From the NCBI GenBank assembly GCA_014764515.1, contig JACXWD010000004.1, positions 30,768 to 79,526 of the forward strand: a DNA stretch of 48,759 nt, given 5' to 3'. The position numbers and the translations under genes are program-made. The notes under the pieces are model-generated. The model did no database searches. It saw nothing but the letters and a program-made list of their open reading frames with translations, and had not been told where the DNA came from. The DNA comes from Candidatus Polarisedimenticola svalbardensis (lineage in GTDB: Bacteria > Acidobacteriota > Polarisedimenticolia > Polarisedimenticolales > Polarisedimenticolaceae). Of the stretch, positions 1 through 48,759 are shown in pieces (the first letter of the stretch is position 1; each line of letters starts with the position of its first letter).

Positions 1-192
1 GCCGACCTGGGGACCGTTGCCGTGGGTCACCACCAGGTCGTAGTCCCGGTCCACCAGGTGCATGAGGCACTGGGCGATCTTGTCCGAGTTCCGGACATGA
101 TCCTCGTAGGTCCCTTTTTCGCCCTTGCCGATGAAGGCATGGCCGCCCATGGCGACCATCACCAGCTGCTTGTCCGACTTTTTGATATTCAC
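1..192 (-). CDS. arcC: Carbamate kinase, 5' part (cut by the window edge)
   Basis: Only the first 64 codons lie in the window. Carbamate kinase makes ATP from carbamoyl phosphate and ADP, the last step of the arginine deiminase or other carbamoyl-phosphate-yielding catabolic routes, in the cytoplasm. Two family signatures are visible: MVAMGGHAFIGKG near residue 12, matching the amino-acid-kinase start (usually ALGGNAL), and VVTHGNGPQVG at the cut edge, the carbamate kinase signature. I took the GTG at 192; it has no clear ribosome site, and an ATG twelve codons in is possible but would cut into the first strand. The usual Asn after GG is His here. The gene is divergent from the dehydrogenase at 226. 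The family call is firm; the start is not. Confidence 0.85.
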   Translation of the reverse strand, partial: MNIKKSDKQLVMVAMGGHAFIGKGEKGTYEDHVRNSDKIAQCLMHLVDRDYDLVVTHGNGPQVG

Positions 193-225
193 GCTACTAT
201 TGTAGGTCCAGGTGGAGGGTAAGTC

Positions 226-927
226 ATGGATTCTATCGTTCTTGTCACCGGCGCCGCCAGAGGGCTGGGCCTTGAGATGTGCCGCCAGTTGCTTGCGGAG
301 GGCCGAATGGTGGTCGCCGCTCCCAGAAAAGCAGGGGAACCGGAGCTTGAGCGATTATCCGAGGAGTCCGGCGGCCGGCTCCACATTGTTCCGATGGATG
401 TGGGCGACGAAGACTCCATCCGCAGCGCCGCCGGCCGGATCGCAGGGCTGGTGGACCGGATCGACATCCTGATCAACAACGCCGGGGTCTACCCGAAGAT
501 CGGGACGGTATCGTCCGGCATCGACTCCGCCGAAATGATCCGGGCGTTCCGGATCAATACGCTGGGCCCGATGCACGTTGTAACCGCCCTGCTGCCGCTG
601 TTGCGCAAGGGCAAGGACCGCAAGCTGGCCCAGATCACCAGCAAGATGGGCTCCATCGACGACAACACGTCCGGCGGATCCTATGCCTACCGCGTTTCCA
701 AGGCGGCCCTGAACATGGCGGTAAAAAACCTGGCTCACGAATTCGGCCCCGAAGGTTTTATCGCGCTGACCATCCATCCGGGATGGGTCCAGACCCGGAT
801 GGGTACCGACGCCGCGCCGCTGGATCTCGGACCTGGTGTTGCGGATATTTTGAAAACGATCGAGGAAGCGACGGAGTCGGACAACGGCACGTTTATCGGG
901 CCGGGGCAGGAGCGCCTTCCCTGGTGA
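226..927 (+). CDS. Short-chain dehydrogenase/reductase (CsgA/sniffer-like)
   Basis: This 233-residue protein is a classical NAD(P)-dependent SDR. TGAARGLG at residues 8-15 is the cofactor glycine motif, NNAG is at 84-87, and the catalytic pair is Tyr155 and Lys159 (YRVSK). Ser139 or Ser143 would be the catalytic serine. The C-terminal PGWVQTRMG segment is typical of the C-factor/sniffer carbonyl reductase group, which acts on small carbonyl substrates; the real substrate cannot be read from sequence. GGAGGG at 214-219 sits six bases before the ATG, so the start is well supported. Its 3' end overlaps the convergent manA gene by 35 bases. Confidence 0.9.
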   Translation: MDSIVLVTGAARGLGLEMCRQLLAEGRMVVAAPRKAGEPELERLSEESGGRLHIVPMDVGDEDSIRSAAGRIAGLVDRIDILINNAGVYPKIGTVSSGIDSAEMIRAFRINTLGPMHVVTALLPLLRKGKDRKLAQITSKMGSIDDNTSGGSYAYRVSKAALNMAVKNLAHEFGPEGFIALTIHPGWVQTRMGTDAAPLDLGPGVADILKTIEEATESDNGTFIGPGQERLPW

Positions 928-1939
928 ACCCGATGGCCAGGAGCTTCGCCTCCGACTCGCACCGGATTGCTCCGAGACAAGCGGCCGGCACGAGGATCGT
1001 CTGGCCGGGATGGAAGCGGTCCATCCCCGACGCCAGTTCCCCTGCCAGCACCATGAGCACATGGCACGCGTTCCCAGGTTCAGGGTGGGCAGCCGATTCA
1101 CCGGTCTCAAGGCACAACTCCCACAGGTCATAGAACCGGTTCTTCACAAGGCGCCCTTTGCGCTCCCCTTCCGGGAGCCGGGTTCCTGCCGCAGCCGGCG
1201 CCAGGTCGGCGCATTCAAGGGCCTGCTCCACATGGAGCTGTCGTTCCGGTCTGCGGGGATAGCGGTGACTCCAGTCATACAAACGGAACGTGGTGTCGCT
1301 GGGAGTCTGGACTTCGACCAGAGTCACGCCGGCGCCCAGGGCGTGGACCGTACCACTGGGGAGATCGTGGCAGTCTCCGGCCTGCACCGGAATCGAATGC
1401 AGGACATCCACCATCCTGCCCCGCTCCACCGCCTCGCGGAGAGCCTGCCGGTCTACACCCGGTTTCAGTCCTTTGTAGATCAAGGCGCCAGGCTCGGCGT
1501 CCAGGATGTACCAGCTCTCGGTTTTGAGGTGGGCGTCCGGATGGGCGGCGGCGTACGCCGGGCTGGGATGAACCTGGACCGAAAGGTGCTCACCTGCATC
1601 AAGGTACTTCAGCAGCAGCGGGAATCCACCTGCGGCGGTGCGGCTCAGATCGCCCATGAGCCGCTTTCCCCATTTCCCCATCGCCTCATGCAGAGAGGAC
1701 CCGGCCAGCATGCCGTTGTCGATGACAGACCGGGCGGCCTCGCCGCCCCCGCCACCCGGTGAAGTGGCGGCCAGGTCTGCCAATTCCCAGCTTTCTCCGA
1801 TTTTCCCGGATTCCGGCAGCACCTTCCCGAACCGGCCGAGATTACGCCTGCCCCAGACCTTCTCCTTGAAGATCGGGCGAAAGGCGATCGGGTGTACTCG
1901 GGGGATAGCCACAATGGAAAAAGAGTAGCACGGTTCCAT
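893..1939 (-). CDS. manA: Mannose-6-phosphate isomerase, class I
   Basis: This protein of about 348 residues interconverts mannose 6-phosphate and fructose 6-phosphate, feeding GDP-mannose and glycan synthesis. Seen: an N-terminal FRPIFKEKVWG, the zinc-site stretch LSVQVHPSPAYAA followed by KTESWYIL, and the cupin motif LPSGTVHALGAGVTLVEVQ. The length and motifs match the short Bacillus-type ManA. I chose the ATG at 1939; a GTG nine codons further in (VAIPRVHPIAF) is a real alternative because neither has a good ribosome site. The frame stays open far upstream to 2743, but that part is antisense to the aminotransferase gene. Its start is 39 bases from the divergent start at 1979. Confidence 0.9.
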   Translation of the reverse strand: MEPCYSFSIVAIPRVHPIAFRPIFKEKVWGRRNLGRFGKVLPESGKIGESWELADLAATSPGGGGGEAARSVIDNGMLAGSSLHEAMGKWGKRLMGDLSRTAAGGFPLLLKYLDAGEHLSVQVHPSPAYAAAHPDAHLKTESWYILDAEPGALIYKGLKPGVDRQALREAVERGRMVDVLHSIPVQAGDCHDLPSGTVHALGAGVTLVEVQTPSDTTFRLYDWSHRYPRRPERQLHVEQALECADLAPAAAGTRLPEGERKGRLVKNRFYDLWELCLETGESAAHPEPGNACHVLMVLAGELASGMDRFHPGQTILVPAACLGAIRCESEAKLLAIGFTREGAPAPAR

Positions 1940-1978
1940 CGGCGGAACCGCAGGTCGATCCGTGGTAGATTTGCCGCC

Positions 1979-3685
1979 ATGTCCGCACCAGACCAGACAT
2001 TCGAGGAAGTGGCGACGCTGATCCGTTCCCAGGACATCAGCCGCCGACACCGCTACCCGACGCCGTTCGGCGAACGGTTGGTCTGCTATGCCGATCTGAC
2101 CGCCTCGGGGCGGCACCTGCAGTGCGTCGAGGACTGGATGGCCGGCCTGCGGCCGATGTACGCCAACTCCCACACCCTGGTGTCGTCCACCGGCCGGCTG
2201 GTGACCCGCCTCAGGGAGGAAGCCCGGAACATCATCCATCGCTCGGTGCATGCCGATGATGACGACGTCGTTCTGTTCGTCGGCTCCGGCGCCACCGCAG
2301 CCATCAACAAGCTGGTCGGGCTCCTGGGGTTCCGGATCTCGGAGCCGCTGGAGACCGCCTACCGGTTGTCGGATGCCATCCCGGACCATGAGCGCCCGCT
2401 GGTTTTCCTGGGACCGTACGAACACCACTCCAACGAGCTGCCCTGGATGGAGTCGGTGGCGGACGTGGAAGAGATTCCCCTGACCGGCTGCGGCCGCATC
2501 GATCTCGACCATCTTGAAAAACGCCTTGTGGAAACTACCGGCCGTCCCCTGCGGATCGGCAGCTTCAATGCCGCATCGAACGTTACCGGGATCCTCTCGG
2601 AAGTCAGAGCGATTGCGAAGACACTGCACCGCCACGGCGCACTGGCCTGTTTCGACTACGCCGCCTCGGCGCCGTACGTCCCGATCGACATGCATCCGGC
2701 CGACCCGGAAGAGTCCATCGACGCCCTGTTCCTGTCGCCTCACAAATTCGTCGGCGGCCCCGGCGGGTCCGGCGTGCTGGTAGCCGCCCGCAAAATGTTC
2801 CGAAGCCGCTCCCCGGAGCGCCCTGGTGGCGGCACGGTGGATTACGTGGCCGGTCCGGAGCCGACCGACGTGGATTACGTCCGTTGTCCGTCAGAACGGG
2901 AAGAGGGAGGAACCCCGGCGATCATGGGCGACCTGAGAGCCTCCGCTGCGTTCCTCCTGAAGGACCGGGCCGATGCAGCCGCCATCATGAAACACGAAAT
3001 GGCGATCAGCCGGGCCGCCGTCCAGCGACTGGACCGCCACCCGAAGATACGGATCCTCGGGCCGGTGGAGCCGGACCGCCTGGCGATCCTTTCCATTTCC
3101 ATCCAGGACCTGCACCACGATTTCGCTTCGATCCTTCTGGACCACCTGTTCGGCATCCAGAACCGCTCCGGCTGTTCCTGCGCCGGCCCTTACGGCCATC
3201 GCCTGCTGGACATCCACCGGGACGAATCGGAACGGTTCCGGGCGCTGCTGCGACGAGGTTTCCAGGGGGTCAAACCGGGCTGGGTACGACTCTCCCTGCC
3301 GTGGTACTCCACACCGGAAGAGATCGACTTCATCCTGGAGGCGACCGAGTTCGTCGCCGACCACGGCCTGGACTTCCTGCCGCTCTACGAACACAACTGG
3401 AAAGACGGCATGTGGTGCCACCGGGAGAACGACGTCGGTTGCTCCGGCGGCCCGATCCTGGATATCGAGGCGCTCCTGAAAGCAGCTCACCCGGTACCCT
3501 GCGCCGCCGGGTTCACCGAACGCCAGATCCAGGGAGAACAGGCCGGGTACATCACCGCCGCCCGCAGGATGGCGATCGAACTCCGCGCCCGCTGGGAACG
3601 AGAGCAACCGGTCTGGAACCAGCCGTCAGGCGACGACGAGATCGACGAGCTGGTCTGGTTCAAGTACGTCCACGCCAGCATGTAA
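1979..3685 (+). CDS. Class V aminotransferase, cysteine-desulfurase-like, long form
   Basis: A 568-residue PLP enzyme of the NifS/SufS fold. The PLP lysine is Lys256 in LSPHKFVGGPGGSGVL. SGCSCAGPYGH (Cys399 and Cys401) lies where SufS-type desulfurases carry the catalytic cysteine loop. GSGATAAINKL is the phosphate-binding region. It is about 150 residues longer than SufS. The extra C-terminal part, from about residue 465, contains a small Cys/His cluster (MWCHRENDVGC) and ends in FKYVHASM. No SufB/C/D or IscU genes are nearby, so a general sulfur-supply role is not shown; a lyase or transaminase acting on another amino acid is equally possible. The frame extends 29 codons upstream, but the ATG at 1979 matches the family start. 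Confidence 0.85.
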   Translation: MSAPDQTFEEVATLIRSQDISRRHRYPTPFGERLVCYADLTASGRHLQCVEDWMAGLRPMYANSHTLVSSTGRLVTRLREEARNIIHRSVHADDDDVVLFVGSGATAAINKLVGLLGFRISEPLETAYRLSDAIPDHERPLVFLGPYEHHSNELPWMESVADVEEIPLTGCGRIDLDHLEKRLVETTGRPLRIGSFNAASNVTGILSEVRAIAKTLHRHGALACFDYAASAPYVPIDMHPADPEESIDALFLSPHKFVGGPGGSGVLVAARKMFRSRSPERPGGGTVDYVAGPEPTDVDYVRCPSEREEGGTPAIMGDLRASAAFLLKDRADAAAIMKHEMAISRAAVQRLDRHPKIRILGPVEPDRLAILSISIQDLHHDFASILLDHLFGIQNRSGCSCAGPYGHRLLDIHRDESERFRALLRRGFQGVKPGWVRLSLPWYSTPEEIDFILEATEFVADHGLDFLPLYEHNWKDGMWCHRENDVGCSGGPILDIEALLKAAHPVPCAAGFTERQIQGEQAGYITAARRMAIELRARWEREQPVWNQPSGDDEIDELVWFKYVHASM

Positions 3686-3751
3686 AAATGGGGTCAGGCA
3701 CCTTTTCGCCGCCACAATAGTAAGGCAGCGAAAAGGTGCCTGACCCCATTT
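3686..3751. repeat. REP-like long inverted repeat
   Basis: A perfect 24-base inverted repeat (3686-3709 and 3728-3751) begins one base after the stop codon at 3685. Each arm reads AAATGGGGTCAGGCACC inward and then TTTTCGC. The stem continues with three more pairs after one mismatch, leaving a loop of about ten bases. It sits between two convergent genes. It could end both transcripts as a hairpin, but the arm design (AAATGGGG outer edge) and a second element of the same design at 37258 point to a dispersed REP or mobile element rather than an ordinary terminator. Confidence 0.85.
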
Positions 3752-3759
3752 AGCATTTA

Positions 3760-5199
3760 TCAGCTCACGGCCGCTTCCTTCAATAATTCCCAGCAGCGGC
3801 GAACGTGGTCCATGGTCTGTCTCGGATTGCCGATGGAGACACGGATGGTGTAGCGGTCGTTCAGCTTGGTGTGGGACAGAAAGATGTCACCGCTTTTGTT
3901 GACCTTCGCCATGATCGCTTCATTTAAACTGTCCAGATCGTCCACGTCCTTTGGCGCATAGCGAAAACACAACGTCGCGAACGGCGTGGGCGCCAGCATC
4001 TCCCAGTCCGGCTCGGCTTCGATCCAGGACCGCATCTCCCGGGCCATCTCGACATGATGGCGAACCCTGGCCGCCATACCGTCGCTGCCGAAGTAGCGGA
4101 TCATCATCCACAGTTTCAGTGCGCGGAAACGTCTTCCCAACTGCACACCGTACTCGTTGAAGTTGTGGACTTCACCGGTGTCCGGTGTCTTGATGTACTC
4201 CGGCACCAGGCTGAAGGTGTCCCGGAACTGGTCCCGGTCCCGGAACAGCAGCAGGGAGGCGTCGAACGGGGTGAACATCCATTTGTGGGGGTTGACCACG
4301 ATGGAGTTGGCCCGTTCCCAGCCTTTGAAATGATGCCGAAACTCCTCTGCCAAAGCGGCGGTGCCGGCATAGGCGGCGTCCAGGTGCAGCCAGAGCTTCT
4401 CCCGCTCACAGATATCGGCCAGCCGGTCGGCTGGATCGACGCTGGTGGACGAGGTCGTCCCCAGTGTGCCCACCACGCAGAACGGGATCCAGCCGTTCTC
4501 CCGGTCCTCGGCAATCGCAGCTTCCAGCAGTTCCGGCCGCATGCGGTATTCGGCGTCCGCAGGGATCCTGCGGATGCCGTCCAGGCCGACACCGGTAACG
4601 ATGGCCGCCTTGTCGATGGTCATGTGGGCTTCCGTGGACTGGTACAACCGCAGTCTGCCGGGAAGCTTGCCGGCTGCCAGCCCCGACTGCCGGGCATCCA
4701 GGCCGGGCACCGCATGCCGGGCCACAGTGATGGACAGCAGCGAGGAGATGGAAGCGGTATCGGTGAGCATGCCGTCAAAGAGAGCCGGCAGCCCAAGCAT
4801 TGATCGCAACCACTCCACCGTCCGTTCTTCCACTTCCGTTGAAGCCGGCGCGTTCCGCCAGAACATGACGTTGGAGTTCAGCCCGGCGGCCAGCCACTCC
4901 CCCAGGATCCCCGGCCCTGACGCCACGCTGGGGAAGTACGCCATGAACCCGGGATGCTGCCAGTGGGTGATGTTCGGCTGCACCAGGGTGCGGTAATCCT
5001 GGAGGATGTCGTCCCAGGGCTGGGGCGACGCCGGCGGGTCTTTCGGGATCGAAGCCTTTACATCTCCCGGAGCGATGTCCGGCAGCACCGAATAGGACTC
5101 CAGCTCTTTCAGGTAGTCGGCTATCTGGTCGGCAACCTGGTGGGCCGCCTTGCGGAACTCGTCCGGGTCCATATCACCGTAACGGTTTTTCATAGTCAT
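3760..5199 (-). CDS. PLP-dependent aromatic-L-amino-acid decarboxylase family protein
   Basis: A 479-residue group II decarboxylase. It removes CO2 from an aromatic or related L-amino acid to give an amine. The PLP lysine is Lys306 in VNPHKWMFTPFDAS. Other family marks are the substrate-side stretch THWQHPGFMAYFP, LNSNVMFWRNAPASTEVE and HLDAAYAGTAAL. It resembles plant and bacterial tyrosine/tryptophan decarboxylases, but the substrate cannot be fixed. The ATG at 5199 overlaps the thiL stop in an ATGA, so the two are translationally coupled. The gene ends eight bases from the REP-like repeat. Confidence 0.92.
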   Translation of the reverse strand: MTMKNRYGDMDPDEFRKAAHQVADQIADYLKELESYSVLPDIAPGDVKASIPKDPPASPQPWDDILQDYRTLVQPNITHWQHPGFMAYFPSVASGPGILGEWLAAGLNSNVMFWRNAPASTEVEERTVEWLRSMLGLPALFDGMLTDTASISSLLSITVARHAVPGLDARQSGLAAGKLPGRLRLYQSTEAHMTIDKAAIVTGVGLDGIRRIPADAEYRMRPELLEAAIAEDRENGWIPFCVVGTLGTTSSTSVDPADRLADICEREKLWLHLDAAYAGTAALAEEFRHHFKGWERANSIVVNPHKWMFTPFDASLLLFRDRDQFRDTFSLVPEYIKTPDTGEVHNFNEYGVQLGRRFRALKLWMMIRYFGSDGMAARVRHHVEMAREMRSWIEAEPDWEMLAPTPFATLCFRYAPKDVDDLDSLNEAIMAKVNKSGDIFLSHTKLNDRYTIRVSIGNPRQTMDHVRRCWELLKEAAVS

Positions 5200-6203
5200 G
5201 TTTCCTGGTTGTCGCTCCCGAAATGATCCCAGCCGCCATCGTCCGGTGTGACGTCGGCGCCACCTTCATTAAAACAACGAACTTCGCCTGCTCCCTCGGC
5301 AATCGTTCCGATCACGGTCACCGGACATTCCTCCGCCTTCGCGGCGATGGCGGCCAGTTCCTCCACCGCTTCCGGCGGAGCGGTGAACAGCAGTTCGTAA
5401 TCCTCGCCGCCGGACAGCACCCAGCGCAGAGGATCGATGCCGGTGAATGAGCCGGCTTCCTGTAATGACTCACCGAGATCCATGGCGTTTGTCCGAATCT
5501 CCGCTCCCACACCGGACGCGGTACACAGATGGCCCAGGTCGGCCATCAGACCGTCACTGAGATCGATCATAGCCGTGGCCAGTCCGGAGACTGCGATGGC
5601 CCGACCGGCTTCTACCCGGGCTTGTGGTTCGGAATGGGCCTGGACCAGGTCTGCGAACCGGGTGGTGTCGCCGTCGTATGCCATGACAGCCAGGCCGGCT
5701 GCCGACGATCCGGGGCGACCGGTAACCAGGATGCTGTCACCCGGCTGCGCTCCCGTTCTTCGGATCACCTGCTCCGACGGAACTTCACCTACCAGGGTCA
5801 TGTCGGCCACCAATTCGTCTCCGCCGGACAGGTTGCCGCCGGCGATGCAGGCGCCGTACCTGCCGAGCTCGGACGAAACGCCTCGAACCAGCGCCTCCGA
5901 CGCCTCCTCGTCGAACCCTGCAGGCAACACCAGTGACACGAGGGCAAATCTCGGCGTACCACCCATGGCGGCGATGTCGCTCAGGTTCACCGCCGCCAGG
6001 CGGCGGCCCAGGGCTTCCGGGTCAATGCGGTCCAGCCGGAAGTGCCGGCCGTCCACCAGGGCGTCGCAGGTCATGAGCCACAACCGGCCGTCGCCACCGT
6101 CGAACGCGGCGCAATCGTCTCCGGGACCGATGACCAGATCCCCGGGTGGTCCGGGAAGGAGGTCCCGGAACCGGCGGATCAGATCGAACTCACCCGTAGC
6201 CAA
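5196..6203 (-). CDS. thiL: Thiamine-monophosphate kinase
   Basis: A 335-residue protein that phosphorylates thiamine monophosphate to thiamine diphosphate, the last step of thiamine cofactor synthesis. It has the PurM-like layout: GEFDLIRRF at the start, the metal loop VIGPGDDCAAF, AVNLSDIAAMGGTPRFAL, ATAMIDLSDGLMADLGHL and the C-terminal LSGGEDYELLFT. All are standard ThiL signatures. The start overlaps the end of uppP by 14 bases, and its stop overlaps the decarboxylase start. Thiamine diphosphate is needed by the transketolase encoded at 24920, but no link other than chemistry is shown. Confidence 0.95.
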   Translation of the reverse strand: MATGEFDLIRRFRDLLPGPPGDLVIGPGDDCAAFDGGDGRLWLMTCDALVDGRHFRLDRIDPEALGRRLAAVNLSDIAAMGGTPRFALVSLVLPAGFDEEASEALVRGVSSELGRYGACIAGGNLSGGDELVADMTLVGEVPSEQVIRRTGAQPGDSILVTGRPGSSAAGLAVMAYDGDTTRFADLVQAHSEPQARVEAGRAIAVSGLATAMIDLSDGLMADLGHLCTASGVGAEIRTNAMDLGESLQEAGSFTGIDPLRWVLSGGEDYELLFTAPPEAVEELAAIAAKAEECPVTVIGTIAEGAGEVRCFNEGGADVTPDDGGWDHFGSDNQET

Positions 6204-6990
6204 GGCTGCTCCCGAGGATCAGCACGCCCAGGGCGATGCGATACCACGCAAACATCCGGAAACTGTGGCTGGCCACGTAGCGCAACAGCCAGCGGATCGA
6301 CACCCATGCCACCAGGAAGGAGATCACGAACGAAAGGGACAACCATCCGGCGTCGGACGCTTCCAGGTACTCGAAGTTTTTGAGCAAGTCGTAAATCGTG
6401 GCGGCGAACATCACAGGGATCGCCAGGAAGAACGAGAACTCGGTAGCCGCCTTGCGATTCAGCCCCAGCCCCAGGCCGCCCAGGATCGTTGCTGCGGACC
6501 TTGAGAACCCGGGCCACAGGGCCAGGCACTGGGCGAAGCCGATCCCCAGGGCCTGTTTCCAGGAAACGTTCTCCGCCACCGTGGTCCGTGGCTTCAGCGG
6601 GAGCGATTCCACCACCAGGATCAGGACGGCGCCGGCGATCAGGGCCCATGCCACCGTGATGCTGGAGAAGAGGTGCTCGGAAATATAATCGTGGACCAGG
6701 AGTCCGATCACCGCCGCCGGCAGGAACGCCAGGAACAGGTTGAAGGAAAACCCCCTGGCCTCCCGCCTGCGAGGCAGGTCGGCGACAACCTTGAACAGCC
6801 GCACGCGAAATTCCCACACCACCGAAAGGATCGCACCGAGCTGGATGAAGATGGTGTAGACCTCGGCCCGCTCACCTTCGAACCCCATGAGTGCGTTGGC
6901 GACGATCAGGTGGCCGGTGGAGGAGATCGGTAGGAATTCGGTCAGCCCCTCCACAATCCCGAGAACAATCGCGATCAGCAGCATGGACAT
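6190..6990 (-). CDS. uppP: Undecaprenyl-diphosphate phosphatase (BacA family)
   Basis: A 266-residue multi-spanning membrane protein that dephosphorylates undecaprenyl diphosphate, recycling the lipid carrier for peptidoglycan and O-antigen building; it is linked to bacitracin resistance. Both family motifs are present: EGLTEFLPISSTGH (residues 14-27) and WPGFSRSAATI. Hydrophobic segments spread over the whole length give about seven or eight membrane helices. The ATG at 6990 shares one base with the TGA of the upstream exporter gene (TGATG), and the 3' end overlaps thiL. It belongs to a four-gene minus-strand operon. Confidence 0.96.
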   Translation of the reverse strand: MSMLLIAIVLGIVEGLTEFLPISSTGHLIVANALMGFEGERAEVYTIFIQLGAILSVVWEFRVRLFKVVADLPRRREARGFSFNLFLAFLPAAVIGLLVHDYISEHLFSSITVAWALIAGAVLILVVESLPLKPRTTVAENVSWKQALGIGFAQCLALWPGFSRSAATILGGLGLGLNRKAATEFSFFLAIPVMFAATIYDLLKNFEYLEASDAGWLSLSFVISFLVAWVSIRWLLRYVASHSFRMFAWYRIALGVLILGSSLGYG

Positions 6991-9554
6991 CAGTCTTCGG
7001 GCTTCCCGGCCATCAGCGCCGGCACCAGTGTCAGAGCGGTTATCAGGCAGGTCAGGGAACCGATGGCCGCCACCGTGCCCAGGGTCCTCAGCGCCGGGTA
7101 GCTTCCCAGCACCAGGGTTCCGAAGCCGGCGATGTTGATCATCGCCGCGATGACCACAGCCTTGCCGGTTTCAAGCAGGCCTTCGCTGACCCGGCCTCCC
7201 GAGTGATGCATGCGGTGCACCAGGTGGATGCTGTAATCGATACCAACCCCCAGGATCATGGCTGCAACAAAGGCGTTGACGTAGTTCAGCTCCAGTTTCA
7301 ACACCCACATGGCGCCGAACATCATGGCGACGCCGGCCACCAGCTGGGCCATGGCGATGAAGCTCAGGCGCAGGGAGCGGAAATCGATGACCAGCAGGAC
7401 GAACACCAGAACGAGCCCGACGAGAACCGCCCGGGGCGCCTCCCGCGCAAAGATCCCCCGCAGCTCAGCCGCCAGTACGTTGGTGCCGGTGACCACGATC
7501 CCCGGGTCATCGCCTCTGAGCGCCTCGATCAGGCCGGGCGGTGGATCCCGCTTCCATTTTTTGTCGGTGGGGAAGAGGTATGTGACGATCTTGACCTTGC
7601 CCTCGTCCAGCAGCACGTAGCGGTCCACCAGCCGGCCCAGCCCCTGGTCCACCAGGTCCTGGAGATTCACCGGTCTCGCCGGCGTCAGAAAACTCTGCAT
7701 CCGGGCCAGGTATACGTCGAAGGCATCATCCCGGAAGCCGTTCTCCCTCAGGCCGCGAACAAAGGCGGCGCGGATCCGGGCCGGATCGAAATCGCCGTCG
7801 ACGTCGGCGCGGAGAACCGCCAACACCTCTTCCTGCCGTTCCGCCTGGGGCAGGTAGGCCAGGATCGAATCATGGGAACCGATGGTGCCGTCTTCCAGGT
7901 ACGGTTCCATACGCTTCATGATGGCGGCGGTTAGTTCCATCGCCTCCTCTTCGGTCTCCCCCTCGGCGATCGCCATCATGTAGGACAGAGACGCCCCGAA
8001 GGTTTCGGCGATGCGGGCCTGGACTTTCGCGGCGGGGGTCCGGTTGGAACGCAGGGCGTTGATCGAGTTGTTGAACGTGAGACGGGTGCCGGCGAAAGCG
8101 GACACCAGCGCCAGGATGGTAATGACCAGTATCACCGGCACCCGGTGCTTCGCCGAGAACGGGATGAGCCGCTCCAGACCGAAAGACTGCAGGTGCAGTT
8201 TTTTGACCGCCTCCACCTTGCGCTTCCGAACCCTCTCGTTCCAGGTGATCATCGCAGGCATGAGGAACATGATGGCCAGGGCGCACAGGAGGATACCGCT
8301 GCCGATGAGGAAGCCGAGGTCGAACAGGCCCCGGAAACGGCTGATGCACAAGGCGTAGAAGGTGCCGGCCGAAGTGATGGCGCCGGTGAACACGCCCAGG
8401 CCGGTTTCCCCTACCATCGCCTCGGTAGCCTGGGCGATGCTCAGGCCCCGGCGCCGTTCCTCCACGTAACGGGCGTACATGACAATGGTGAAATCGGCTC
8501 CCAGGCCCATGAGCAGGGCGGTGAACGCCGAAGACGCTGCATTGAGTTCCTTGAGAGCGAAAAACGCCAGGCCGAAGGTCAGCGCCTGGCCGACCAGAAG
8601 CGGCACCGACGAGTACAGCAGGGCGGCGAATCTTCGGTAGCAGATCCAGTACAACAGGGAGACAGCCAGAAGTGAGACCCAGATGTTCCGCTTGACGTCT
8701 TTGCGGATCAGGCCGGCTTCCTGAATCGCCAGGGCGTAGTTGCCTCCGTAGCTCACTGTCAAGGCCAACGCCTCGCCGTCCAGTTCCTCTTCCAGCTCTC
8801 CCCGGCTCTCCTGCTCCACCCGGCGAACGGTGTCCATAAGGTTGCGGTTGAACGCCAGGTCGTGGGACGAGCCGGTCGGCTTGAGCAGCATGATCAGCTT
8901 CAGGCCGTCACCGGACAGGTAATATCCGTCTCTCAGGTCGACGTTCAACGCGCCCCGGTTCCCCAGCAACCGGTTCAGGAAGAGCGGGGTCAACCCCAGG
9001 GGGTCGTTGAGGAGGAGATCTTCCGACAGACCGGCGGTGGGGGAAGACAGGTGCAGACGGTCCTCCTGGATCTTCCCGAGAATCCGTTCCGTGGTCAGCT
9101 TCTCCGCCAGCTCCGGCAACCGCTCCGGGGGGAGGAAAAGGAGAGCGTTGTGGTAGAACAGTTCCAGGAACCGTTCGTCCAGCTCCAGGCGGTATTCCAC
9201 TTGCTCGATCAGGTCGGTTTCCTCCTGTAACCGGTCGGCGAATATGTCGGCGAAATCCTCCATATCTTCCAGGGAGGATTCATCCTCGATCTCCACCACA
9301 CCCAGGAGGTAGTCGATGGAGCCGAAATCCTCAAGAGCGGCCCGGAACGTATCGACCCGGCCATTGCCCTCAGGGAACAGCGCCAGGAAATCCGACTCCA
9401 GGTGCAGGCGGGAGCCGAGCCAGGCGCAACAGATCACAGCAAGCAATGCGATCAGGAATACAGCCTTGTAGTGGTGGCGGCTGAACCGTTCGGCGCGCAG
9501 CAGAACACGCTGCTTTCTGCCGTACCCACCCCTGTCCGACCCGCTATTGCTCAT
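6990..9554 (-). CDS. RND/MMPL-family exporter
   Basis: A protein of about 854 residues with two repeated halves, each with one N-terminal membrane helix, a large periplasmic domain and a cluster of five membrane helices. This is the MMPL (COG1033) layout used to move hydrophobic lipids or metabolites across the inner membrane. Seen: LLMGLGADFTIVMYARYVEE in the first half and MILGVGIDYSIHLVHRM in the second; both carry the transmembrane GxxxD motif. No outer-membrane or adaptor genes are adjacent. I prefer the ATG at 9554, which has GAGG eleven bases upstream; an ATG at 9578 in the same frame lacks a ribosome site. Coupling to uppP suggests an envelope lipid role, which is inference. Confidence 0.88.
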   Translation of the reverse strand: MSNSGSDRGGYGRKQRVLLRAERFSRHHYKAVFLIALLAVICCAWLGSRLHLESDFLALFPEGNGRVDTFRAALEDFGSIDYLLGVVEIEDESSLEDMEDFADIFADRLQEETDLIEQVEYRLELDERFLELFYHNALLFLPPERLPELAEKLTTERILGKIQEDRLHLSSPTAGLSEDLLLNDPLGLTPLFLNRLLGNRGALNVDLRDGYYLSGDGLKLIMLLKPTGSSHDLAFNRNLMDTVRRVEQESRGELEEELDGEALALTVSYGGNYALAIQEAGLIRKDVKRNIWVSLLAVSLLYWICYRRFAALLYSSVPLLVGQALTFGLAFFALKELNAASSAFTALLMGLGADFTIVMYARYVEERRRGLSIAQATEAMVGETGLGVFTGAITSAGTFYALCISRFRGLFDLGFLIGSGILLCALAIMFLMPAMITWNERVRKRKVEAVKKLHLQSFGLERLIPFSAKHRVPVILVITILALVSAFAGTRLTFNNSINALRSNRTPAAKVQARIAETFGASLSYMMAIAEGETEEEAMELTAAIMKRMEPYLEDGTIGSHDSILAYLPQAERQEEVLAVLRADVDGDFDPARIRAAFVRGLRENGFRDDAFDVYLARMQSFLTPARPVNLQDLVDQGLGRLVDRYVLLDEGKVKIVTYLFPTDKKWKRDPPPGLIEALRGDDPGIVVTGTNVLAAELRGIFAREAPRAVLVGLVLVFVLLVIDFRSLRLSFIAMAQLVAGVAMMFGAMWVLKLELNYVNAFVAAMILGVGIDYSIHLVHRMHHSGGRVSEGLLETGKAVVIAAMINIAGFGTLVLGSYPALRTLGTVAAIGSLTCLITALTLVPALMAGKPED

Positions 9555-9585
9555 TATCTGGGAAGTCCTCGGTGGCATTGTGTCA

Positions 9586-9624
9586 CGGGAAACGGTATTT
9601 CCCGAAAAACCGGATTATTTCCCG
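9586..9624. promoter_or_regulatory. CGGGAAA/TTTCCCG palindrome upstream of rocD
   Basis: A 7+5+7 inverted repeat, CGGGAAA-CGGTA-TTTCCCG (9586-9604), is followed by a third half-site TTTCCCG at 9618-9624. It lies in the divergent gap between the exporter and ornithine aminotransferase genes. A related repeat stands at 41663-41678. It could be an operator; the regulator is unknown. A possible extended -10 for rocD (TGCTATCGT, 9655-9663) lies further downstream. Confidence 0.35.
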
Positions 9625-9741
9625 CCGCTGTGCCAGCGTCAAGGGTCGGTGGCATGCTATCGTGAAGATCGGTCGGGGCGGCTTCCAGCCTCACCCAGCA
9701 CACCCATTCATATTTCACGGTCGGACCGTCACGAGGTTGCC

Positions 9742-10968
9742 ATGGAAACCAGAACCAAACAGCTGAGCACCGCCGAACTGATCGAAATGGAAGAGTCCTA
9801 CGGGGCCCACAATTACCACCCGCTGGACGTGGTCATCCAGAAAGCCGAAGGGGTCTGGGTCTGGGACGTGGAAGGGAACCGCTTCCTGGACTTCCTGGCA
9901 TCCTATTCAGCCGTGAACCAGGGCCACGGCCATCCCCGGATACGCAAGGCGCTTGAGGAGCAGGCCGGCAAGGTCACCCTGACTTCCCGTGCGTTCCGCA
10001 GCGATCAGCTCGGCCCGTTATACAAGGAGATGTGCGAGCTGTCCGGTTACGGACGGATGCTCCCCATGAACACCGGGGCCGAAGCGGTTGAGACCGCCAT
10101 CAAGGCCGCCCGGAAATGGGGCTACAAGGTCAAAGGGGTTCCGGAGGGGAAGGCGGAGATCCTGGTCTTCACCGGAAACTTCCACGGACGCACCACCACC
10201 ATCGTCGGGTTCTCCGACGAGGATCAGTATAAGGACGGCTTCGGCCCGTTCACACCCGGCTTCACCATGCTGCCGTACGGCGACCTGGAAGCGGTCCGGA
10301 ACGCCATGAACCCGAACGTGGTAGGTATTCTGGTGGAACCGATCCAGGGTGAGAGCGGCATCATCATCCCACCTGACGGCTATCTCAAGGGCCTGGAAGC
10401 GTTGTGCCGGGAGCACAAGGCGCTGTTCATGACCGACGAGATCCAGTCCGGCCTGGGCCGCACCGGCAAGATGTTCGCTTACGAGCACGAAGGTGTGCGA
10501 CCGGACGTGGTTATCGTCGGCAAGGCGCTGGCCGGCGGGTTCTACCCGGTGTCGGCGATCCTGGCCGACGACGAGGTCATGGCGGTATTCAACCCTGGAG
10601 ATCACGGCTCCACCTTCGGCGGCAACCCGCTGGCCTGTGCCGTGGCCCGGGAGGCGGTCAAGGTGCTCACCGAAGAGAACATGGTGCAGAACTCAGCCGA
10701 ACTGGGCGAGTACTTCATCGACAAGCTCCGCGGGCTAGAGAGCCGACACATCAAGGACGTCCGCGGCCGCGGCCTGTGGATCGGGCTGGAACTGGTGCCC
10801 GAGGCCGGCGGAGCCCGGCGGTTCTGCGAAGCACTGATGACCAAGGGGATGCTGTGCAAGGAAACTCATGAACACACCATCCGGTTTGCGCCTCCCCTGA
10901 TGATCACCCGCGAAGAGCTGGACTGGGCTTACGACCGGGTTGTCGAGGTCTTCAAAGAGCTCGAATAG
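9742..10968 (+). CDS. rocD: Ornithine aminotransferase
   Basis: A 408-residue class III PLP aminotransferase that converts L-ornithine and 2-oxoglutarate to glutamate semialdehyde and glutamate. Diagnostic parts are the start AHNYHPLDVVIQKAEGVWVWD, close to known RocD proteins, NTGAEAVETAIKAARKW, FHGRTTTIVGFS, TDEIQSGLGRTGK and the PLP lysine Lys261 in VGKALAGGFYPVSA. ACGAGG at 9731-9736 lies five bases before the ATG; the frame is open upstream but carries nothing RocD-like. With carbamate kinase, glutamate dehydrogenase and imidazolonepropionase in the same window it fits amino acid breakdown through glutamate. Confidence 0.95.
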   Translation: METRTKQLSTAELIEMEESYGAHNYHPLDVVIQKAEGVWVWDVEGNRFLDFLASYSAVNQGHGHPRIRKALEEQAGKVTLTSRAFRSDQLGPLYKEMCELSGYGRMLPMNTGAEAVETAIKAARKWGYKVKGVPEGKAEILVFTGNFHGRTTTIVGFSDEDQYKDGFGPFTPGFTMLPYGDLEAVRNAMNPNVVGILVEPIQGESGIIIPPDGYLKGLEALCREHKALFMTDEIQSGLGRTGKMFAYEHEGVRPDVVIVGKALAGGFYPVSAILADDEVMAVFNPGDHGSTFGGNPLACAVAREAVKVLTEENMVQNSAELGEYFIDKLRGLESRHIKDVRGRGLWIGLELVPEAGGARRFCEALMTKGMLCKETHEHTIRFAPPLMITREELDWAYDRVVEVFKELE

Positions 10969-10989
10969 TGGGCAGCCGGCAATTACTCC

Positions 10990-11018
10990 TTGTCGCCGGA
11001 CTGTTTTCGAATTACGAT
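10990..11018 (+). promoter_or_regulatory. Weak candidate promoter for the Cys-rich protein gene
   Basis: TTGTCG and TACGAT are separated by 17 bases. The transcript would have a leader of about 120 bases containing an 8-bp stem, GACAGGGA (11023-11030) with TCCCTGTC (11046-11053). Both boxes match the consensus at only four of six positions. Confidence 0.25.
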
Positions 11019-11149
11019 TATGGACAGGGATCGGTCATCGACTGCTCCCTGTCTGCCCCCCGTCCCGTGAATCGATCATGCGCGACGGCACCGTTCGACA
11101 TACCAGAACAACTGCGGTTCACCGGCCTGACTACGGACGGAGGAATAAA

Positions 11150-11620
11150 ATGGCGATGAAGTACCGCCAGCACGGCTACAAAGACTCGGAGAAGGAAGAC
11201 GGGAAGGACAAGCCACGTCAACCTCGCCGGGACAACCTGTCCCAGGAAGAGAAATACCAGCGCCGATCCCTGCGTCACGCCACCAACCGCGAAGCCAGCG
11301 AAGTCGTGCGCTGCCCCACATGCGGCCGGGGTATCGACGGCGGCGGCGCCATCATGTCGGACACCACTTGTCCCCACTGCGATTCGGCTATCCACTGCTG
11401 CAGAGCGTGCCGTCATTTCGATTCCGGCACCCGGTGGCAGTGCCGGGCCGAGATCACCGAACGGGTGGACGACAAGAACAAGTCGAACCAGTGTGCGCTC
11501 TATGAGCCGCGACTGGTTCTGGATTCCACAGGGCGCAGGACTGTTTCTCCCACCAGCAGAAGTTCCAGAGCCAGCTCCAACGATCCGAAATCACAGTTCG
11601 AGAACCTGTTCAAGCGCTGA
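11150..11620 (+). CDS. Cys-rich double zinc-site protein of unknown function
   Basis: A 156-residue soluble protein. Residues 1-50 are highly charged and probably disordered. Cys55, Cys58, Cys74 and Cys77 form a zinc-ribbon-like pair of CxxC knuckles. A second set, Cys84, Cys87, Cys98 and Cys115 (CRACRHFD, WQCRAEI, NQCALYEPR), could bind another metal ion. The C-terminal 35 residues are Ser-rich. GGAGG at 11139-11143 lies six bases before the ATG, so I rejected the longer upstream frame. I do not recognise a named family. It may bind nucleic acid or protein through the zinc sites, but that is a guess. Confidence 0.8.
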   Translation: MAMKYRQHGYKDSEKEDGKDKPRQPRRDNLSQEEKYQRRSLRHATNREASEVVRCPTCGRGIDGGGAIMSDTTCPHCDSAIHCCRACRHFDSGTRWQCRAEITERVDDKNKSNQCALYEPRLVLDSTGRRTVSPTSRSSRASSNDPKSQFENLFKR

Positions 11621-11621
11621 A

Positions 11622-12038
11622 CTACTCTCCGATCACCTTCACCAGAACACGCTTCGGCCGCCGGCCGTCAAACTCACCATAGAAAATCTGCTCCCATGTG
11701 CCGAAGTCCAGCTTTCCTGCAGTCACGGCGACTACCACCTCCCGGCCCATGATCTGCCGCTTGTGGTGGGCGTCACCGTTGTCTTCCCCGGTGCGGTTGT
11801 GGCGGTAGCGTGACGGATCGTGAGGCGCCAGATGCTCCAGCCACTCTTTGTAGTCTTCCTTGAGCCCTGACTCCTCATCGTTGATGAATACGCTGGCGGT
11901 GATATGCATGGCGTTCACCAGGCAGATCCCCTCCTGGACCCCGCTCTCCTGCACTGCAGCCGCCACATCTCGGGTGATATTGACAAAATCCATCCGTTTC
12001 GGAACCTGGAAGGTCAGGTAGCGGGTTAAAGCTTTCAC
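11622..12038 (-). CDS. yjbQ: YjbQ family protein (UPF0047)
   Basis: A 138-residue protein of the YjbQ/UPF0047 family, whose members show weak thiamine-phosphate synthase activity when overproduced; their normal role is unclear. Seen: [18 protein letters not shown], the His/Asp-rich [18 protein letters not shown], and the end [26 protein letters not shown] split over conserved strands. I chose the GTG at 12038 because GGGAGGA lies five bases upstream and the product then has the same length as E. coli YjbQ. A longer frame to an ATG at 12098 exists. It is convergent with the Cys-rich gene, one base apart. Confidence 0.9.
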
Positions 12039-12110
12039 GACATCCTCCCGGATTTCAAAATCGTAACCAACATGTTGCACCTGTTCCGCGGTCAGCACCG
12101 TTCGGGTACC

Positions 12111-12138
12111 TTGTTTCCCGGCAACCTTGGACTATATT
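12111..12138 (+). promoter_or_regulatory. Candidate promoter of the small membrane protein gene
   Basis: TTGTTT (12111-12116) and TATATT (12133-12138) are 16 bases apart. They precede the AAGGGAG ribosome site at 12148-12154 and the ATG at 12163. Confidence 0.4.
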
Positions 12139-12162
12139 GCAATTATGAAGGGAGTCCGAAAA

Positions 12163-12528
12163 ATGCTTACTGGCAAGAACCAGCGCGGCGAAGGCCGCAT
12201 TGGCTTGATCATCACCCTGGCAATCATCGCCATCGCGATCTTCCTGGGTGTCAAGTTCATCCCGGCGAAGATCACCGCCTACGAGTTCGGTGACTTCATC
12301 GAAAAGGAATGCCGTTTCGCAGCTACGAGGCGGGACGATGCCCAGATCGTGGTCCGGATCATGGACAAAGCGGAAGAAATGGACATCCCTCTCAAGAAGA
12401 AAAACCTCATCGTCCGCCGCACCAAGGGCGAGATGATTATCAAGGCATCTTACGAACAGCCCCTGGATCTGAAGGTCACGACCTACGTCTACAAGTTTGA
12501 CGCCGAGGAACGGGCGCCGCTGTTCTGA
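12163..12528 (+). CDS. Small single-pass membrane protein, DUF4845-like
   Basis: A 121-residue protein with a basic N-terminus (MLTGKNQRGEGRIG), one hydrophobic helix at about residues 15-30 and a C-terminal domain of about 85 residues. The body has the pattern LGVKFIPAKITAYEFGDFIE, then CRFAATRRDD and DIPLKKKNLIVRR. It resembles short periplasmic DUF4845-type proteins I have seen in GC-rich environmental genomes; this is recognition by pattern only. The ATG at 12163 has AAGGGAG eight bases upstream; an ATG at 12145 is a weaker choice. It ends 18 bases from the convergent hutI gene. Function unknown. Confidence 0.75.
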   Translation: MLTGKNQRGEGRIGLIITLAIIAIAIFLGVKFIPAKITAYEFGDFIEKECRFAATRRDDAQIVVRIMDKAEEMDIPLKKKNLIVRRTKGEMIIKASYEQPLDLKVTTYVYKFDAEERAPLF

Positions 12529-12546
12529 TCCCGGATTCCGATACGC

Positions 12547-13800
12547 TCAGACAACCCGCTTTCCGTCCGCCACCACTGCAGTGATCCTCGGGATGCCGAA
12601 GCGGTAGACCAGGTGGTAGCGGTTCGGGAAATCGTGGACCACCATGTCGCCCCGTTTCCCCACTTCGATACTGCCGACCTGATCGGCCATGCCCAGGGAA
12701 TGGGCGGCGTTCAACGTGGTGGCGGTGATCGCCTCGTCCACGCTCAGGCCGGCGGTGAGGCAGGCGAACCAGGTTGCGGCGGACATCGATTCACAGGGGC
12801 AGGTGCCCGGGTTGAAATCGGTGGCCACCACCACCGGAACACCGGCGTCAAGAAGACGTCGTCCAGGCGGCTTGCGATCCATCATCAGGAAGAACGTCGC
12901 CGCCGGCAGAAGAACACCACAGGTTCCGGCCCGGGCCATCGCCTCCAGCCCTTCGTCGGAGGCGAACTCCAGATGGTCGGCGGATGCCGCTTCCAGCTCT
13001 GCGGCCAGAAGCGCCCCGCCGTCGTCGGCCAGCTGGTCGGCATGGAGGCGTACCTTCAGGCCGTACCCTTTGGCCGCCTCCAGGATCAGCCTGGCCTCCT
13101 CCACGGAGAAAGCGTGGGCGTCTACGAAGGCGTCGGCAAAGGTGGCCAGCCTCCGTTTGGCGACCTGGGGCAGCATTTCGTCCAGGATGAGCTGGATATA
13201 CCGTTGACGGCGGCCGCGATACTCTTTCGGAACCGTATGGGCGCCTAAAAATGTGGTGGCCAGTTGGACCGGATGGCCGGAGGCGGCGTCGCCTAACGCT
13301 TCCAGTTGCATGATCTCGGCATCCGGGTCCAGGCCGTAGCCGCTCTTGGCCTCGGCGGTGGTGGTGCCCTGGGCCAACAGGTCGTTCAGCCTGCCCCGCA
13401 CTGTGGCGGCCAGGCTCTTGCGGTCCATTTTCCGGACCGCCTCCACGGTGGACAGGATCCCGCCACCTCGTGCGGCGATATCCGAATACGTGGCGCCCTT
13501 GAGTCGTTCGTCGAACTCCGTCTCCCGCCAGCCGGCAAACGGCAGATGGGTGTGAGCGTCTACGAAACCTGGCAGGACCGTGCCGCCGGCGGCGTCAACC
13601 GGGGTGCAGTCCGGGGTCGGTTGAACCGTTTCGATGCACTCCGCCTCTTCGCCGACGAAAACAATTTTGCCTTCATGGCAAGCAACGGCGGCGTTCCGGA
13701 TGATGCGGAGGCGGCCGGTATGCGGTCCGGCCAAAGCGGTGTTGCCCTCGGGTGTGGCGAGTTCGGAGATCCCGCTGACGACGAGATCGGCCGGGATCAT
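12547..13800 (-). CDS. hutI: Imidazolonepropionase
   Basis: A 417-residue amidohydrolase that opens 4-imidazolone-5-propanoate to N-formimino-glutamate in histidine breakdown. Seen: the metal motif FVDAHTHLPFAGWRETEF, the substrate loop AEAKSGYGLD, TTFLGAHTVP, the metal ligand VRLHADQLADDGG, and ATDFNPGTCPCESM with the conserved metal Asp. Length and motifs are normal. The other hut genes (hutH, hutU, hutG) are not in the window. The ATG overlaps the TGA of the DivIVA-like gene in an ATGA, so translation is coupled even though the two functions look unrelated. Confidence 0.95.
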   Translation of the reverse strand: MIPADLVVSGISELATPEGNTALAGPHTGRLRIIRNAAVACHEGKIVFVGEEAECIETVQPTPDCTPVDAAGGTVLPGFVDAHTHLPFAGWRETEFDERLKGATYSDIAARGGGILSTVEAVRKMDRKSLAATVRGRLNDLLAQGTTTAEAKSGYGLDPDAEIMQLEALGDAASGHPVQLATTFLGAHTVPKEYRGRRQRYIQLILDEMLPQVAKRRLATFADAFVDAHAFSVEEARLILEAAKGYGLKVRLHADQLADDGGALLAAELEAASADHLEFASDEGLEAMARAGTCGVLLPAATFFLMMDRKPPGRRLLDAGVPVVVATDFNPGTCPCESMSAATWFACLTAGLSVDEAITATTLNAAHSLGMADQVGSIEVGKRGDMVVHDFPNRYHLVYRFGIPRITAVVADGKRVV

Positions 13801-14309
13801 CCTGCTTCGGTACCGCTGCGACGGTGCATGAAGCGGAGGTTCTCGTGATCCTCCCGTTCCTTCTCCCGCAGGTCGAGCATGGCGATATGCTCTTCGAGAA
13901 TGGTGCGCAGTCGGGAGTCGAAACTGTTCCGCTCAAGACGTGTGCGGCTGATCTCCGCCTCGATCCTCGAGAGCTGATCCTGAGCCTGTTCCAGAACCCT
14001 CTCCGCCTTCACCCGGGCCTCGCGAACCACGACGTCCGCTTCCCGCCGGGCTCCGTTTTTCATCTCGTCGGACATGGTCTGTGCCGAAACGAGGGTCTTC
14101 TGAAGCATCTGCTCCCGGGACTTGATTTCTTCCAACTGGCTCTTGAGCTGCCCGATCGATTCCTGGAACTCCTGGTTCTGGAGGTTCAGGCGCTGGAACT
14201 CTTCCGCCACGGACCGCAGGTACATGCGGACCTCTTCGGCAGCATAACCCCGCATCTTCGTGGGGAACTCCTGCCCTTCAATATCCATGGCGCTTAGACG
14301 ATCGGACAT
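13797..14309 (-). CDS. DivIVA-domain coiled-coil protein
   Basis: A 170-residue protein. Residues 6-40 match the DivIVA N-terminal membrane- and curvature-sensing domain (LSAMDIEGQEFPTKMRGYA, then EEVRMYLRSVAEEF). Residues 40-150 are a long coiled coil rich in Glu, Gln, Arg and Leu. DivIVA proteins mark poles or septa and recruit division or growth factors; in Gram-negative lineages their role is less clear. GGGAGG seven bases before the ATG at 14309 supports this start. It leads a two-gene operon with hutI and has its own likely promoter. Confidence 0.85.
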   Translation of the reverse strand: MSDRLSAMDIEGQEFPTKMRGYAAEEVRMYLRSVAEEFQRLNLQNQEFQESIGQLKSQLEEIKSREQMLQKTLVSAQTMSDEMKNGARREADVVVREARVKAERVLEQAQDQLSRIEAEISRTRLERNSFDSRLRTILEEHIAMLDLREKEREDHENLRFMHRRSGTEAG

Positions 14310-14341
14310 ACTGGCACCTCCCGTGAACCGGAACGACGGCA

Positions 14342-14370
14342 AACATAATGTCCTGATTTCAAAAACGCAA
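14342..14370 (-). promoter_or_regulatory. Candidate promoter of the divIVA-hutI pair
   Basis: On the minus strand TTGCGT (14370-14365) and TATGTT (14347-14342) are exactly 17 bases apart and lie 33 bases before the start at 14309. The remaining gap to the yggS stop is AT-rich and shows no gene. Confidence 0.4.
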
Positions 14371-14438
14371 CCGTGCCGCACCTGGTTGAGTCATTCCGGA
14401 ACCGATATTTTCTCACAATAATTAATTATTCCGGGGAA

Positions 14439-15125
14439 TTAAACCTGCCTGGACCCGAAAAGTGCGGTTCCGACCCGGACCAGGGTCGCCCCTTCCTCCA
14501 CGGCCAGCGGGTAGCTGTCGGACATCCCCATGGAAAGCTCCGGCAGCTCACGGCCGAGCTCCGGCCCCAGCCTGTCCCGCAAGGTGCGCAAGCCTGCGAA
14601 CCAGCGCCGGGAATCTTCCGGGTTCTTTTCCGGCGGCGGGATCGACATCAACCCCTGCAGGTCCAGGCCGGCGCAGCCCTCCACCTCGGCTGCCAGGGCA
14701 GGCAGGTCCTCCGGCCGGATTCCGTGCTTGGTGGTCTCGGCAGCCTGGTTGACCTGAAGGAGGACCGGCTGAACCATGCCCTCGGCCCGGCAGCGCCGGT
14801 CCAGGACCAGGGCCATCTCCTGGCCGTCCACCGAGTGGATCAGGGCGAACTTTCCGATGGCATGCCGGATCTTGTTCTTCTGCAGGTGACCGATGAAGTG
14901 CCATTCCGGTCCAGGCTCCACGGCGTCGATCTTCAAAAGCGCTTCCTGCACCCGGTTCTCACCGAACAGCAGGTGGCCGGCCTGAATCAGTTCCCGGACA
15001 CGCTCCGCCGCCATGGTTTTGGAAACCGCCACCAGCCGGACATCACCAGGATTGCGCCCTGACCGGGCGCACGCCGCCGCGATCCTGCCCATGACATCGG
15101 CCAGGGCCTGTTCAGAAGACCTCAT
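14439..15125 (-). CDS. yggS: YggS/YBL036C family PLP homeostasis protein
   Basis: A 228-residue single-domain alanine-racemase-fold protein that binds PLP and helps keep PLP and amino acid pools balanced. Seen: LVAVSKTMAAERVRELIQAG (the PLP lysine is in AVSK), LFGENRVQEAL, WHFIGHLQKNK, VLLQVNQAAETTKHGI and the phosphate loop LSMGMSDSYPLAVEEGAT. All are standard. Its start overlaps the end of rnhA by 14 bases. Several PLP enzymes in this window would depend on PLP supply, but no specific link is visible. Confidence 0.95.
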   Translation of the reverse strand: MRSSEQALADVMGRIAAACARSGRNPGDVRLVAVSKTMAAERVRELIQAGHLLFGENRVQEALLKIDAVEPGPEWHFIGHLQKNKIRHAIGKFALIHSVDGQEMALVLDRRCRAEGMVQPVLLQVNQAAETTKHGIRPEDLPALAAEVEGCAGLDLQGLMSIPPPEKNPEDSRRWFAGLRTLRDRLGPELGRELPELSMGMSDSYPLAVEEGATLVRVGTALFGSRQV

Positions 15126-15549
15126 GGATCCGCACCGACTTTTCCGCCCCCTGGTCCAGGGCCAGGTTCACCATCCTGTCGGCGTCCTTGTTGTTCTCGC
15201 GCCTCACATGTTCCAGGCGGAACAGCGCCAGTTTCGTGATCCGTTTCTTCGCCGCGCGGTACAGGGGGATCATGTCCGGATGCCGCACCTTGTACTGGCC
15301 GTTGATCTGGCGAACGATCAGCTGGGAGTCGGAGAACAGAGCCACGTCTTCGGCGCCCCGCTCAAGCGCCAGGTCCAGCGCCTCGATCAGGCCGTTGTAT
15401 TCGGCGACGTTGTTGGTCGCCTTGCCCAAGCCGCCGGCATACCCTTCCAGGCAGCGGTGGTCTTCATCGAGAACCGCCACACCCCATGCGGCGATCCCCG
15501 GATTGCCCCTGGACCCGCCGTCGAAGGCGGCCCTAAACCTGGGGGTCAT
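15112..15549 (-). CDS. rnhA: Ribonuclease HI family protein
   Basis: A 145-residue RNase H fold that cuts the RNA strand of RNA-DNA hybrids. The acidic active site is visible: the Asp of FDGGSRGNPG, the Glu of NNVAEYNGLIEAL, the Asp of ALFSDSQLIVRQING and the Asp of ENNKDADRMVN. It lacks the basic handle of E. coli RNase HI, as in the short halobacterial/Bacillus YpdQ-like type. It overlaps the zinc-ribbon gene upstream and yggS downstream, so these three genes form an operon. Confidence 0.92.
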   Translation of the reverse strand: MTPRFRAAFDGGSRGNPGIAAWGVAVLDEDHRCLEGYAGGLGKATNNVAEYNGLIEALDLALERGAEDVALFSDSQLIVRQINGQYKVRHPDMIPLYRAAKKRITKLALFRLEHVRRENNKDADRMVNLALDQGAEKSVRIHEVF

Positions 15550-16327
15550 TCATCGCTTCCACGGTGGAAGTCGACAGGTCTGCGGCAGGGGCCGACTCCT
15601 CAAGGGCGGGACGGATCGAAGGAGCGTGGAACAGGTAGCGACGGCAGGATCCACAGGCGTGGAGTTTGCTGGCCGCCTTGATCTCCTGGTAGACCTGGGG
15701 GCGAACCCGTACGTAACAGGCCTGGCAGGTGCCGTCCACCACTTCGACCAGGAAGGTTCCCTGGCGCTGGGACTCGACCCTGCGGAGTATACCGACCAGG
15801 TTGGCGGGGAGGTCGGCTTCGAGCTGCTCACGTTCCTGCGTGCAGCGGGCAACTTCCGCTTCGGCCTTTTTCACCGCCGCTTCGACCTCACCGGTCTCCT
15901 CGGCGACCTTCTTCCGCTCCACCGAAATGTGGGCGCCCATGGAGGCGATCTCTTCCTTCAGGGTCTCGATCTCTTCCATGCTGGAGAGCACCACTTCCTC
16001 ATGTTCGTTGATCTTGGCCTTGACCTCGTCGATCTCCTTGAGGATGGCGGAGTATTCGCGCTGATTCTGAACCTGCATCAGATCTTCGGAATACTTCTTG
16101 CGGCTGGCCATGAGGGTTTCCAGCTCCAGATTCCGCGTCTTGACATCCGCTTCCAGTTCGTCGAATCGATCCTTGACCGCCACGTACTCCGTGTTCCGAT
16201 CCCGGAACCGACCTTCGATCTCATCGATACGGGCAGGCGCATGTTCGATCACCGCATTGTTCGCCCGCATGGTCCTGGCGAGATCCTGAATTTTTACGAG
16301 ATGAATCAGTTGTTCCCTGGCTTCCAC
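15533..16327 (-). CDS. Coiled-coil protein with C4 zinc ribbon (CT398/zf-RING_7 type)
   Basis: A 264-residue protein. Residues 1-180 form a long antiparallel coiled coil rich in Glu, Lys and Arg. Residues 195-230 carry a C4 zinc ribbon, VDGTCQACYVRVRPQVYQEI followed by LHACGSCRRYLF. This is the conserved CT398-like family, often next to RNase H and Nif3 genes; some members have been tied to secretion or flagellar export, but the general role is unknown. The last 30 residues (ALEESAPAADLSTSTVEAM) are low complexity. It is first in the operon with rnhA and yggS and lies downstream of a terminator hairpin. Confidence 0.88.
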   Translation of the reverse strand: MEAREQLIHLVKIQDLARTMRANNAVIEHAPARIDEIEGRFRDRNTEYVAVKDRFDELEADVKTRNLELETLMASRKKYSEDLMQVQNQREYSAILKEIDEVKAKINEHEEVVLSSMEEIETLKEEIASMGAHISVERKKVAEETGEVEAAVKKAEAEVARCTQEREQLEADLPANLVGILRRVESQRQGTFLVEVVDGTCQACYVRVRPQVYQEIKAASKLHACGSCRRYLFHAPSIRPALEESAPAADLSTSTVEAMNDPQV

Positions 16328-16393
16328 GTCCTGTGCCTCCCGTCAGCCCGTGCCTGCCATGGCCGGATATTCCAATACCTGGCCACCAGAATC

Positions 16394-16423
16394 AGAAAGG
16401 GCGCCCGGATTCCGGGCGCCCCC
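16394..16423 (-). terminator. Rho-independent terminator
   Basis: On the minus strand a very strong GC stem (arms 16411-16421 and 16399-16409, perfect 11-base complements, realistic stem of nine pairs with a five-base loop) is followed by TTTCT. On the plus strand there is no T run. It ends whatever is transcribed from about 16600 to 16430. Confidence 0.75.
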
Positions 16424-16431
16424 TATGTGGC

Positions 16432-16512
16432 TTACGAGTCTGTCCCGGTCAGCGGGAGTCGAAACTCCCGCACGAATTTGCACCGATTGAGACAGTTCGT
16501 CAGGTATTCCAT
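16432..16512 (-). other. Candidate small ORF or structured RNA before the terminator
   Basis: Between the stop at 16600 and the terminator lie about 175 transcribed bases without a normal gene. An ATG frame of 26 codons runs from 16512 to a TAA at 16432, nine bases before the hairpin. It encodes MEYLTNCLNRCKFVREF and ends LPLTGTDS. A GTG seven codons upstream (16533) is also in frame; neither has a clear ribosome site. The same bases fold: GCGGGAG/CTCCCGC (16452-16471) inside a longer stem CTGTC/GACAG. Parts resemble a short cobalamin riboswitch (see findings). I cannot decide between peptide, RNA element and chance. Confidence 0.3.
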
Positions 16513-16599
16513 GGCAATCGCTGAAGTTATCACCAGTCCCGGCCCGCCGTCAACAGTGGTCGTCGCACTCATTCCTGGAAGTCAAACGTTTTGAAGGAT

Positions 16600-17904
16600 T
16601 TACCCGAAGAGCAGATTCACGATGAATACGGCTGCCAGGATACCGGCAAGGTCGGCTGCCAGGCACGAAGGGAGGGCATGGCGTGTTTTCTTGATGCCGA
16701 CAGCGCCAAAGTAGACCGCCAGAACATAGAAGGTGGTTTCCGTGCTGCCCTGGAACGTACTGACCATGTACCCGAGAAACGAATCCGGACCATGGGTGTT
16801 GAGGATTTCCGCCATAACCCCCAGGGCACCGGACCCGGACAGAGGTCGCATCACCGCCATCGGCAGCGCCTCGGCCGGCATCCCGATCATCGCGGTAACA
16901 CCGCCCAGCGCCCGTCCCAGCAGGTCGATCCCTCCGGACGCCCGCAACATGCCGACAGCCACCAGTATGGCCACCAGGTACGGGATGATCCTCTTCGCCA
17001 CATCCCAGCCCTCTTTGGCCCCTTCCACCAGGCAGTCGTACACCCGGACGCCACGGGCCCATCCGAAGAGAACCAGCCCCCCGATCAGTCCCGGAAGTAA
17101 CCAGAAGGAGAAGACGTGGGACAGCCTGTCGGGAAACGACAGGGGACCGTCCCCTGTGCCTGAGACCAGGTACAGGACCAGGGCGGCCAGGAACGCGAGG
17201 ACAATCGCCCAGGTGACGAGAATGCCGCCCCTGGGTGGTGTGAGTTCCGGGCCGGCTTCCAGGACCACTTCTTCGGGCTCCGCTTCCGTCGCTCCCGGTT
17301 CGCCCATTCCCGGTTCGGTACGTGCATACATGGGGAGCCGTGACAGCATGAACGCCACGGAAATCCCCACAACGGTGGCGCAGGCGCTGGCGAACCAGGT
17401 GGTCACCAGGATTCCTGCCGGATCGGCTGATCCTGCTGCGGCCCGGACGGAGATAACACCGGACGGCAGGAACGCCAGTCCGGACGTGTTGATCGCCAGG
17501 AACATGATCATCGCGTTGGTGGCGGTGCCCTTGGTGCGGTTCAGCCGGTTGAGCTCCATGATCGCCTTGATACCGAACGGGGTTGCGGCGTTGGCCAGGC
17601 CGAGCATGTTGCTGGTGATATTCATCACCATGGCGCTCATGGCCGGGTGGCCTTCAGGGATGCCGGGGAACAGCCGTTTGAGGACCGGGTGGGCAATTCG
17701 GGTCACGACCCTGAGGATGCCGCCCTTTTCCGCCACCTTCATGAGCCCAAGGAAAAACGCCATGACGCCGATCAGGCCGATGGCCAGCATGACCGCATCC
17801 TTGGCCGAGTTCACCGAGGCCAGGGTCAGATCTTCCATCCGGCCAGTGAACGCCGCCAGAAGAATCGAGGCCAGGACGATGACGACGAAAATGATGTTGA
17901 GCAC
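16600..17904 (-). CDS. Fused SpmA-SpmB-type nucleoside-recognition membrane protein
   Basis: A 434-residue inner-membrane protein. Residues 1-200 match spore maturation protein A (ITSNMLGLANAATPFGIKAI, then MELNRLN) and residues 230-434 match SpmB (GMPAEALPMAVMRPLSGSGA, LGYMVSTFQGSTETTFYVLA), joined by an acidic linker. Both halves carry the nucleoside-recognition (Gate) fold found in transporters. Fused forms occur widely in bacteria that do not sporulate, where the cargo is unknown. The upstream hemerythrin stop is three bases before this start, so they are co-transcribed. About ten membrane helices are expected. Confidence 0.9.
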   Translation of the reverse strand: MLNIIFVVIVLASILLAAFTGRMEDLTLASVNSAKDAVMLAIGLIGVMAFFLGLMKVAEKGGILRVVTRIAHPVLKRLFPGIPEGHPAMSAMVMNITSNMLGLANAATPFGIKAIMELNRLNRTKGTATNAMIMFLAINTSGLAFLPSGVISVRAAAGSADPAGILVTTWFASACATVVGISVAFMLSRLPMYARTEPGMGEPGATEAEPEEVVLEAGPELTPPRGGILVTWAIVLAFLAALVLYLVSGTGDGPLSFPDRLSHVFSFWLLPGLIGGLVLFGWARGVRVYDCLVEGAKEGWDVAKRIIPYLVAILVAVGMLRASGGIDLLGRALGGVTAMIGMPAEALPMAVMRPLSGSGALGVMAEILNTHGPDSFLGYMVSTFQGSTETTFYVLAVYFGAVGIKKTRHALPSCLAADLAGILAAVFIVNLLFG

Positions 17905-17907
17905 GGA

Positions 17908-18375
17908 TCAGGTCCTGCCCGGCAGAAGTCCCCGGCTTTCCCGGGACAGAGCCTGCCGCAGCAGTTCAGCCTCCCGGCTCTCATGCTCGCGGATCATCCC
18001 CAGGTAATCGGTCAGGTCGTCACGGAGGAAACCAACCTCTTCGGAGTCGCTGTTCCGGGCGTGGATCCGTGCCATCTCCAGGATCTCGAGCACCTTGCGG
18101 TGCTCCTCGGAGAGAGCCAGAATCTCGTCTTCGGCCTCGGGAACACGATCCACAATCGCCTGGAACAGGACCTCTTCCTCCACACGGTTATGCTCGACGA
18201 TCTGTTCCTTGAAGCCTGCGATGACTGCAACAAGCCGCTCCAGGGCTTCACCAGCCCCGGATTCCGGGTCCAGTTCGGCCAGCGCCTCCTCGAGTCGATC
18301 GAGGAAGAAGTGGATCTGCTCGTGCTCCTCCAGGCTCTGCCGGCTGATGGCGGTGTCTGCTGGTGGTGTGTTCAT
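17908..18375 (-). CDS. Hemerythrin HHE-domain protein
   Basis: A 155-residue all-helical protein with a hemerythrin-type di-iron site. Candidate ligands are in EEHEQIHFFLD, EHNRVEEEVLF, SEEHRKVLE and IREHESREAELL. Such proteins bind O2, NO or iron and often act in stress defence. The AGGAGG ten bases before the ATG at 18375 supports this start over a TTG nine bases earlier. It lies 48 bases after rfbB and three before the SpmAB-type gene. No regulator or partner oxidase is adjacent. Confidence 0.88.
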   Translation of the reverse strand: MNTPPADTAISRQSLEEHEQIHFFLDRLEEALAELDPESGAGEALERLVAVIAGFKEQIVEHNRVEEEVLFQAIVDRVPEAEDEILALSEEHRKVLEILEMARIHARNSDSEEVGFLRDDLTDYLGMIREHESREAELLRQALSRESRGLLPGRT

Positions 18376-18423
18376 CCCGGCCAATCCTCCTGCAGAACAA
18401 GTTCTAACCTGGGGCGGCTCCCG

Positions 18424-19512
18424 TCAAGTCGCTCTCCCGAGACGCTCCCCCCGGTCAGGCCGGGATTGCGCCTGTTCCCACCATTCACGGTTCTCCAGAT
18501 ACCAGGCTATGGTCGATTCAAGACCCTGGTCCAGGGTCACCGAACAGCGCCACCCCAGTTCCGTCTCGATCCGGCCGGAATCCACCGCGTAGCGCCGATC
18601 ATGCCCCGGCCGGTCCGGTACCTGCCGGATCAATTCAGTGTAGGTAGATGCGCCTCGGCGGCGCAAGGCTTCGTTTTCCGCTCCCGGCATCCGTTTTTCC
18701 AGAACTCCACAGATCCGGTGCACCATCTCCAGATTGGTGGTCAGGTTCCCGGCGCCCAGGTTGTACTCCCTCCCCGGTTTACCTTCTTCGGCCGCCAGGA
18801 GCAATCCGCGGCAGTGATCGTCCACATGGAGCCAGTCCCGAACCTGTCCGCCGTCGCCGTAAACAGGGAGGTCACGGCCTTCCAGACAGTTCAGGAGGAT
18901 CAGGGGGATCAGCTTCTCGGGGAACTGGAACGGGCCGAAATTGTTGGAACTGCGTGTGATGATTGCCGGGAAGCGGTACGTCCTGTGGAACGCCCGGACC
19001 AGGTGGTCCGCCGCCGCCTTGGAGGCGGCATAGGGCGAGTTGGGAGCGAATGCGGCCGCCTCGTCACAGGCGGCTTCACCGTCTATGGAGCCGTAGACCT
19101 CGTCGGTGGAGACGTGAACGAAACGGAAACGCTCGCGGGAGGATTCGCCGGAGTCACGGAGGTGGCGGCGGCAGGCCTGCAGCAGACTGAAAGTTCCGTC
19201 GATGTTGGATCGGACGAACGGTTCGGGATCATCGATGGATCTATCGACATGGGTTTCGGCAGCCAGGTGGATCACCTGAGAGGGTCTGTGTTCGGCCAGG
19301 ATACGGTCCACCGCTTCCGAATCGTTCACGTCCGCCCGGTGGAAGAACAACCTGTCGTTCTCCCGGTGACCCGCAAGGTTGGACAGGTTACCGGCGTAGG
19401 TCAGGAGATCCAGCACCACGACCCGGGCCTGCCCGCCCGCAAGGAGTATGCCCACGAGGTTGGCGCCTATGAAGCCGGCGCCTCCGGTCACCAGAATCGT
19501 TTCGTTACCCAC
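18424..19512 (-). CDS. rfbB: dTDP-glucose 4,6-dehydratase
   Basis: A 362-residue extended SDR that turns dTDP-glucose into dTDP-4-keto-6-deoxyglucose, the entry to dTDP-rhamnose and other deoxysugars. Seen: the NAD motif VTGGAGFIGANL, LDLLTYAGNLSNL, HLAAETHVDRSI, the catalytic STDEVYG with SPYAASKAAADHLVRA, and RSSNNFGPFQFPEKLIPL. These are RfbB-specific. The GTG at 19512, with GAGG eight bases upstream, gives the family N-terminus; the frame extends 29 codons further but would overlap the acyltransferase gene. The other rhamnose genes (rfbA, C, D) are absent here. Confidence 0.93.
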   Translation of the reverse strand: MGNETILVTGGAGFIGANLVGILLAGGQARVVVLDLLTYAGNLSNLAGHRENDRLFFHRADVNDSEAVDRILAEHRPSQVIHLAAETHVDRSIDDPEPFVRSNIDGTFSLLQACRRHLRDSGESSRERFRFVHVSTDEVYGSIDGEAACDEAAAFAPNSPYAASKAAADHLVRAFHRTYRFPAIITRSSNNFGPFQFPEKLIPLILLNCLEGRDLPVYGDGGQVRDWLHVDDHCRGLLLAAEEGKPGREYNLGAGNLTTNLEMVHRICGVLEKRMPGAENEALRRRGASTYTELIRQVPDRPGHDRRYAVDSGRIETELGWRCSVTLDQGLESTIAWYLENREWWEQAQSRPDRGERLGRAT

Positions 19513-19522
19513 CTCTGCTACC

Positions 19523-21001
19523 TCAAGGGTTGGCCATCTCCGGGTCCCGATCCTGCTCGCTCGGCTCCCCGGCGGCTTGAACGGCAAGCGCTTCTTCAAG
19601 GATGCGCGAGGCGATCTCTTCAGGCCCCTGGCTCTCGACGGTCATGTCCAGCACTTTCATCCGCACCCGCCCGCGAAGCGCCTGTGCAACCTCCCCGAAC
19701 GTGTCCTGAAGCTCCGCCAGGAACGCCGGGTTTTCGAATCCGCGCAGTTCGCCCCCCCGTGTCCGCAACCCGGCCAGGATCTGTTCGGGCTGTTGTCGAA
19801 GCAGGACCAGGAGATCCGGCGCCGGCGGCCGGGCAAGATGGAACAGGTTGATCAGCCAGACCTCCGGGGCCTTGCGGATGAACGTCCACCAGTTTCCCGG
19901 CGGGATCCTCTTTTTTCCGCTGATGTATCGCAGCAGGTGCTGGGGCTCCTTCTCATCCATGCGGCCCTGGTAAAAATCGGCCTTGGCCCAGGACAGGACG
20001 TCCAGGAGGGCATTGCCTTCTTCCACCACGTAACGGCAACTCCTCCCGTCTCCCAGCGCCTCGCTCAGGTGGGTCCGTTCGATCATGTCTCCGAAGGAGC
20101 TCCCCTTGAACCAGCCGCCGGTGCGGAACAGACCGGCCAGGAACGTCGGCCAGGCCCTTCCATAGGCCAGGGGGATACCGCCACCGGCTTCGTTCAACAA
20201 GTCGCCCTCGGCCCGCATAACCAGCCTGTCGGCCAGGCCCACCGTCGGCTGTAACCTGCCGAGCCGCCGGGTTACTTCCATGAAGACATCCCGACGCAGC
20301 TCCCGGCCGACGACTCCGCAGATCGAAACCCGGAGGGGTGGATCCGACTTGCGGCCTGGAGGAGCCGGCGGAGGAGGCGCCAGAGCCAGGACATCTTCGC
20401 GGACCTGTTCGGCGATCTGCCTGGCTTCCAGGGCCGGATCGTACGATCTGGGACGACCGACGTTGGCGTGAATGTTCACCGGCACCGGCACCGTCTGCCC
20501 CCGGGCCCAGATCCGTTCCGGCCCGGACATGAACACCGGCAGGACCAGGAGTCCGGGGCAGTCTTTCACCAACCGTCCGATCCCGGTTCGGAACGGCGAG
20601 ACCACACCGGCTTTTCCTCGGCTGCCCTCGGGGAAGAAGATCATGCTGTCGCCCCGGGCGATCGCCTGTTTGATCGGCGCCAGTGGATCTTCTCCAGGAG
20701 CCGGCGTCCGGGCGATCGGCATGGCGTTCATGAGAGTCATCGCCACCAGTCGCATGAACATGGTTTCGCCGAAGTAGTCCGCCGCCGCCACCGGATGGAC
20801 CCGGTGCAACCTCCAGAACGGGAACAAGGTCATCAGGACCCCGGCGTCCAGGTGGGAATTGTGGTTCGCCACCACGATGCAGGGGCCACCGGGGACCAGG
20901 TGCCGGCGGCGGTAACGGGTTCCGACGACGAAAAACACCACCGGCCGCACGAAGAGGGCGTGGAACAGGTACAGGCCGATGATCTGGAAAAATCGTTTCA
21001 A
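19523..21001 (-). CDS. PlsC acyltransferase fused to a degenerate thymidylate-kinase-like domain
   Basis: A 492-residue protein in two parts. Residues 1-200 are a 1-acylglycerol-3-phosphate O-acyltransferase domain: an N-terminal membrane helix, the catalytic NHNSHLD (His47, Asp52) and FFPEGSRG (122-129). From about residue 222 the protein resembles a P-loop nucleoside monophosphate kinase: a first strand RVSICGVVGREL, then PDLLVLLRQQPEQILAGLR and a FENPAFLAELQDTFGEVA helix, as in thymidylate kinases. The Walker A Lys and Ser/Thr are missing (GVVGRELR at 229-236), so ATP transfer is unlikely. It starts four bases after the CdsA-like gene. The fusion is the odd point; the acyltransferase call is firm. 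Confidence 0.85.
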   Translation of the reverse strand: MKRFFQIIGLYLFHALFVRPVVFFVVGTRYRRRHLVPGGPCIVVANHNSHLDAGVLMTLFPFWRLHRVHPVAAADYFGETMFMRLVAMTLMNAMPIARTPAPGEDPLAPIKQAIARGDSMIFFPEGSRGKAGVVSPFRTGIGRLVKDCPGLLVLPVFMSGPERIWARGQTVPVPVNIHANVGRPRSYDPALEARQIAEQVREDVLALAPPPPAPPGRKSDPPLRVSICGVVGRELRRDVFMEVTRRLGRLQPTVGLADRLVMRAEGDLLNEAGGGIPLAYGRAWPTFLAGLFRTGGWFKGSSFGDMIERTHLSEALGDGRSCRYVVEEGNALLDVLSWAKADFYQGRMDEKEPQHLLRYISGKKRIPPGNWWTFIRKAPEVWLINLFHLARPPAPDLLVLLRQQPEQILAGLRTRGGELRGFENPAFLAELQDTFGEVAQALRGRVRMKVLDMTVESQGPEEIASRILEEALAVQAAGEPSEQDRDPEMANP

Positions 21002-21005
21002 CGGA

Positions 21006-21878
21006 TTACCCGACCAGGATCAGGAAGTAATAGAAAAAAGGAGCAGCGTAAACCGCCGGTACGATCCGCCCCAGGAAAACGCCCCGGCCCATCAACGTGG
21101 AAGGAGCGTTCATTTCCAGATCGCTGGCGATGCCGTTGGTGACCAGGTGGGCGGCGGTGACCGCCAGGGAAATGAATGCGGCGCCCAGGGCGACCTGGTT
21201 GGCGTTGAGCCCGACCCAATCCCCTACGCCGAACTGTCTGGCCATCAGGTATCCGATCGCTCCGGCAACCAGGACGCCCAGGACCAGCCGTCCGAGGAAC
21301 CGCCCCGGCAATCGTCCTCCGGCCATGCGCTGGGGCAGTTCGGCCGCCAGCACCAGGATTCCGAAAAGCGGCAGGACGTCCTGATCCAGGTGGGTCATCA
21401 GGCCGAGGTACGCCCCGCAGTAGAGGAAGAACACCACACCCAGCATCCCCCGCCCCATGGAGTCGAGGAGGCCGGAATGGTCGTGGCCGATGGAGAAGAC
21501 GGCGGGGAATACCAGGAACAGGGTAACGGGGACCACGTTGAAGAACAGTTCGACATTGCCCAGGTACACCGGCCAGAGGATCAGGGGAATCGTCGCATAC
21601 GCCAGTAGCACCGAGTAACGGTCCTTGAGTCTCATCGGCGCCACGAAGAAGTACGTTCGGAGCGAAGCGAACATGACCGCCGCCAGGAGAGGCAGGGAGG
21701 CCCACCGCGGCGCCAGACTCAGGATCATCAGCAGCAGTCCGAATCCGATCCAGAAACCGGCCCACATCGGCAGGGTCCGGAACCTTCCACCCCGTCCTCG
21801 AACCGCCAACGAGATGAACCCGACCACCGCAACGGCGATGGCAAGGAATACAATGCTGTCCGGAACCGGCAGACCCAT
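21006..21878 (-). CDS. Phosphatidate cytidylyltransferase (CdsA)-like membrane protein
   Basis: A 290-residue protein with eight or nine hydrophobic helices. The C-terminal part (LEMNAPSTLMGRGVFLGRIV, then FFYYFLIL) aligns by eye with the CdsA signature region, where active enzymes have S..KR..xKD..xxxPGHGGxLDRxD. The Lys-Asp and Leu-Asp-Arg elements are not intact here (GVFLGR). It may be a divergent or inactive CdsA, or act on another polar head group. GGAGGAGG five bases before the ATG at 21878 supports the start. It leads the run with the PlsC fusion, so a phospholipid role is likely by context. Confidence 0.7.
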   Translation of the reverse strand: MGLPVPDSIVFLAIAVAVVGFISLAVRGRGGRFRTLPMWAGFWIGFGLLLMILSLAPRWASLPLLAAVMFASLRTYFFVAPMRLKDRYSVLLAYATIPLILWPVYLGNVELFFNVVPVTLFLVFPAVFSIGHDHSGLLDSMGRGMLGVVFFLYCGAYLGLMTHLDQDVLPLFGILVLAAELPQRMAGGRLPGRFLGRLVLGVLVAGAIGYLMARQFGVGDWVGLNANQVALGAAFISLAVTAAHLVTNGIASDLEMNAPSTLMGRGVFLGRIVPAVYAAPFFYYFLILVG

Positions 21879-21973
21879 GGCACCTCCTCCGGCACGAGCC
21901 GGGACACGGGGAAGGATACAACGAACCGGTACGGCGGTGGTATGGTGCCTGAACTGCTGGAGGAAGCGCTGGG

Positions 21974-23473
21974 ATGAAAACAATGGAACCTACCGATCCG
22001 TGTCTGATGGTTATTTTCGGCGCCACAGGCGACCTGACCCGAAGGAAGCTGCTGCCGGCCCTGTACAACCTGAAGCTTGAAGGGCTCCTTCCCCATCCAT
22101 TCGGTGTAGTCGGCGTCGCCCGGCGGCCGATCGGAGATGACGGATTCCGGAAATCCCAGCGCGAGGGCATCGAAAGGTTTTCCCGCCAGGGTCTGGACGA
22201 GGACCTGTGGAGCTCGTTCGCCGGCGCCTTGACCTATTCGCCGTGCAGTTTCGACGACCCGGAAGGGTATCGTCTGCTGGCGGAACATATCGAGAAGCGG
22301 GAGTCGGAGCTGGGTACCGGCGGCAACCGGCTGTACTACCTGGCTGTGCCCCCCTCCGCATTCCCCGTCATCCTCAAAAGGATGGATGAAGCCGGCCTGA
22401 ACCGGCCCGGGAAGGAAGGGGCGTGGTGCCGGTTGGTGGTGGAAAAACCGATCGGCACCGATCTGGCCACCGCCGGAGATCTGAACGGGATCATCAACCG
22501 TGTATTCGACGAGGGGGACGTGTACAGGATCGATCACTACCTGGGGAAGGAAACGGTCCAGAACCTCATGGTGTTCCGCTTCGCCAACGCCATATTCGAA
22601 CCGCTGTGGAATACGAAGTATGTCGATCACGTACAGATCACCGTAGCGGAATCGATCGGCGTGGAAGGGAGGGGCGCCTATTTCGAGGAGGCCGGGATCA
22701 CCCGGGACATGGTCCAGAACCACATGTTCCAGTTGCTCTGCCTTACCGCCATGGAACCGCCGGTCTCACTGGACGCCGATGCCATCCGGACCGAGAAGGT
22801 CAAGGTGCTGCAGGCTCTCAGGCCTCTGACGGTGGAAGACGTCCGGGACCACACCGTCCGGGCCCAGTACGGTGAGGGCATTTCCGGAGGCGCCACGGTG
22901 CCGGCCTACCGGCAGGAACCGGGTGTGGACCCGGACTCCACCACCGAGACCTACGTCGCCATGCGCCTGTTCATCGATAACTGGCGCTGGGCCCAGGTTC
23001 CGTTCTATCTCCGGGCAGGCAAACGCCTTCCCAAGCGTCTGACCGAGATTTCCCTGCAGTTCCGGGACGTCCCCCACCATCTGTTCCGCCAGGGGTCGGC
23101 CGGACCGGTTCCGAATATCCTGACCCTCAGGATCCAGCCCGATGAAGGCATTACCCTTACCTTCGACGCCAAGAAGCCGGGCAGCGCCACCCGGATCAAG
23201 CCGGTCTCCATGAACTTCGCGTACGAGGGTTCCTTCGAGCGCAGTACGCCGGAAGCCTACGAACGGCTGATCCTGGACGCCATGCTGGGCGACTCCACCC
23301 TGTTCATCCGCAGGGACGAGGTCGAGGGTTCCTGGGCCTGGATCGACCGCCTGTTCGAAGGCTGGAACCGGGAGGGCGGATCGGCGCCGGCGGAATATAC
23401 GTCCGGCACCTGGGGTCCCGGCGAGGCCGATGTGCTCATGGCCCGGGGCGGCAGAACCTGGAAACGATCATGA
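21974..23473 (+). CDS. zwf: Glucose-6-phosphate dehydrogenase
   Basis: A 499-residue enzyme that oxidises glucose 6-phosphate to 6-phosphogluconolactone with NADP or NAD, opening the oxidative pentose phosphate or Entner-Doudoroff routes. Seen: the cofactor motif FGATGDLTRRKLLPALYNL, VVEKPIGTDL and the active-site signature YRIDHYLGKE, followed by VQNLMVFRFAN. Length is normal. GGAGG lies ten bases before the ATG at 21974; an ATG three codons in is possible. pgl follows after 54 bases, and the divergent CdsA-like gene starts 95 bases away. Confidence 0.97.
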   Translation: MKTMEPTDPCLMVIFGATGDLTRRKLLPALYNLKLEGLLPHPFGVVGVARRPIGDDGFRKSQREGIERFSRQGLDEDLWSSFAGALTYSPCSFDDPEGYRLLAEHIEKRESELGTGGNRLYYLAVPPSAFPVILKRMDEAGLNRPGKEGAWCRLVVEKPIGTDLATAGDLNGIINRVFDEGDVYRIDHYLGKETVQNLMVFRFANAIFEPLWNTKYVDHVQITVAESIGVEGRGAYFEEAGITRDMVQNHMFQLLCLTAMEPPVSLDADAIRTEKVKVLQALRPLTVEDVRDHTVRAQYGEGISGGATVPAYRQEPGVDPDSTTETYVAMRLFIDNWRWAQVPFYLRAGKRLPKRLTEISLQFRDVPHHLFRQGSAGPVPNILTLRIQPDEGITLTFDAKKPGSATRIKPVSMNFAYEGSFERSTPEAYERLILDAMLGDSTLFIRRDEVEGSWAWIDRLFEGWNREGGSAPAEYTSGTWGPGEADVLMARGGRTWKRS

Positions 23474-23527
23474 TTACGGAAAACGGTATTGCGACCGGTC
23501 CCGCGCCTGCCTTACCTTGACCTTGCG

Positions 23528-24268
23528 ATGTCCGAATCACACAACGTTCTGACCCTGGAGAATGAGGCTACGGTGGCGGAAGCCGCCGCCGAGATCTTCA
23601 TCGCCACCGCCCTCGCCGCCGTGGAGGTTCGCGGCCGTTTCGTCTGCGCCCTGGCCGGCGGATCCACGCCCCGGAAGCTCTATTCCATGCTGGCGCTGCC
23701 CGAGTTTTCGTCGCGGGTGCCATGGGAAGACTGTTTCCTGTTTTTTGGCGATGAGCGCTGCGTTCCCAAGGACCATCCGGACAGTAATTTTCGGATGGCG
23801 GTGGAGGCGTTGTTCCACAAGGTCCCGGTGGTAGGCACCCAGGTGCATCGTATCCAGGGCGAGCTGTCCAACCCGGGGAGGGCGGCCCATTTTTACGAGC
23901 AAGCTCTGAAGGAACTGTTCCCTGACGAGCCGTTCCCGAGATTCGACCTGATTCTCCTGGGGATCGGTGAGGACGGCCATACCGCCTCATTGTTCCCGGG
24001 GACCGACGCTCTTCTTGAAACGGAACGATGGGTAGTGGCGAACTACGTCGCCACGCTGTCCGACTGGCGGATCACCCTGACCCTGCCGGTGATCAACGCT
24101 GCCCGCCAGATCCTGTTCATGGCAACCGGGATCCAGAAGGCCCGCATCGTTTCGGAGGCGTTCGGTGACGCCGAACACGACGAGGTTCTGCCTGCCGAGC
24201 AGGTGGTGCCCCAGAACGGCGCCCGTGAAGTATTACTGGACCGGCGGGCGGCGACCCTGATGGGCTAG
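23528..24268 (+). CDS. pgl: 6-Phosphogluconolactonase
   Basis: A 246-residue DevB-type enzyme that hydrolyses the zwf product to 6-phosphogluconate. Seen: ALAGGSTPRKLYSML, FLFFGDERCVP with HPDSNFRM, and the family signature LGIGEDGHTASLFPG. No strong ribosome site precedes the ATG at 23528; the MSESHNVL start matches the family length. Its TAG overlaps the stop of the convergent esterase gene inside the four bases CTAG (24265-24268). Confidence 0.95.
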   Translation: MSESHNVLTLENEATVAEAAAEIFIATALAAVEVRGRFVCALAGGSTPRKLYSMLALPEFSSRVPWEDCFLFFGDERCVPKDHPDSNFRMAVEALFHKVPVVGTQVHRIQGELSNPGRAAHFYEQALKELFPDEPFPRFDLILLGIGEDGHTASLFPGTDALLETERWVVANYVATLSDWRITLTLPVINAARQILFMATGIQKARIVSEAFGDAEHDEVLPAEQVVPQNGAREVLLDRRAATLMG

Positions 24269-24918
24269 CCCAGCCAGTCCCAGGCCAGTTCGGCAACCCT
24301 GGGCCGGCAGTTCTCCAGGGTATGGTCGTCATCCACCTCCACCAGTTCCATCTCCGCCGGCGCCGACAGTTGCCGGTTCATCTCAACGTATCGCCGGGAG
24401 TATTCCACCGGAACGACCGTGTCACGGTTGCCGTGGATGATCCGGGTCGGGCAGCGCACCTCGGGGTAGGACGGGTGGTTGGCGGCATCCTCAACGATCT
24501 TCCAGCTCAGCGGGTGCAGTTCGCCGCTGTGGTCCGCGACCTCGTGGAACCCTCGAAGCTTCCATAGCCGGACCTCGTCCACACCGAGGATTTCCTCCCA
24601 CCTGGAGCGGAGATCGAGGCCTGGACAGAGCAGCACCAGGCGATCCACCCTGTCCGGATGGAGAGAGGCCCATTGTGCGGAGATGTAACCGCCCAGGCTG
24701 GACCCTACCAGGCGCCAGACGGTGCCGGTCTCTTCCCTGGCGTGGAGGCGGTCCAGTTCGCCCAGGATGGACGAGAACGTCATGGTGGCGAAGGTCGGCA
24801 CGTTCAGATCCGGCAACAGCAGGCTTGTGCCGGAGGCTGCAAACGCCTCCGCCAGGTGCAGCCCCTTGGCGGACAACGGACCTGAGGCGAACCCGTGGAT
24901 GTAGGCGAACCGGAGCAA
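24265..24918 (-). CDS. YqiA-like alpha/beta hydrolase (esterase)
   Basis: A protein of about 217 residues with the alpha/beta hydrolase fold of the UPF0227/YqiA group. Seen: the oxyanion segment YIHGFASGPLSAKG, the nucleophile elbow VGSSLGGYISAQW, IIHGNRDTVVPVEYS with the acid residue, and DDDHTLENC with the catalytic His. The substrate is unknown; relatives cleave short acyl esters. I chose the TTG at 24918, just after the tkt stop, with GGGGA five bases upstream; an earlier TTG at 24954 would overlap tkt. It is the last gene of the glk-tkt operon. Confidence 0.85.
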   Translation of the reverse strand: MLRFAYIHGFASGPLSAKGLHLAEAFAASGTSLLLPDLNVPTFATMTFSSILGELDRLHAREETGTVWRLVGSSLGGYISAQWASLHPDRVDRLVLLCPGLDLRSRWEEILGVDEVRLWKLRGFHEVADHSGELHPLSWKIVEDAANHPSYPEVRCPTRIIHGNRDTVVPVEYSRRYVEMNRQLSAPAEMELVEVDDDHTLENCRPRVAELAWDWLG

Positions 24919-24919
24919 G

Positions 24920-26929
24920 TCAGTCCCCGAGCCAGCCCCGCAACCGATCCACAACCGCTGCGGCGGTCATGCCGTACTCTTCCGCCAGGACGGCGGCCGG
25001 AGCCGAAGCGCCGAAGCGGTCGATTCCGATGGCAAGGCCGTCCCGGCCGCACAGTGCCCGCCAGGGACCGGTTCGACCGGCTTCCACAGTTGCAACCGGC
25101 ACCCCTGCCGGGAACAGTTCCGCCCGGTACGCCGGGTCCTGCTCCTCGAACCTTTCAAAACATGGAATGGAAACGACGTGGATGTTCCGGCCCTCCCCGG
25201 CCAGAGTGCGGGACGCCGCCACGGCCAGGTGCAGTTCCGAACCGGTTGCGGCGACCACGGCATCGGGAGTCCCTTCCCCCATGACCTTGTACCCGCCTCG
25301 TTTCAGGTTCGGATCCTGGTTCCCGTTCATCCTGTCGATGGCCGGAAGCCCCTGGCGAGACAGCAACAGGCAGGTCGGACCGTCGGTGCGTTCCACGGCA
25401 TGACCCCAGGCCAGCGCCGTCTCCAGACCGTCCGCCGGCCGGTAGACATGGACTCCCGGGATCAACCGCAGGGCGGCTGCATGCTCGATCGGCTCGTGGG
25501 TCGGGCCGTCTTCGCCGACGAAGATGGAATCGTGGGTGAAGATGTAGATCGCCGGTATTCCGGACAGCGCCGCCACCCGGATCGACGGCCGCATGTAGTC
25601 GGAGAAGACCAGGAACGTCGCCCCGTAAGGCCTGAACGATCCGTGGTACAGCATGCCGTTCATCATGGCGCCCATGGCATGTTCACGGATTCCGAAGTGC
25701 AGGTTGCGCCCGCTGAAATCTCCAGGCAGCACCGACGGCGAGCCGTTGATCACCGACTTGTTGGATGGCGACAGGTCGGCGGAGCCGCCTGCCAGCGCCG
25801 GCACCAGGGCGGCAACTTCCTGGAGCACCTTGCCGCCATGGGCCCTGGTAGCGCCGTCCCCTTCCGGGGCAGCCGCCATCAGCCGGTCCACGATATCCGC
25901 CGGTACGGAACAACTGCAGTGGGCGTCCCATGTCCCGGCCCGGGAACGGTCCTCTTCCCGCCAGGCGGCCATGCCTGCTTCCCAGGTCGCCCGGGATGCG
26001 GCGCCCCGTTTGGCGACCCCTGCAAACAGCTCCCGAACTTTCTCCGGCACCAGGAATTCAGGCGTCAGGGGCCAGCCCAGGTTTTTCTTGGCGGCAGCCC
26101 GCTCATCGTCTCCCAGCGGCGAGCCATGAACCCCGGCGGTGTCCTGTTTGGACGGTGCGCCGTAGCCGATATGGGTCCTGAGTCGAACCAGGGAAGGGCG
26201 CCCGGATTCGGCGACCGCTTCACGGATGGCGTCGCCGATCGCCTCGTGATCGTGGCCATCGGCAGAGAGCGTGTGCCAGCCGTACCCCCGGTAGCGTTGC
26301 TCCACATCCTCGGTAAACGCCAGGTCGGTGCTGCCCTCGATGGTGATCCGGTTGTCGTCATACAAAACGATCAGGTTTCCCAGGCCCAGGTGGCCGGCGG
26401 CGGAAGAGGCTTCCGCCGACACCCCTTCCATGAGATCGCCGTCGCTGGCCAGAACGAACACACGGTGATTCACCGGTCGGAATGTGTCGCCGCTGTTGAA
26501 TCGATCCGCCATCATCCTGGCCGCCAGCGCCATGCCTACGCCGTTCCCGACGCCCTGCCCCAGGGGTCCGGTGGTAGCCTCCACGCCGGGTGTGTGGCCG
26601 AATTCCGGGTGCCCCGGAGTCTTGCTGCCCAACTGACGGAAGTTCCGGATCTCCTCCATCGGCAGGTCGAAGCCGGAGAGATGCAGCAACGAATACAACA
26701 GCATGCAGCCGTGTCCCGCCGATAGCACGAACCGGTCCCGGTCGGGCCAGTCCGGCTGCGACGGATCGAACCGCAGGAAGCGGGTCCACAGGACGAACGC
26801 GATGTCCGCCGCTCCCATCGGCATGCCCGGGTGTCCGGACCCGGCCTGTTCCACCGCATCGGCGGAAAGGAACCGTATGGTGTTGACTGCCTCAGCCGCC
26901 AGGCCTGGCTCGACTGCAGGTCCGTTCAT
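24920..26929 (-). CDS. tkt: Transketolase
   Basis: A 669-residue thiamine-diphosphate enzyme that moves two-carbon units between sugar phosphates in the non-oxidative pentose phosphate pathway. Seen: [20 protein letters not shown], the GDG cofactor motif [16 protein letters not shown], and the transketolase signature [18 protein letters not shown]. The C-terminal domain is complete. The ATG overlaps the glk stop in an ATGA. ThiL at 5196 supplies its cofactor in principle. The nearby zwf and pgl genes complete a local sugar phosphate cluster. Confidence 0.97.
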
Positions 26930-27927
26930 CGTGTGCCTCCATGTGCCGCCCCGAAGGCGGCGGCGCCGTAGAGCGCCGTGTTCGGATCGAGTATGACGCG
27001 AACCGGTATTTTTTCCATATACGGCCTCATCCTGCCCTTGCTCCGGAACGACTCGAGGAAGTCCTTTCCCGTCAGGCTGGGCAGTATCCGGGGGGCGATC
27101 CCGCCGGCTATCCAGACCCCGCCGGTGGCGCCCAGTGTGAGTGCAAGATCGCCGGCAACAGCGCCGAGGCAGGAGACGTACAGGGACAGGGCGGCACGGG
27201 CCGCCGGATCGGAGCGTTTGTTCCCGGCTTCCGCGATGACCGCGTTCGGGTCGGTGGCATGGTCCAGCTTATGGAGCAGGCTAGGCCCGGCCTGGGCGAT
27301 CCCGGCAGAGACCACGAACTCGAGAAGGACCCTGAAACCGTTCCCCGAACAGACACGCTCGGCGCTGACGTGACGCCCGTATTTTTTCACCAGGAACCTG
27401 TGCAGGCGGTACCCGGTTTCGTCGGTGGCGGCGAAATCCCGGTGTCCACCCTCACCGGCGAACGCCAGGTACTTGCCGCCCTCGGGCAGCATGCCGGCGG
27501 TGCCCAGGCCGGTTCCCGGGGCGATCAGGGCGTAAGGTCCCTTTCTGCGGCGTATCCCGGGCGTCAGGCTCCTGGATTTCGAGCTCGGGAGCAGGTCCAC
27601 CCCCCGCGCCGTTGCCTCAAGGTCGTTGATGACTTCCACACGTCCCACTCCGGGAATTTTGGAGAGTCGCTTTCGATCCACCGGCCAGTTCAGGTTTACG
27701 ACCTGGCTTCGTCCAGCGGATACCGGACCTGCAACGCCGAAGACCGAAACATTTATTTTCTCGGTCCCACCTGCCAGAAAGTCCCGAACCATCGATTCCA
27801 GGGAGGAACGCTGGCGGCTGTCGAAGACGTATTGCCGCACAGGAACCGGCTTCCCCGGCTTCCCGCGGAACAGGGCCAGAATCGTCTTGGTGCCGCCTAC
27901 ATCGCCTGCCAGGATCATGCTGGGCAT
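26926..27927 (-). CDS. glk: Glucokinase (PF02685 type)
   Basis: A 333-residue ATP-dependent glucokinase of the E. coli Glk type. Seen: [15 protein letters not shown] at the start, [29 protein letters not shown] and [12 protein letters not shown], which carries the substrate-binding Glu-Gly-Gly-His. It makes glucose 6-phosphate for zwf. Its ATG is 35 bases from the divergent start of the kinase-like secreted protein, and its stop overlaps tkt, forming a glk-tkt-esterase operon. Confidence 0.94.
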
Positions 27928-27950
27928 TATAGGGTGTGGCGGCCCCGGGA

Positions 27951-27956
27951 TATACT
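27951..27956 (+). promoter_or_regulatory. Possible -10 box for a leaderless transcript
   Basis: TATACT lies only six bases before the ATG at 27963 and no ribosome site is present, so transcription may begin at or next to the start codon. No good -35 is seen. Confidence 0.35.
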
Positions 27957-27962
27957 CCCGGG

Positions 27963-28772
27963 ATGAACCGGATCAAAACAACCCTGCTGATCGCCCTGCT
28001 CCTCCCTGTTGCCGTCCTCGGGGAGGCCGGACCTGCCGACCGGGACCGCGAGCAACTGCTGGCAACCGGCAAGATCGTCAAGATCGAAGAACTGCCGGTA
28101 GGCACGACCCGGCCTCTCAAGGTCTCGATCAACAGCAACAACAAGCTGTACTTCGCCGTCTTCAAGGGGGTAGATATCACCCCTCGTGGCGTAACCCAGT
28201 TCCGGGGACAGAAACCGACCATCGGGTTCACCGACACTTACCGACACGACCGGGCCGCCTACGTTCTGGACCAGTTGCTGGAACTCAACATGATCCCTGT
28301 CACGGTTATCAGGAAAGTCCAGCAGAAGCGGGGCGCTCTTGTGGACTGGGTCCCCGACGCCATCACAGAGCTGGACCGGCGGACCGGGGACCTGAAGCCG
28401 GAGAACAGCAAGCTTCTGGATGACCAATGGGCGGTTATGCGGATGTTCGACGCCCTGATCAACAACCCGGACCGCAACCTGGGGAACCAGTTGTACACCC
28501 GGCCGGACTGGAAGCTGCACCTCATCGACCATACCAGGGCGTTCTCCCGCGCCCGGAAAATCCCGGACACTTACCGGGAGCAGTGGTCCAGGCTCCCTCG
28601 CCGGGTCTACGAGAATCTCAAAATCCTGGATCCGGACAAGGTCCGGTCGGTTACCCGGACCCTTTTGAGCGCAGCCCAGCTCAAGGACCTGTTCATCCGG
28701 CGGGACCTGATCGTGAAGAAAATCGAACAGGACATTGCAGCTCTGGGTGAAGTGGAGGTCTTTTTCGAATAG
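27963..28772 (+). CDS. Secreted atypical kinase-like protein (PI3/4K/FAM20-like fold)
   Basis: A 269-residue protein with a signal peptide (residues 1-20, LLIALLLPVAVLG). The rest has the pattern of the small bacterial PI3/4-kinase or FAM20/HipA-like group. The N-lobe carries KLYFAVFKGVD and RHDRAAYVLDQLLELNMIP, and GALVDWVPDAI sits at the hinge. The C-lobe has INNPDRNLGN (Asp170 would be the catalytic base, Asn175 a metal ligand) and LHLIDHTRAF (Asp189 the metal-binding Asp). An Asp stands where the helix-C Glu is usual. If active it would phosphorylate something outside the cytoplasm, which is rare in bacteria. Substrate and activity are unproven. Confidence 0.7.
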   Translation: MNRIKTTLLIALLLPVAVLGEAGPADRDREQLLATGKIVKIEELPVGTTRPLKVSINSNNKLYFAVFKGVDITPRGVTQFRGQKPTIGFTDTYRHDRAAYVLDQLLELNMIPVTVIRKVQQKRGALVDWVPDAITELDRRTGDLKPENSKLLDDQWAVMRMFDALINNPDRNLGNQLYTRPDWKLHLIDHTRAFSRARKIPDTYREQWSRLPRRVYENLKILDPDKVRSVTRTLLSAAQLKDLFIRRDLIVKKIEQDIAALGEVEVFFE

Positions 28773-28775
28773 GGC

Positions 28776-29012
28776 TCAGAGACCGGAATGGGTTCCGTCG
28801 CAGAACGGGCTGTTCCCGGTCCGCTTGCAACAGCAGAGGGCGCAGCGCTTCTTCTCGTCCACGGTGAATACCTTGGGTCCGAACTCCGTGCCGGCGTGAG
28901 AGCCGTCGCAGAACGGCTGATCGGACGATTCCCCGCAGGTACAATAGCGATACACTCCCGGCTTCAACTCCAGGACCTGGGGGCGCTTGTCGGCGATTTT
29001 CGGTTCGGCCAT
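28776..29012 (-). CDS. Tandem CDGSH iron-sulfur protein
   Basis: A 78-residue protein with two mitoNEET-type [2Fe-2S] motifs, CTCGESSDQPFCDGSH and CCCKRTGNSPFCDGTH, each with three Cys and one His. Small tandem CDGSH proteins are soluble electron or cluster carriers; the partner is unknown. It lacks a membrane anchor. Its stop is three bases from the convergent kinase-like gene. Confidence 0.92.
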   Translation of the reverse strand: MAEPKIADKRPQVLELKPGVYRYCTCGESSDQPFCDGSHAGTEFGPKVFTVDEKKRCALCCCKRTGNSPFCDGTHSGL

Positions 29013-29069
29013 GGCGTCATCCTCCTGGCCCCGTCACAGAAGGGCGCTCCAAGAGAGTAGCATGGCGCC

Positions 29070-30113
29070 TCAAGAGAATCGGTCGATGACGGTAATCCCT
29101 GTACCGGAAAACTTATCCATTTCCGTCAGCGCAGCAGGCGCTTCCCCAAGGGAGATGGTTCGACCGATCAACAATTCGGGATGAAGCCGACCCTCCCGGA
29201 TCATCTCCAGCATCTCCGGAAACCTGTGGGCCTGCATGCCGTGGCTGCCGAGGATCTCCAGTTCCCCGGCGATAACCTGGTCCATGGGGACGGCAGGGTA
29301 CTGGTGATCACCGGTCATGAGGCCGACCTGAACATGGCGGCCACGTTTCCGCAGGCACGCGACGGAGTTGAAACAGGTGTCCGGATGGCCCAGACCGTCT
29401 ACGGAAACATGGGCGCCACCGGACGTGATCTCCCTGATCGCCTCAACGACATCCTGGACTGTCCCGGCATCCACAACCGCCTCGGCGCCGATCTTCCTTG
29501 CGAACTCCAGCTTGTCGTCCCCGATATCAACCGCCACCACCCGGGCGCCCAGCGCCCTTGCGATCATCACGGCGGACAGGCCGACGCCACCGCAGCCATG
29601 CACCGCCACCCACTCCCCTTCCCGGACCCGGCCCTGTGCCACCACGGCCCGATAGGAAGTAATGAAACGGCAACCCAGGGAAGCGGCGGTAACCGAATCG
29701 ATCTGTTCCGGCAGCCGCACCAGGTTGACGTCGGCGTAGCGCACCGCCACGTACTCGGCAAACGATCCCCAGTGGGTGAAGCCGGGCTGGAACTGATGGT
29801 CGCAGACCTGCTGGTTGCCGGAATCGCACTGAGGGCAGTCGCCGCAACCGCAGACAAACGGCAGGGTGACCCGGTCCCCACGCTGAAAGAGCGAAACCCC
29901 GGCGCCGACCTCTTCCACGGTACCGGCCAACTCATGCCCCGGCACGTGAGGGAGCCTGATGTCCGGATCATGTCCCATCCAGCCGTGCCAGTCGGACCGG
30001 CACAGCCCGGTGGCCTCCACCTTGAGGACAACACCACCGACAGGAGGCGAAGGGTCGGGGACATCGCGGACGGTGACATCCCCGCCAAACGTTTCGTAGT
30101 AGACCGCCTTCAT
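29070..30113 (-). CDS. Zinc-dependent alcohol dehydrogenase family protein
   Basis: A 347-residue medium-chain dehydrogenase. The catalytic zinc site is in [17 protein letters not shown] and [14 protein letters not shown], and the structural zinc site in [18 protein letters not shown]. The NAD fold has [19 protein letters not shown] and [14 protein letters not shown], where an Asp at the end of the second strand favours NAD. It oxidises or reduces an alcohol/aldehyde pair that cannot be named. It begins four bases after the M2 peptidase gene ends, so they share a transcript. Confidence 0.92.
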
Positions 30114-30117
30114 CGCT

Positions 30118-31929
30118 TTACCACCCGCAGGTGCGGTCCTTGTTCTGCTCGTTCAGCCATTCGTGCAAGGGGGCGAAGTAATCCAGCAGCGCACCGCCGT
30201 CCATCTTCGTGGTGCCGGCGACGGCGTACAGCGCTTCGGGCCAGGCCCGGCTGGCGCCCATGGCCAGCATGTCCCGGAGCTTCTTGCCGGCGGCATCGTT
30301 GGCGTAGATGGAGCACTGGTGCAGATCGCCTTCGAACTCCGCCGCCTGGCACAGTGCCCGGTGGAACTGGAACTGCAGGATCTGGGCCATGAAATACCGG
30401 GCATACGGCGTGTTGGCCGGCACGTGATACTTGGCTCCCGGATCGAAGTCGGCCTCGGTTCGCACCACCGGCGGCTTCACGCCCTGGTATTTTTCCCGCA
30501 GCTCCCACCAGGCTGCATTGAACTCTGCCGGCGGGGTCGCTCCCGAGAACACCTGCCAGCGCCATTGATCCACCACCATGCCGAACGGCAGGAAGGCGAT
30601 CTTCTCGAGGGCATGGCGCATGAGACGGCCCCGATCCCCCGCTTCCTGCGGCAACGCGTCCAGAAGGCCGACCTTCACCAGGTACTCCGGAGTGATGGAC
30701 AGGGCGACGGTATCCCCGATCCCTTCATGGAAGCCGTCGTGGGCGCTGTTGCGGTAAAGCGGATCCTGGATGTTGTAGGCCCGCTGGTAGAAGTTGTGCC
30801 CCAGTTCGTGATGGACGGTAGTGAAGTCTTCCTCGTTGATCTCGATACACATCTTGATCCTGAGGTCGTCTTCCCAGTCGATGTCCCATGCCGAAGCGTG
30901 GCAGACCACTTCCCGGTCCTCCGGCTTGCTGAACAGCGATCGTTCCCAGAACGAAGCGGGTAGAGGCTCGAATCCAAGAGAGGTAAAGAACGCTTCGCCG
31001 TACTTCACCATGTCGATTTCGGTCACGCCCTTGTCCCGAAGGATACGGGTGACGTCCACATCGGCGCCGGCGTCTTCAGGGTCCATCACAAGGTCGTAGA
31101 TGTTCAGCCAGGACTGGGCCCACATGTTGCCCAGCAGATGGGCCGGGATCGGCTCTCCCGGTTTCACCAGGTCGGATCCGTATTCCTCGGCAAGCTCCGC
31201 CCTGACGTGGCAGTGCAGCGCTTCGTACAGCGGCTTGACCTGCTTCCACAGCCGGTCCAGTTCGGCGGCGAACGCCTCAGGCGGCATGTCGTACATTGCC
31301 CGCCACATGGCGCCCAGGTCGGCCATACCCAGCTCCTGGGCCCCGGCGTTACCCAGTTCGGCGAACCGGGCGTATTTGCCACGCATCGGCGGCGAGATGG
31401 ACCGCCAGCCGGTCCATGCTTCCAGCAGTTCGGTGGTATCCCGGCTGGCCGCCATGGTGCGGCTGAGATCGCCCAGGGTCTTGCAGTCGCCGTCACCTTG
31501 AGGGCAGTACTTGCCGGTGCTGTACATGCTGGTGAGAGACGCGGCGATACCTGCAAGCTCGGACTGCTTCGACGGGTCTGCCGGCGCCGCAAGGGGCAGG
31601 GACAGCTTGATCATGTTCAGCTTGCGAGCCAGGTCGTAGGAAAGTTCAAGGCCGGTGAACCGGGTCGCGTCCTTGGCCAGCGCCGCAGTTCGGGCCATCA
31701 GCTCTTCGTATGCGAGGGATGCGATGTTCTCGGTGTCCAGGTTGATGAAGTTTTCCTGGACCCAGGCGGCGCGCTCTTTCCGTATCCAGAGCTCGAGCAA
31801 CTCCTCCTCGGCGGCGGCGACAAAAGCTTCCACCTCGGCCGGCGTCGGCGCCGGAACCGGGTCCTGCCCGGCTACCGGGACGGCTGTCATCAGGATCATC
31901 AGGGCAACGATGGAGAGCACGTTCTTCAT
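30118..31929 (-). CDS. Peptidase family M2 (ACE-like dipeptidyl carboxypeptidase)
   Basis: A 603-residue zinc peptidase with a signal peptide at residues 1-21, so it works in the periplasm or outside. The zinc site is HELGH (His374, His378) with Glu402 in FHEGIGDT, the same 24-residue spacing as angiotensin-converting enzyme. SILEL-type start features ([11 protein letters not shown]) and the C-terminal [13 protein letters not shown] with YAND also match M2. Bacterial relatives release dipeptides from peptide C-termini. It supplies short peptides in a window rich in amino acid catabolism genes and is co-transcribed with the alcohol dehydrogenase. Confidence 0.94.
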
Positions 31930-31982
31930 GATGTTCAGAATCCTCCTGGGGGAATGATACCGGATTCACCGGCCGTGCCGCT

Positions 31983-32012
31983 TTGACTTGGCTTCGGGTA
32001 CCCGCTTACAAT
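31983..32012 (+). promoter_or_regulatory. Sigma-70-type promoter of glutamate dehydrogenase
   Basis: TTGACT (31983-31988) and TACAAT (32007-32012), both five-of-six matches, are 18 bases apart and 38 bases before the ATG at 32051. It is one of the best promoters in the window. Confidence 0.65.
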
Positions 32013-32050
32013 CGGGCCACTTTTCGCCTGTTTCCGTAAGGGGTGCGCAG

Positions 32051-33484
32051 ATGGCAACCACAAAGAAGGTCCAGGAGGATCTTAATCTCCACAATATCGT
32101 CGACAGCCAGTTCGACATAGCCGCCACCTTCTGCAAGGTTCCCAAAGGACTGCTGCAGCAGATCAAGATCTGCAACAACGTGCTTTACGTGCAGTTTCCG
32201 GTGAAGTTCGGCAACAAGCTGGAGATTTTCGAGGGTTGGCGTGCGGAGCACAGCCACCACCGCAAACCGCTGAAAGGCGGCATCAGGTACAGCCGCATGG
32301 TCAGTCAGGACGAGGTCATGGCCCTGGCGGCGCTGATGACCTACAAGTGCGCCATCGTCAACGTGCCGTTTGGCGGGTCCAAGGGCGGCCTGCGGTTACG
32401 GGCCCGGAACTACAACTCCGAGCAACTGGAACGGATAACCCGGCGGTTCACCGCCGAGCTGTCCGCCAAGCGCTTCATCGGCCCCGGCAGCAACGTCCCG
32501 GCGCCGGACTATGGCACCGGCCAGCGGGAGATGGCGTGGATGGCCGACACCTACGACGCCCTCCATCCCGGAGAACTGGACAACATGGCCTGTGTCACCG
32601 GCAAGCCGCTGAGCCAGGGCGGTATCCAGGGCCGCACCGAGGCTACAGGCCGGGGCGTGGTCTACGCCCTTCGGGCGGTATTCGACCGGGGCGAGCAGTC
32701 CAAGGCTGTGGGGCTGACCGGCACCCTCAAGGACAAGGCGATTTCGGTGCAGGGGTTCGGCAACGTCGGGTACCACACGGCGAACATCCTCCAGCAGGAG
32801 GACGGTTCGCGGATCGTCGCCATCGGCGAATGGGACTGCACCTTGTACAACCCGGACGGCATCGACGTTCAGGCCCTCTCCAAGCATCGCAAGCGCACCG
32901 GATCGATCAAGCAGTTCAAGGGCGCCAAAACCCTTCCGAACCCGTCGGACTGCCTGGAAGTGCCGTGCGACATCCTGATCCCGGCGGCCCTCGAGAATCA
33001 GATCACCCAGAAGAACGCCAGGAGCATCAAGGCGAAGATCATTGCCGAGGCGGCCAACGGGCCGACCACGCCGGGGGCCGAGGCGATCCTGTCCCAGCGC
33101 GGCAAGATCGTCCTGCCGGACATTTTCATGAACGCCGGCGGCGTCACCGTTTCGTACTTCGAGTGGACCAAGAACATTTCCCACATGCGATACGGCCGGA
33201 TGCACAAGCGGCTCGACGAATCTTTCCGTTCTTCCATCCTGGACGCCACCGAGCAGCTGACCCGAGGCCAGTTTCCCGACAGGGTTCGCAGCTCGCTGCA
33301 AAAGGGAGCCAGCGAGCGCGACCTGGTGAATTCCGGTCTTGAGGAGACCATGTACGCCGCCTACAACGAAATCTACGACGTGTTCCGCCGCAAGAAGAAG
33401 GTTGAGGCGATGCGAACGGCAGCCTATATCTCCGCTATCGAGAAGATCGCCACCTCCTACGAGGAGCTGGGCATCTTCCCCTGA
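32051..33484 (+). CDS. Glutamate dehydrogenase (Glu/Leu/Phe/Val family)
   Basis: A 477-residue dehydrogenase. Seen: the substrate-binding KGGIRYSRMVSQDEV, the catalytic lysine Lys111 in VPFGGSKGG, ITRRFTAELSAKRFIGPGSN, the Rossmann motif VQGFGNVGYHTA and ILIPAALENQIT. It is longer than the usual 420 residues because of short insertions (for example around KHRKRTGSIKQF). It interconverts glutamate and 2-oxoglutarate plus ammonia. The ATG at 32051 follows AAGGGG; an upstream frame start at 31988 lies inside the promoter. With oxoprolinase next to it, 5-oxoproline would be taken to 2-oxoglutarate. Confidence 0.92.
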   Translation: MATTKKVQEDLNLHNIVDSQFDIAATFCKVPKGLLQQIKICNNVLYVQFPVKFGNKLEIFEGWRAEHSHHRKPLKGGIRYSRMVSQDEVMALAALMTYKCAIVNVPFGGSKGGLRLRARNYNSEQLERITRRFTAELSAKRFIGPGSNVPAPDYGTGQREMAWMADTYDALHPGELDNMACVTGKPLSQGGIQGRTEATGRGVVYALRAVFDRGEQSKAVGLTGTLKDKAISVQGFGNVGYHTANILQQEDGSRIVAIGEWDCTLYNPDGIDVQALSKHRKRTGSIKQFKGAKTLPNPSDCLEVPCDILIPAALENQITQKNARSIKAKIIAEAANGPTTPGAEAILSQRGKIVLPDIFMNAGGVTVSYFEWTKNISHMRYGRMHKRLDESFRSSILDATEQLTRGQFPDRVRSSLQKGASERDLVNSGLEETMYAAYNEIYDVFRRKKKVEAMRTAAYISAIEKIATSYEELGIFP

Positions 33485-33491
33485 CCCCGGC

Positions 33492-36400
33492 ATGAAACCG
33501 GTGAACGACGGCTGGGAAGTCTGGGTCGATACCGGCGGCACGTTCACCGATGCCCTGGGGCGCGATCCGGCCGGCACACTGCACCGGGTCAAGGTTCTCA
33601 GCAGTTCGGCGTTGCGGGGCACCGTTGAAGCGGTAGCGGCTCCGGATCGCCTCACGGTCAACACGTCTTTCATCATGCCCCGGGATTTCCCCACAGGGTT
33701 CTCGTTCCGGCTCCTGCAGAACCGGGCGGGCGACCCGGCAGCCACGGTCCGCGGGTATGATCCTGAAACCGGGACCCTGGCTCTGGACAGGCCGCTGGTC
33801 CCGGCGCCTCAGACAGGGGATCCGTTCGAACTGCTGTGCCCCGACGAGGCGCCGGTGCTGGCCGCCCGGCTGCTTACCGGCGCCGTTGCCGGCGCTCCCC
33901 TGCCGGTTGCGCGCTTCAGGCTGGCGACTACCCTCGGGACCAACACGTTGCTGGAAAGAAAAGGGAGTCCCACCGCGCTGTTCATCACGGAAGGTTTGGC
34001 CGACCTCCTGGAGATCGGCACCCAGGCCCGGCCCGAGCTGTTCACGCTGGATATCCGCAAGCGGGCGCCGCTGTACGAGACGGTAGTGGAAGTGCCGGGC
34101 CGACTCGCCCCGGATGGAGATGAGGAGTCCCCGCTGGATCTCGGCGTGCTGGAAGCTCCTGCGAAGGCGGCCCTCGCCGGCGGTTGCCGCACCGCGGCGG
34201 TGGCGCTGATGCACTCGTATCGCAATCAGACCCATGAACGAAAACTCCGAGAGTTCCTGCTACGGGCAGGTTTTGAACACGTGTCCTGTTCATCGGATCT
34301 TGCGCCGGCGATCAAGATCCTGCCACGGGCGGAAACCGCCGTAGTGGATGCATCGCTGGCGCCTGTTGTGAAGACGTACCTGGACCGTGTGTCCGGATCG
34401 CTGCCGAGAGCCGATGTCCATGTCATGACCAGCGCAGGCGGGCTGGTCCGGCCGGAGGACTACCACCCGAAGGACAGCCTCCTGAGCGGTCCGGCGGGAG
34501 GGGTGGTCGGCGCCGCCAGTGCCGGCCGGCAGGCCGGGTTCGACAAGATCCTCAGTTTCGACATGGGCGGCACCAGCACCGACGTGGCCCGGTTCGACGG
34601 GGACTACGAGTATGTGTTCGAGCACCGTATTGCAGACGCCCACCTGGTGGCGCCGGCCCTGGCCATCGAATCGGTGGCAGCCGGCGGCAGCTCGGTCTGC
34701 TGGTTCGACGGCGACCGGCTACAGGTCGGCCCCCGAAGCGCCGGGGCCGATCCGGGGCCGGCCTGTTACGGCGCCGGCGGCCCCCTGACCCTGACCGACG
34801 TCAACCTGCTCCTGGGCCGGATCGAGCCGTCCCTGTTCCAGATCCCCATCGACAGTGCAGCGTCGGAAACAGCCCTCGATGGACTGCTGCTGCAACTGGA
34901 ACAGGCCGGGAGACCCGGCCGGCCCATGGAACTGCTCCAGGGTCTGCTGGCGATTGCCGACGAGCGCATGGCCGACGCCACCCGGCAGGTGTCCCTGCGA
35001 CGGGGATACGATCCTGCGGAGTACACCCTGGTCGCCTTCGGCGGCGCCGGCCCACAGCATGCGTGCGGTGTCGCCACCCGGCTGGGGGTCCGGCAGGTGG
35101 TGATCCCGACGGACACCGGCCTGCTCAGCGCCGACGGGCTGGGCCGGGCGGTGATGGAGCGGTTCGCCTTCCGGCAGGTCCTGGAGCCGCTGGAGAACTG
35201 CCGCGCCACGGTGCCGGGCATGGTCCGGGAACTGGAGGAGGAGGCTCTCACCGCCCTCGCTGCCGAAGGGATCGAGGCAGGTACGATGGAGATCCGCCGC
35301 CGGATCGCCGAGCTCCGCTTCACCGGCCAGGACTCGGCGCTGGAAGTCGAAATGGGAGGATCCGGCCTGACAGACGAGCCGTTCCTCGAAAAGTACGAGG
35401 CGCGATACGGGCACCTGCCTTCAGGTCGGCAGGTAGAACTGGTTTCTTTGAAGGTCGTTGCCGCCACGGCGCCTGTGGAGCAGGAAACCTCCCAGGCCGA
35501 CCCGGGGCGGCAAGTGGATGAGCCTCTCGGGGCAGGTTTCCACCATGGTTCGACGTTGTTCCACCGGGCCCGGCTTGCCACAGGGCAAAAACTGGCCGGC
35601 CCGGCCCTTGTTCTGGAGCCCCATTCGGTCACCGTGGTGGAGGACGGCTGGGACTGCCGGGTCCACGGTGGTGGCGCCCTGATCCTGGAGCGGCGAACAC
35701 CTTGCGGAGAAGCGACGGAAACCGGCATCCGTCAGGGGTCGGGCGCCGTTCAACTGGAACTGTTCACCCATCGGTTCGAGACCATTGCAAAGGAAATGGG
35801 TGAGCAACTGCGGCGAACCGCTGTCTCCACCAATATCAAGGAGCGGCTGGATTTCTCCTGCGCTCTCCTGGATCCGGACGGCGAGCTGCTGGTCAATGCG
35901 CCGCATATACCGGTGCATCTGGGCGCCCTGGGACTTTGCGTCCGCGCAGTTCTCGAGGAGATGACACTACAGGCGGGAGACGTGGTGGTCACCAACCATC
36001 CAGGCTTCGGCGGGTCCCACCTGCCGGACGTCACGGTGATCACGCCGGTCCATGCCGGCGAACTGATCGGCTATGTGGCCAGCCGCGCCCATCACGCCGA
36101 ACTGGGAGGATCTCGCCCGGGGTCGATGCCGCCGTCCGCATCCTGCCTGGCGGAGGAGGGTGTGGTTATAAGTCCCATGAAGCTGGTGGAAGGCGGCCGG
36201 CCGAACTGGGAGGCGATGGAGGCGATTCTGGCCGGCGGCAGGTTCCCGTCCCGAGCGGTGGAAGACAACCTGGCCGATCTCCGGGCGGCGGTGGCGGCCA
36301 ACCGTGCCGGGGCTGCAGCCCTTGCCGGCCTGGCGGATCGATCCGGCAGGGAGACGGTCCTGCGCTACATGCGGGAACTCAAACAGCTTGCGGCAAAACG

Positions 36401-37268
36401 GCTCCGTACAGCCCTGGCTTCCCTGGACGACGGCGAGTACCACGCGGTGGAGCGCCTGGACGATGGAACCGCACTGGCCGTCACCATGACCAAGCGGGGC
36501 GACAGTGCGGTTCTCGACTTCACCGGCAGCGGAAAGGTCCACCCCGGAAATCTCAACGCCACGCCAGCCATCGTTCACGGGGCGGTGATCTATTTCCTTC
36601 GCCTTCTGATCCAGGAATCGATTCCGCTGAATGAGGGGTTCCTCCACGCGGTGAAGCTGATCATCCCCGAAGGCGTCCTCAATCCTCCCTTCCATGACGA
36701 CCCGGATCGTTCGCCGGCAGTGGTGGGGGGCAACGTGGAGACCAGCCAGCGGCTGGTGGACTGCCTTGTGCGGGCGCTGGGCCTCGCCGCCTGCAGCCAG
36801 GGCACCATGAACAACGTACTGTTCGGAACGGAGCGGTTCGGCTACTACGAGACGGTCTGCGGTGGATGCGGCGCCGGCCCCGGCTTCCATGGGGCCAGCG
36901 CGGTGCACTCCAACATGACCAACACCCGGATCACCGATCCGGAGATCCTTGAGCATCGCTACCCGGTCCGGGTGGAGCGGTTCGCCGTACGCCGGGGTTC
37001 CGGAGGCGGCGGGGAGTTCCGCGGTGGCGACGGGGTGGTGCGGATCCTGAAATTCCTTGCGCCGATGTCCCTTTCGGTCCTGACCCAGCACCGTGTGGAG
37101 CGACCGTTCGGGCTGAACGGAGGAGAGCCCGGGATGGCAGGCAGGCAACGGGTGGAACGGGCGGACGGCACCGTTGTCGAGCTGAAATCCGTGGACGGAA
37201 CCGACCTTTTCGAGGGGGACCGGTTCATCCTTGAAACACCCGGAGGCGGCGGCTACGTTCAAAAATAG
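33492..37268 (+). CDS. 5-Oxoprolinase/hydantoinase, fused HyuA-HyuB
   Basis: A 1258-residue protein close to eukaryotic-type ATP-dependent 5-oxoprolinase in size. Residues 8-700 are the HyuA part: WVDTGGTFTDALGRD, ATTLGTNTLLERKG, SFDMGGTSTDVARF and YTLVAFGGAGPQHACGVA, an actin-like ATPase fold. Residues 750-1255 are the HyuB part, starting at LELFTHRFETIAKEMGEQL. It opens 5-oxoproline to glutamate, or a related hydantoin. It begins seven bases after the gdh stop. The last codons (VQK, stop) lie in a REP-like repeat; the native end may have been replaced by the insertion. Confidence 0.93.
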   Translation: MKPVNDGWEVWVDTGGTFTDALGRDPAGTLHRVKVLSSSALRGTVEAVAAPDRLTVNTSFIMPRDFPTGFSFRLLQNRAGDPAATVRGYDPETGTLALDRPLVPAPQTGDPFELLCPDEAPVLAARLLTGAVAGAPLPVARFRLATTLGTNTLLERKGSPTALFITEGLADLLEIGTQARPELFTLDIRKRAPLYETVVEVPGRLAPDGDEESPLDLGVLEAPAKAALAGGCRTAAVALMHSYRNQTHERKLREFLLRAGFEHVSCSSDLAPAIKILPRAETAVVDASLAPVVKTYLDRVSGSLPRADVHVMTSAGGLVRPEDYHPKDSLLSGPAGGVVGAASAGRQAGFDKILSFDMGGTSTDVARFDGDYEYVFEHRIADAHLVAPALAIESVAAGGSSVCWFDGDRLQVGPRSAGADPGPACYGAGGPLTLTDVNLLLGRIEPSLFQIPIDSAASETALDGLLLQLEQAGRPGRPMELLQGLLAIADERMADATRQVSLRRGYDPAEYTLVAFGGAGPQHACGVATRLGVRQVVIPTDTGLLSADGLGRAVMERFAFRQVLEPLENCRATVPGMVRELEEEALTALAAEGIEAGTMEIRRRIAELRFTGQDSALEVEMGGSGLTDEPFLEKYEARYGHLPSGRQVELVSLKVVAATAPVEQETSQADPGRQVDEPLGAGFHHGSTLFHRARLATGQKLAGPALVLEPHSVTVVEDGWDCRVHGGGALILERRTPCGEATETGIRQGSGAVQLELFTHRFETIAKEMGEQLRRTAVSTNIKERLDFSCALLDPDGELLVNAPHIPVHLGALGLCVRAVLEEMTLQAGDVVVTNHPGFGGSHLPDVTVITPVHAGELIGYVASRAHHAELGGSRPGSMPPSASCLAEEGVVISPMKLVEGGRPNWEAMEAILAGGRFPSRAVEDNLADLRAAVAANRAGAAALAGLADRSGRETVLRYMRELKQLAAKRLRTALASLDDGEYHAVERLDDGTALAVTMTKRGDSAVLDFTGSGKVHPGNLNATPAIVHGAVIYFLRLLIQESIPLNEGFLHAVKLIIPEGVLNPPFHDDPDRSPAVVGGNVETSQRLVDCLVRALGLAACSQGTMNNVLFGTERFGYYETVCGGCGAGPGFHGASAVHSNMTNTRITDPEILEHRYPVRVERFAVRRGSGGGGEFRGGDGVVRILKFLAPMSLSVLTQHRVERPFGLNGGEPGMAGRQRVERADGTVVELKSVDGTDLFEGDRFILETPGGGGYVQK

Positions 37269-37349
37269 GGACATTGCACATTATCTTTTAATAATCTAAT
37301 CGACGACTTAAATTATTGAAAGATAATGTGCAATGTCCCCATTTTTGAA
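37258..37349. repeat. REP-like long inverted repeat overlapping the oxoprolinase stop
   Basis: Two 38-base arms (37258-37295 and 37312-37349) are complementary with two mismatches. The outer edge reads TTCAAAAAT(A/G)GGGACATTGC, followed by ACATTATCTTT, with an AT-rich centre. The left arm contains the final codons and TAG of the oxoprolinase gene; one of the two mismatches (A against G at 37267) lies in that TAG. The layout is the same as the repeat at 3686, with a different inner sequence. It is far more AT-rich than its surroundings. Confidence 0.85.
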
Positions 37350-37406
37350 ATGGGATCGGGTTCCAATCGTATTGTTGGTATCCGATACCTTCCGATGGAG
37401 ATCGCC

Positions 37407-38735
37407 ATGAAATCCAGACTTACTGCTGCCGCTCTCGTCCTGTTCCTCCTCCTTCCCTGCCAGGCCCTGGCGGCGAACGGATTCCGGAACCTGGAACTGG
37501 TAGACCATGTCGGGAAAGATCCGATGATGGTGGTGGTCGTTCGGACCGAGAGTCTGCTGGAGCCGATCCAGAACATCATCGATACGGTGGCCGGCCTGGA
37601 TCCCGAATTCCAACCTGGAACGGCGGAACAAGGGTTTGCCGATCTGGAAGCGGAACTCGGTTTCCCCCTCCGCGCCGAGCTGCTGTCCCAGCTGGGACCG
37701 GAGTTCGGTTTTGTGCTCAGTGTTCCGCCCATGGACACGATCATGGCCCGGATCGAGGAGTTCCCGGCCAGCCTGCCGGATCTCATGGACGGCACCGGTT
37801 TCCTGGCCGCCGTGCGGGATGGCGATCTGGTGGACCGTTCTCTCAGGAAGCTGCTGGTGTTTGAGGAGAAGGCGGAAATCATCGACGGTGACGACGGCCT
37901 GGTTCGCGTACGCTACGCCACCCCGGCCCCGGACGGGGAAGCGGGGCAGATCGACATCTGCTTCGGCATCCGGAACGGCTGGCTGGCCATCGGGATGAAC
38001 CCGGACTGGGTGCTTGGCGCCCTTTCCAACGCCGCCCCCGGGAACCGCCTTTCCGACGGGGAGGATTACGGCAAGGTGTTCGCCAACCTGGACAGCGATC
38101 CTTCCATGCTCGGGTACGTCAATCTGCCGGCCCTCATGACCTGGATTCAGGAATCGGACATGCTGAAAATGATCCTGTCCTCCGATCCTGAAGCGTCAAT
38201 GATGATGAACCTGTTCCTCAACGATGAGTACATGAACGTAGGCCTGGGCTATACCAGCGTGGAAATGAACGGCGGCGTGCGCGCATCGACGTTCGGACCC
38301 GCCGGCCTGACCGGGCCGGGGATGTACACCGGCATGATGGCAGCTATCGCCATCCCGAACCTGCTGAACGCCATCGACCGCGGCAAGCAGAAACGGACCA
38401 TGGCGGACATCCGCTCCATGGCGACGGCAATAGAATCGTATGCCATCGACAACAACAGCTACCCCACCACCGAGGGCTGGCAGTCTCCCGAGGCTCTGAA
38501 AGAGGCACTGGAACCGGTGTACATCCGCCAGCTACCCCTGGTTGACGGCTGGGAAAACGCCATCCTGGTGCTATCTGACGGCGAAAATTACACCCTGGTC
38601 AGTCAGGGAAAAGACGGCGCCTCGGACGGGGACTGGGCCGGGGAGTTCGCTGCCGGACCGTTCGACAGCTTCACCCACGACATCGTTTTCCAGAACGGTC
38701 AATTCGTGAAGTGGCCCGAGGGCGCCCAACAGTAA
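37407..38735 (+). CDS. Signal-peptide protein with a C-terminal headless pseudopilin (GspG-like) domain
   Basis: A 442-residue exported protein. Residues 1-22 are a signal peptide ending in CQALAA. Residues 25-300 resemble DUF3352-type periplasmic proteins (scattered GFVLSVPPMDTI, GNRLSDGEDYGKVF). From Met310 the sequence becomes pilin-like: AAIAIPNLLNAIDRGKQKR, then ADIRSMATAIESYAIDNNSYP and a C-terminal YTLVSQGKDG as in the major type II secretion pseudopilin. The first 16 residues of the pilin helix, with the prepilin cleavage site and Glu5, are missing. TGGAG six bases before the ATG at 37407 fits; an ATG at 37395 is weaker. Function unknown. Confidence 0.8.
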   Translation: MKSRLTAAALVLFLLLPCQALAANGFRNLELVDHVGKDPMMVVVVRTESLLEPIQNIIDTVAGLDPEFQPGTAEQGFADLEAELGFPLRAELLSQLGPEFGFVLSVPPMDTIMARIEEFPASLPDLMDGTGFLAAVRDGDLVDRSLRKLLVFEEKAEIIDGDDGLVRVRYATPAPDGEAGQIDICFGIRNGWLAIGMNPDWVLGALSNAAPGNRLSDGEDYGKVFANLDSDPSMLGYVNLPALMTWIQESDMLKMILSSDPEASMMMNLFLNDEYMNVGLGYTSVEMNGGVRASTFGPAGLTGPGMYTGMMAAIAIPNLLNAIDRGKQKRTMADIRSMATAIESYAIDNNSYPTTEGWQSPEALKEALEPVYIRQLPLVDGWENAILVLSDGENYTLVSQGKDGASDGDWAGEFAAGPFDSFTHDIVFQNGQFVKWPEGAQQ

Positions 38736-38746
38736 CCGGCGTTGTT

Positions 38747-38755
38747 TGTTACAAT
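38747..38755 (+). promoter_or_regulatory. Extended -10 for a possible leaderless transcript
   Basis: TGTTACAAT is an extended -10 (TG, one base, TACAAT) and ends six bases before the ATG at 38762, the same spacing as at 27951. The GGGGG touching the ATG is too close to be a ribosome site. Confidence 0.4.
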
Positions 38756-38761
38756 TGGGGG

Positions 38762-39172
38762 ATGAATTATCCCCCTGCCCGAACTGTCCCTGCCCTGGCC
38801 CTGGCGGTGTTGCTGCTCTTGCCTGGGGGGGCAACAGCAGCCGACCAGCCGGAAGTACTGGGTGGCGGCGTCACCGCAGGTGATGCCGTTCCGGTCAAAG
38901 CGCTGTTGATCGACCCGGAGCGGTATGTCGGGAAGACGGTAGTGGTGGATGGGGTTGTCACCGAGATCGGAATCGACGACGCAGACCGGGTCCGGATCTC
39001 CGAAACCGACGGCGTACGGGCCGTCATCCTGGAACTCCCTCCTGCAGGATTCCGGATTCCCGGCGACGCTGTCGGCCGGCGGATTCTGGCTGAAGGGGAG
39101 TTCGTACGGATCGAACCTGCGCCGGGGAAGATCGGATACATCATCCGGGTTACCGGCGCCGTCCTGAGCTAA
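38762..39172 (+). CDS. Small secreted OB-fold-like protein of unknown function
   Basis: A 136-residue protein with a signal peptide (residues 1-26, ending GGATAA). The rest has the spacing VKALLIDPERYVGKTVVVDG, then VTEIGIDD and AVILELPP, which resembles the small periplasmic OB-fold proteins that begin with a PERYVGKxVxVxG motif. That likeness suggests a beta barrel that could bind a small ligand or a metal; no catalytic residues stand out. Its TAA overlaps the stop of the convergent nth gene in CTAA (39169-39172). Confidence 0.75.
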   Translation: MNYPPARTVPALALAVLLLLPGGATAADQPEVLGGGVTAGDAVPVKALLIDPERYVGKTVVVDGVVTEIGIDDADRVRISETDGVRAVILELPPAGFRIPGDAVGRRILAEGEFVRIEPAPGKIGYIIRVTGAVLS

Positions 39173-39804
39173 CGGGACCGGTCCACACCGGCCTGCAGGC
39201 AATCATCAACCACCGGGCAGCCTGAGCAGACCGGTGAAACAGGGCGGCAGACCGACTGACCGTGGCGGACCATCAACTCGTTCAAAGGGATCCAGTGCCG
39301 GCGCGGCAACAGCTTCCGGAGGGCCGCTTCCGACTCGTCAGGCGAGCCGGTCCTGATCCACCCCAGCCGATTGGCGATGCGGTGTACATGGACATCAACG
39401 CAGATCCCCGGCTTGCCGAACCCGAGGGTGACCACCAGGTTGGCGGTCTTCCGCCCTACCCCCGGCAGGGTCAGCAACTCGTCAATGGAATCGGGGACCC
39501 GGCCGTCGTATCGCTGAAGGAGTTGCCTGCTGAGTTCAAGTATCTGCCCCGCCTTGACCCGGAAGAACCCGGACGGATAGATCAGCTTTTCGATGGTGGC
39601 CTTGCGGCGGCGGATCATCTCCGCCGGTGTGGCCGCCTTCAGGAACAGTCGCTCGGTAGCGGGAAAGCTGACCTCGTCCTTGGTTCTGAGGGACAGGATG
39701 CAGCCGATGAGGACCCGGTACGGATCCCGGCCGTGATGATCCAGGAAATGGTTCTGCCGGTAGGTCGTTTTCAGCCGCCGGACCACCCGGTCCACAGGAT
39801 TCAC
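39169..39804 (-). CDS. nth: Endonuclease III
   Basis: A 211-residue base-excision repair enzyme that removes oxidised pyrimidines and cuts abasic sites. Seen: the helix-hairpin-helix LPGVGRKTANLVV with the catalytic Lys, the catalytic Asp in ICVDVHVHRIANRLG, and the four-Cys iron-sulfur loop CRPVSPVCSGCPVVDDC (C-x6-C-x2-C-x5-C). The GTG at 39804, with GGAGG seven bases upstream, gives the family length; its GTGA overlaps the stop of the membrane protein gene. It is the last gene of a coupled three-gene operon. Confidence 0.94.
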   Translation of the reverse strand: MNPVDRVVRRLKTTYRQNHFLDHHGRDPYRVLIGCILSLRTKDEVSFPATERLFLKAATPAEMIRRRKATIEKLIYPSGFFRVKAGQILELSRQLLQRYDGRVPDSIDELLTLPGVGRKTANLVVTLGFGKPGICVDVHVHRIANRLGWIRTGSPDESEAALRKLLPRRHWIPLNELMVRHGQSVCRPVSPVCSGCPVVDDCLQAGVDRSR

Positions 39805-40466
39805 CTGCCGGCCTCCCCCACCGGCCGTGGGAAGACGCGGTTTCGGAACAGTTCCACCAGTTCCACTCCCAGGCCGACACCGTCCCCGATGACGATGCCC
39901 AGGAAGAAAGTCAGCAACAGGGAACGCATCACGCTGTTGGGTGAGATGCCCTGCAGGAAGGTCACCGGCGCTGCCGCCGTGTAGATCCCGCCCAGCAGCG
40001 GTCCGGACAGCAGGAACTTGCCGAGGAGGACGCCGCGGCGAGCCAGGAGATCCCAGATCAGTGCGATGAGCAGTATTCCAATAGCCAGGACCACGGCCCA
40101 GGCCGCATGCATGGCGATTCGGAACCAGCTGTCCCGTATGACGGTCCCGGCCTGAAAAAGAACCCAGGCTGCGGACAGGCAGACCGCCGGTACGACCTTT
40201 CCGATCCGGGACAGGGTCAGCACTCCCGCCATCAGGGCGCCGGTGGTGAATACCTGGGCCGACGGCAGGTCGAGCCGGAATATGCCGGCCTGGAATGCGA
40301 TCCATCCCGCTCCCACCGACCCGGCCATGGCGACGGCGAACATGGCGAGGGCGAAGGGGATCTCCCCGGTCCCCTCTTCCGCTTCCCGGCCTCCCAGGGT
40401 CCAGGTCCTGATGAACAGGAAAAACAGACCGCCGATGAGCACCGCTATGACGGTGGCGGCGCTCAC
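39801..40466 (-). CDS. Six-helix membrane protein of unknown function
   Basis: A 221-residue very hydrophobic protein with about six membrane helices (around residues 3-20, 38-58, 70-85, 90-107, 118-140 and 180-205) and short polar loops. I do not recognise a family. It starts with GTG at 40466 in a GTGA overlap with the ATPase stop, and ends in another GTGA overlap with nth, so the three proteins are made from one message in a fixed order. The ATPase partner makes a membrane-linked complex conceivable; that is inference. Confidence 0.8.
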   Translation of the reverse strand: MSAATVIAVLIGGLFFLFIRTWTLGGREAEEGTGEIPFALAMFAVAMAGSVGAGWIAFQAGIFRLDLPSAQVFTTGALMAGVLTLSRIGKVVPAVCLSAAWVLFQAGTVIRDSWFRIAMHAAWAVVLAIGILLIALIWDLLARRGVLLGKFLLSGPLLGGIYTAAAPVTFLQGISPNSVMRSLLLTFFLGIVIGDGVGLGVELVELFRNRVFPRPVGEAGR

Positions 40467-41563
40467 GTCAACTGTTCGTAGGCCGGTTTCAGTGAGCGGT
40501 TGACGATTTCTTCATTGATGGTGAGACGGTATCCGTCCCCTTCCCGTATCACGTCGGCGTTGCCGTACGGGTCGTACTCGAACGGCTTGATCATCTTGCC
40601 GTACACCGCCTTGAGGGCCCTGGCCCCGATCCTGGCGTGCTGTGCCGCCTCGGTGGCGATCTTGCGGGCCGCTCCATCGGTGATATCGAGGCGGATCCCC
40701 ATCTTTGCGAAAAATTTCTGGGAAGTCCTGAACACCGCGTCGTCCGGTTCCACAAGGATCCGTTTCAACAGATCGCCGTCCAGGTCTTCGAGGATGATGG
40801 AGTTGTCAAACCGGGAAAGGAACTGGGGCTGCATGCCGAAATCGAACAGGTCTTCCTGCCGGAAGTGGTGCCTCAGCGTGAAGTATTCCCGGATCTGAAC
40901 CTCGCCGTCCTCATACACGGTTTCCGTGGGGAGTTTCACCCTGCTGGTCGGTGACGTCACCCGGGTGAACACCTGGTCGTACAGGGTCTCGAATGCTCCG
41001 GCGCACAGGAACAGCATTTTGCCGGTGTGCAGTGTTACCGGTTCGCTGCTGGTCACGCCGTCCCTGGTGACCGTCACGATATGATCGATTTCCTGACCTT
41101 CGATCAGGGTCAGCAGCGCCTGCTGAATGTTGATGCCGGTGACGTACGGTTTGCCGCCGACCATACCGGAACACTTGTCGATCTCGTCCAGGCAGACGGT
41201 GGCATGCTCCATGAAGGTGCCGATCTGCTCGGCGGTGGCGTTCGGCCCCAGGATCTTCTTGGCGCGTTCCTCCAGGCGGATGTAGAACGTGCCCAGGTCG
41301 ATGATCCCCTCTTCGGTGGCGAAGGTGTTGGCGTTCATGACGATGACGGCCCGGTATTTCTCGAAATCCGGATGCCCCATGTACAGCTTTTCCATGGCCC
41401 GCATGACCGTGGTTTTGCCGGTGCCGGAGTTGCCGATCATCATCAGGTTGCCGAACGGCTCACCCTGGAGGTGCTTGTAGATCGCAACCGCCACGAACTG
41501 CAGGACCTCTTTCTGGCCCAGGACGTCCCGTTCAAGGAATTTGAAGATCTCCACCGCAGTCAT
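40463..41563 (-). CDS. ClpX-like AAA+ ATPase without zinc domain
   Basis: A 366-residue AAA+ protein. Walker A is GNSGTGKT (44-51), Walker B VCLDEIDK (123-130), followed by the ClpX-like ALLTLIEGQEID. FGMQPQFLSRFDNSIIL occupies the sensor/arginine-finger region, and the C-terminal IGARALKAVYGKM carries the sensor-2 arginine. It lacks the ClpX N-terminal zinc finger, and I see no clear ClpP-docking IGF loop, so it may be a ClpP-independent remodelling ATPase. GGAGG lies ten bases before the ATG at 41563. The divergent subtilase gene is 190 bases away. Confidence 0.88.
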   Translation of the reverse strand: MTAVEIFKFLERDVLGQKEVLQFVAVAIYKHLQGEPFGNLMMIGNSGTGKTTVMRAMEKLYMGHPDFEKYRAVIVMNANTFATEEGIIDLGTFYIRLEERAKKILGPNATAEQIGTFMEHATVCLDEIDKCSGMVGGKPYVTGINIQQALLTLIEGQEIDHIVTVTRDGVTSSEPVTLHTGKMLFLCAGAFETLYDQVFTRVTSPTSRVKLPTETVYEDGEVQIREYFTLRHHFRQEDLFDFGMQPQFLSRFDNSIILEDLDGDLLKRILVEPDDAVFRTSQKFFAKMGIRLDITDGAARKIATEAAQHARIGARALKAVYGKMIKPFEYDPYGNADVIREGDGYRLTINEEIVNRSLKPAYEQLT

Positions 41564-41662
41564 ATTATTCGGCCCTCCAACCGGAGTTTCAAAAAATAAG
41601 TATAGCTCGTATTGCCGTACCGGACTCCTGCGCGTACATCATCTCGGTGATCGGCTTTTTGG

Positions 41663-41691
41663 TTCCCGAAATCGGGAATTTTGCGTATGAT
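41663..41691 (+). promoter_or_regulatory. Subtilase promoter with an overlapping palindrome
   Basis: TATGAT (41686-41691) has TTCCCG 17 bases upstream (41663-41668). The same -35 is the left arm of the palindrome TTCCCGAAATCGGGAA (41663-41678, 7+2+7). A repressor on this palindrome would block the promoter. The half-site resembles the repeats at 9586-9624. Confidence 0.4.
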
Positions 41692-41753
41692 CACTAATGT
41701 TGTTGCAACATATCATTCCAGGAGCGGTTTCTTCCGTTCCAAGGGGGCCAAGC

Positions 41754-43370
41754 ATGAAATCAAAGGGATGGAGAATCTTTCTGCTCGCTGTGATCGCCGT
41801 TGCGTCGTTCACCCAGCTGTCCGCCGCGGCGCTTGAGCCGGGCACCTATGTGCCGGGCCGGGTTCTGGTGAAATTCAACGGTTCAGTGGATGCTGACGCC
41901 CGGTTGGCGATCCACGGCCGGGTCGGCACACGGATCGCCCAGCGGTTCCGCCTGGATGCCGATCTGCAGATGGTGACCTTTCCGGAAGAACTGGATCTTG
42001 GACCGATCCTGGACTTTTACCAGAGCTTGCCCGAAGTGCGCTACGCCGAACCGGACTTCATCTACCACACCCAGGTCATCCCGGGGGACGCTCGCTTCGG
42101 TGAACTGTGGGGCATGCACAACACCGGCCAGAGCGGGGGCGCCTTCGACGCCGATATCGATGGGCCGGAAGGTTGGGACGTCAACACTGACGCCGCCCAG
42201 ATCATCATCGGCAGTATCGATACCGGCATCGACGTCAACCATGAAGACCTGGCCGGCAACATCTGGGTCAACGCCGACGAAATCCCCGGCAACGGCGTGG
42301 ATGACGACAGCAACGGCTACATCGACGACGTCAACGGGTACGATTTCTACAACGGCGACTCCAACCCTTACGATGACCACAGCCACGGCACCCACACCAT
42401 GGGCACCTCCGCCGCCCGAGGCGATAACGGCATCGGTGTTGCCGGTGCAGCGTGGTCGGCCAGGATCATGGCCCTGAAGGTCTGCAGCGCAGGTGGCAGC
42501 TGCAACGTCAGCGCCGCAATCGCAGCCACCGACTACGCCACAGAGAACGGCGCCCGCCTCACCAGCAACTCCTGGGGAGGTGGTGGGTTCGGCCAGGCGA
42601 TGAAGGACGCCATCGACCGGGCCGACGCCGCCGGTGTGCTGTACATCGCCGCCGCCGGGAACAACGGCAGCAACAACGACGCCAGCGCCTTCTACCCGGC
42701 GTCGTACGCCAGCCCAAACATCATCTCGGTGGCCAGCATCGACCGGTTCGGCGGAAAATCCAGCTTCTCCAACTACGGCGCCACCTCGGTGGACCTGGGC
42801 GCACCGGGCAGCTCGATCCTGAGCACCACACCCGGCAACGGCTACAGTACCTTCAGCGGCACATCCATGGCCTGCCCACACGTCACCGGCGTGGTGGCCA
42901 ACATCATGGGATTCAACCCGAACCTTGCCCACACGGAGTACAAGGACATCGTCATGGCTTCCGTCGTTCCCAGCGACGCCATGGCCGGCCGGACACTGAC
43001 CGGCGGCGTGCTGAACCTCAGGAACGCCCTGGACCAGACCCCGCCTGTGATCATCCCTCCCGGCAACAACCCGCCGGTGGCCGATCCCGGCGGCCCGTAC
43101 AAGGGACGTGCGTTCAAGGCGATCACCTTTGACGGATCCGGCTCCTTCGATCCCGACGCCGCGGAACTGTCCGATTACGTCTCGACCTACGTCTGGGACT
43201 TCGGCGACGGCAGTGTCGTCTCCACATCCACTCCGACCACAACCCATATCTACGGCGCCGGAAACAACGACTACGTCGTCACCCTGACGGTGAAGGACAG
43301 GTACCGCATCTCCGGCGATCCGGTGACCACCACCTGCAGGATCCGTGGAGGAGGCCGTAAAGCCAAGTGA
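41754..43370 (+). CDS. Secreted subtilisin-like serine protease with PKD domain
   Basis: A 538-residue S8 peptidase. Residues 1-25 are a signal peptide. Residues 30-105 form an inhibitor I9-like propeptide (VPGRVLVKFNGSVDADAR). The catalytic triad is Asp156 (IGSIDTGID), His211 (SHGTHTMG) and Ser371 (SGTSMACPHVTG). AAAGNNGSN holds the oxyanion Asn. Residues 440-530 are a PKD domain (VWDFGDGSVVS, YVVTLTVKD). AAGGGGG six bases before the ATG at 41754 supports the start. It degrades protein outside the cell and shares its stop base with the next gene. Confidence 0.95.
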   Translation: MKSKGWRIFLLAVIAVASFTQLSAAALEPGTYVPGRVLVKFNGSVDADARLAIHGRVGTRIAQRFRLDADLQMVTFPEELDLGPILDFYQSLPEVRYAEPDFIYHTQVIPGDARFGELWGMHNTGQSGGAFDADIDGPEGWDVNTDAAQIIIGSIDTGIDVNHEDLAGNIWVNADEIPGNGVDDDSNGYIDDVNGYDFYNGDSNPYDDHSHGTHTMGTSAARGDNGIGVAGAAWSARIMALKVCSAGGSCNVSAAIAATDYATENGARLTSNSWGGGGFGQAMKDAIDRADAAGVLYIAAAGNNGSNNDASAFYPASYASPNIISVASIDRFGGKSSFSNYGATSVDLGAPGSSILSTTPGNGYSTFSGTSMACPHVTGVVANIMGFNPNLAHTEYKDIVMASVVPSDAMAGRTLTGGVLNLRNALDQTPPVIIPPGNNPPVADPGGPYKGRAFKAITFDGSGSFDPDAAELSDYVSTYVWDFGDGSVVSTSTPTTTHIYGAGNNDYVVTLTVKDRYRISGDPVTTTCRIRGGGRKAK

Positions 43371-44791
43371 TGGCAACCTTACTCCGGATAGTGTTGCTCG
43401 TGGCCGTCCTGTCCGCCATGCTGGCGGGCGGGGCGGCCTGTGCGGCCGTATTCACCGTGGCTGGCGACGGCTCAGGCGATTACAGTTCGATCCAGGCTGC
43501 CATCAGCGCAGTCGGCAACGGCGACGAGATCGTGGTGCAGCCGGGGCGCTACCACGAAACGGTGAACTTCCTTGGGAAGGCGCTCACGGTCCGGAGCAGC
43601 GCCGGCCCGGCCAACACCTGGATCTTCCTCGAAGAGCAGACCAGGATCATCAACCTGAATGGAGACAGCACTCTGGAGGGGTTCACAATCACCGGAGGAA
43701 AGGCGCGGGTCGGGGGCGGTATCTGGGTGACGGACGGGGCCTCTCCGACCATCCGCGGCAACATCATCGAAGGGAACATCGCCGAATGGAACGGGGTCCT
43801 GCCGGCGTTCGGTGGCGGCATCGCCGTGGACCCGTTGTGCGAGCCGGTCATCACCCGCAACGTCATTCGCAACAACCTGGCGCTGGGAGACACCCAGGGG
43901 TTCTATGCCTACGGCGCCGGGATAGACCTGGCTGATGATTCCACCGCAATCATCGAGAACAATATTATCGAGAACAACAGCACTACCGATTCCGGGGGCG
44001 GAGTCTCTCTGGGGGTCGCCGGTGTGACCACGCCTGTTTCCATCGTTCACAACACCATCATCGGGAACCTGGCGGGACAGGGTGGAGCAACCACCTCCAT
44101 ATTCGGAGGCGGCATCCTCCTGGAAGTGGACTCCTCGGCGACGATCCGCAACAACCTCATCGTCGACAATGATGCCACTGCCACCGGGCAGGGCGGCGGG
44201 ATTCACTTCTTCTCCAACGGCTTGCAGGGCATGACCTACGAAAGCAACGATTTTGACGCCAATATCCCGGACGACTGCGCCGGCCTGCCGGGATCCAAAT
44301 GCTCTAGCGGTCAGTTCGCAGTCGCGCCCCTGTTCCTGGATCCGGCTGCAGGTAATTATCGGCCCCGTTCCGACTCACCGATCCTGGACCTGGGAACGGC
44401 AACCGGTGCGCCGGCGCTGGACGCCGACGGACAGGCAAGATCCGCCGATGGAGATCTGGATGGGATCGCCGCACCGGATCCCGGCGCCTTTGAGAATCAA
44501 CGGGAGACCACACGGCTGTCGTTCCAGGACTCCATTTCCCTGACATGGGACGGAAGTATCAATCCTGCGGTCCGGTTCGAACTGTATCGCGATGATCTTG
44601 CCGCTCTAGGCTCGACCCTGCTGGGAGCCTGCCTGGAGCCCGACCTTGCCGCTACCGGTGCAACAGACGGCACCGTACCGGCAGTCGGGGGTGGATCGCT
44701 TTACCTGGTACGAGGAGTGGACATTGCATCCGGTCGACTTGGATTCGGGTCCGACAAGACCGAGCGGCTGGCCGCGACCGAGTGTCCCTGA
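43370..44791 (+). CDS. Secreted right-handed parallel beta-helix protein
   Basis: A 473-residue exported protein with a signal peptide (about residues 1-26). Residues 35-330 are a beta-helix: GSGDYSSIQAAISAVGNGDEI opens it, followed by turns of the type GFTITGG, PTIRGNIIEGN, PVITRNVIRNN and TIRNNLIVDND. DPGAFENQ closes the helix. The last 90 residues resemble a fibronectin-like tail. The fold binds or cleaves polysaccharide or simply sits at the surface. The ATG at 43370 overlaps the protease stop (TGATG); a GTG three bases earlier is possible. GGAGGAGG is 15 bases upstream. Confidence 0.88.
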   Translation: MATLLRIVLLVAVLSAMLAGGAACAAVFTVAGDGSGDYSSIQAAISAVGNGDEIVVQPGRYHETVNFLGKALTVRSSAGPANTWIFLEEQTRIINLNGDSTLEGFTITGGKARVGGGIWVTDGASPTIRGNIIEGNIAEWNGVLPAFGGGIAVDPLCEPVITRNVIRNNLALGDTQGFYAYGAGIDLADDSTAIIENNIIENNSTTDSGGGVSLGVAGVTTPVSIVHNTIIGNLAGQGGATTSIFGGGILLEVDSSATIRNNLIVDNDATATGQGGGIHFFSNGLQGMTYESNDFDANIPDDCAGLPGSKCSSGQFAVAPLFLDPAAGNYRPRSDSPILDLGTATGAPALDADGQARSADGDLDGIAAPDPGAFENQRETTRLSFQDSISLTWDGSINPAVRFELYRDDLAALGSTLLGACLEPDLAATGATDGTVPAVGGGSLYLVRGVDIASGRLGFGSDKTERLAATECP

Positions 44792-44806
44792 AATTCATGG
44801 GACCGA

Positions 44807-45184
44807 TCAGGCGGCGTCGCGTTTGCTCTCCAGCTCCACCAGCGCTTCCCGCCAGATGATCACGTCCTTGTCGGTGGCCGGGTAGAACAGGACACCGCAA
44901 ACCGCACCTTCCGAATCATCCGGGGTCAGGTGCATCACCAGCATATCGCCGTGGACCTTGCGATCGTTCATGTTCATGGTGGCGTACCGCACGGTCCGGC
45001 CGAACTCCAGGCCAGGTAGATCGTGGATCAGCCGGAAGGCTGTACCGCTGGTGCTCAGATCACGGAGAGGCATACGACAGGGAATCCCGCCGGGAGCCGG
45101 AAAATTGAATTCGACTTCCCAGGTTTCACCCTTGGGAAAGTTCAGGCGACGGGATTTACGGCGGCAGTTGGGAGACTGGGGCAT
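44807..45184 (-). CDS. PilZ-domain protein
   Basis: A 125-residue protein consisting of one PilZ domain. RRKSRR at residues 8-13 and LRDLSTSGTAF give the RxxxR and D/NxSxxG motifs that bind c-di-GMP. It has no output domain, so it would act by binding another protein. GGAGG eight bases before the ATG at 45184 supports the start; the GTG three codons earlier would overlap that site. It may sense c-di-GMP to control surface functions, which is inference. It is convergent with the beta-helix gene, 15 bases apart. Confidence 0.85.
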   Translation of the reverse strand: MPQSPNCRRKSRRLNFPKGETWEVEFNFPAPGGIPCRMPLRDLSTSGTAFRLIHDLPGLEFGRTVRYATMNMNDRKVHGDMLVMHLTPDDSEGAVCGVLFYPATDKDVIIWREALVELESKRDAA

Positions 45185-45203
45185 GAGCGTCACCTCCTGC
45201 GGA

Positions 45204-45416
45204 TCAGCCGACGAACGCCGGGATTACCTTGTGGCATTCCGGACAGGCGCAAACATAGCCGCGCCGCGGCAGGGACGAGGTGAAATTCACCCGGGTGCGC
45301 AACAACCTCACGATATGAACCGTCTCCAGCATCGCGGAGCAGTGCGGGCAGCCGACTGCCGATTCCAGCTGGTAGATCGCTTCGGCCTCGGTCTGGGGTT
45401 CCATCGACTGTTCCAC
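45204..45416 (-). CDS. Small zinc-ribbon protein
   Basis: A 70-residue protein with two knuckles, VGCPHCSAMLETV and CACPECHKVIPAF, which would hold one zinc ion. The GTG at 45416 has GGAG eight bases upstream; an ATG four codons in is possible. The upstream gene edge is divergent from the D-serine-dehydratase-like gene, and it lies 19 bases before the PilZ start, so the two are probably co-transcribed. Function unknown. Confidence 0.7.
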   Translation of the reverse strand: MEQSMEPQTEAEAIYQLESAVGCPHCSAMLETVHIVRLLRTRVNFTSSLPRRGYVCACPECHKVIPAFVG

Positions 45417-45589
45417 GGATCCTTCTCCTTGAAAGCAGTTGCCTCTCAGTAAAAACTTAAGTCCCGGTATTCAAGATGCAAGTCCATCAAACCTAAAAAT
45501 AAGCTAAATTGCTAAACCGGCGGTGTTTTCTGGTTATTCGGAAGGTACAATCGGCCTCCAGCCCTGATAACCAACGGAGGAGCAAGGAG

Positions 45590-46699
45590 ATGCCGGCAGT
45601 TCTGGATCTACCCGGTCCGGCCGCCCTGGTGGACCTGGACCGCCTGGAGCGGAACATCCGCCGGATGTCCGACCTGGCGGACCGCAACGGAGTACGGCTC
45701 CGACCTCACGTCAAAACCCACAAATCGGTGGAGATCGCCCGACTGCAGTTCGGCGGCGAGACCGGCCCGGTAACCGTCTCGACCCTCTCGGAAGCGGAGC
45801 ATTTCGCACAAGCCGGCTTCCAGGACATCACCTACGCCGTTCCCCTGGACCCGGCGATGCTGGATCGGGCCGCCGCCCTCGCTGAGCGGATCGACAGCCT
45901 CAACCTCCTGATCGATCACCCGGACCTCCTGGAGGCGATGGAGCGGCGGGGAGGCCGGCCGCTGCGCTGTTTCCTCAAGGTCGACTGCGGGTACCACCGG
46001 GCCGGCGTAGACCCGGACTCAACCACTGCCCTCGATCTGGCCCGCCGCATTGCAGCCTCCTCCGCCACCGGTTTCGAAGGAATCCTGACCCATGCCGGTC
46101 ATGCGTACCGTTGCCGCAACCGGACCGAGACTCTCGAGGTGGCCGGGGAAGAGCGGGACGCCATGGTCCGTTTCGCCGGAAAGCTGCTGGAGGCCGGCAT
46201 CCCGGTTCCTGAAATCAGCATCGGATCCACACCGACCCTGTCGGCAGTGGATCACCTCTGCGGGGTCACCGAGATCCGCCCCGGCAACTACGTCTTCTTC
46301 GACCGGTTTCAGGCGGCCATCGGCTCCTGTGAACCGGCCGATATCGCCTTTTCCGTCCTTGGTTCGGTCATCGGGGTCTATCCCGATCGATCCGAATTCC
46401 TGATCAACACCGGGGCCATGGCGCTTTCCCGGGATCCGGGAGCGGACCACCTGGACCCTGGGTTCGGATTCGGTGAAGTGTTCGATCCGGAACAGGGTGA
46501 ACGCCCTGCGCTGGGGATCGTGACCTCGTTATCCCAGGAACATGCCGTTGTCCGGGCCGACGGAGCAACGCCCACTCTCGGCGCCCGGGTTCGGGTCACA
46601 CCGAACCATTCGTGCCTGACCGCAGGCCTGTTTGACCGGTATTATGCGGTGCGGGGAACCCGGGTAGAAGGATCGATGTTTCCCTGCCGGGGCTGGTAG
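45590..46699 (+). CDS. D-serine dehydratase-like / D-threonine aldolase-like PLP enzyme
   Basis: A 369-residue fold-type III PLP enzyme. The cofactor lysine is in LRPHVKTHKS (probably Lys42). AALVDLDRLERNIRRM and FLKVDCGYHRAGVD are family marks, and GSTPTLSAV binds the phosphate. Near the end TPNHSCLTAGL (His340, Cys342) matches the His-x-Cys zinc pair of D-serine dehydratases rather than the His-x-Asp of D-threonine aldolases, so ammonia release from D-serine is the better guess. GGAGG nine bases before the ATG supports the start, and TACAAT at 45546-45551 is a possible -10. Its stop is one base from the convergent response regulator stop. Confidence 0.88.
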   Translation: MPAVLDLPGPAALVDLDRLERNIRRMSDLADRNGVRLRPHVKTHKSVEIARLQFGGETGPVTVSTLSEAEHFAQAGFQDITYAVPLDPAMLDRAAALAERIDSLNLLIDHPDLLEAMERRGGRPLRCFLKVDCGYHRAGVDPDSTTALDLARRIAASSATGFEGILTHAGHAYRCRNRTETLEVAGEERDAMVRFAGKLLEAGIPVPEISIGSTPTLSAVDHLCGVTEIRPGNYVFFDRFQAAIGSCEPADIAFSVLGSVIGVYPDRSEFLINTGAMALSRDPGADHLDPGFGFGEVFDPEQGERPALGIVTSLSQEHAVVRADGATPTLGARVRVTPNHSCLTAGLFDRYYAVRGTRVEGSMFPCRGW

Positions 46700-46700
46700 C

Positions 46701-47102
46701 TCAGAGCTCTCGCCTCTGGCCCGCCGCAAGTCCTGCACGGGTTGAAGCCTTGAAAGTCGCCGAAACCACCGAGGACAGTTCACACGGTTTGTGGATCACC
46801 ATACCGGCACCGGCCAGCAAGGCCTCGTTTTCATCCACCGGGCTGTCGCTACCGGTAAGCAGGATCGACTCCAGGGAACCGTTCAGCTTCCGGGCATAGC
46901 GGATGACGTCGAACCCTTTGCCGTCAGGGAGTACCAGATCGGTGATCAGGACCTGGTAAGGGTACTGATTCAGCATGTTCTGGGCCTCGGCCACGCTTTT
47001 GGCCGTATCGACCTGGTAGCCCTCCTCGCCCAGAACCATGCGCAGGCTCATCCGCATGAGCCTCTCATCGTCCACAACGAGTAACCGGGTTCTGGGAGCC
47101 AA
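46701..47102 (-). CDS. Stand-alone response regulator receiver protein
   Basis: A 133-residue CheY-like receiver domain with no output domain. Asp11/Asp12 (VVDDE), the phosphorylated Asp55 (VLITDLVLPDG), Thr83 (LLTGSDS) and Lys105 (IHKPCE) are all present, so it should be phosphorylatable. The TTG at 47102 with GAGG six bases upstream gives the family start; an earlier TTG at 47150 adds sixteen unlike residues. No histidine kinase is adjacent. It could relay a signal to motility or to the cytochrome gene it is divergent from; neither is shown. Confidence 0.88.
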   Translation of the reverse strand: MAPRTRLLVVDDERLMRMSLRMVLGEEGYQVDTAKSVAEAQNMLNQYPYQVLITDLVLPDGKGFDVIRYARKLNGSLESILLTGSDSPVDENEALLAGAGMVIHKPCELSSVVSATFKASTRAGLAAGQRREL

Positions 47103-47240
47103 AGCGCACCTCTGTTGCTGGAAATAAATACGATGCAAAAATGCAGCCAACGATAAGGATTATCTCGGAACAACCGGCCATCATCGTCCCCGTTAAGAAG
47201 CGGTTGACGGCGAGCTGCGACAGGGTTGCGTGTTCCTCGG

Positions 47241-47264
47241 AAAAGCCATACCGGTGTGGCTTTT
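47241..47264. repeat. 24-base near-perfect palindrome in the response regulator leader
   Basis: AAAAGCCATACC pairs with GGTGTGGCTTTT with one mismatch. It lies between the likely minus-strand promoter and the receiver gene start, so it could be an operator, an attenuator hairpin, or a terminator with a short T run in either direction. Confidence 0.5.
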
Positions 47265-47298
47265 CAGGGATCGGCCCTGAAGCCAATGCGTCGCCGTA

Positions 47299-47304
47299 AT
47301 TATA
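47299..47304 (-). promoter_or_regulatory. -10 box of the response regulator promoter
   Basis: A perfect TATAAT on the minus strand stands in the AT-rich block about 195 bases before the TTG start. No good -35 at normal spacing is seen (TTTAAT at 17 bases, TTGTTT at 20). Confidence 0.35.
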
Positions 47305-47407
47305 ACTATTGAATATTAATAATTAAACAATGTATTTCTAAAATAACCCATTGACGACCTTTCCCGCAGGGTTGATTGGTCATATCACCCACCTGGGGAA
47401 TCCTCCG

Positions 47408-47436
47408 CTGAACCAACTATACCGACTAACTATAAT
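47408..47436 (+). promoter_or_regulatory. Candidate promoter of the OmcS-like cytochrome
   Basis: A perfect TATAAT at 47431-47436 has CTGAAC (three of six) at 47408-47413, 17 bases upstream. The transcript would carry a leader of about 240 bases before the ATG at 47686. Confidence 0.4.
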
Positions 47437-47685
47437 TGCGTTAACTTTTCCCCAAATTCAGGGCCGTTTCCGGCCTGTGAAGGCCTGAACAAGTTGTGCA
47501 CGGTTCTTGCAATACATCGCTCCCTGGACACAAGGCTTTACGGAAACAGGGGCCACACAATGGTGCGAGACCTTAAAACCGAACCGCGACTCAGCCTTCA
47601 CCAGGTGTGGTCTGAAAATTTGACGACGGAAGATTCGCGGGCTTCCCGAGTCGTAAAAACGACAGAGTTTTTCAAGGAGGGTACG

Positions 47686-48732
47686 ATGAAGAAGGTATTG
47701 TTCATCCTCGCCGCCCTGATCATCATCGCAGCGCCGACAATGGCGTTCCATGATGAAGGCGTGGCTCACTGCAACGGCTGCCATACCATGCATAACAGCC
47801 AGGACGGCGCGTTGGTTGATGCCGACAGCCCCCTGGGCAACGCGTATCTGCTCACCGATGCCGACCCCAGCGATGTCTGCATCGCCTGCCACGATCACAT
47901 CGAGCACACTCTCGGTACCGATCCGCTGGCCCCCCCGGCACTCAAAGGCGCCGGCAACTTCGTGTATCTGCTCGAAGACAACCTGAATGACGGCCACAAC
48001 GGCGCCCTGAACCCGATCGGTGGCGACGCTGCCGGTCACAACCTGGCTGCCCCGGGCCACGGTATTGCTCCGGACGCCACCCTGACCTCCGCCCCCGGCG
48101 GCACCTTCCCGGCCTCCGTGCTGGGCTGCACTTCCTGCCATGACCCCCACGGCAACGCCAACTTCCGGTTCCTGTACGGCATCGGTGGTGTCCAGGACGG
48201 CCTGGCTACCTTCACCAACCCGGCCCCGGACGCAGAAGGCCTGAGCATGTTCTTCGGCTCCGAGTCCCAGACCTCCCACACCGCCTACCAGGGCGGCATG
48301 AGCGCCTGGTGCGCCAACTGCCACGGCGACTTCCACCAGGAAGCCGGCGGCCGGCTCGAGCACCCCTCCGGATCCACCATCGGTGGCTCCGTTGCCAACA
48401 CCTACAACCTGTACAACGGCACCATCGACCAGCTGGGCGGCGTCCAGGCAACCGCCTATCTCGCGGAAGTTCCGTTTGATGATGCGGCCAACACCACCGC
48501 CGGCACCGCCGGCCCGACCGCCGGCAGCCAGGTCATGTGCCTGACCTGCCATCGCGCCCACGCCACGTCCGCTCCGGACGCCGGCCGCTGGGACTTCAGC
48601 GTAACCTTCCTCCACGAGGACGGCCTCGAATCCGGTTCCTACGCGATCCCGGATCCGTACGCCAACCTGAACCAGCGTTCGCTCTGCAACAAGTGTCACA
48701 ACAAGGACGCGGGTGACGTCAACCCGTTCTAG
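47686..48732 (+). CDS. omcS: OmcS-like hexaheme c-type cytochrome
   Basis: A 348-residue exported cytochrome with a signal peptide at residues 1-20. Six CxxCH heme sites start at Cys29, Cys65, Cys148, Cys209, Cys285 and Cys334. The order and the flanking words (HCNGCHTMHNSQDGA, APGGTFPASVLGCTSCHDPHG, GGMSAWCANCHGDFH, QATAYLAEVPFDD, CLTCHRAHATS, SLCNKCHNKDAG) follow Geobacter OmcS closely. OmcS polymerises into extracellular filaments that carry electrons to minerals. This protein is about 80 residues shorter. AAGGAGG stands five bases before the ATG. No porin-cytochrome genes are in view, so export through the outer membrane is not explained here. The gene is complete, 27 bases from the window end. 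Confidence 0.88.
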   Translation: MKKVLFILAALIIIAAPTMAFHDEGVAHCNGCHTMHNSQDGALVDADSPLGNAYLLTDADPSDVCIACHDHIEHTLGTDPLAPPALKGAGNFVYLLEDNLNDGHNGALNPIGGDAAGHNLAAPGHGIAPDATLTSAPGGTFPASVLGCTSCHDPHGNANFRFLYGIGGVQDGLATFTNPAPDAEGLSMFFGSESQTSHTAYQGGMSAWCANCHGDFHQEAGGRLEHPSGSTIGGSVANTYNLYNGTIDQLGGVQATAYLAEVPFDDAANTTAGTAGPTAGSQVMCLTCHRAHATSAPDAGRWDFSVTFLHEDGLESGSYAIPDPYANLNQRSLCNKCHNKDAGDVNPF

Positions 48733-48759
48733 TCCTTCACGCACAGTACGACTACCAGA

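Follow-up and report, generated by a model that had tools for sequence, protein, structure and literature searches.

In this Acidobacteriota genus, an OmcS-family hexaheme cytochrome gene, omcS_A, lies directly ahead of a cluster of osc (omcS-companion) genes whose ancestry it does not share: phylogenetic comparisons show that the osc machinery and a second hexaheme gene of the cluster, omcS_B, are native to Acidobacteriota, whereas omcS_A nests among sequences from Krumholzibacteriota. This conflict between subunit and machinery appears to be the part that is new. The omcS_A product probably belongs to the OmcS family of c-type cytochromes as a subunit of extracellular filaments, a reading drawn from its family, ligands, predicted fold and linkage to osc genes. 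The window, the whole 48,759-nt stretch that was analysed, corresponds to contig positions 30768–79526 (C156) of a 3.69-Mb MAG, and was compared with L007/G319, a MAG of the same genus (uncultured Acidobacteria FO_M_Acidobacteriota_03.1). The features in and before the gene, in window numbering, are as follows.

47496–47510, + strand: candidate sigma-54-type promoter GTGCACG-N4-TTGC, 190 nt before the omcS_A ATG (tentative)
47511–47673, + strand: genus-conserved leader, 94% identical to L007 over 195 nt
47674–47680, + strand: Shine-Dalgarno AAGGAGG, 5 nt ahead of the ATG (sequence)
47686–48732, + strand: omcS_A, OmcS-family c-type cytochrome with six hemes, secreted; 348 aa, of which 328 in the mature form
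47686–47745, + strand: signal peptide, predicted cleavage between A20 and F21 (sequence; alignment with residue 1 of 6ef8)
47746–47751, + strand: mature Phe1-His2, His2 being one of six invariant distal ligands (99/99 homologues)
47770–47784, + strand: heme site 1, CNGCH (this and the other heme sites from sequence and homologue alignment)
47791–47793, + strand: His36, numbered 16 in the mature chain, equivalent to the OmcS His that binds a heme in the next subunit (96/99 homologues)
47878–47892, + strand: heme site 2, CIACH
48127–48141, + strand: heme site 3, CTSCH
48310–48324, + strand: heme site 4, CANCH
48538–48552, + strand: heme site 5, CLTCH, with His289 equivalent to OmcS His332
48685–48699, + strand: heme site 6, CNKCH

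The omcS_A frame opens with ATG at 47686 and closes with TAG at 48730–48732. Its Sec signal peptide ends in ...TMA, ahead of FHDEGVAHCNGCHTMHNS, and the cleavage predicted from sequence gives a mature N-terminus, FH..GVA.C.GCH, that is also the N-terminus of OmcS in 6ef8. Exactly six CxxCH motifs are present (CNGCH, CIACH, CTSCH, CANCH, CLTCH and CNKCH). The earlier note had described a hexaheme protein with the six motifs and the mature start of OmcS, and this description was borne out: the reading frame is real, and its match to OmcS extends over the full length and lies far beyond chance. A minus-strand frame covering omcS_A (47458–48744) was taken as the shadow of a high-G+C reading frame and set aside.

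The leader is conserved within the genus, with 100% identity to L007 across 47496–47555 against about 81% in the surrounding region. The candidate promoter, identical in L007, differs from TGGCACG-N4-TTGC at two positions, one of them in the GG of the -24 element, and one of the genes of the cluster encodes a sigma-54 activator. Matches of this type ahead of other Acidobacteriota hexaheme genes are better in L034, L038 and L050, and perfect in L053; across 53 upstream regions, the best match averaged 3.15 mismatches versus 3.44 after shuffling, and because this is barely better than shuffled sequence the sigma-54 promoter remains a lead. GEMM cyclic-dinucleotide riboswitches occur upstream of Geobacter cytochromes; a GEMM element in the omcS_A leader was rejected, as an Rfam search of 47496–47685 returned no match. 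The predicted RNA fold of the leader was not significant (z-score -0.87), and when the leader was sought in the phylum sample it was found in this genus only. Elsewhere in the window (41697–44791), a secreted subtilase with a PKD domain is followed by a right-handed β-helix protein, both likely extracellular.

Searched against all PDB chains with phmmer, omcS_A matched OmcS (6ef8/6nef) at E=1.5e-39 and gave no other credible match, and an OmcS-family profile of 41 homologues matched OmcS at E=1.3e-90 over residues 1–407, its full length. OmcS of Geobacter sulfurreducens (GSU2504), which stacks into conductive threads outside the cell, and omcS_A share six hemes in the same order, the mature N-terminus, the aligned axial His residues, the predicted fold and an osc neighbourhood; they differ in phylum, in sequence (39% identity) and in length. 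The shortfall, put at about 80 residues in the earlier note, is 79 (328 aa in mature omcS_A against 407 in the OmcS PDB chain) and falls in loops, at OmcS positions 152–185, 302–312, 363–379, 387–392, 57–63 and 67–72. None of the missing residues lies within a heme motif, and the ligand set is retained, in keeping with the proposal that the loops are altered.

In OmcS numbering the axial His residues are 2, 13, 16, 51, 110, 144, 147, 243, 257, 332, 335 and 404. All 12 are present in omcS_A, six in the CxxCH motifs and six distal, which is exactly what six bis-His hemes need; among 99 six-heme homologues, 11 of these columns are invariant (99/99) and His16 is His in 96. We take His16 to be the cross-subunit donor in OmcS, acting on the heme of His332 in the 2019 structures, and the counterparts of both residues are retained in omcS_A, so that the presumed inter-subunit ligand is kept. 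Such retention is not automatic, because the His16 counterpart has been lost in two Geobacter-type downstream paralogues and in one other protein (L036). One OmcS heme takes a His ligand from the adjacent subunit (PMC9473688, PMC12307469). The OmcS-family paralogues at L177:491-3446 and L036:1123-2217, which have no His16 counterpart, are candidate non-polymerising members.

An AlphaFold2 model of omcS_A, built as a heme-free monomer from a 41-row alignment and no templates, reached a mean pLDDT of 67 and a pTM of 0.68, with some weak stretches; low confidence in the N-terminal heme-binding part is expected, since the model contains no heme. The OmcS structure was released in 2019, later than the training cut-off of the AlphaFold2 version used. 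Foldseek returned a single PDB match for the model, 6ef8 (E=1.1e-11), and VIA-align superposed the two with Z 17.5 and 3.6 Å over 290 residues, so that the predicted fold is that of OmcS. OmcE, OmcZ and the archaeal filaments were absent from the Foldseek and VIA matches, an absence that carries no weight as evidence. OmcE and OmcZ are, like omcS_A, multiheme cytochromes, and both polymerise, OmcE also through a cross-subunit His, but they have four and eight hemes respectively rather than six (PMC9473688). The OmcS-family profile search gave no sequence match to either, and omcS_A is of neither type.

The surroundings of omcS_A had been described as not Geobacter-like. This is true of the upstream side only, and otherwise reflects an edge effect, because the window ends right after omcS_A: an osc cluster begins within about 160 nt of the omcS_A stop, beyond the window, and takes up the 12 kb of contig that follow. 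In contig numbering, it reads as follows.

78453–79499: omcS_A
ending near 81747: beta-barrel protein, 696 aa (homology and position; no Pfam match)
81759–82337: lipoprotein, 192 aa
82301–83452: lipoprotein, 383 aa
83449–85173: SurA/PpiC-type prolyl isomerase (PPIase), 574 aa
to 87085: cytochrome with 26 CxxCH, 664 aa
87082–88314: cytochrome with 16 CxxCH, 410 aa
to 90166: two NHL propellers
90163–91197: omcS_B, 344 aa, six CxxCH, 45–48% identical to omcS_A
after omcS_B: PAS histidine kinase, then sigma-54 activator

The set is that of an osc cluster (hexaheme, beta-barrel, small proteins, PPIase, 26-heme cytochrome, multiheme cytochrome and NHL). In G. sulfurreducens, an eight-gene block, GSU2500-2493, adjoins the OmcS-like GSU2501 and has been tied to OmcS maturation and secretion (PMC12977616). 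PMC13194489, describing Shen et al. 2025, gives this block the name osc, with OscH acting in folding, OscEFG in secretion and OscD in morphology, and equates OscI with GSU2495 and OscJ with GSU2494; GSU2495 is a protein of about 70 kDa with 26 hemes (PMC12977616). The Acidobacteriota cluster is colinear with GSU2501-GSU2493 from the hexaheme through the beta-barrel, two small proteins, PPIase, 26-heme (OscI) and multiheme (OscJ) cytochromes to NHL, and gene order would suggest which of its members correspond to OscE, OscF and OscG. It differs in having no gene between hexaheme and beta-barrel, a second hexaheme after the NHL genes, an OscJ-like protein with 16 CxxCH, and a linked histidine kinase and sigma-54 activator. 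Two loci from Desulfuromonadia related to Geobacter, L175 and L177, have the same order, as do over 20 loci of other phyla. Among the phyla to which loci holding both hexaheme and osc genes are annotated are Krumholzibacteriota, Zixibacteria, Calditrichota, Gemmatimonadota and Fibrobacterota; Nitrospirota loci hold partial sets. Paired OmcS-type subunits are common, as several Krumholzibacteriota and Calditrichota-type genomes carry two (L009, L011; G399, G400, G401).

Two other identities for omcS_A were weighed against that of a filament subunit. It is very improbable that the protein is a soluble periplasmic multiheme cytochrome (c3/c7/NrfB-like) resembling OmcS in its CxxCH words only. The short, generic Pfam matches (Paired_CXXCH_1, Cytochrome_C7) would fit such a protein, and NCBIfam, which contains no OmcS model, likewise gave generic matches; however, OmcS is the sole full-length match by profile and by fold, with nothing comparable to any soluble family, and the distal His residues all align and the osc neighbourhood is present. 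The soluble family that the earlier note named as a possible best match was thus not found, and a c3/c7/NrfB-type identity is refuted at the sequence level.

The other alternative, that omcS_A is the counterpart of OscC (GSU2501), a cluster-bound and perhaps periplasmic protein that starts, caps or feeds a filament made of omcS_B or of nothing, is more serious, though we consider it unlikely. OscC, OmcT and OmcJ belong to the same family as omcS_A; OscC likewise immediately precedes the secretion block (PMC12977616) and is given as periplasmic in PMC13194489, and in G. sulfurreducens OmcS alone is known to polymerise, OmcT, OscC and OmcJ not (PMC12977616). By sequence, omcS_A cannot be separated from the OscC/OmcT-type paralogues: it is 39% identical to OmcS and 38–39% to OscC-type proteins, equally far from other paralogues, and it did not group with OmcS to the exclusion of the Geobacter paralogues but is sister to the whole Geobacter-type set, the Desulfobacterota/Nitrospirota subunits forming the sister group (support 98) of those of Acidobacteriota and FCB phyla. 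This comparison used relatives with 76–78% identity to OmcS, G. sulfurreducens itself being absent from the genomes searched. Being co-orthologous to all of the Geobacter set and placed where OscC is, omcS_A is therefore not to be called OmcS proper. Against an accessory role, His16 is retained, and the single-contig Acidobacteriota MAG G327 (L043, CP070706), which has osc genes, gave a single OmcS-family match, located where omcS_A is, so that the hexaheme in this position is probably the filament subunit in that genome; this argument is not airtight, as the listed completeness of G327 is 74%. The same argument has been made from Geobacter species that have GSU2501 but lack OmcS, and GSU2501 has been suggested to be possibly the ancestral protein, with a wire of its own (PMC12977616).

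The beta-barrel, lipoproteins, isomerase and 26-heme cytochrome of this genus are 28–53% identical (by gene) to those of other Acidobacteriota versus 19–41% to those of Krumholzibacteriota. In a concatenated tree, which set the expectation before the subunit tree was seen, the machinery falls inside an Acidobacteriota clade with a support of 100, and joining it to Krumholzibacteriota was rejected (p=2e-39). The subunit gave the opposite picture: omcS_A is 75–79% identical to its nearest Krumholzibacteriota homologues versus 48–56% to Acidobacteriota outside the genus, and it is nested among the former (99/96). Monophyly of the Acidobacteriota subunits was rejected both for the genes adjoining the beta-barrel (p=0.0086) and with the native clade (p=0.0008), whereas omcS_B groups with Acidobacteriota subunits (98/89). 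The exact donor is not fixed, because the innermost Krumholzibacteriota fork around omcS_A has only moderate support (81/66). Given this conflict, omcS_A most likely arrived by horizontal transfer and took the place of the original gene at its own site. Such an exchange on the spot is the best fit because DNA similarity to Krumholzibacteriota loci is confined to the omcS_A ORF and because in other Acidobacteriota, too, no more than about 100 nt separate a hexaheme frame from the beta-barrel frame.

A conflict of this kind could also arise with no transfer, through hidden paralogy (an old A/B duplication followed by losses) or from differences in evolutionary rate. Several genomes do hold two subunit types, and subunits evolve more slowly than machinery overall, the median subunit/machinery distance ratio over 190 locus pairs being 0.38. 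We nevertheless regard this explanation as improbable: the eight pairs of the window genus with Krumholzibacteriota have the lowest ratios of all (0.08–0.17), and those with Acidobacteriota outside the genus are near 1 (0.85–1.06). Nesting inside Krumholzibacteriota is a position that hidden paralogy does not explain, and the distance from omcS_A to L008 (0.33) is smaller than that between some Krumholzibacteriota (0.48), which is impossible from an old duplication. That a Krumholzibacteriota gene was joined to an Acidobacteriota contig during assembly or binning can be given hardly any credence. The source MAG has an estimated contamination of 4.86%, but L007/G319 is colinear with it for 18.9 kb (81.7% identical DNA), a stretch that takes in omcS_A and both flanks, and a chimeric contig is unlikely when two MAGs share the arrangement; in addition, the ATPase gene flanking omcS_A is 93% identical within the genus versus 64–69% within the family and order. 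Horizontal replacement thus remains our preferred reading, and we lean towards the view that cytochrome nanowires are modular in evolution, such that the gene of the conducting subunit can pass on its own from one phylum to another and serve a resident machine for secretion and assembly whose proteins are only ~20–40% identical to those of the donor.

The earlier expectation of an OmcS-family hexaheme in another phylum holds, since the host is an Acidobacteriota MAG and the family assignment follows from sequence and fold. The OmcS-type system is patchy in the phylum, with an OmcS-family member in 16 of 396 genomes and none in the four further genera that were sampled from the host's taxonomic family. 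The phylum is not a first for OmcS-like proteins, because an OmcS-like pair was reported in 2021 from an Acidobacteriota MAG, Ca. Polarisedimenticola svalbardensis AM4 (PMC8528874), of which omcS_A is a further example; the accessible text of that report does not tie the pair to the osc cluster, which was described later, or mention subunit exchange. Besides counterparts of omcS_A and omcS_B (the latter L101, G319:C211), the L007/G319 genome has a third OmcS-family gene on another contig (L091, G319:C213; 60% identical to omcS_A). The host encodes more multiheme cytochromes at G000:C55:3373-11346 and G000:C167:8083-8475, among them a 605-aa frame rich in CxxCH repeats; these may represent another electron-export cluster.

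In the mechanism we propose, omcS_A would be exported by Sec and receive six hemes, its folding aided by the downstream SurA/PpiC-type prolyl isomerase (OscH-like), and would pass through an outer-membrane assembly of the beta-barrel and two lipoproteins (OscEFG-like). Subunits would then polymerise head to tail, His16 of one completing heme ligation in the next, and the resulting continuous heme chain would carry electrons from the periplasmic 26-heme (OscI-like) and 16-heme (OscJ-like) cytochromes to an extracellular acceptor. Filament formation by omcS_A is likely; experimental evidence of filaments from short OmcS-family members outside Geobacter was sought and none was found, and the physiological, respiratory role of OmcS filaments themselves is disputed (PMC11077965).

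In conclusion, this genus of Acidobacteriota would possess a complete OmcS-type wire system, comprising subunits, the means to fold and secrete them, and the cytochromes that feed them, and since clusters of this kind occur in loci of several other phyla, OmcS-type wires are not a Geobacter speciality. The naturally short omcS_A, with all of its ligands kept, marks the loops that are dispensable in OmcS-type subunits. If our reading of the ancestry conflict is true, the genus has two wire subunits encoded in a single operon, one borrowed and the other native, and the conflict makes testable how specific the assembly machine is for its subunit and whether one assembly system could take the wire of another.
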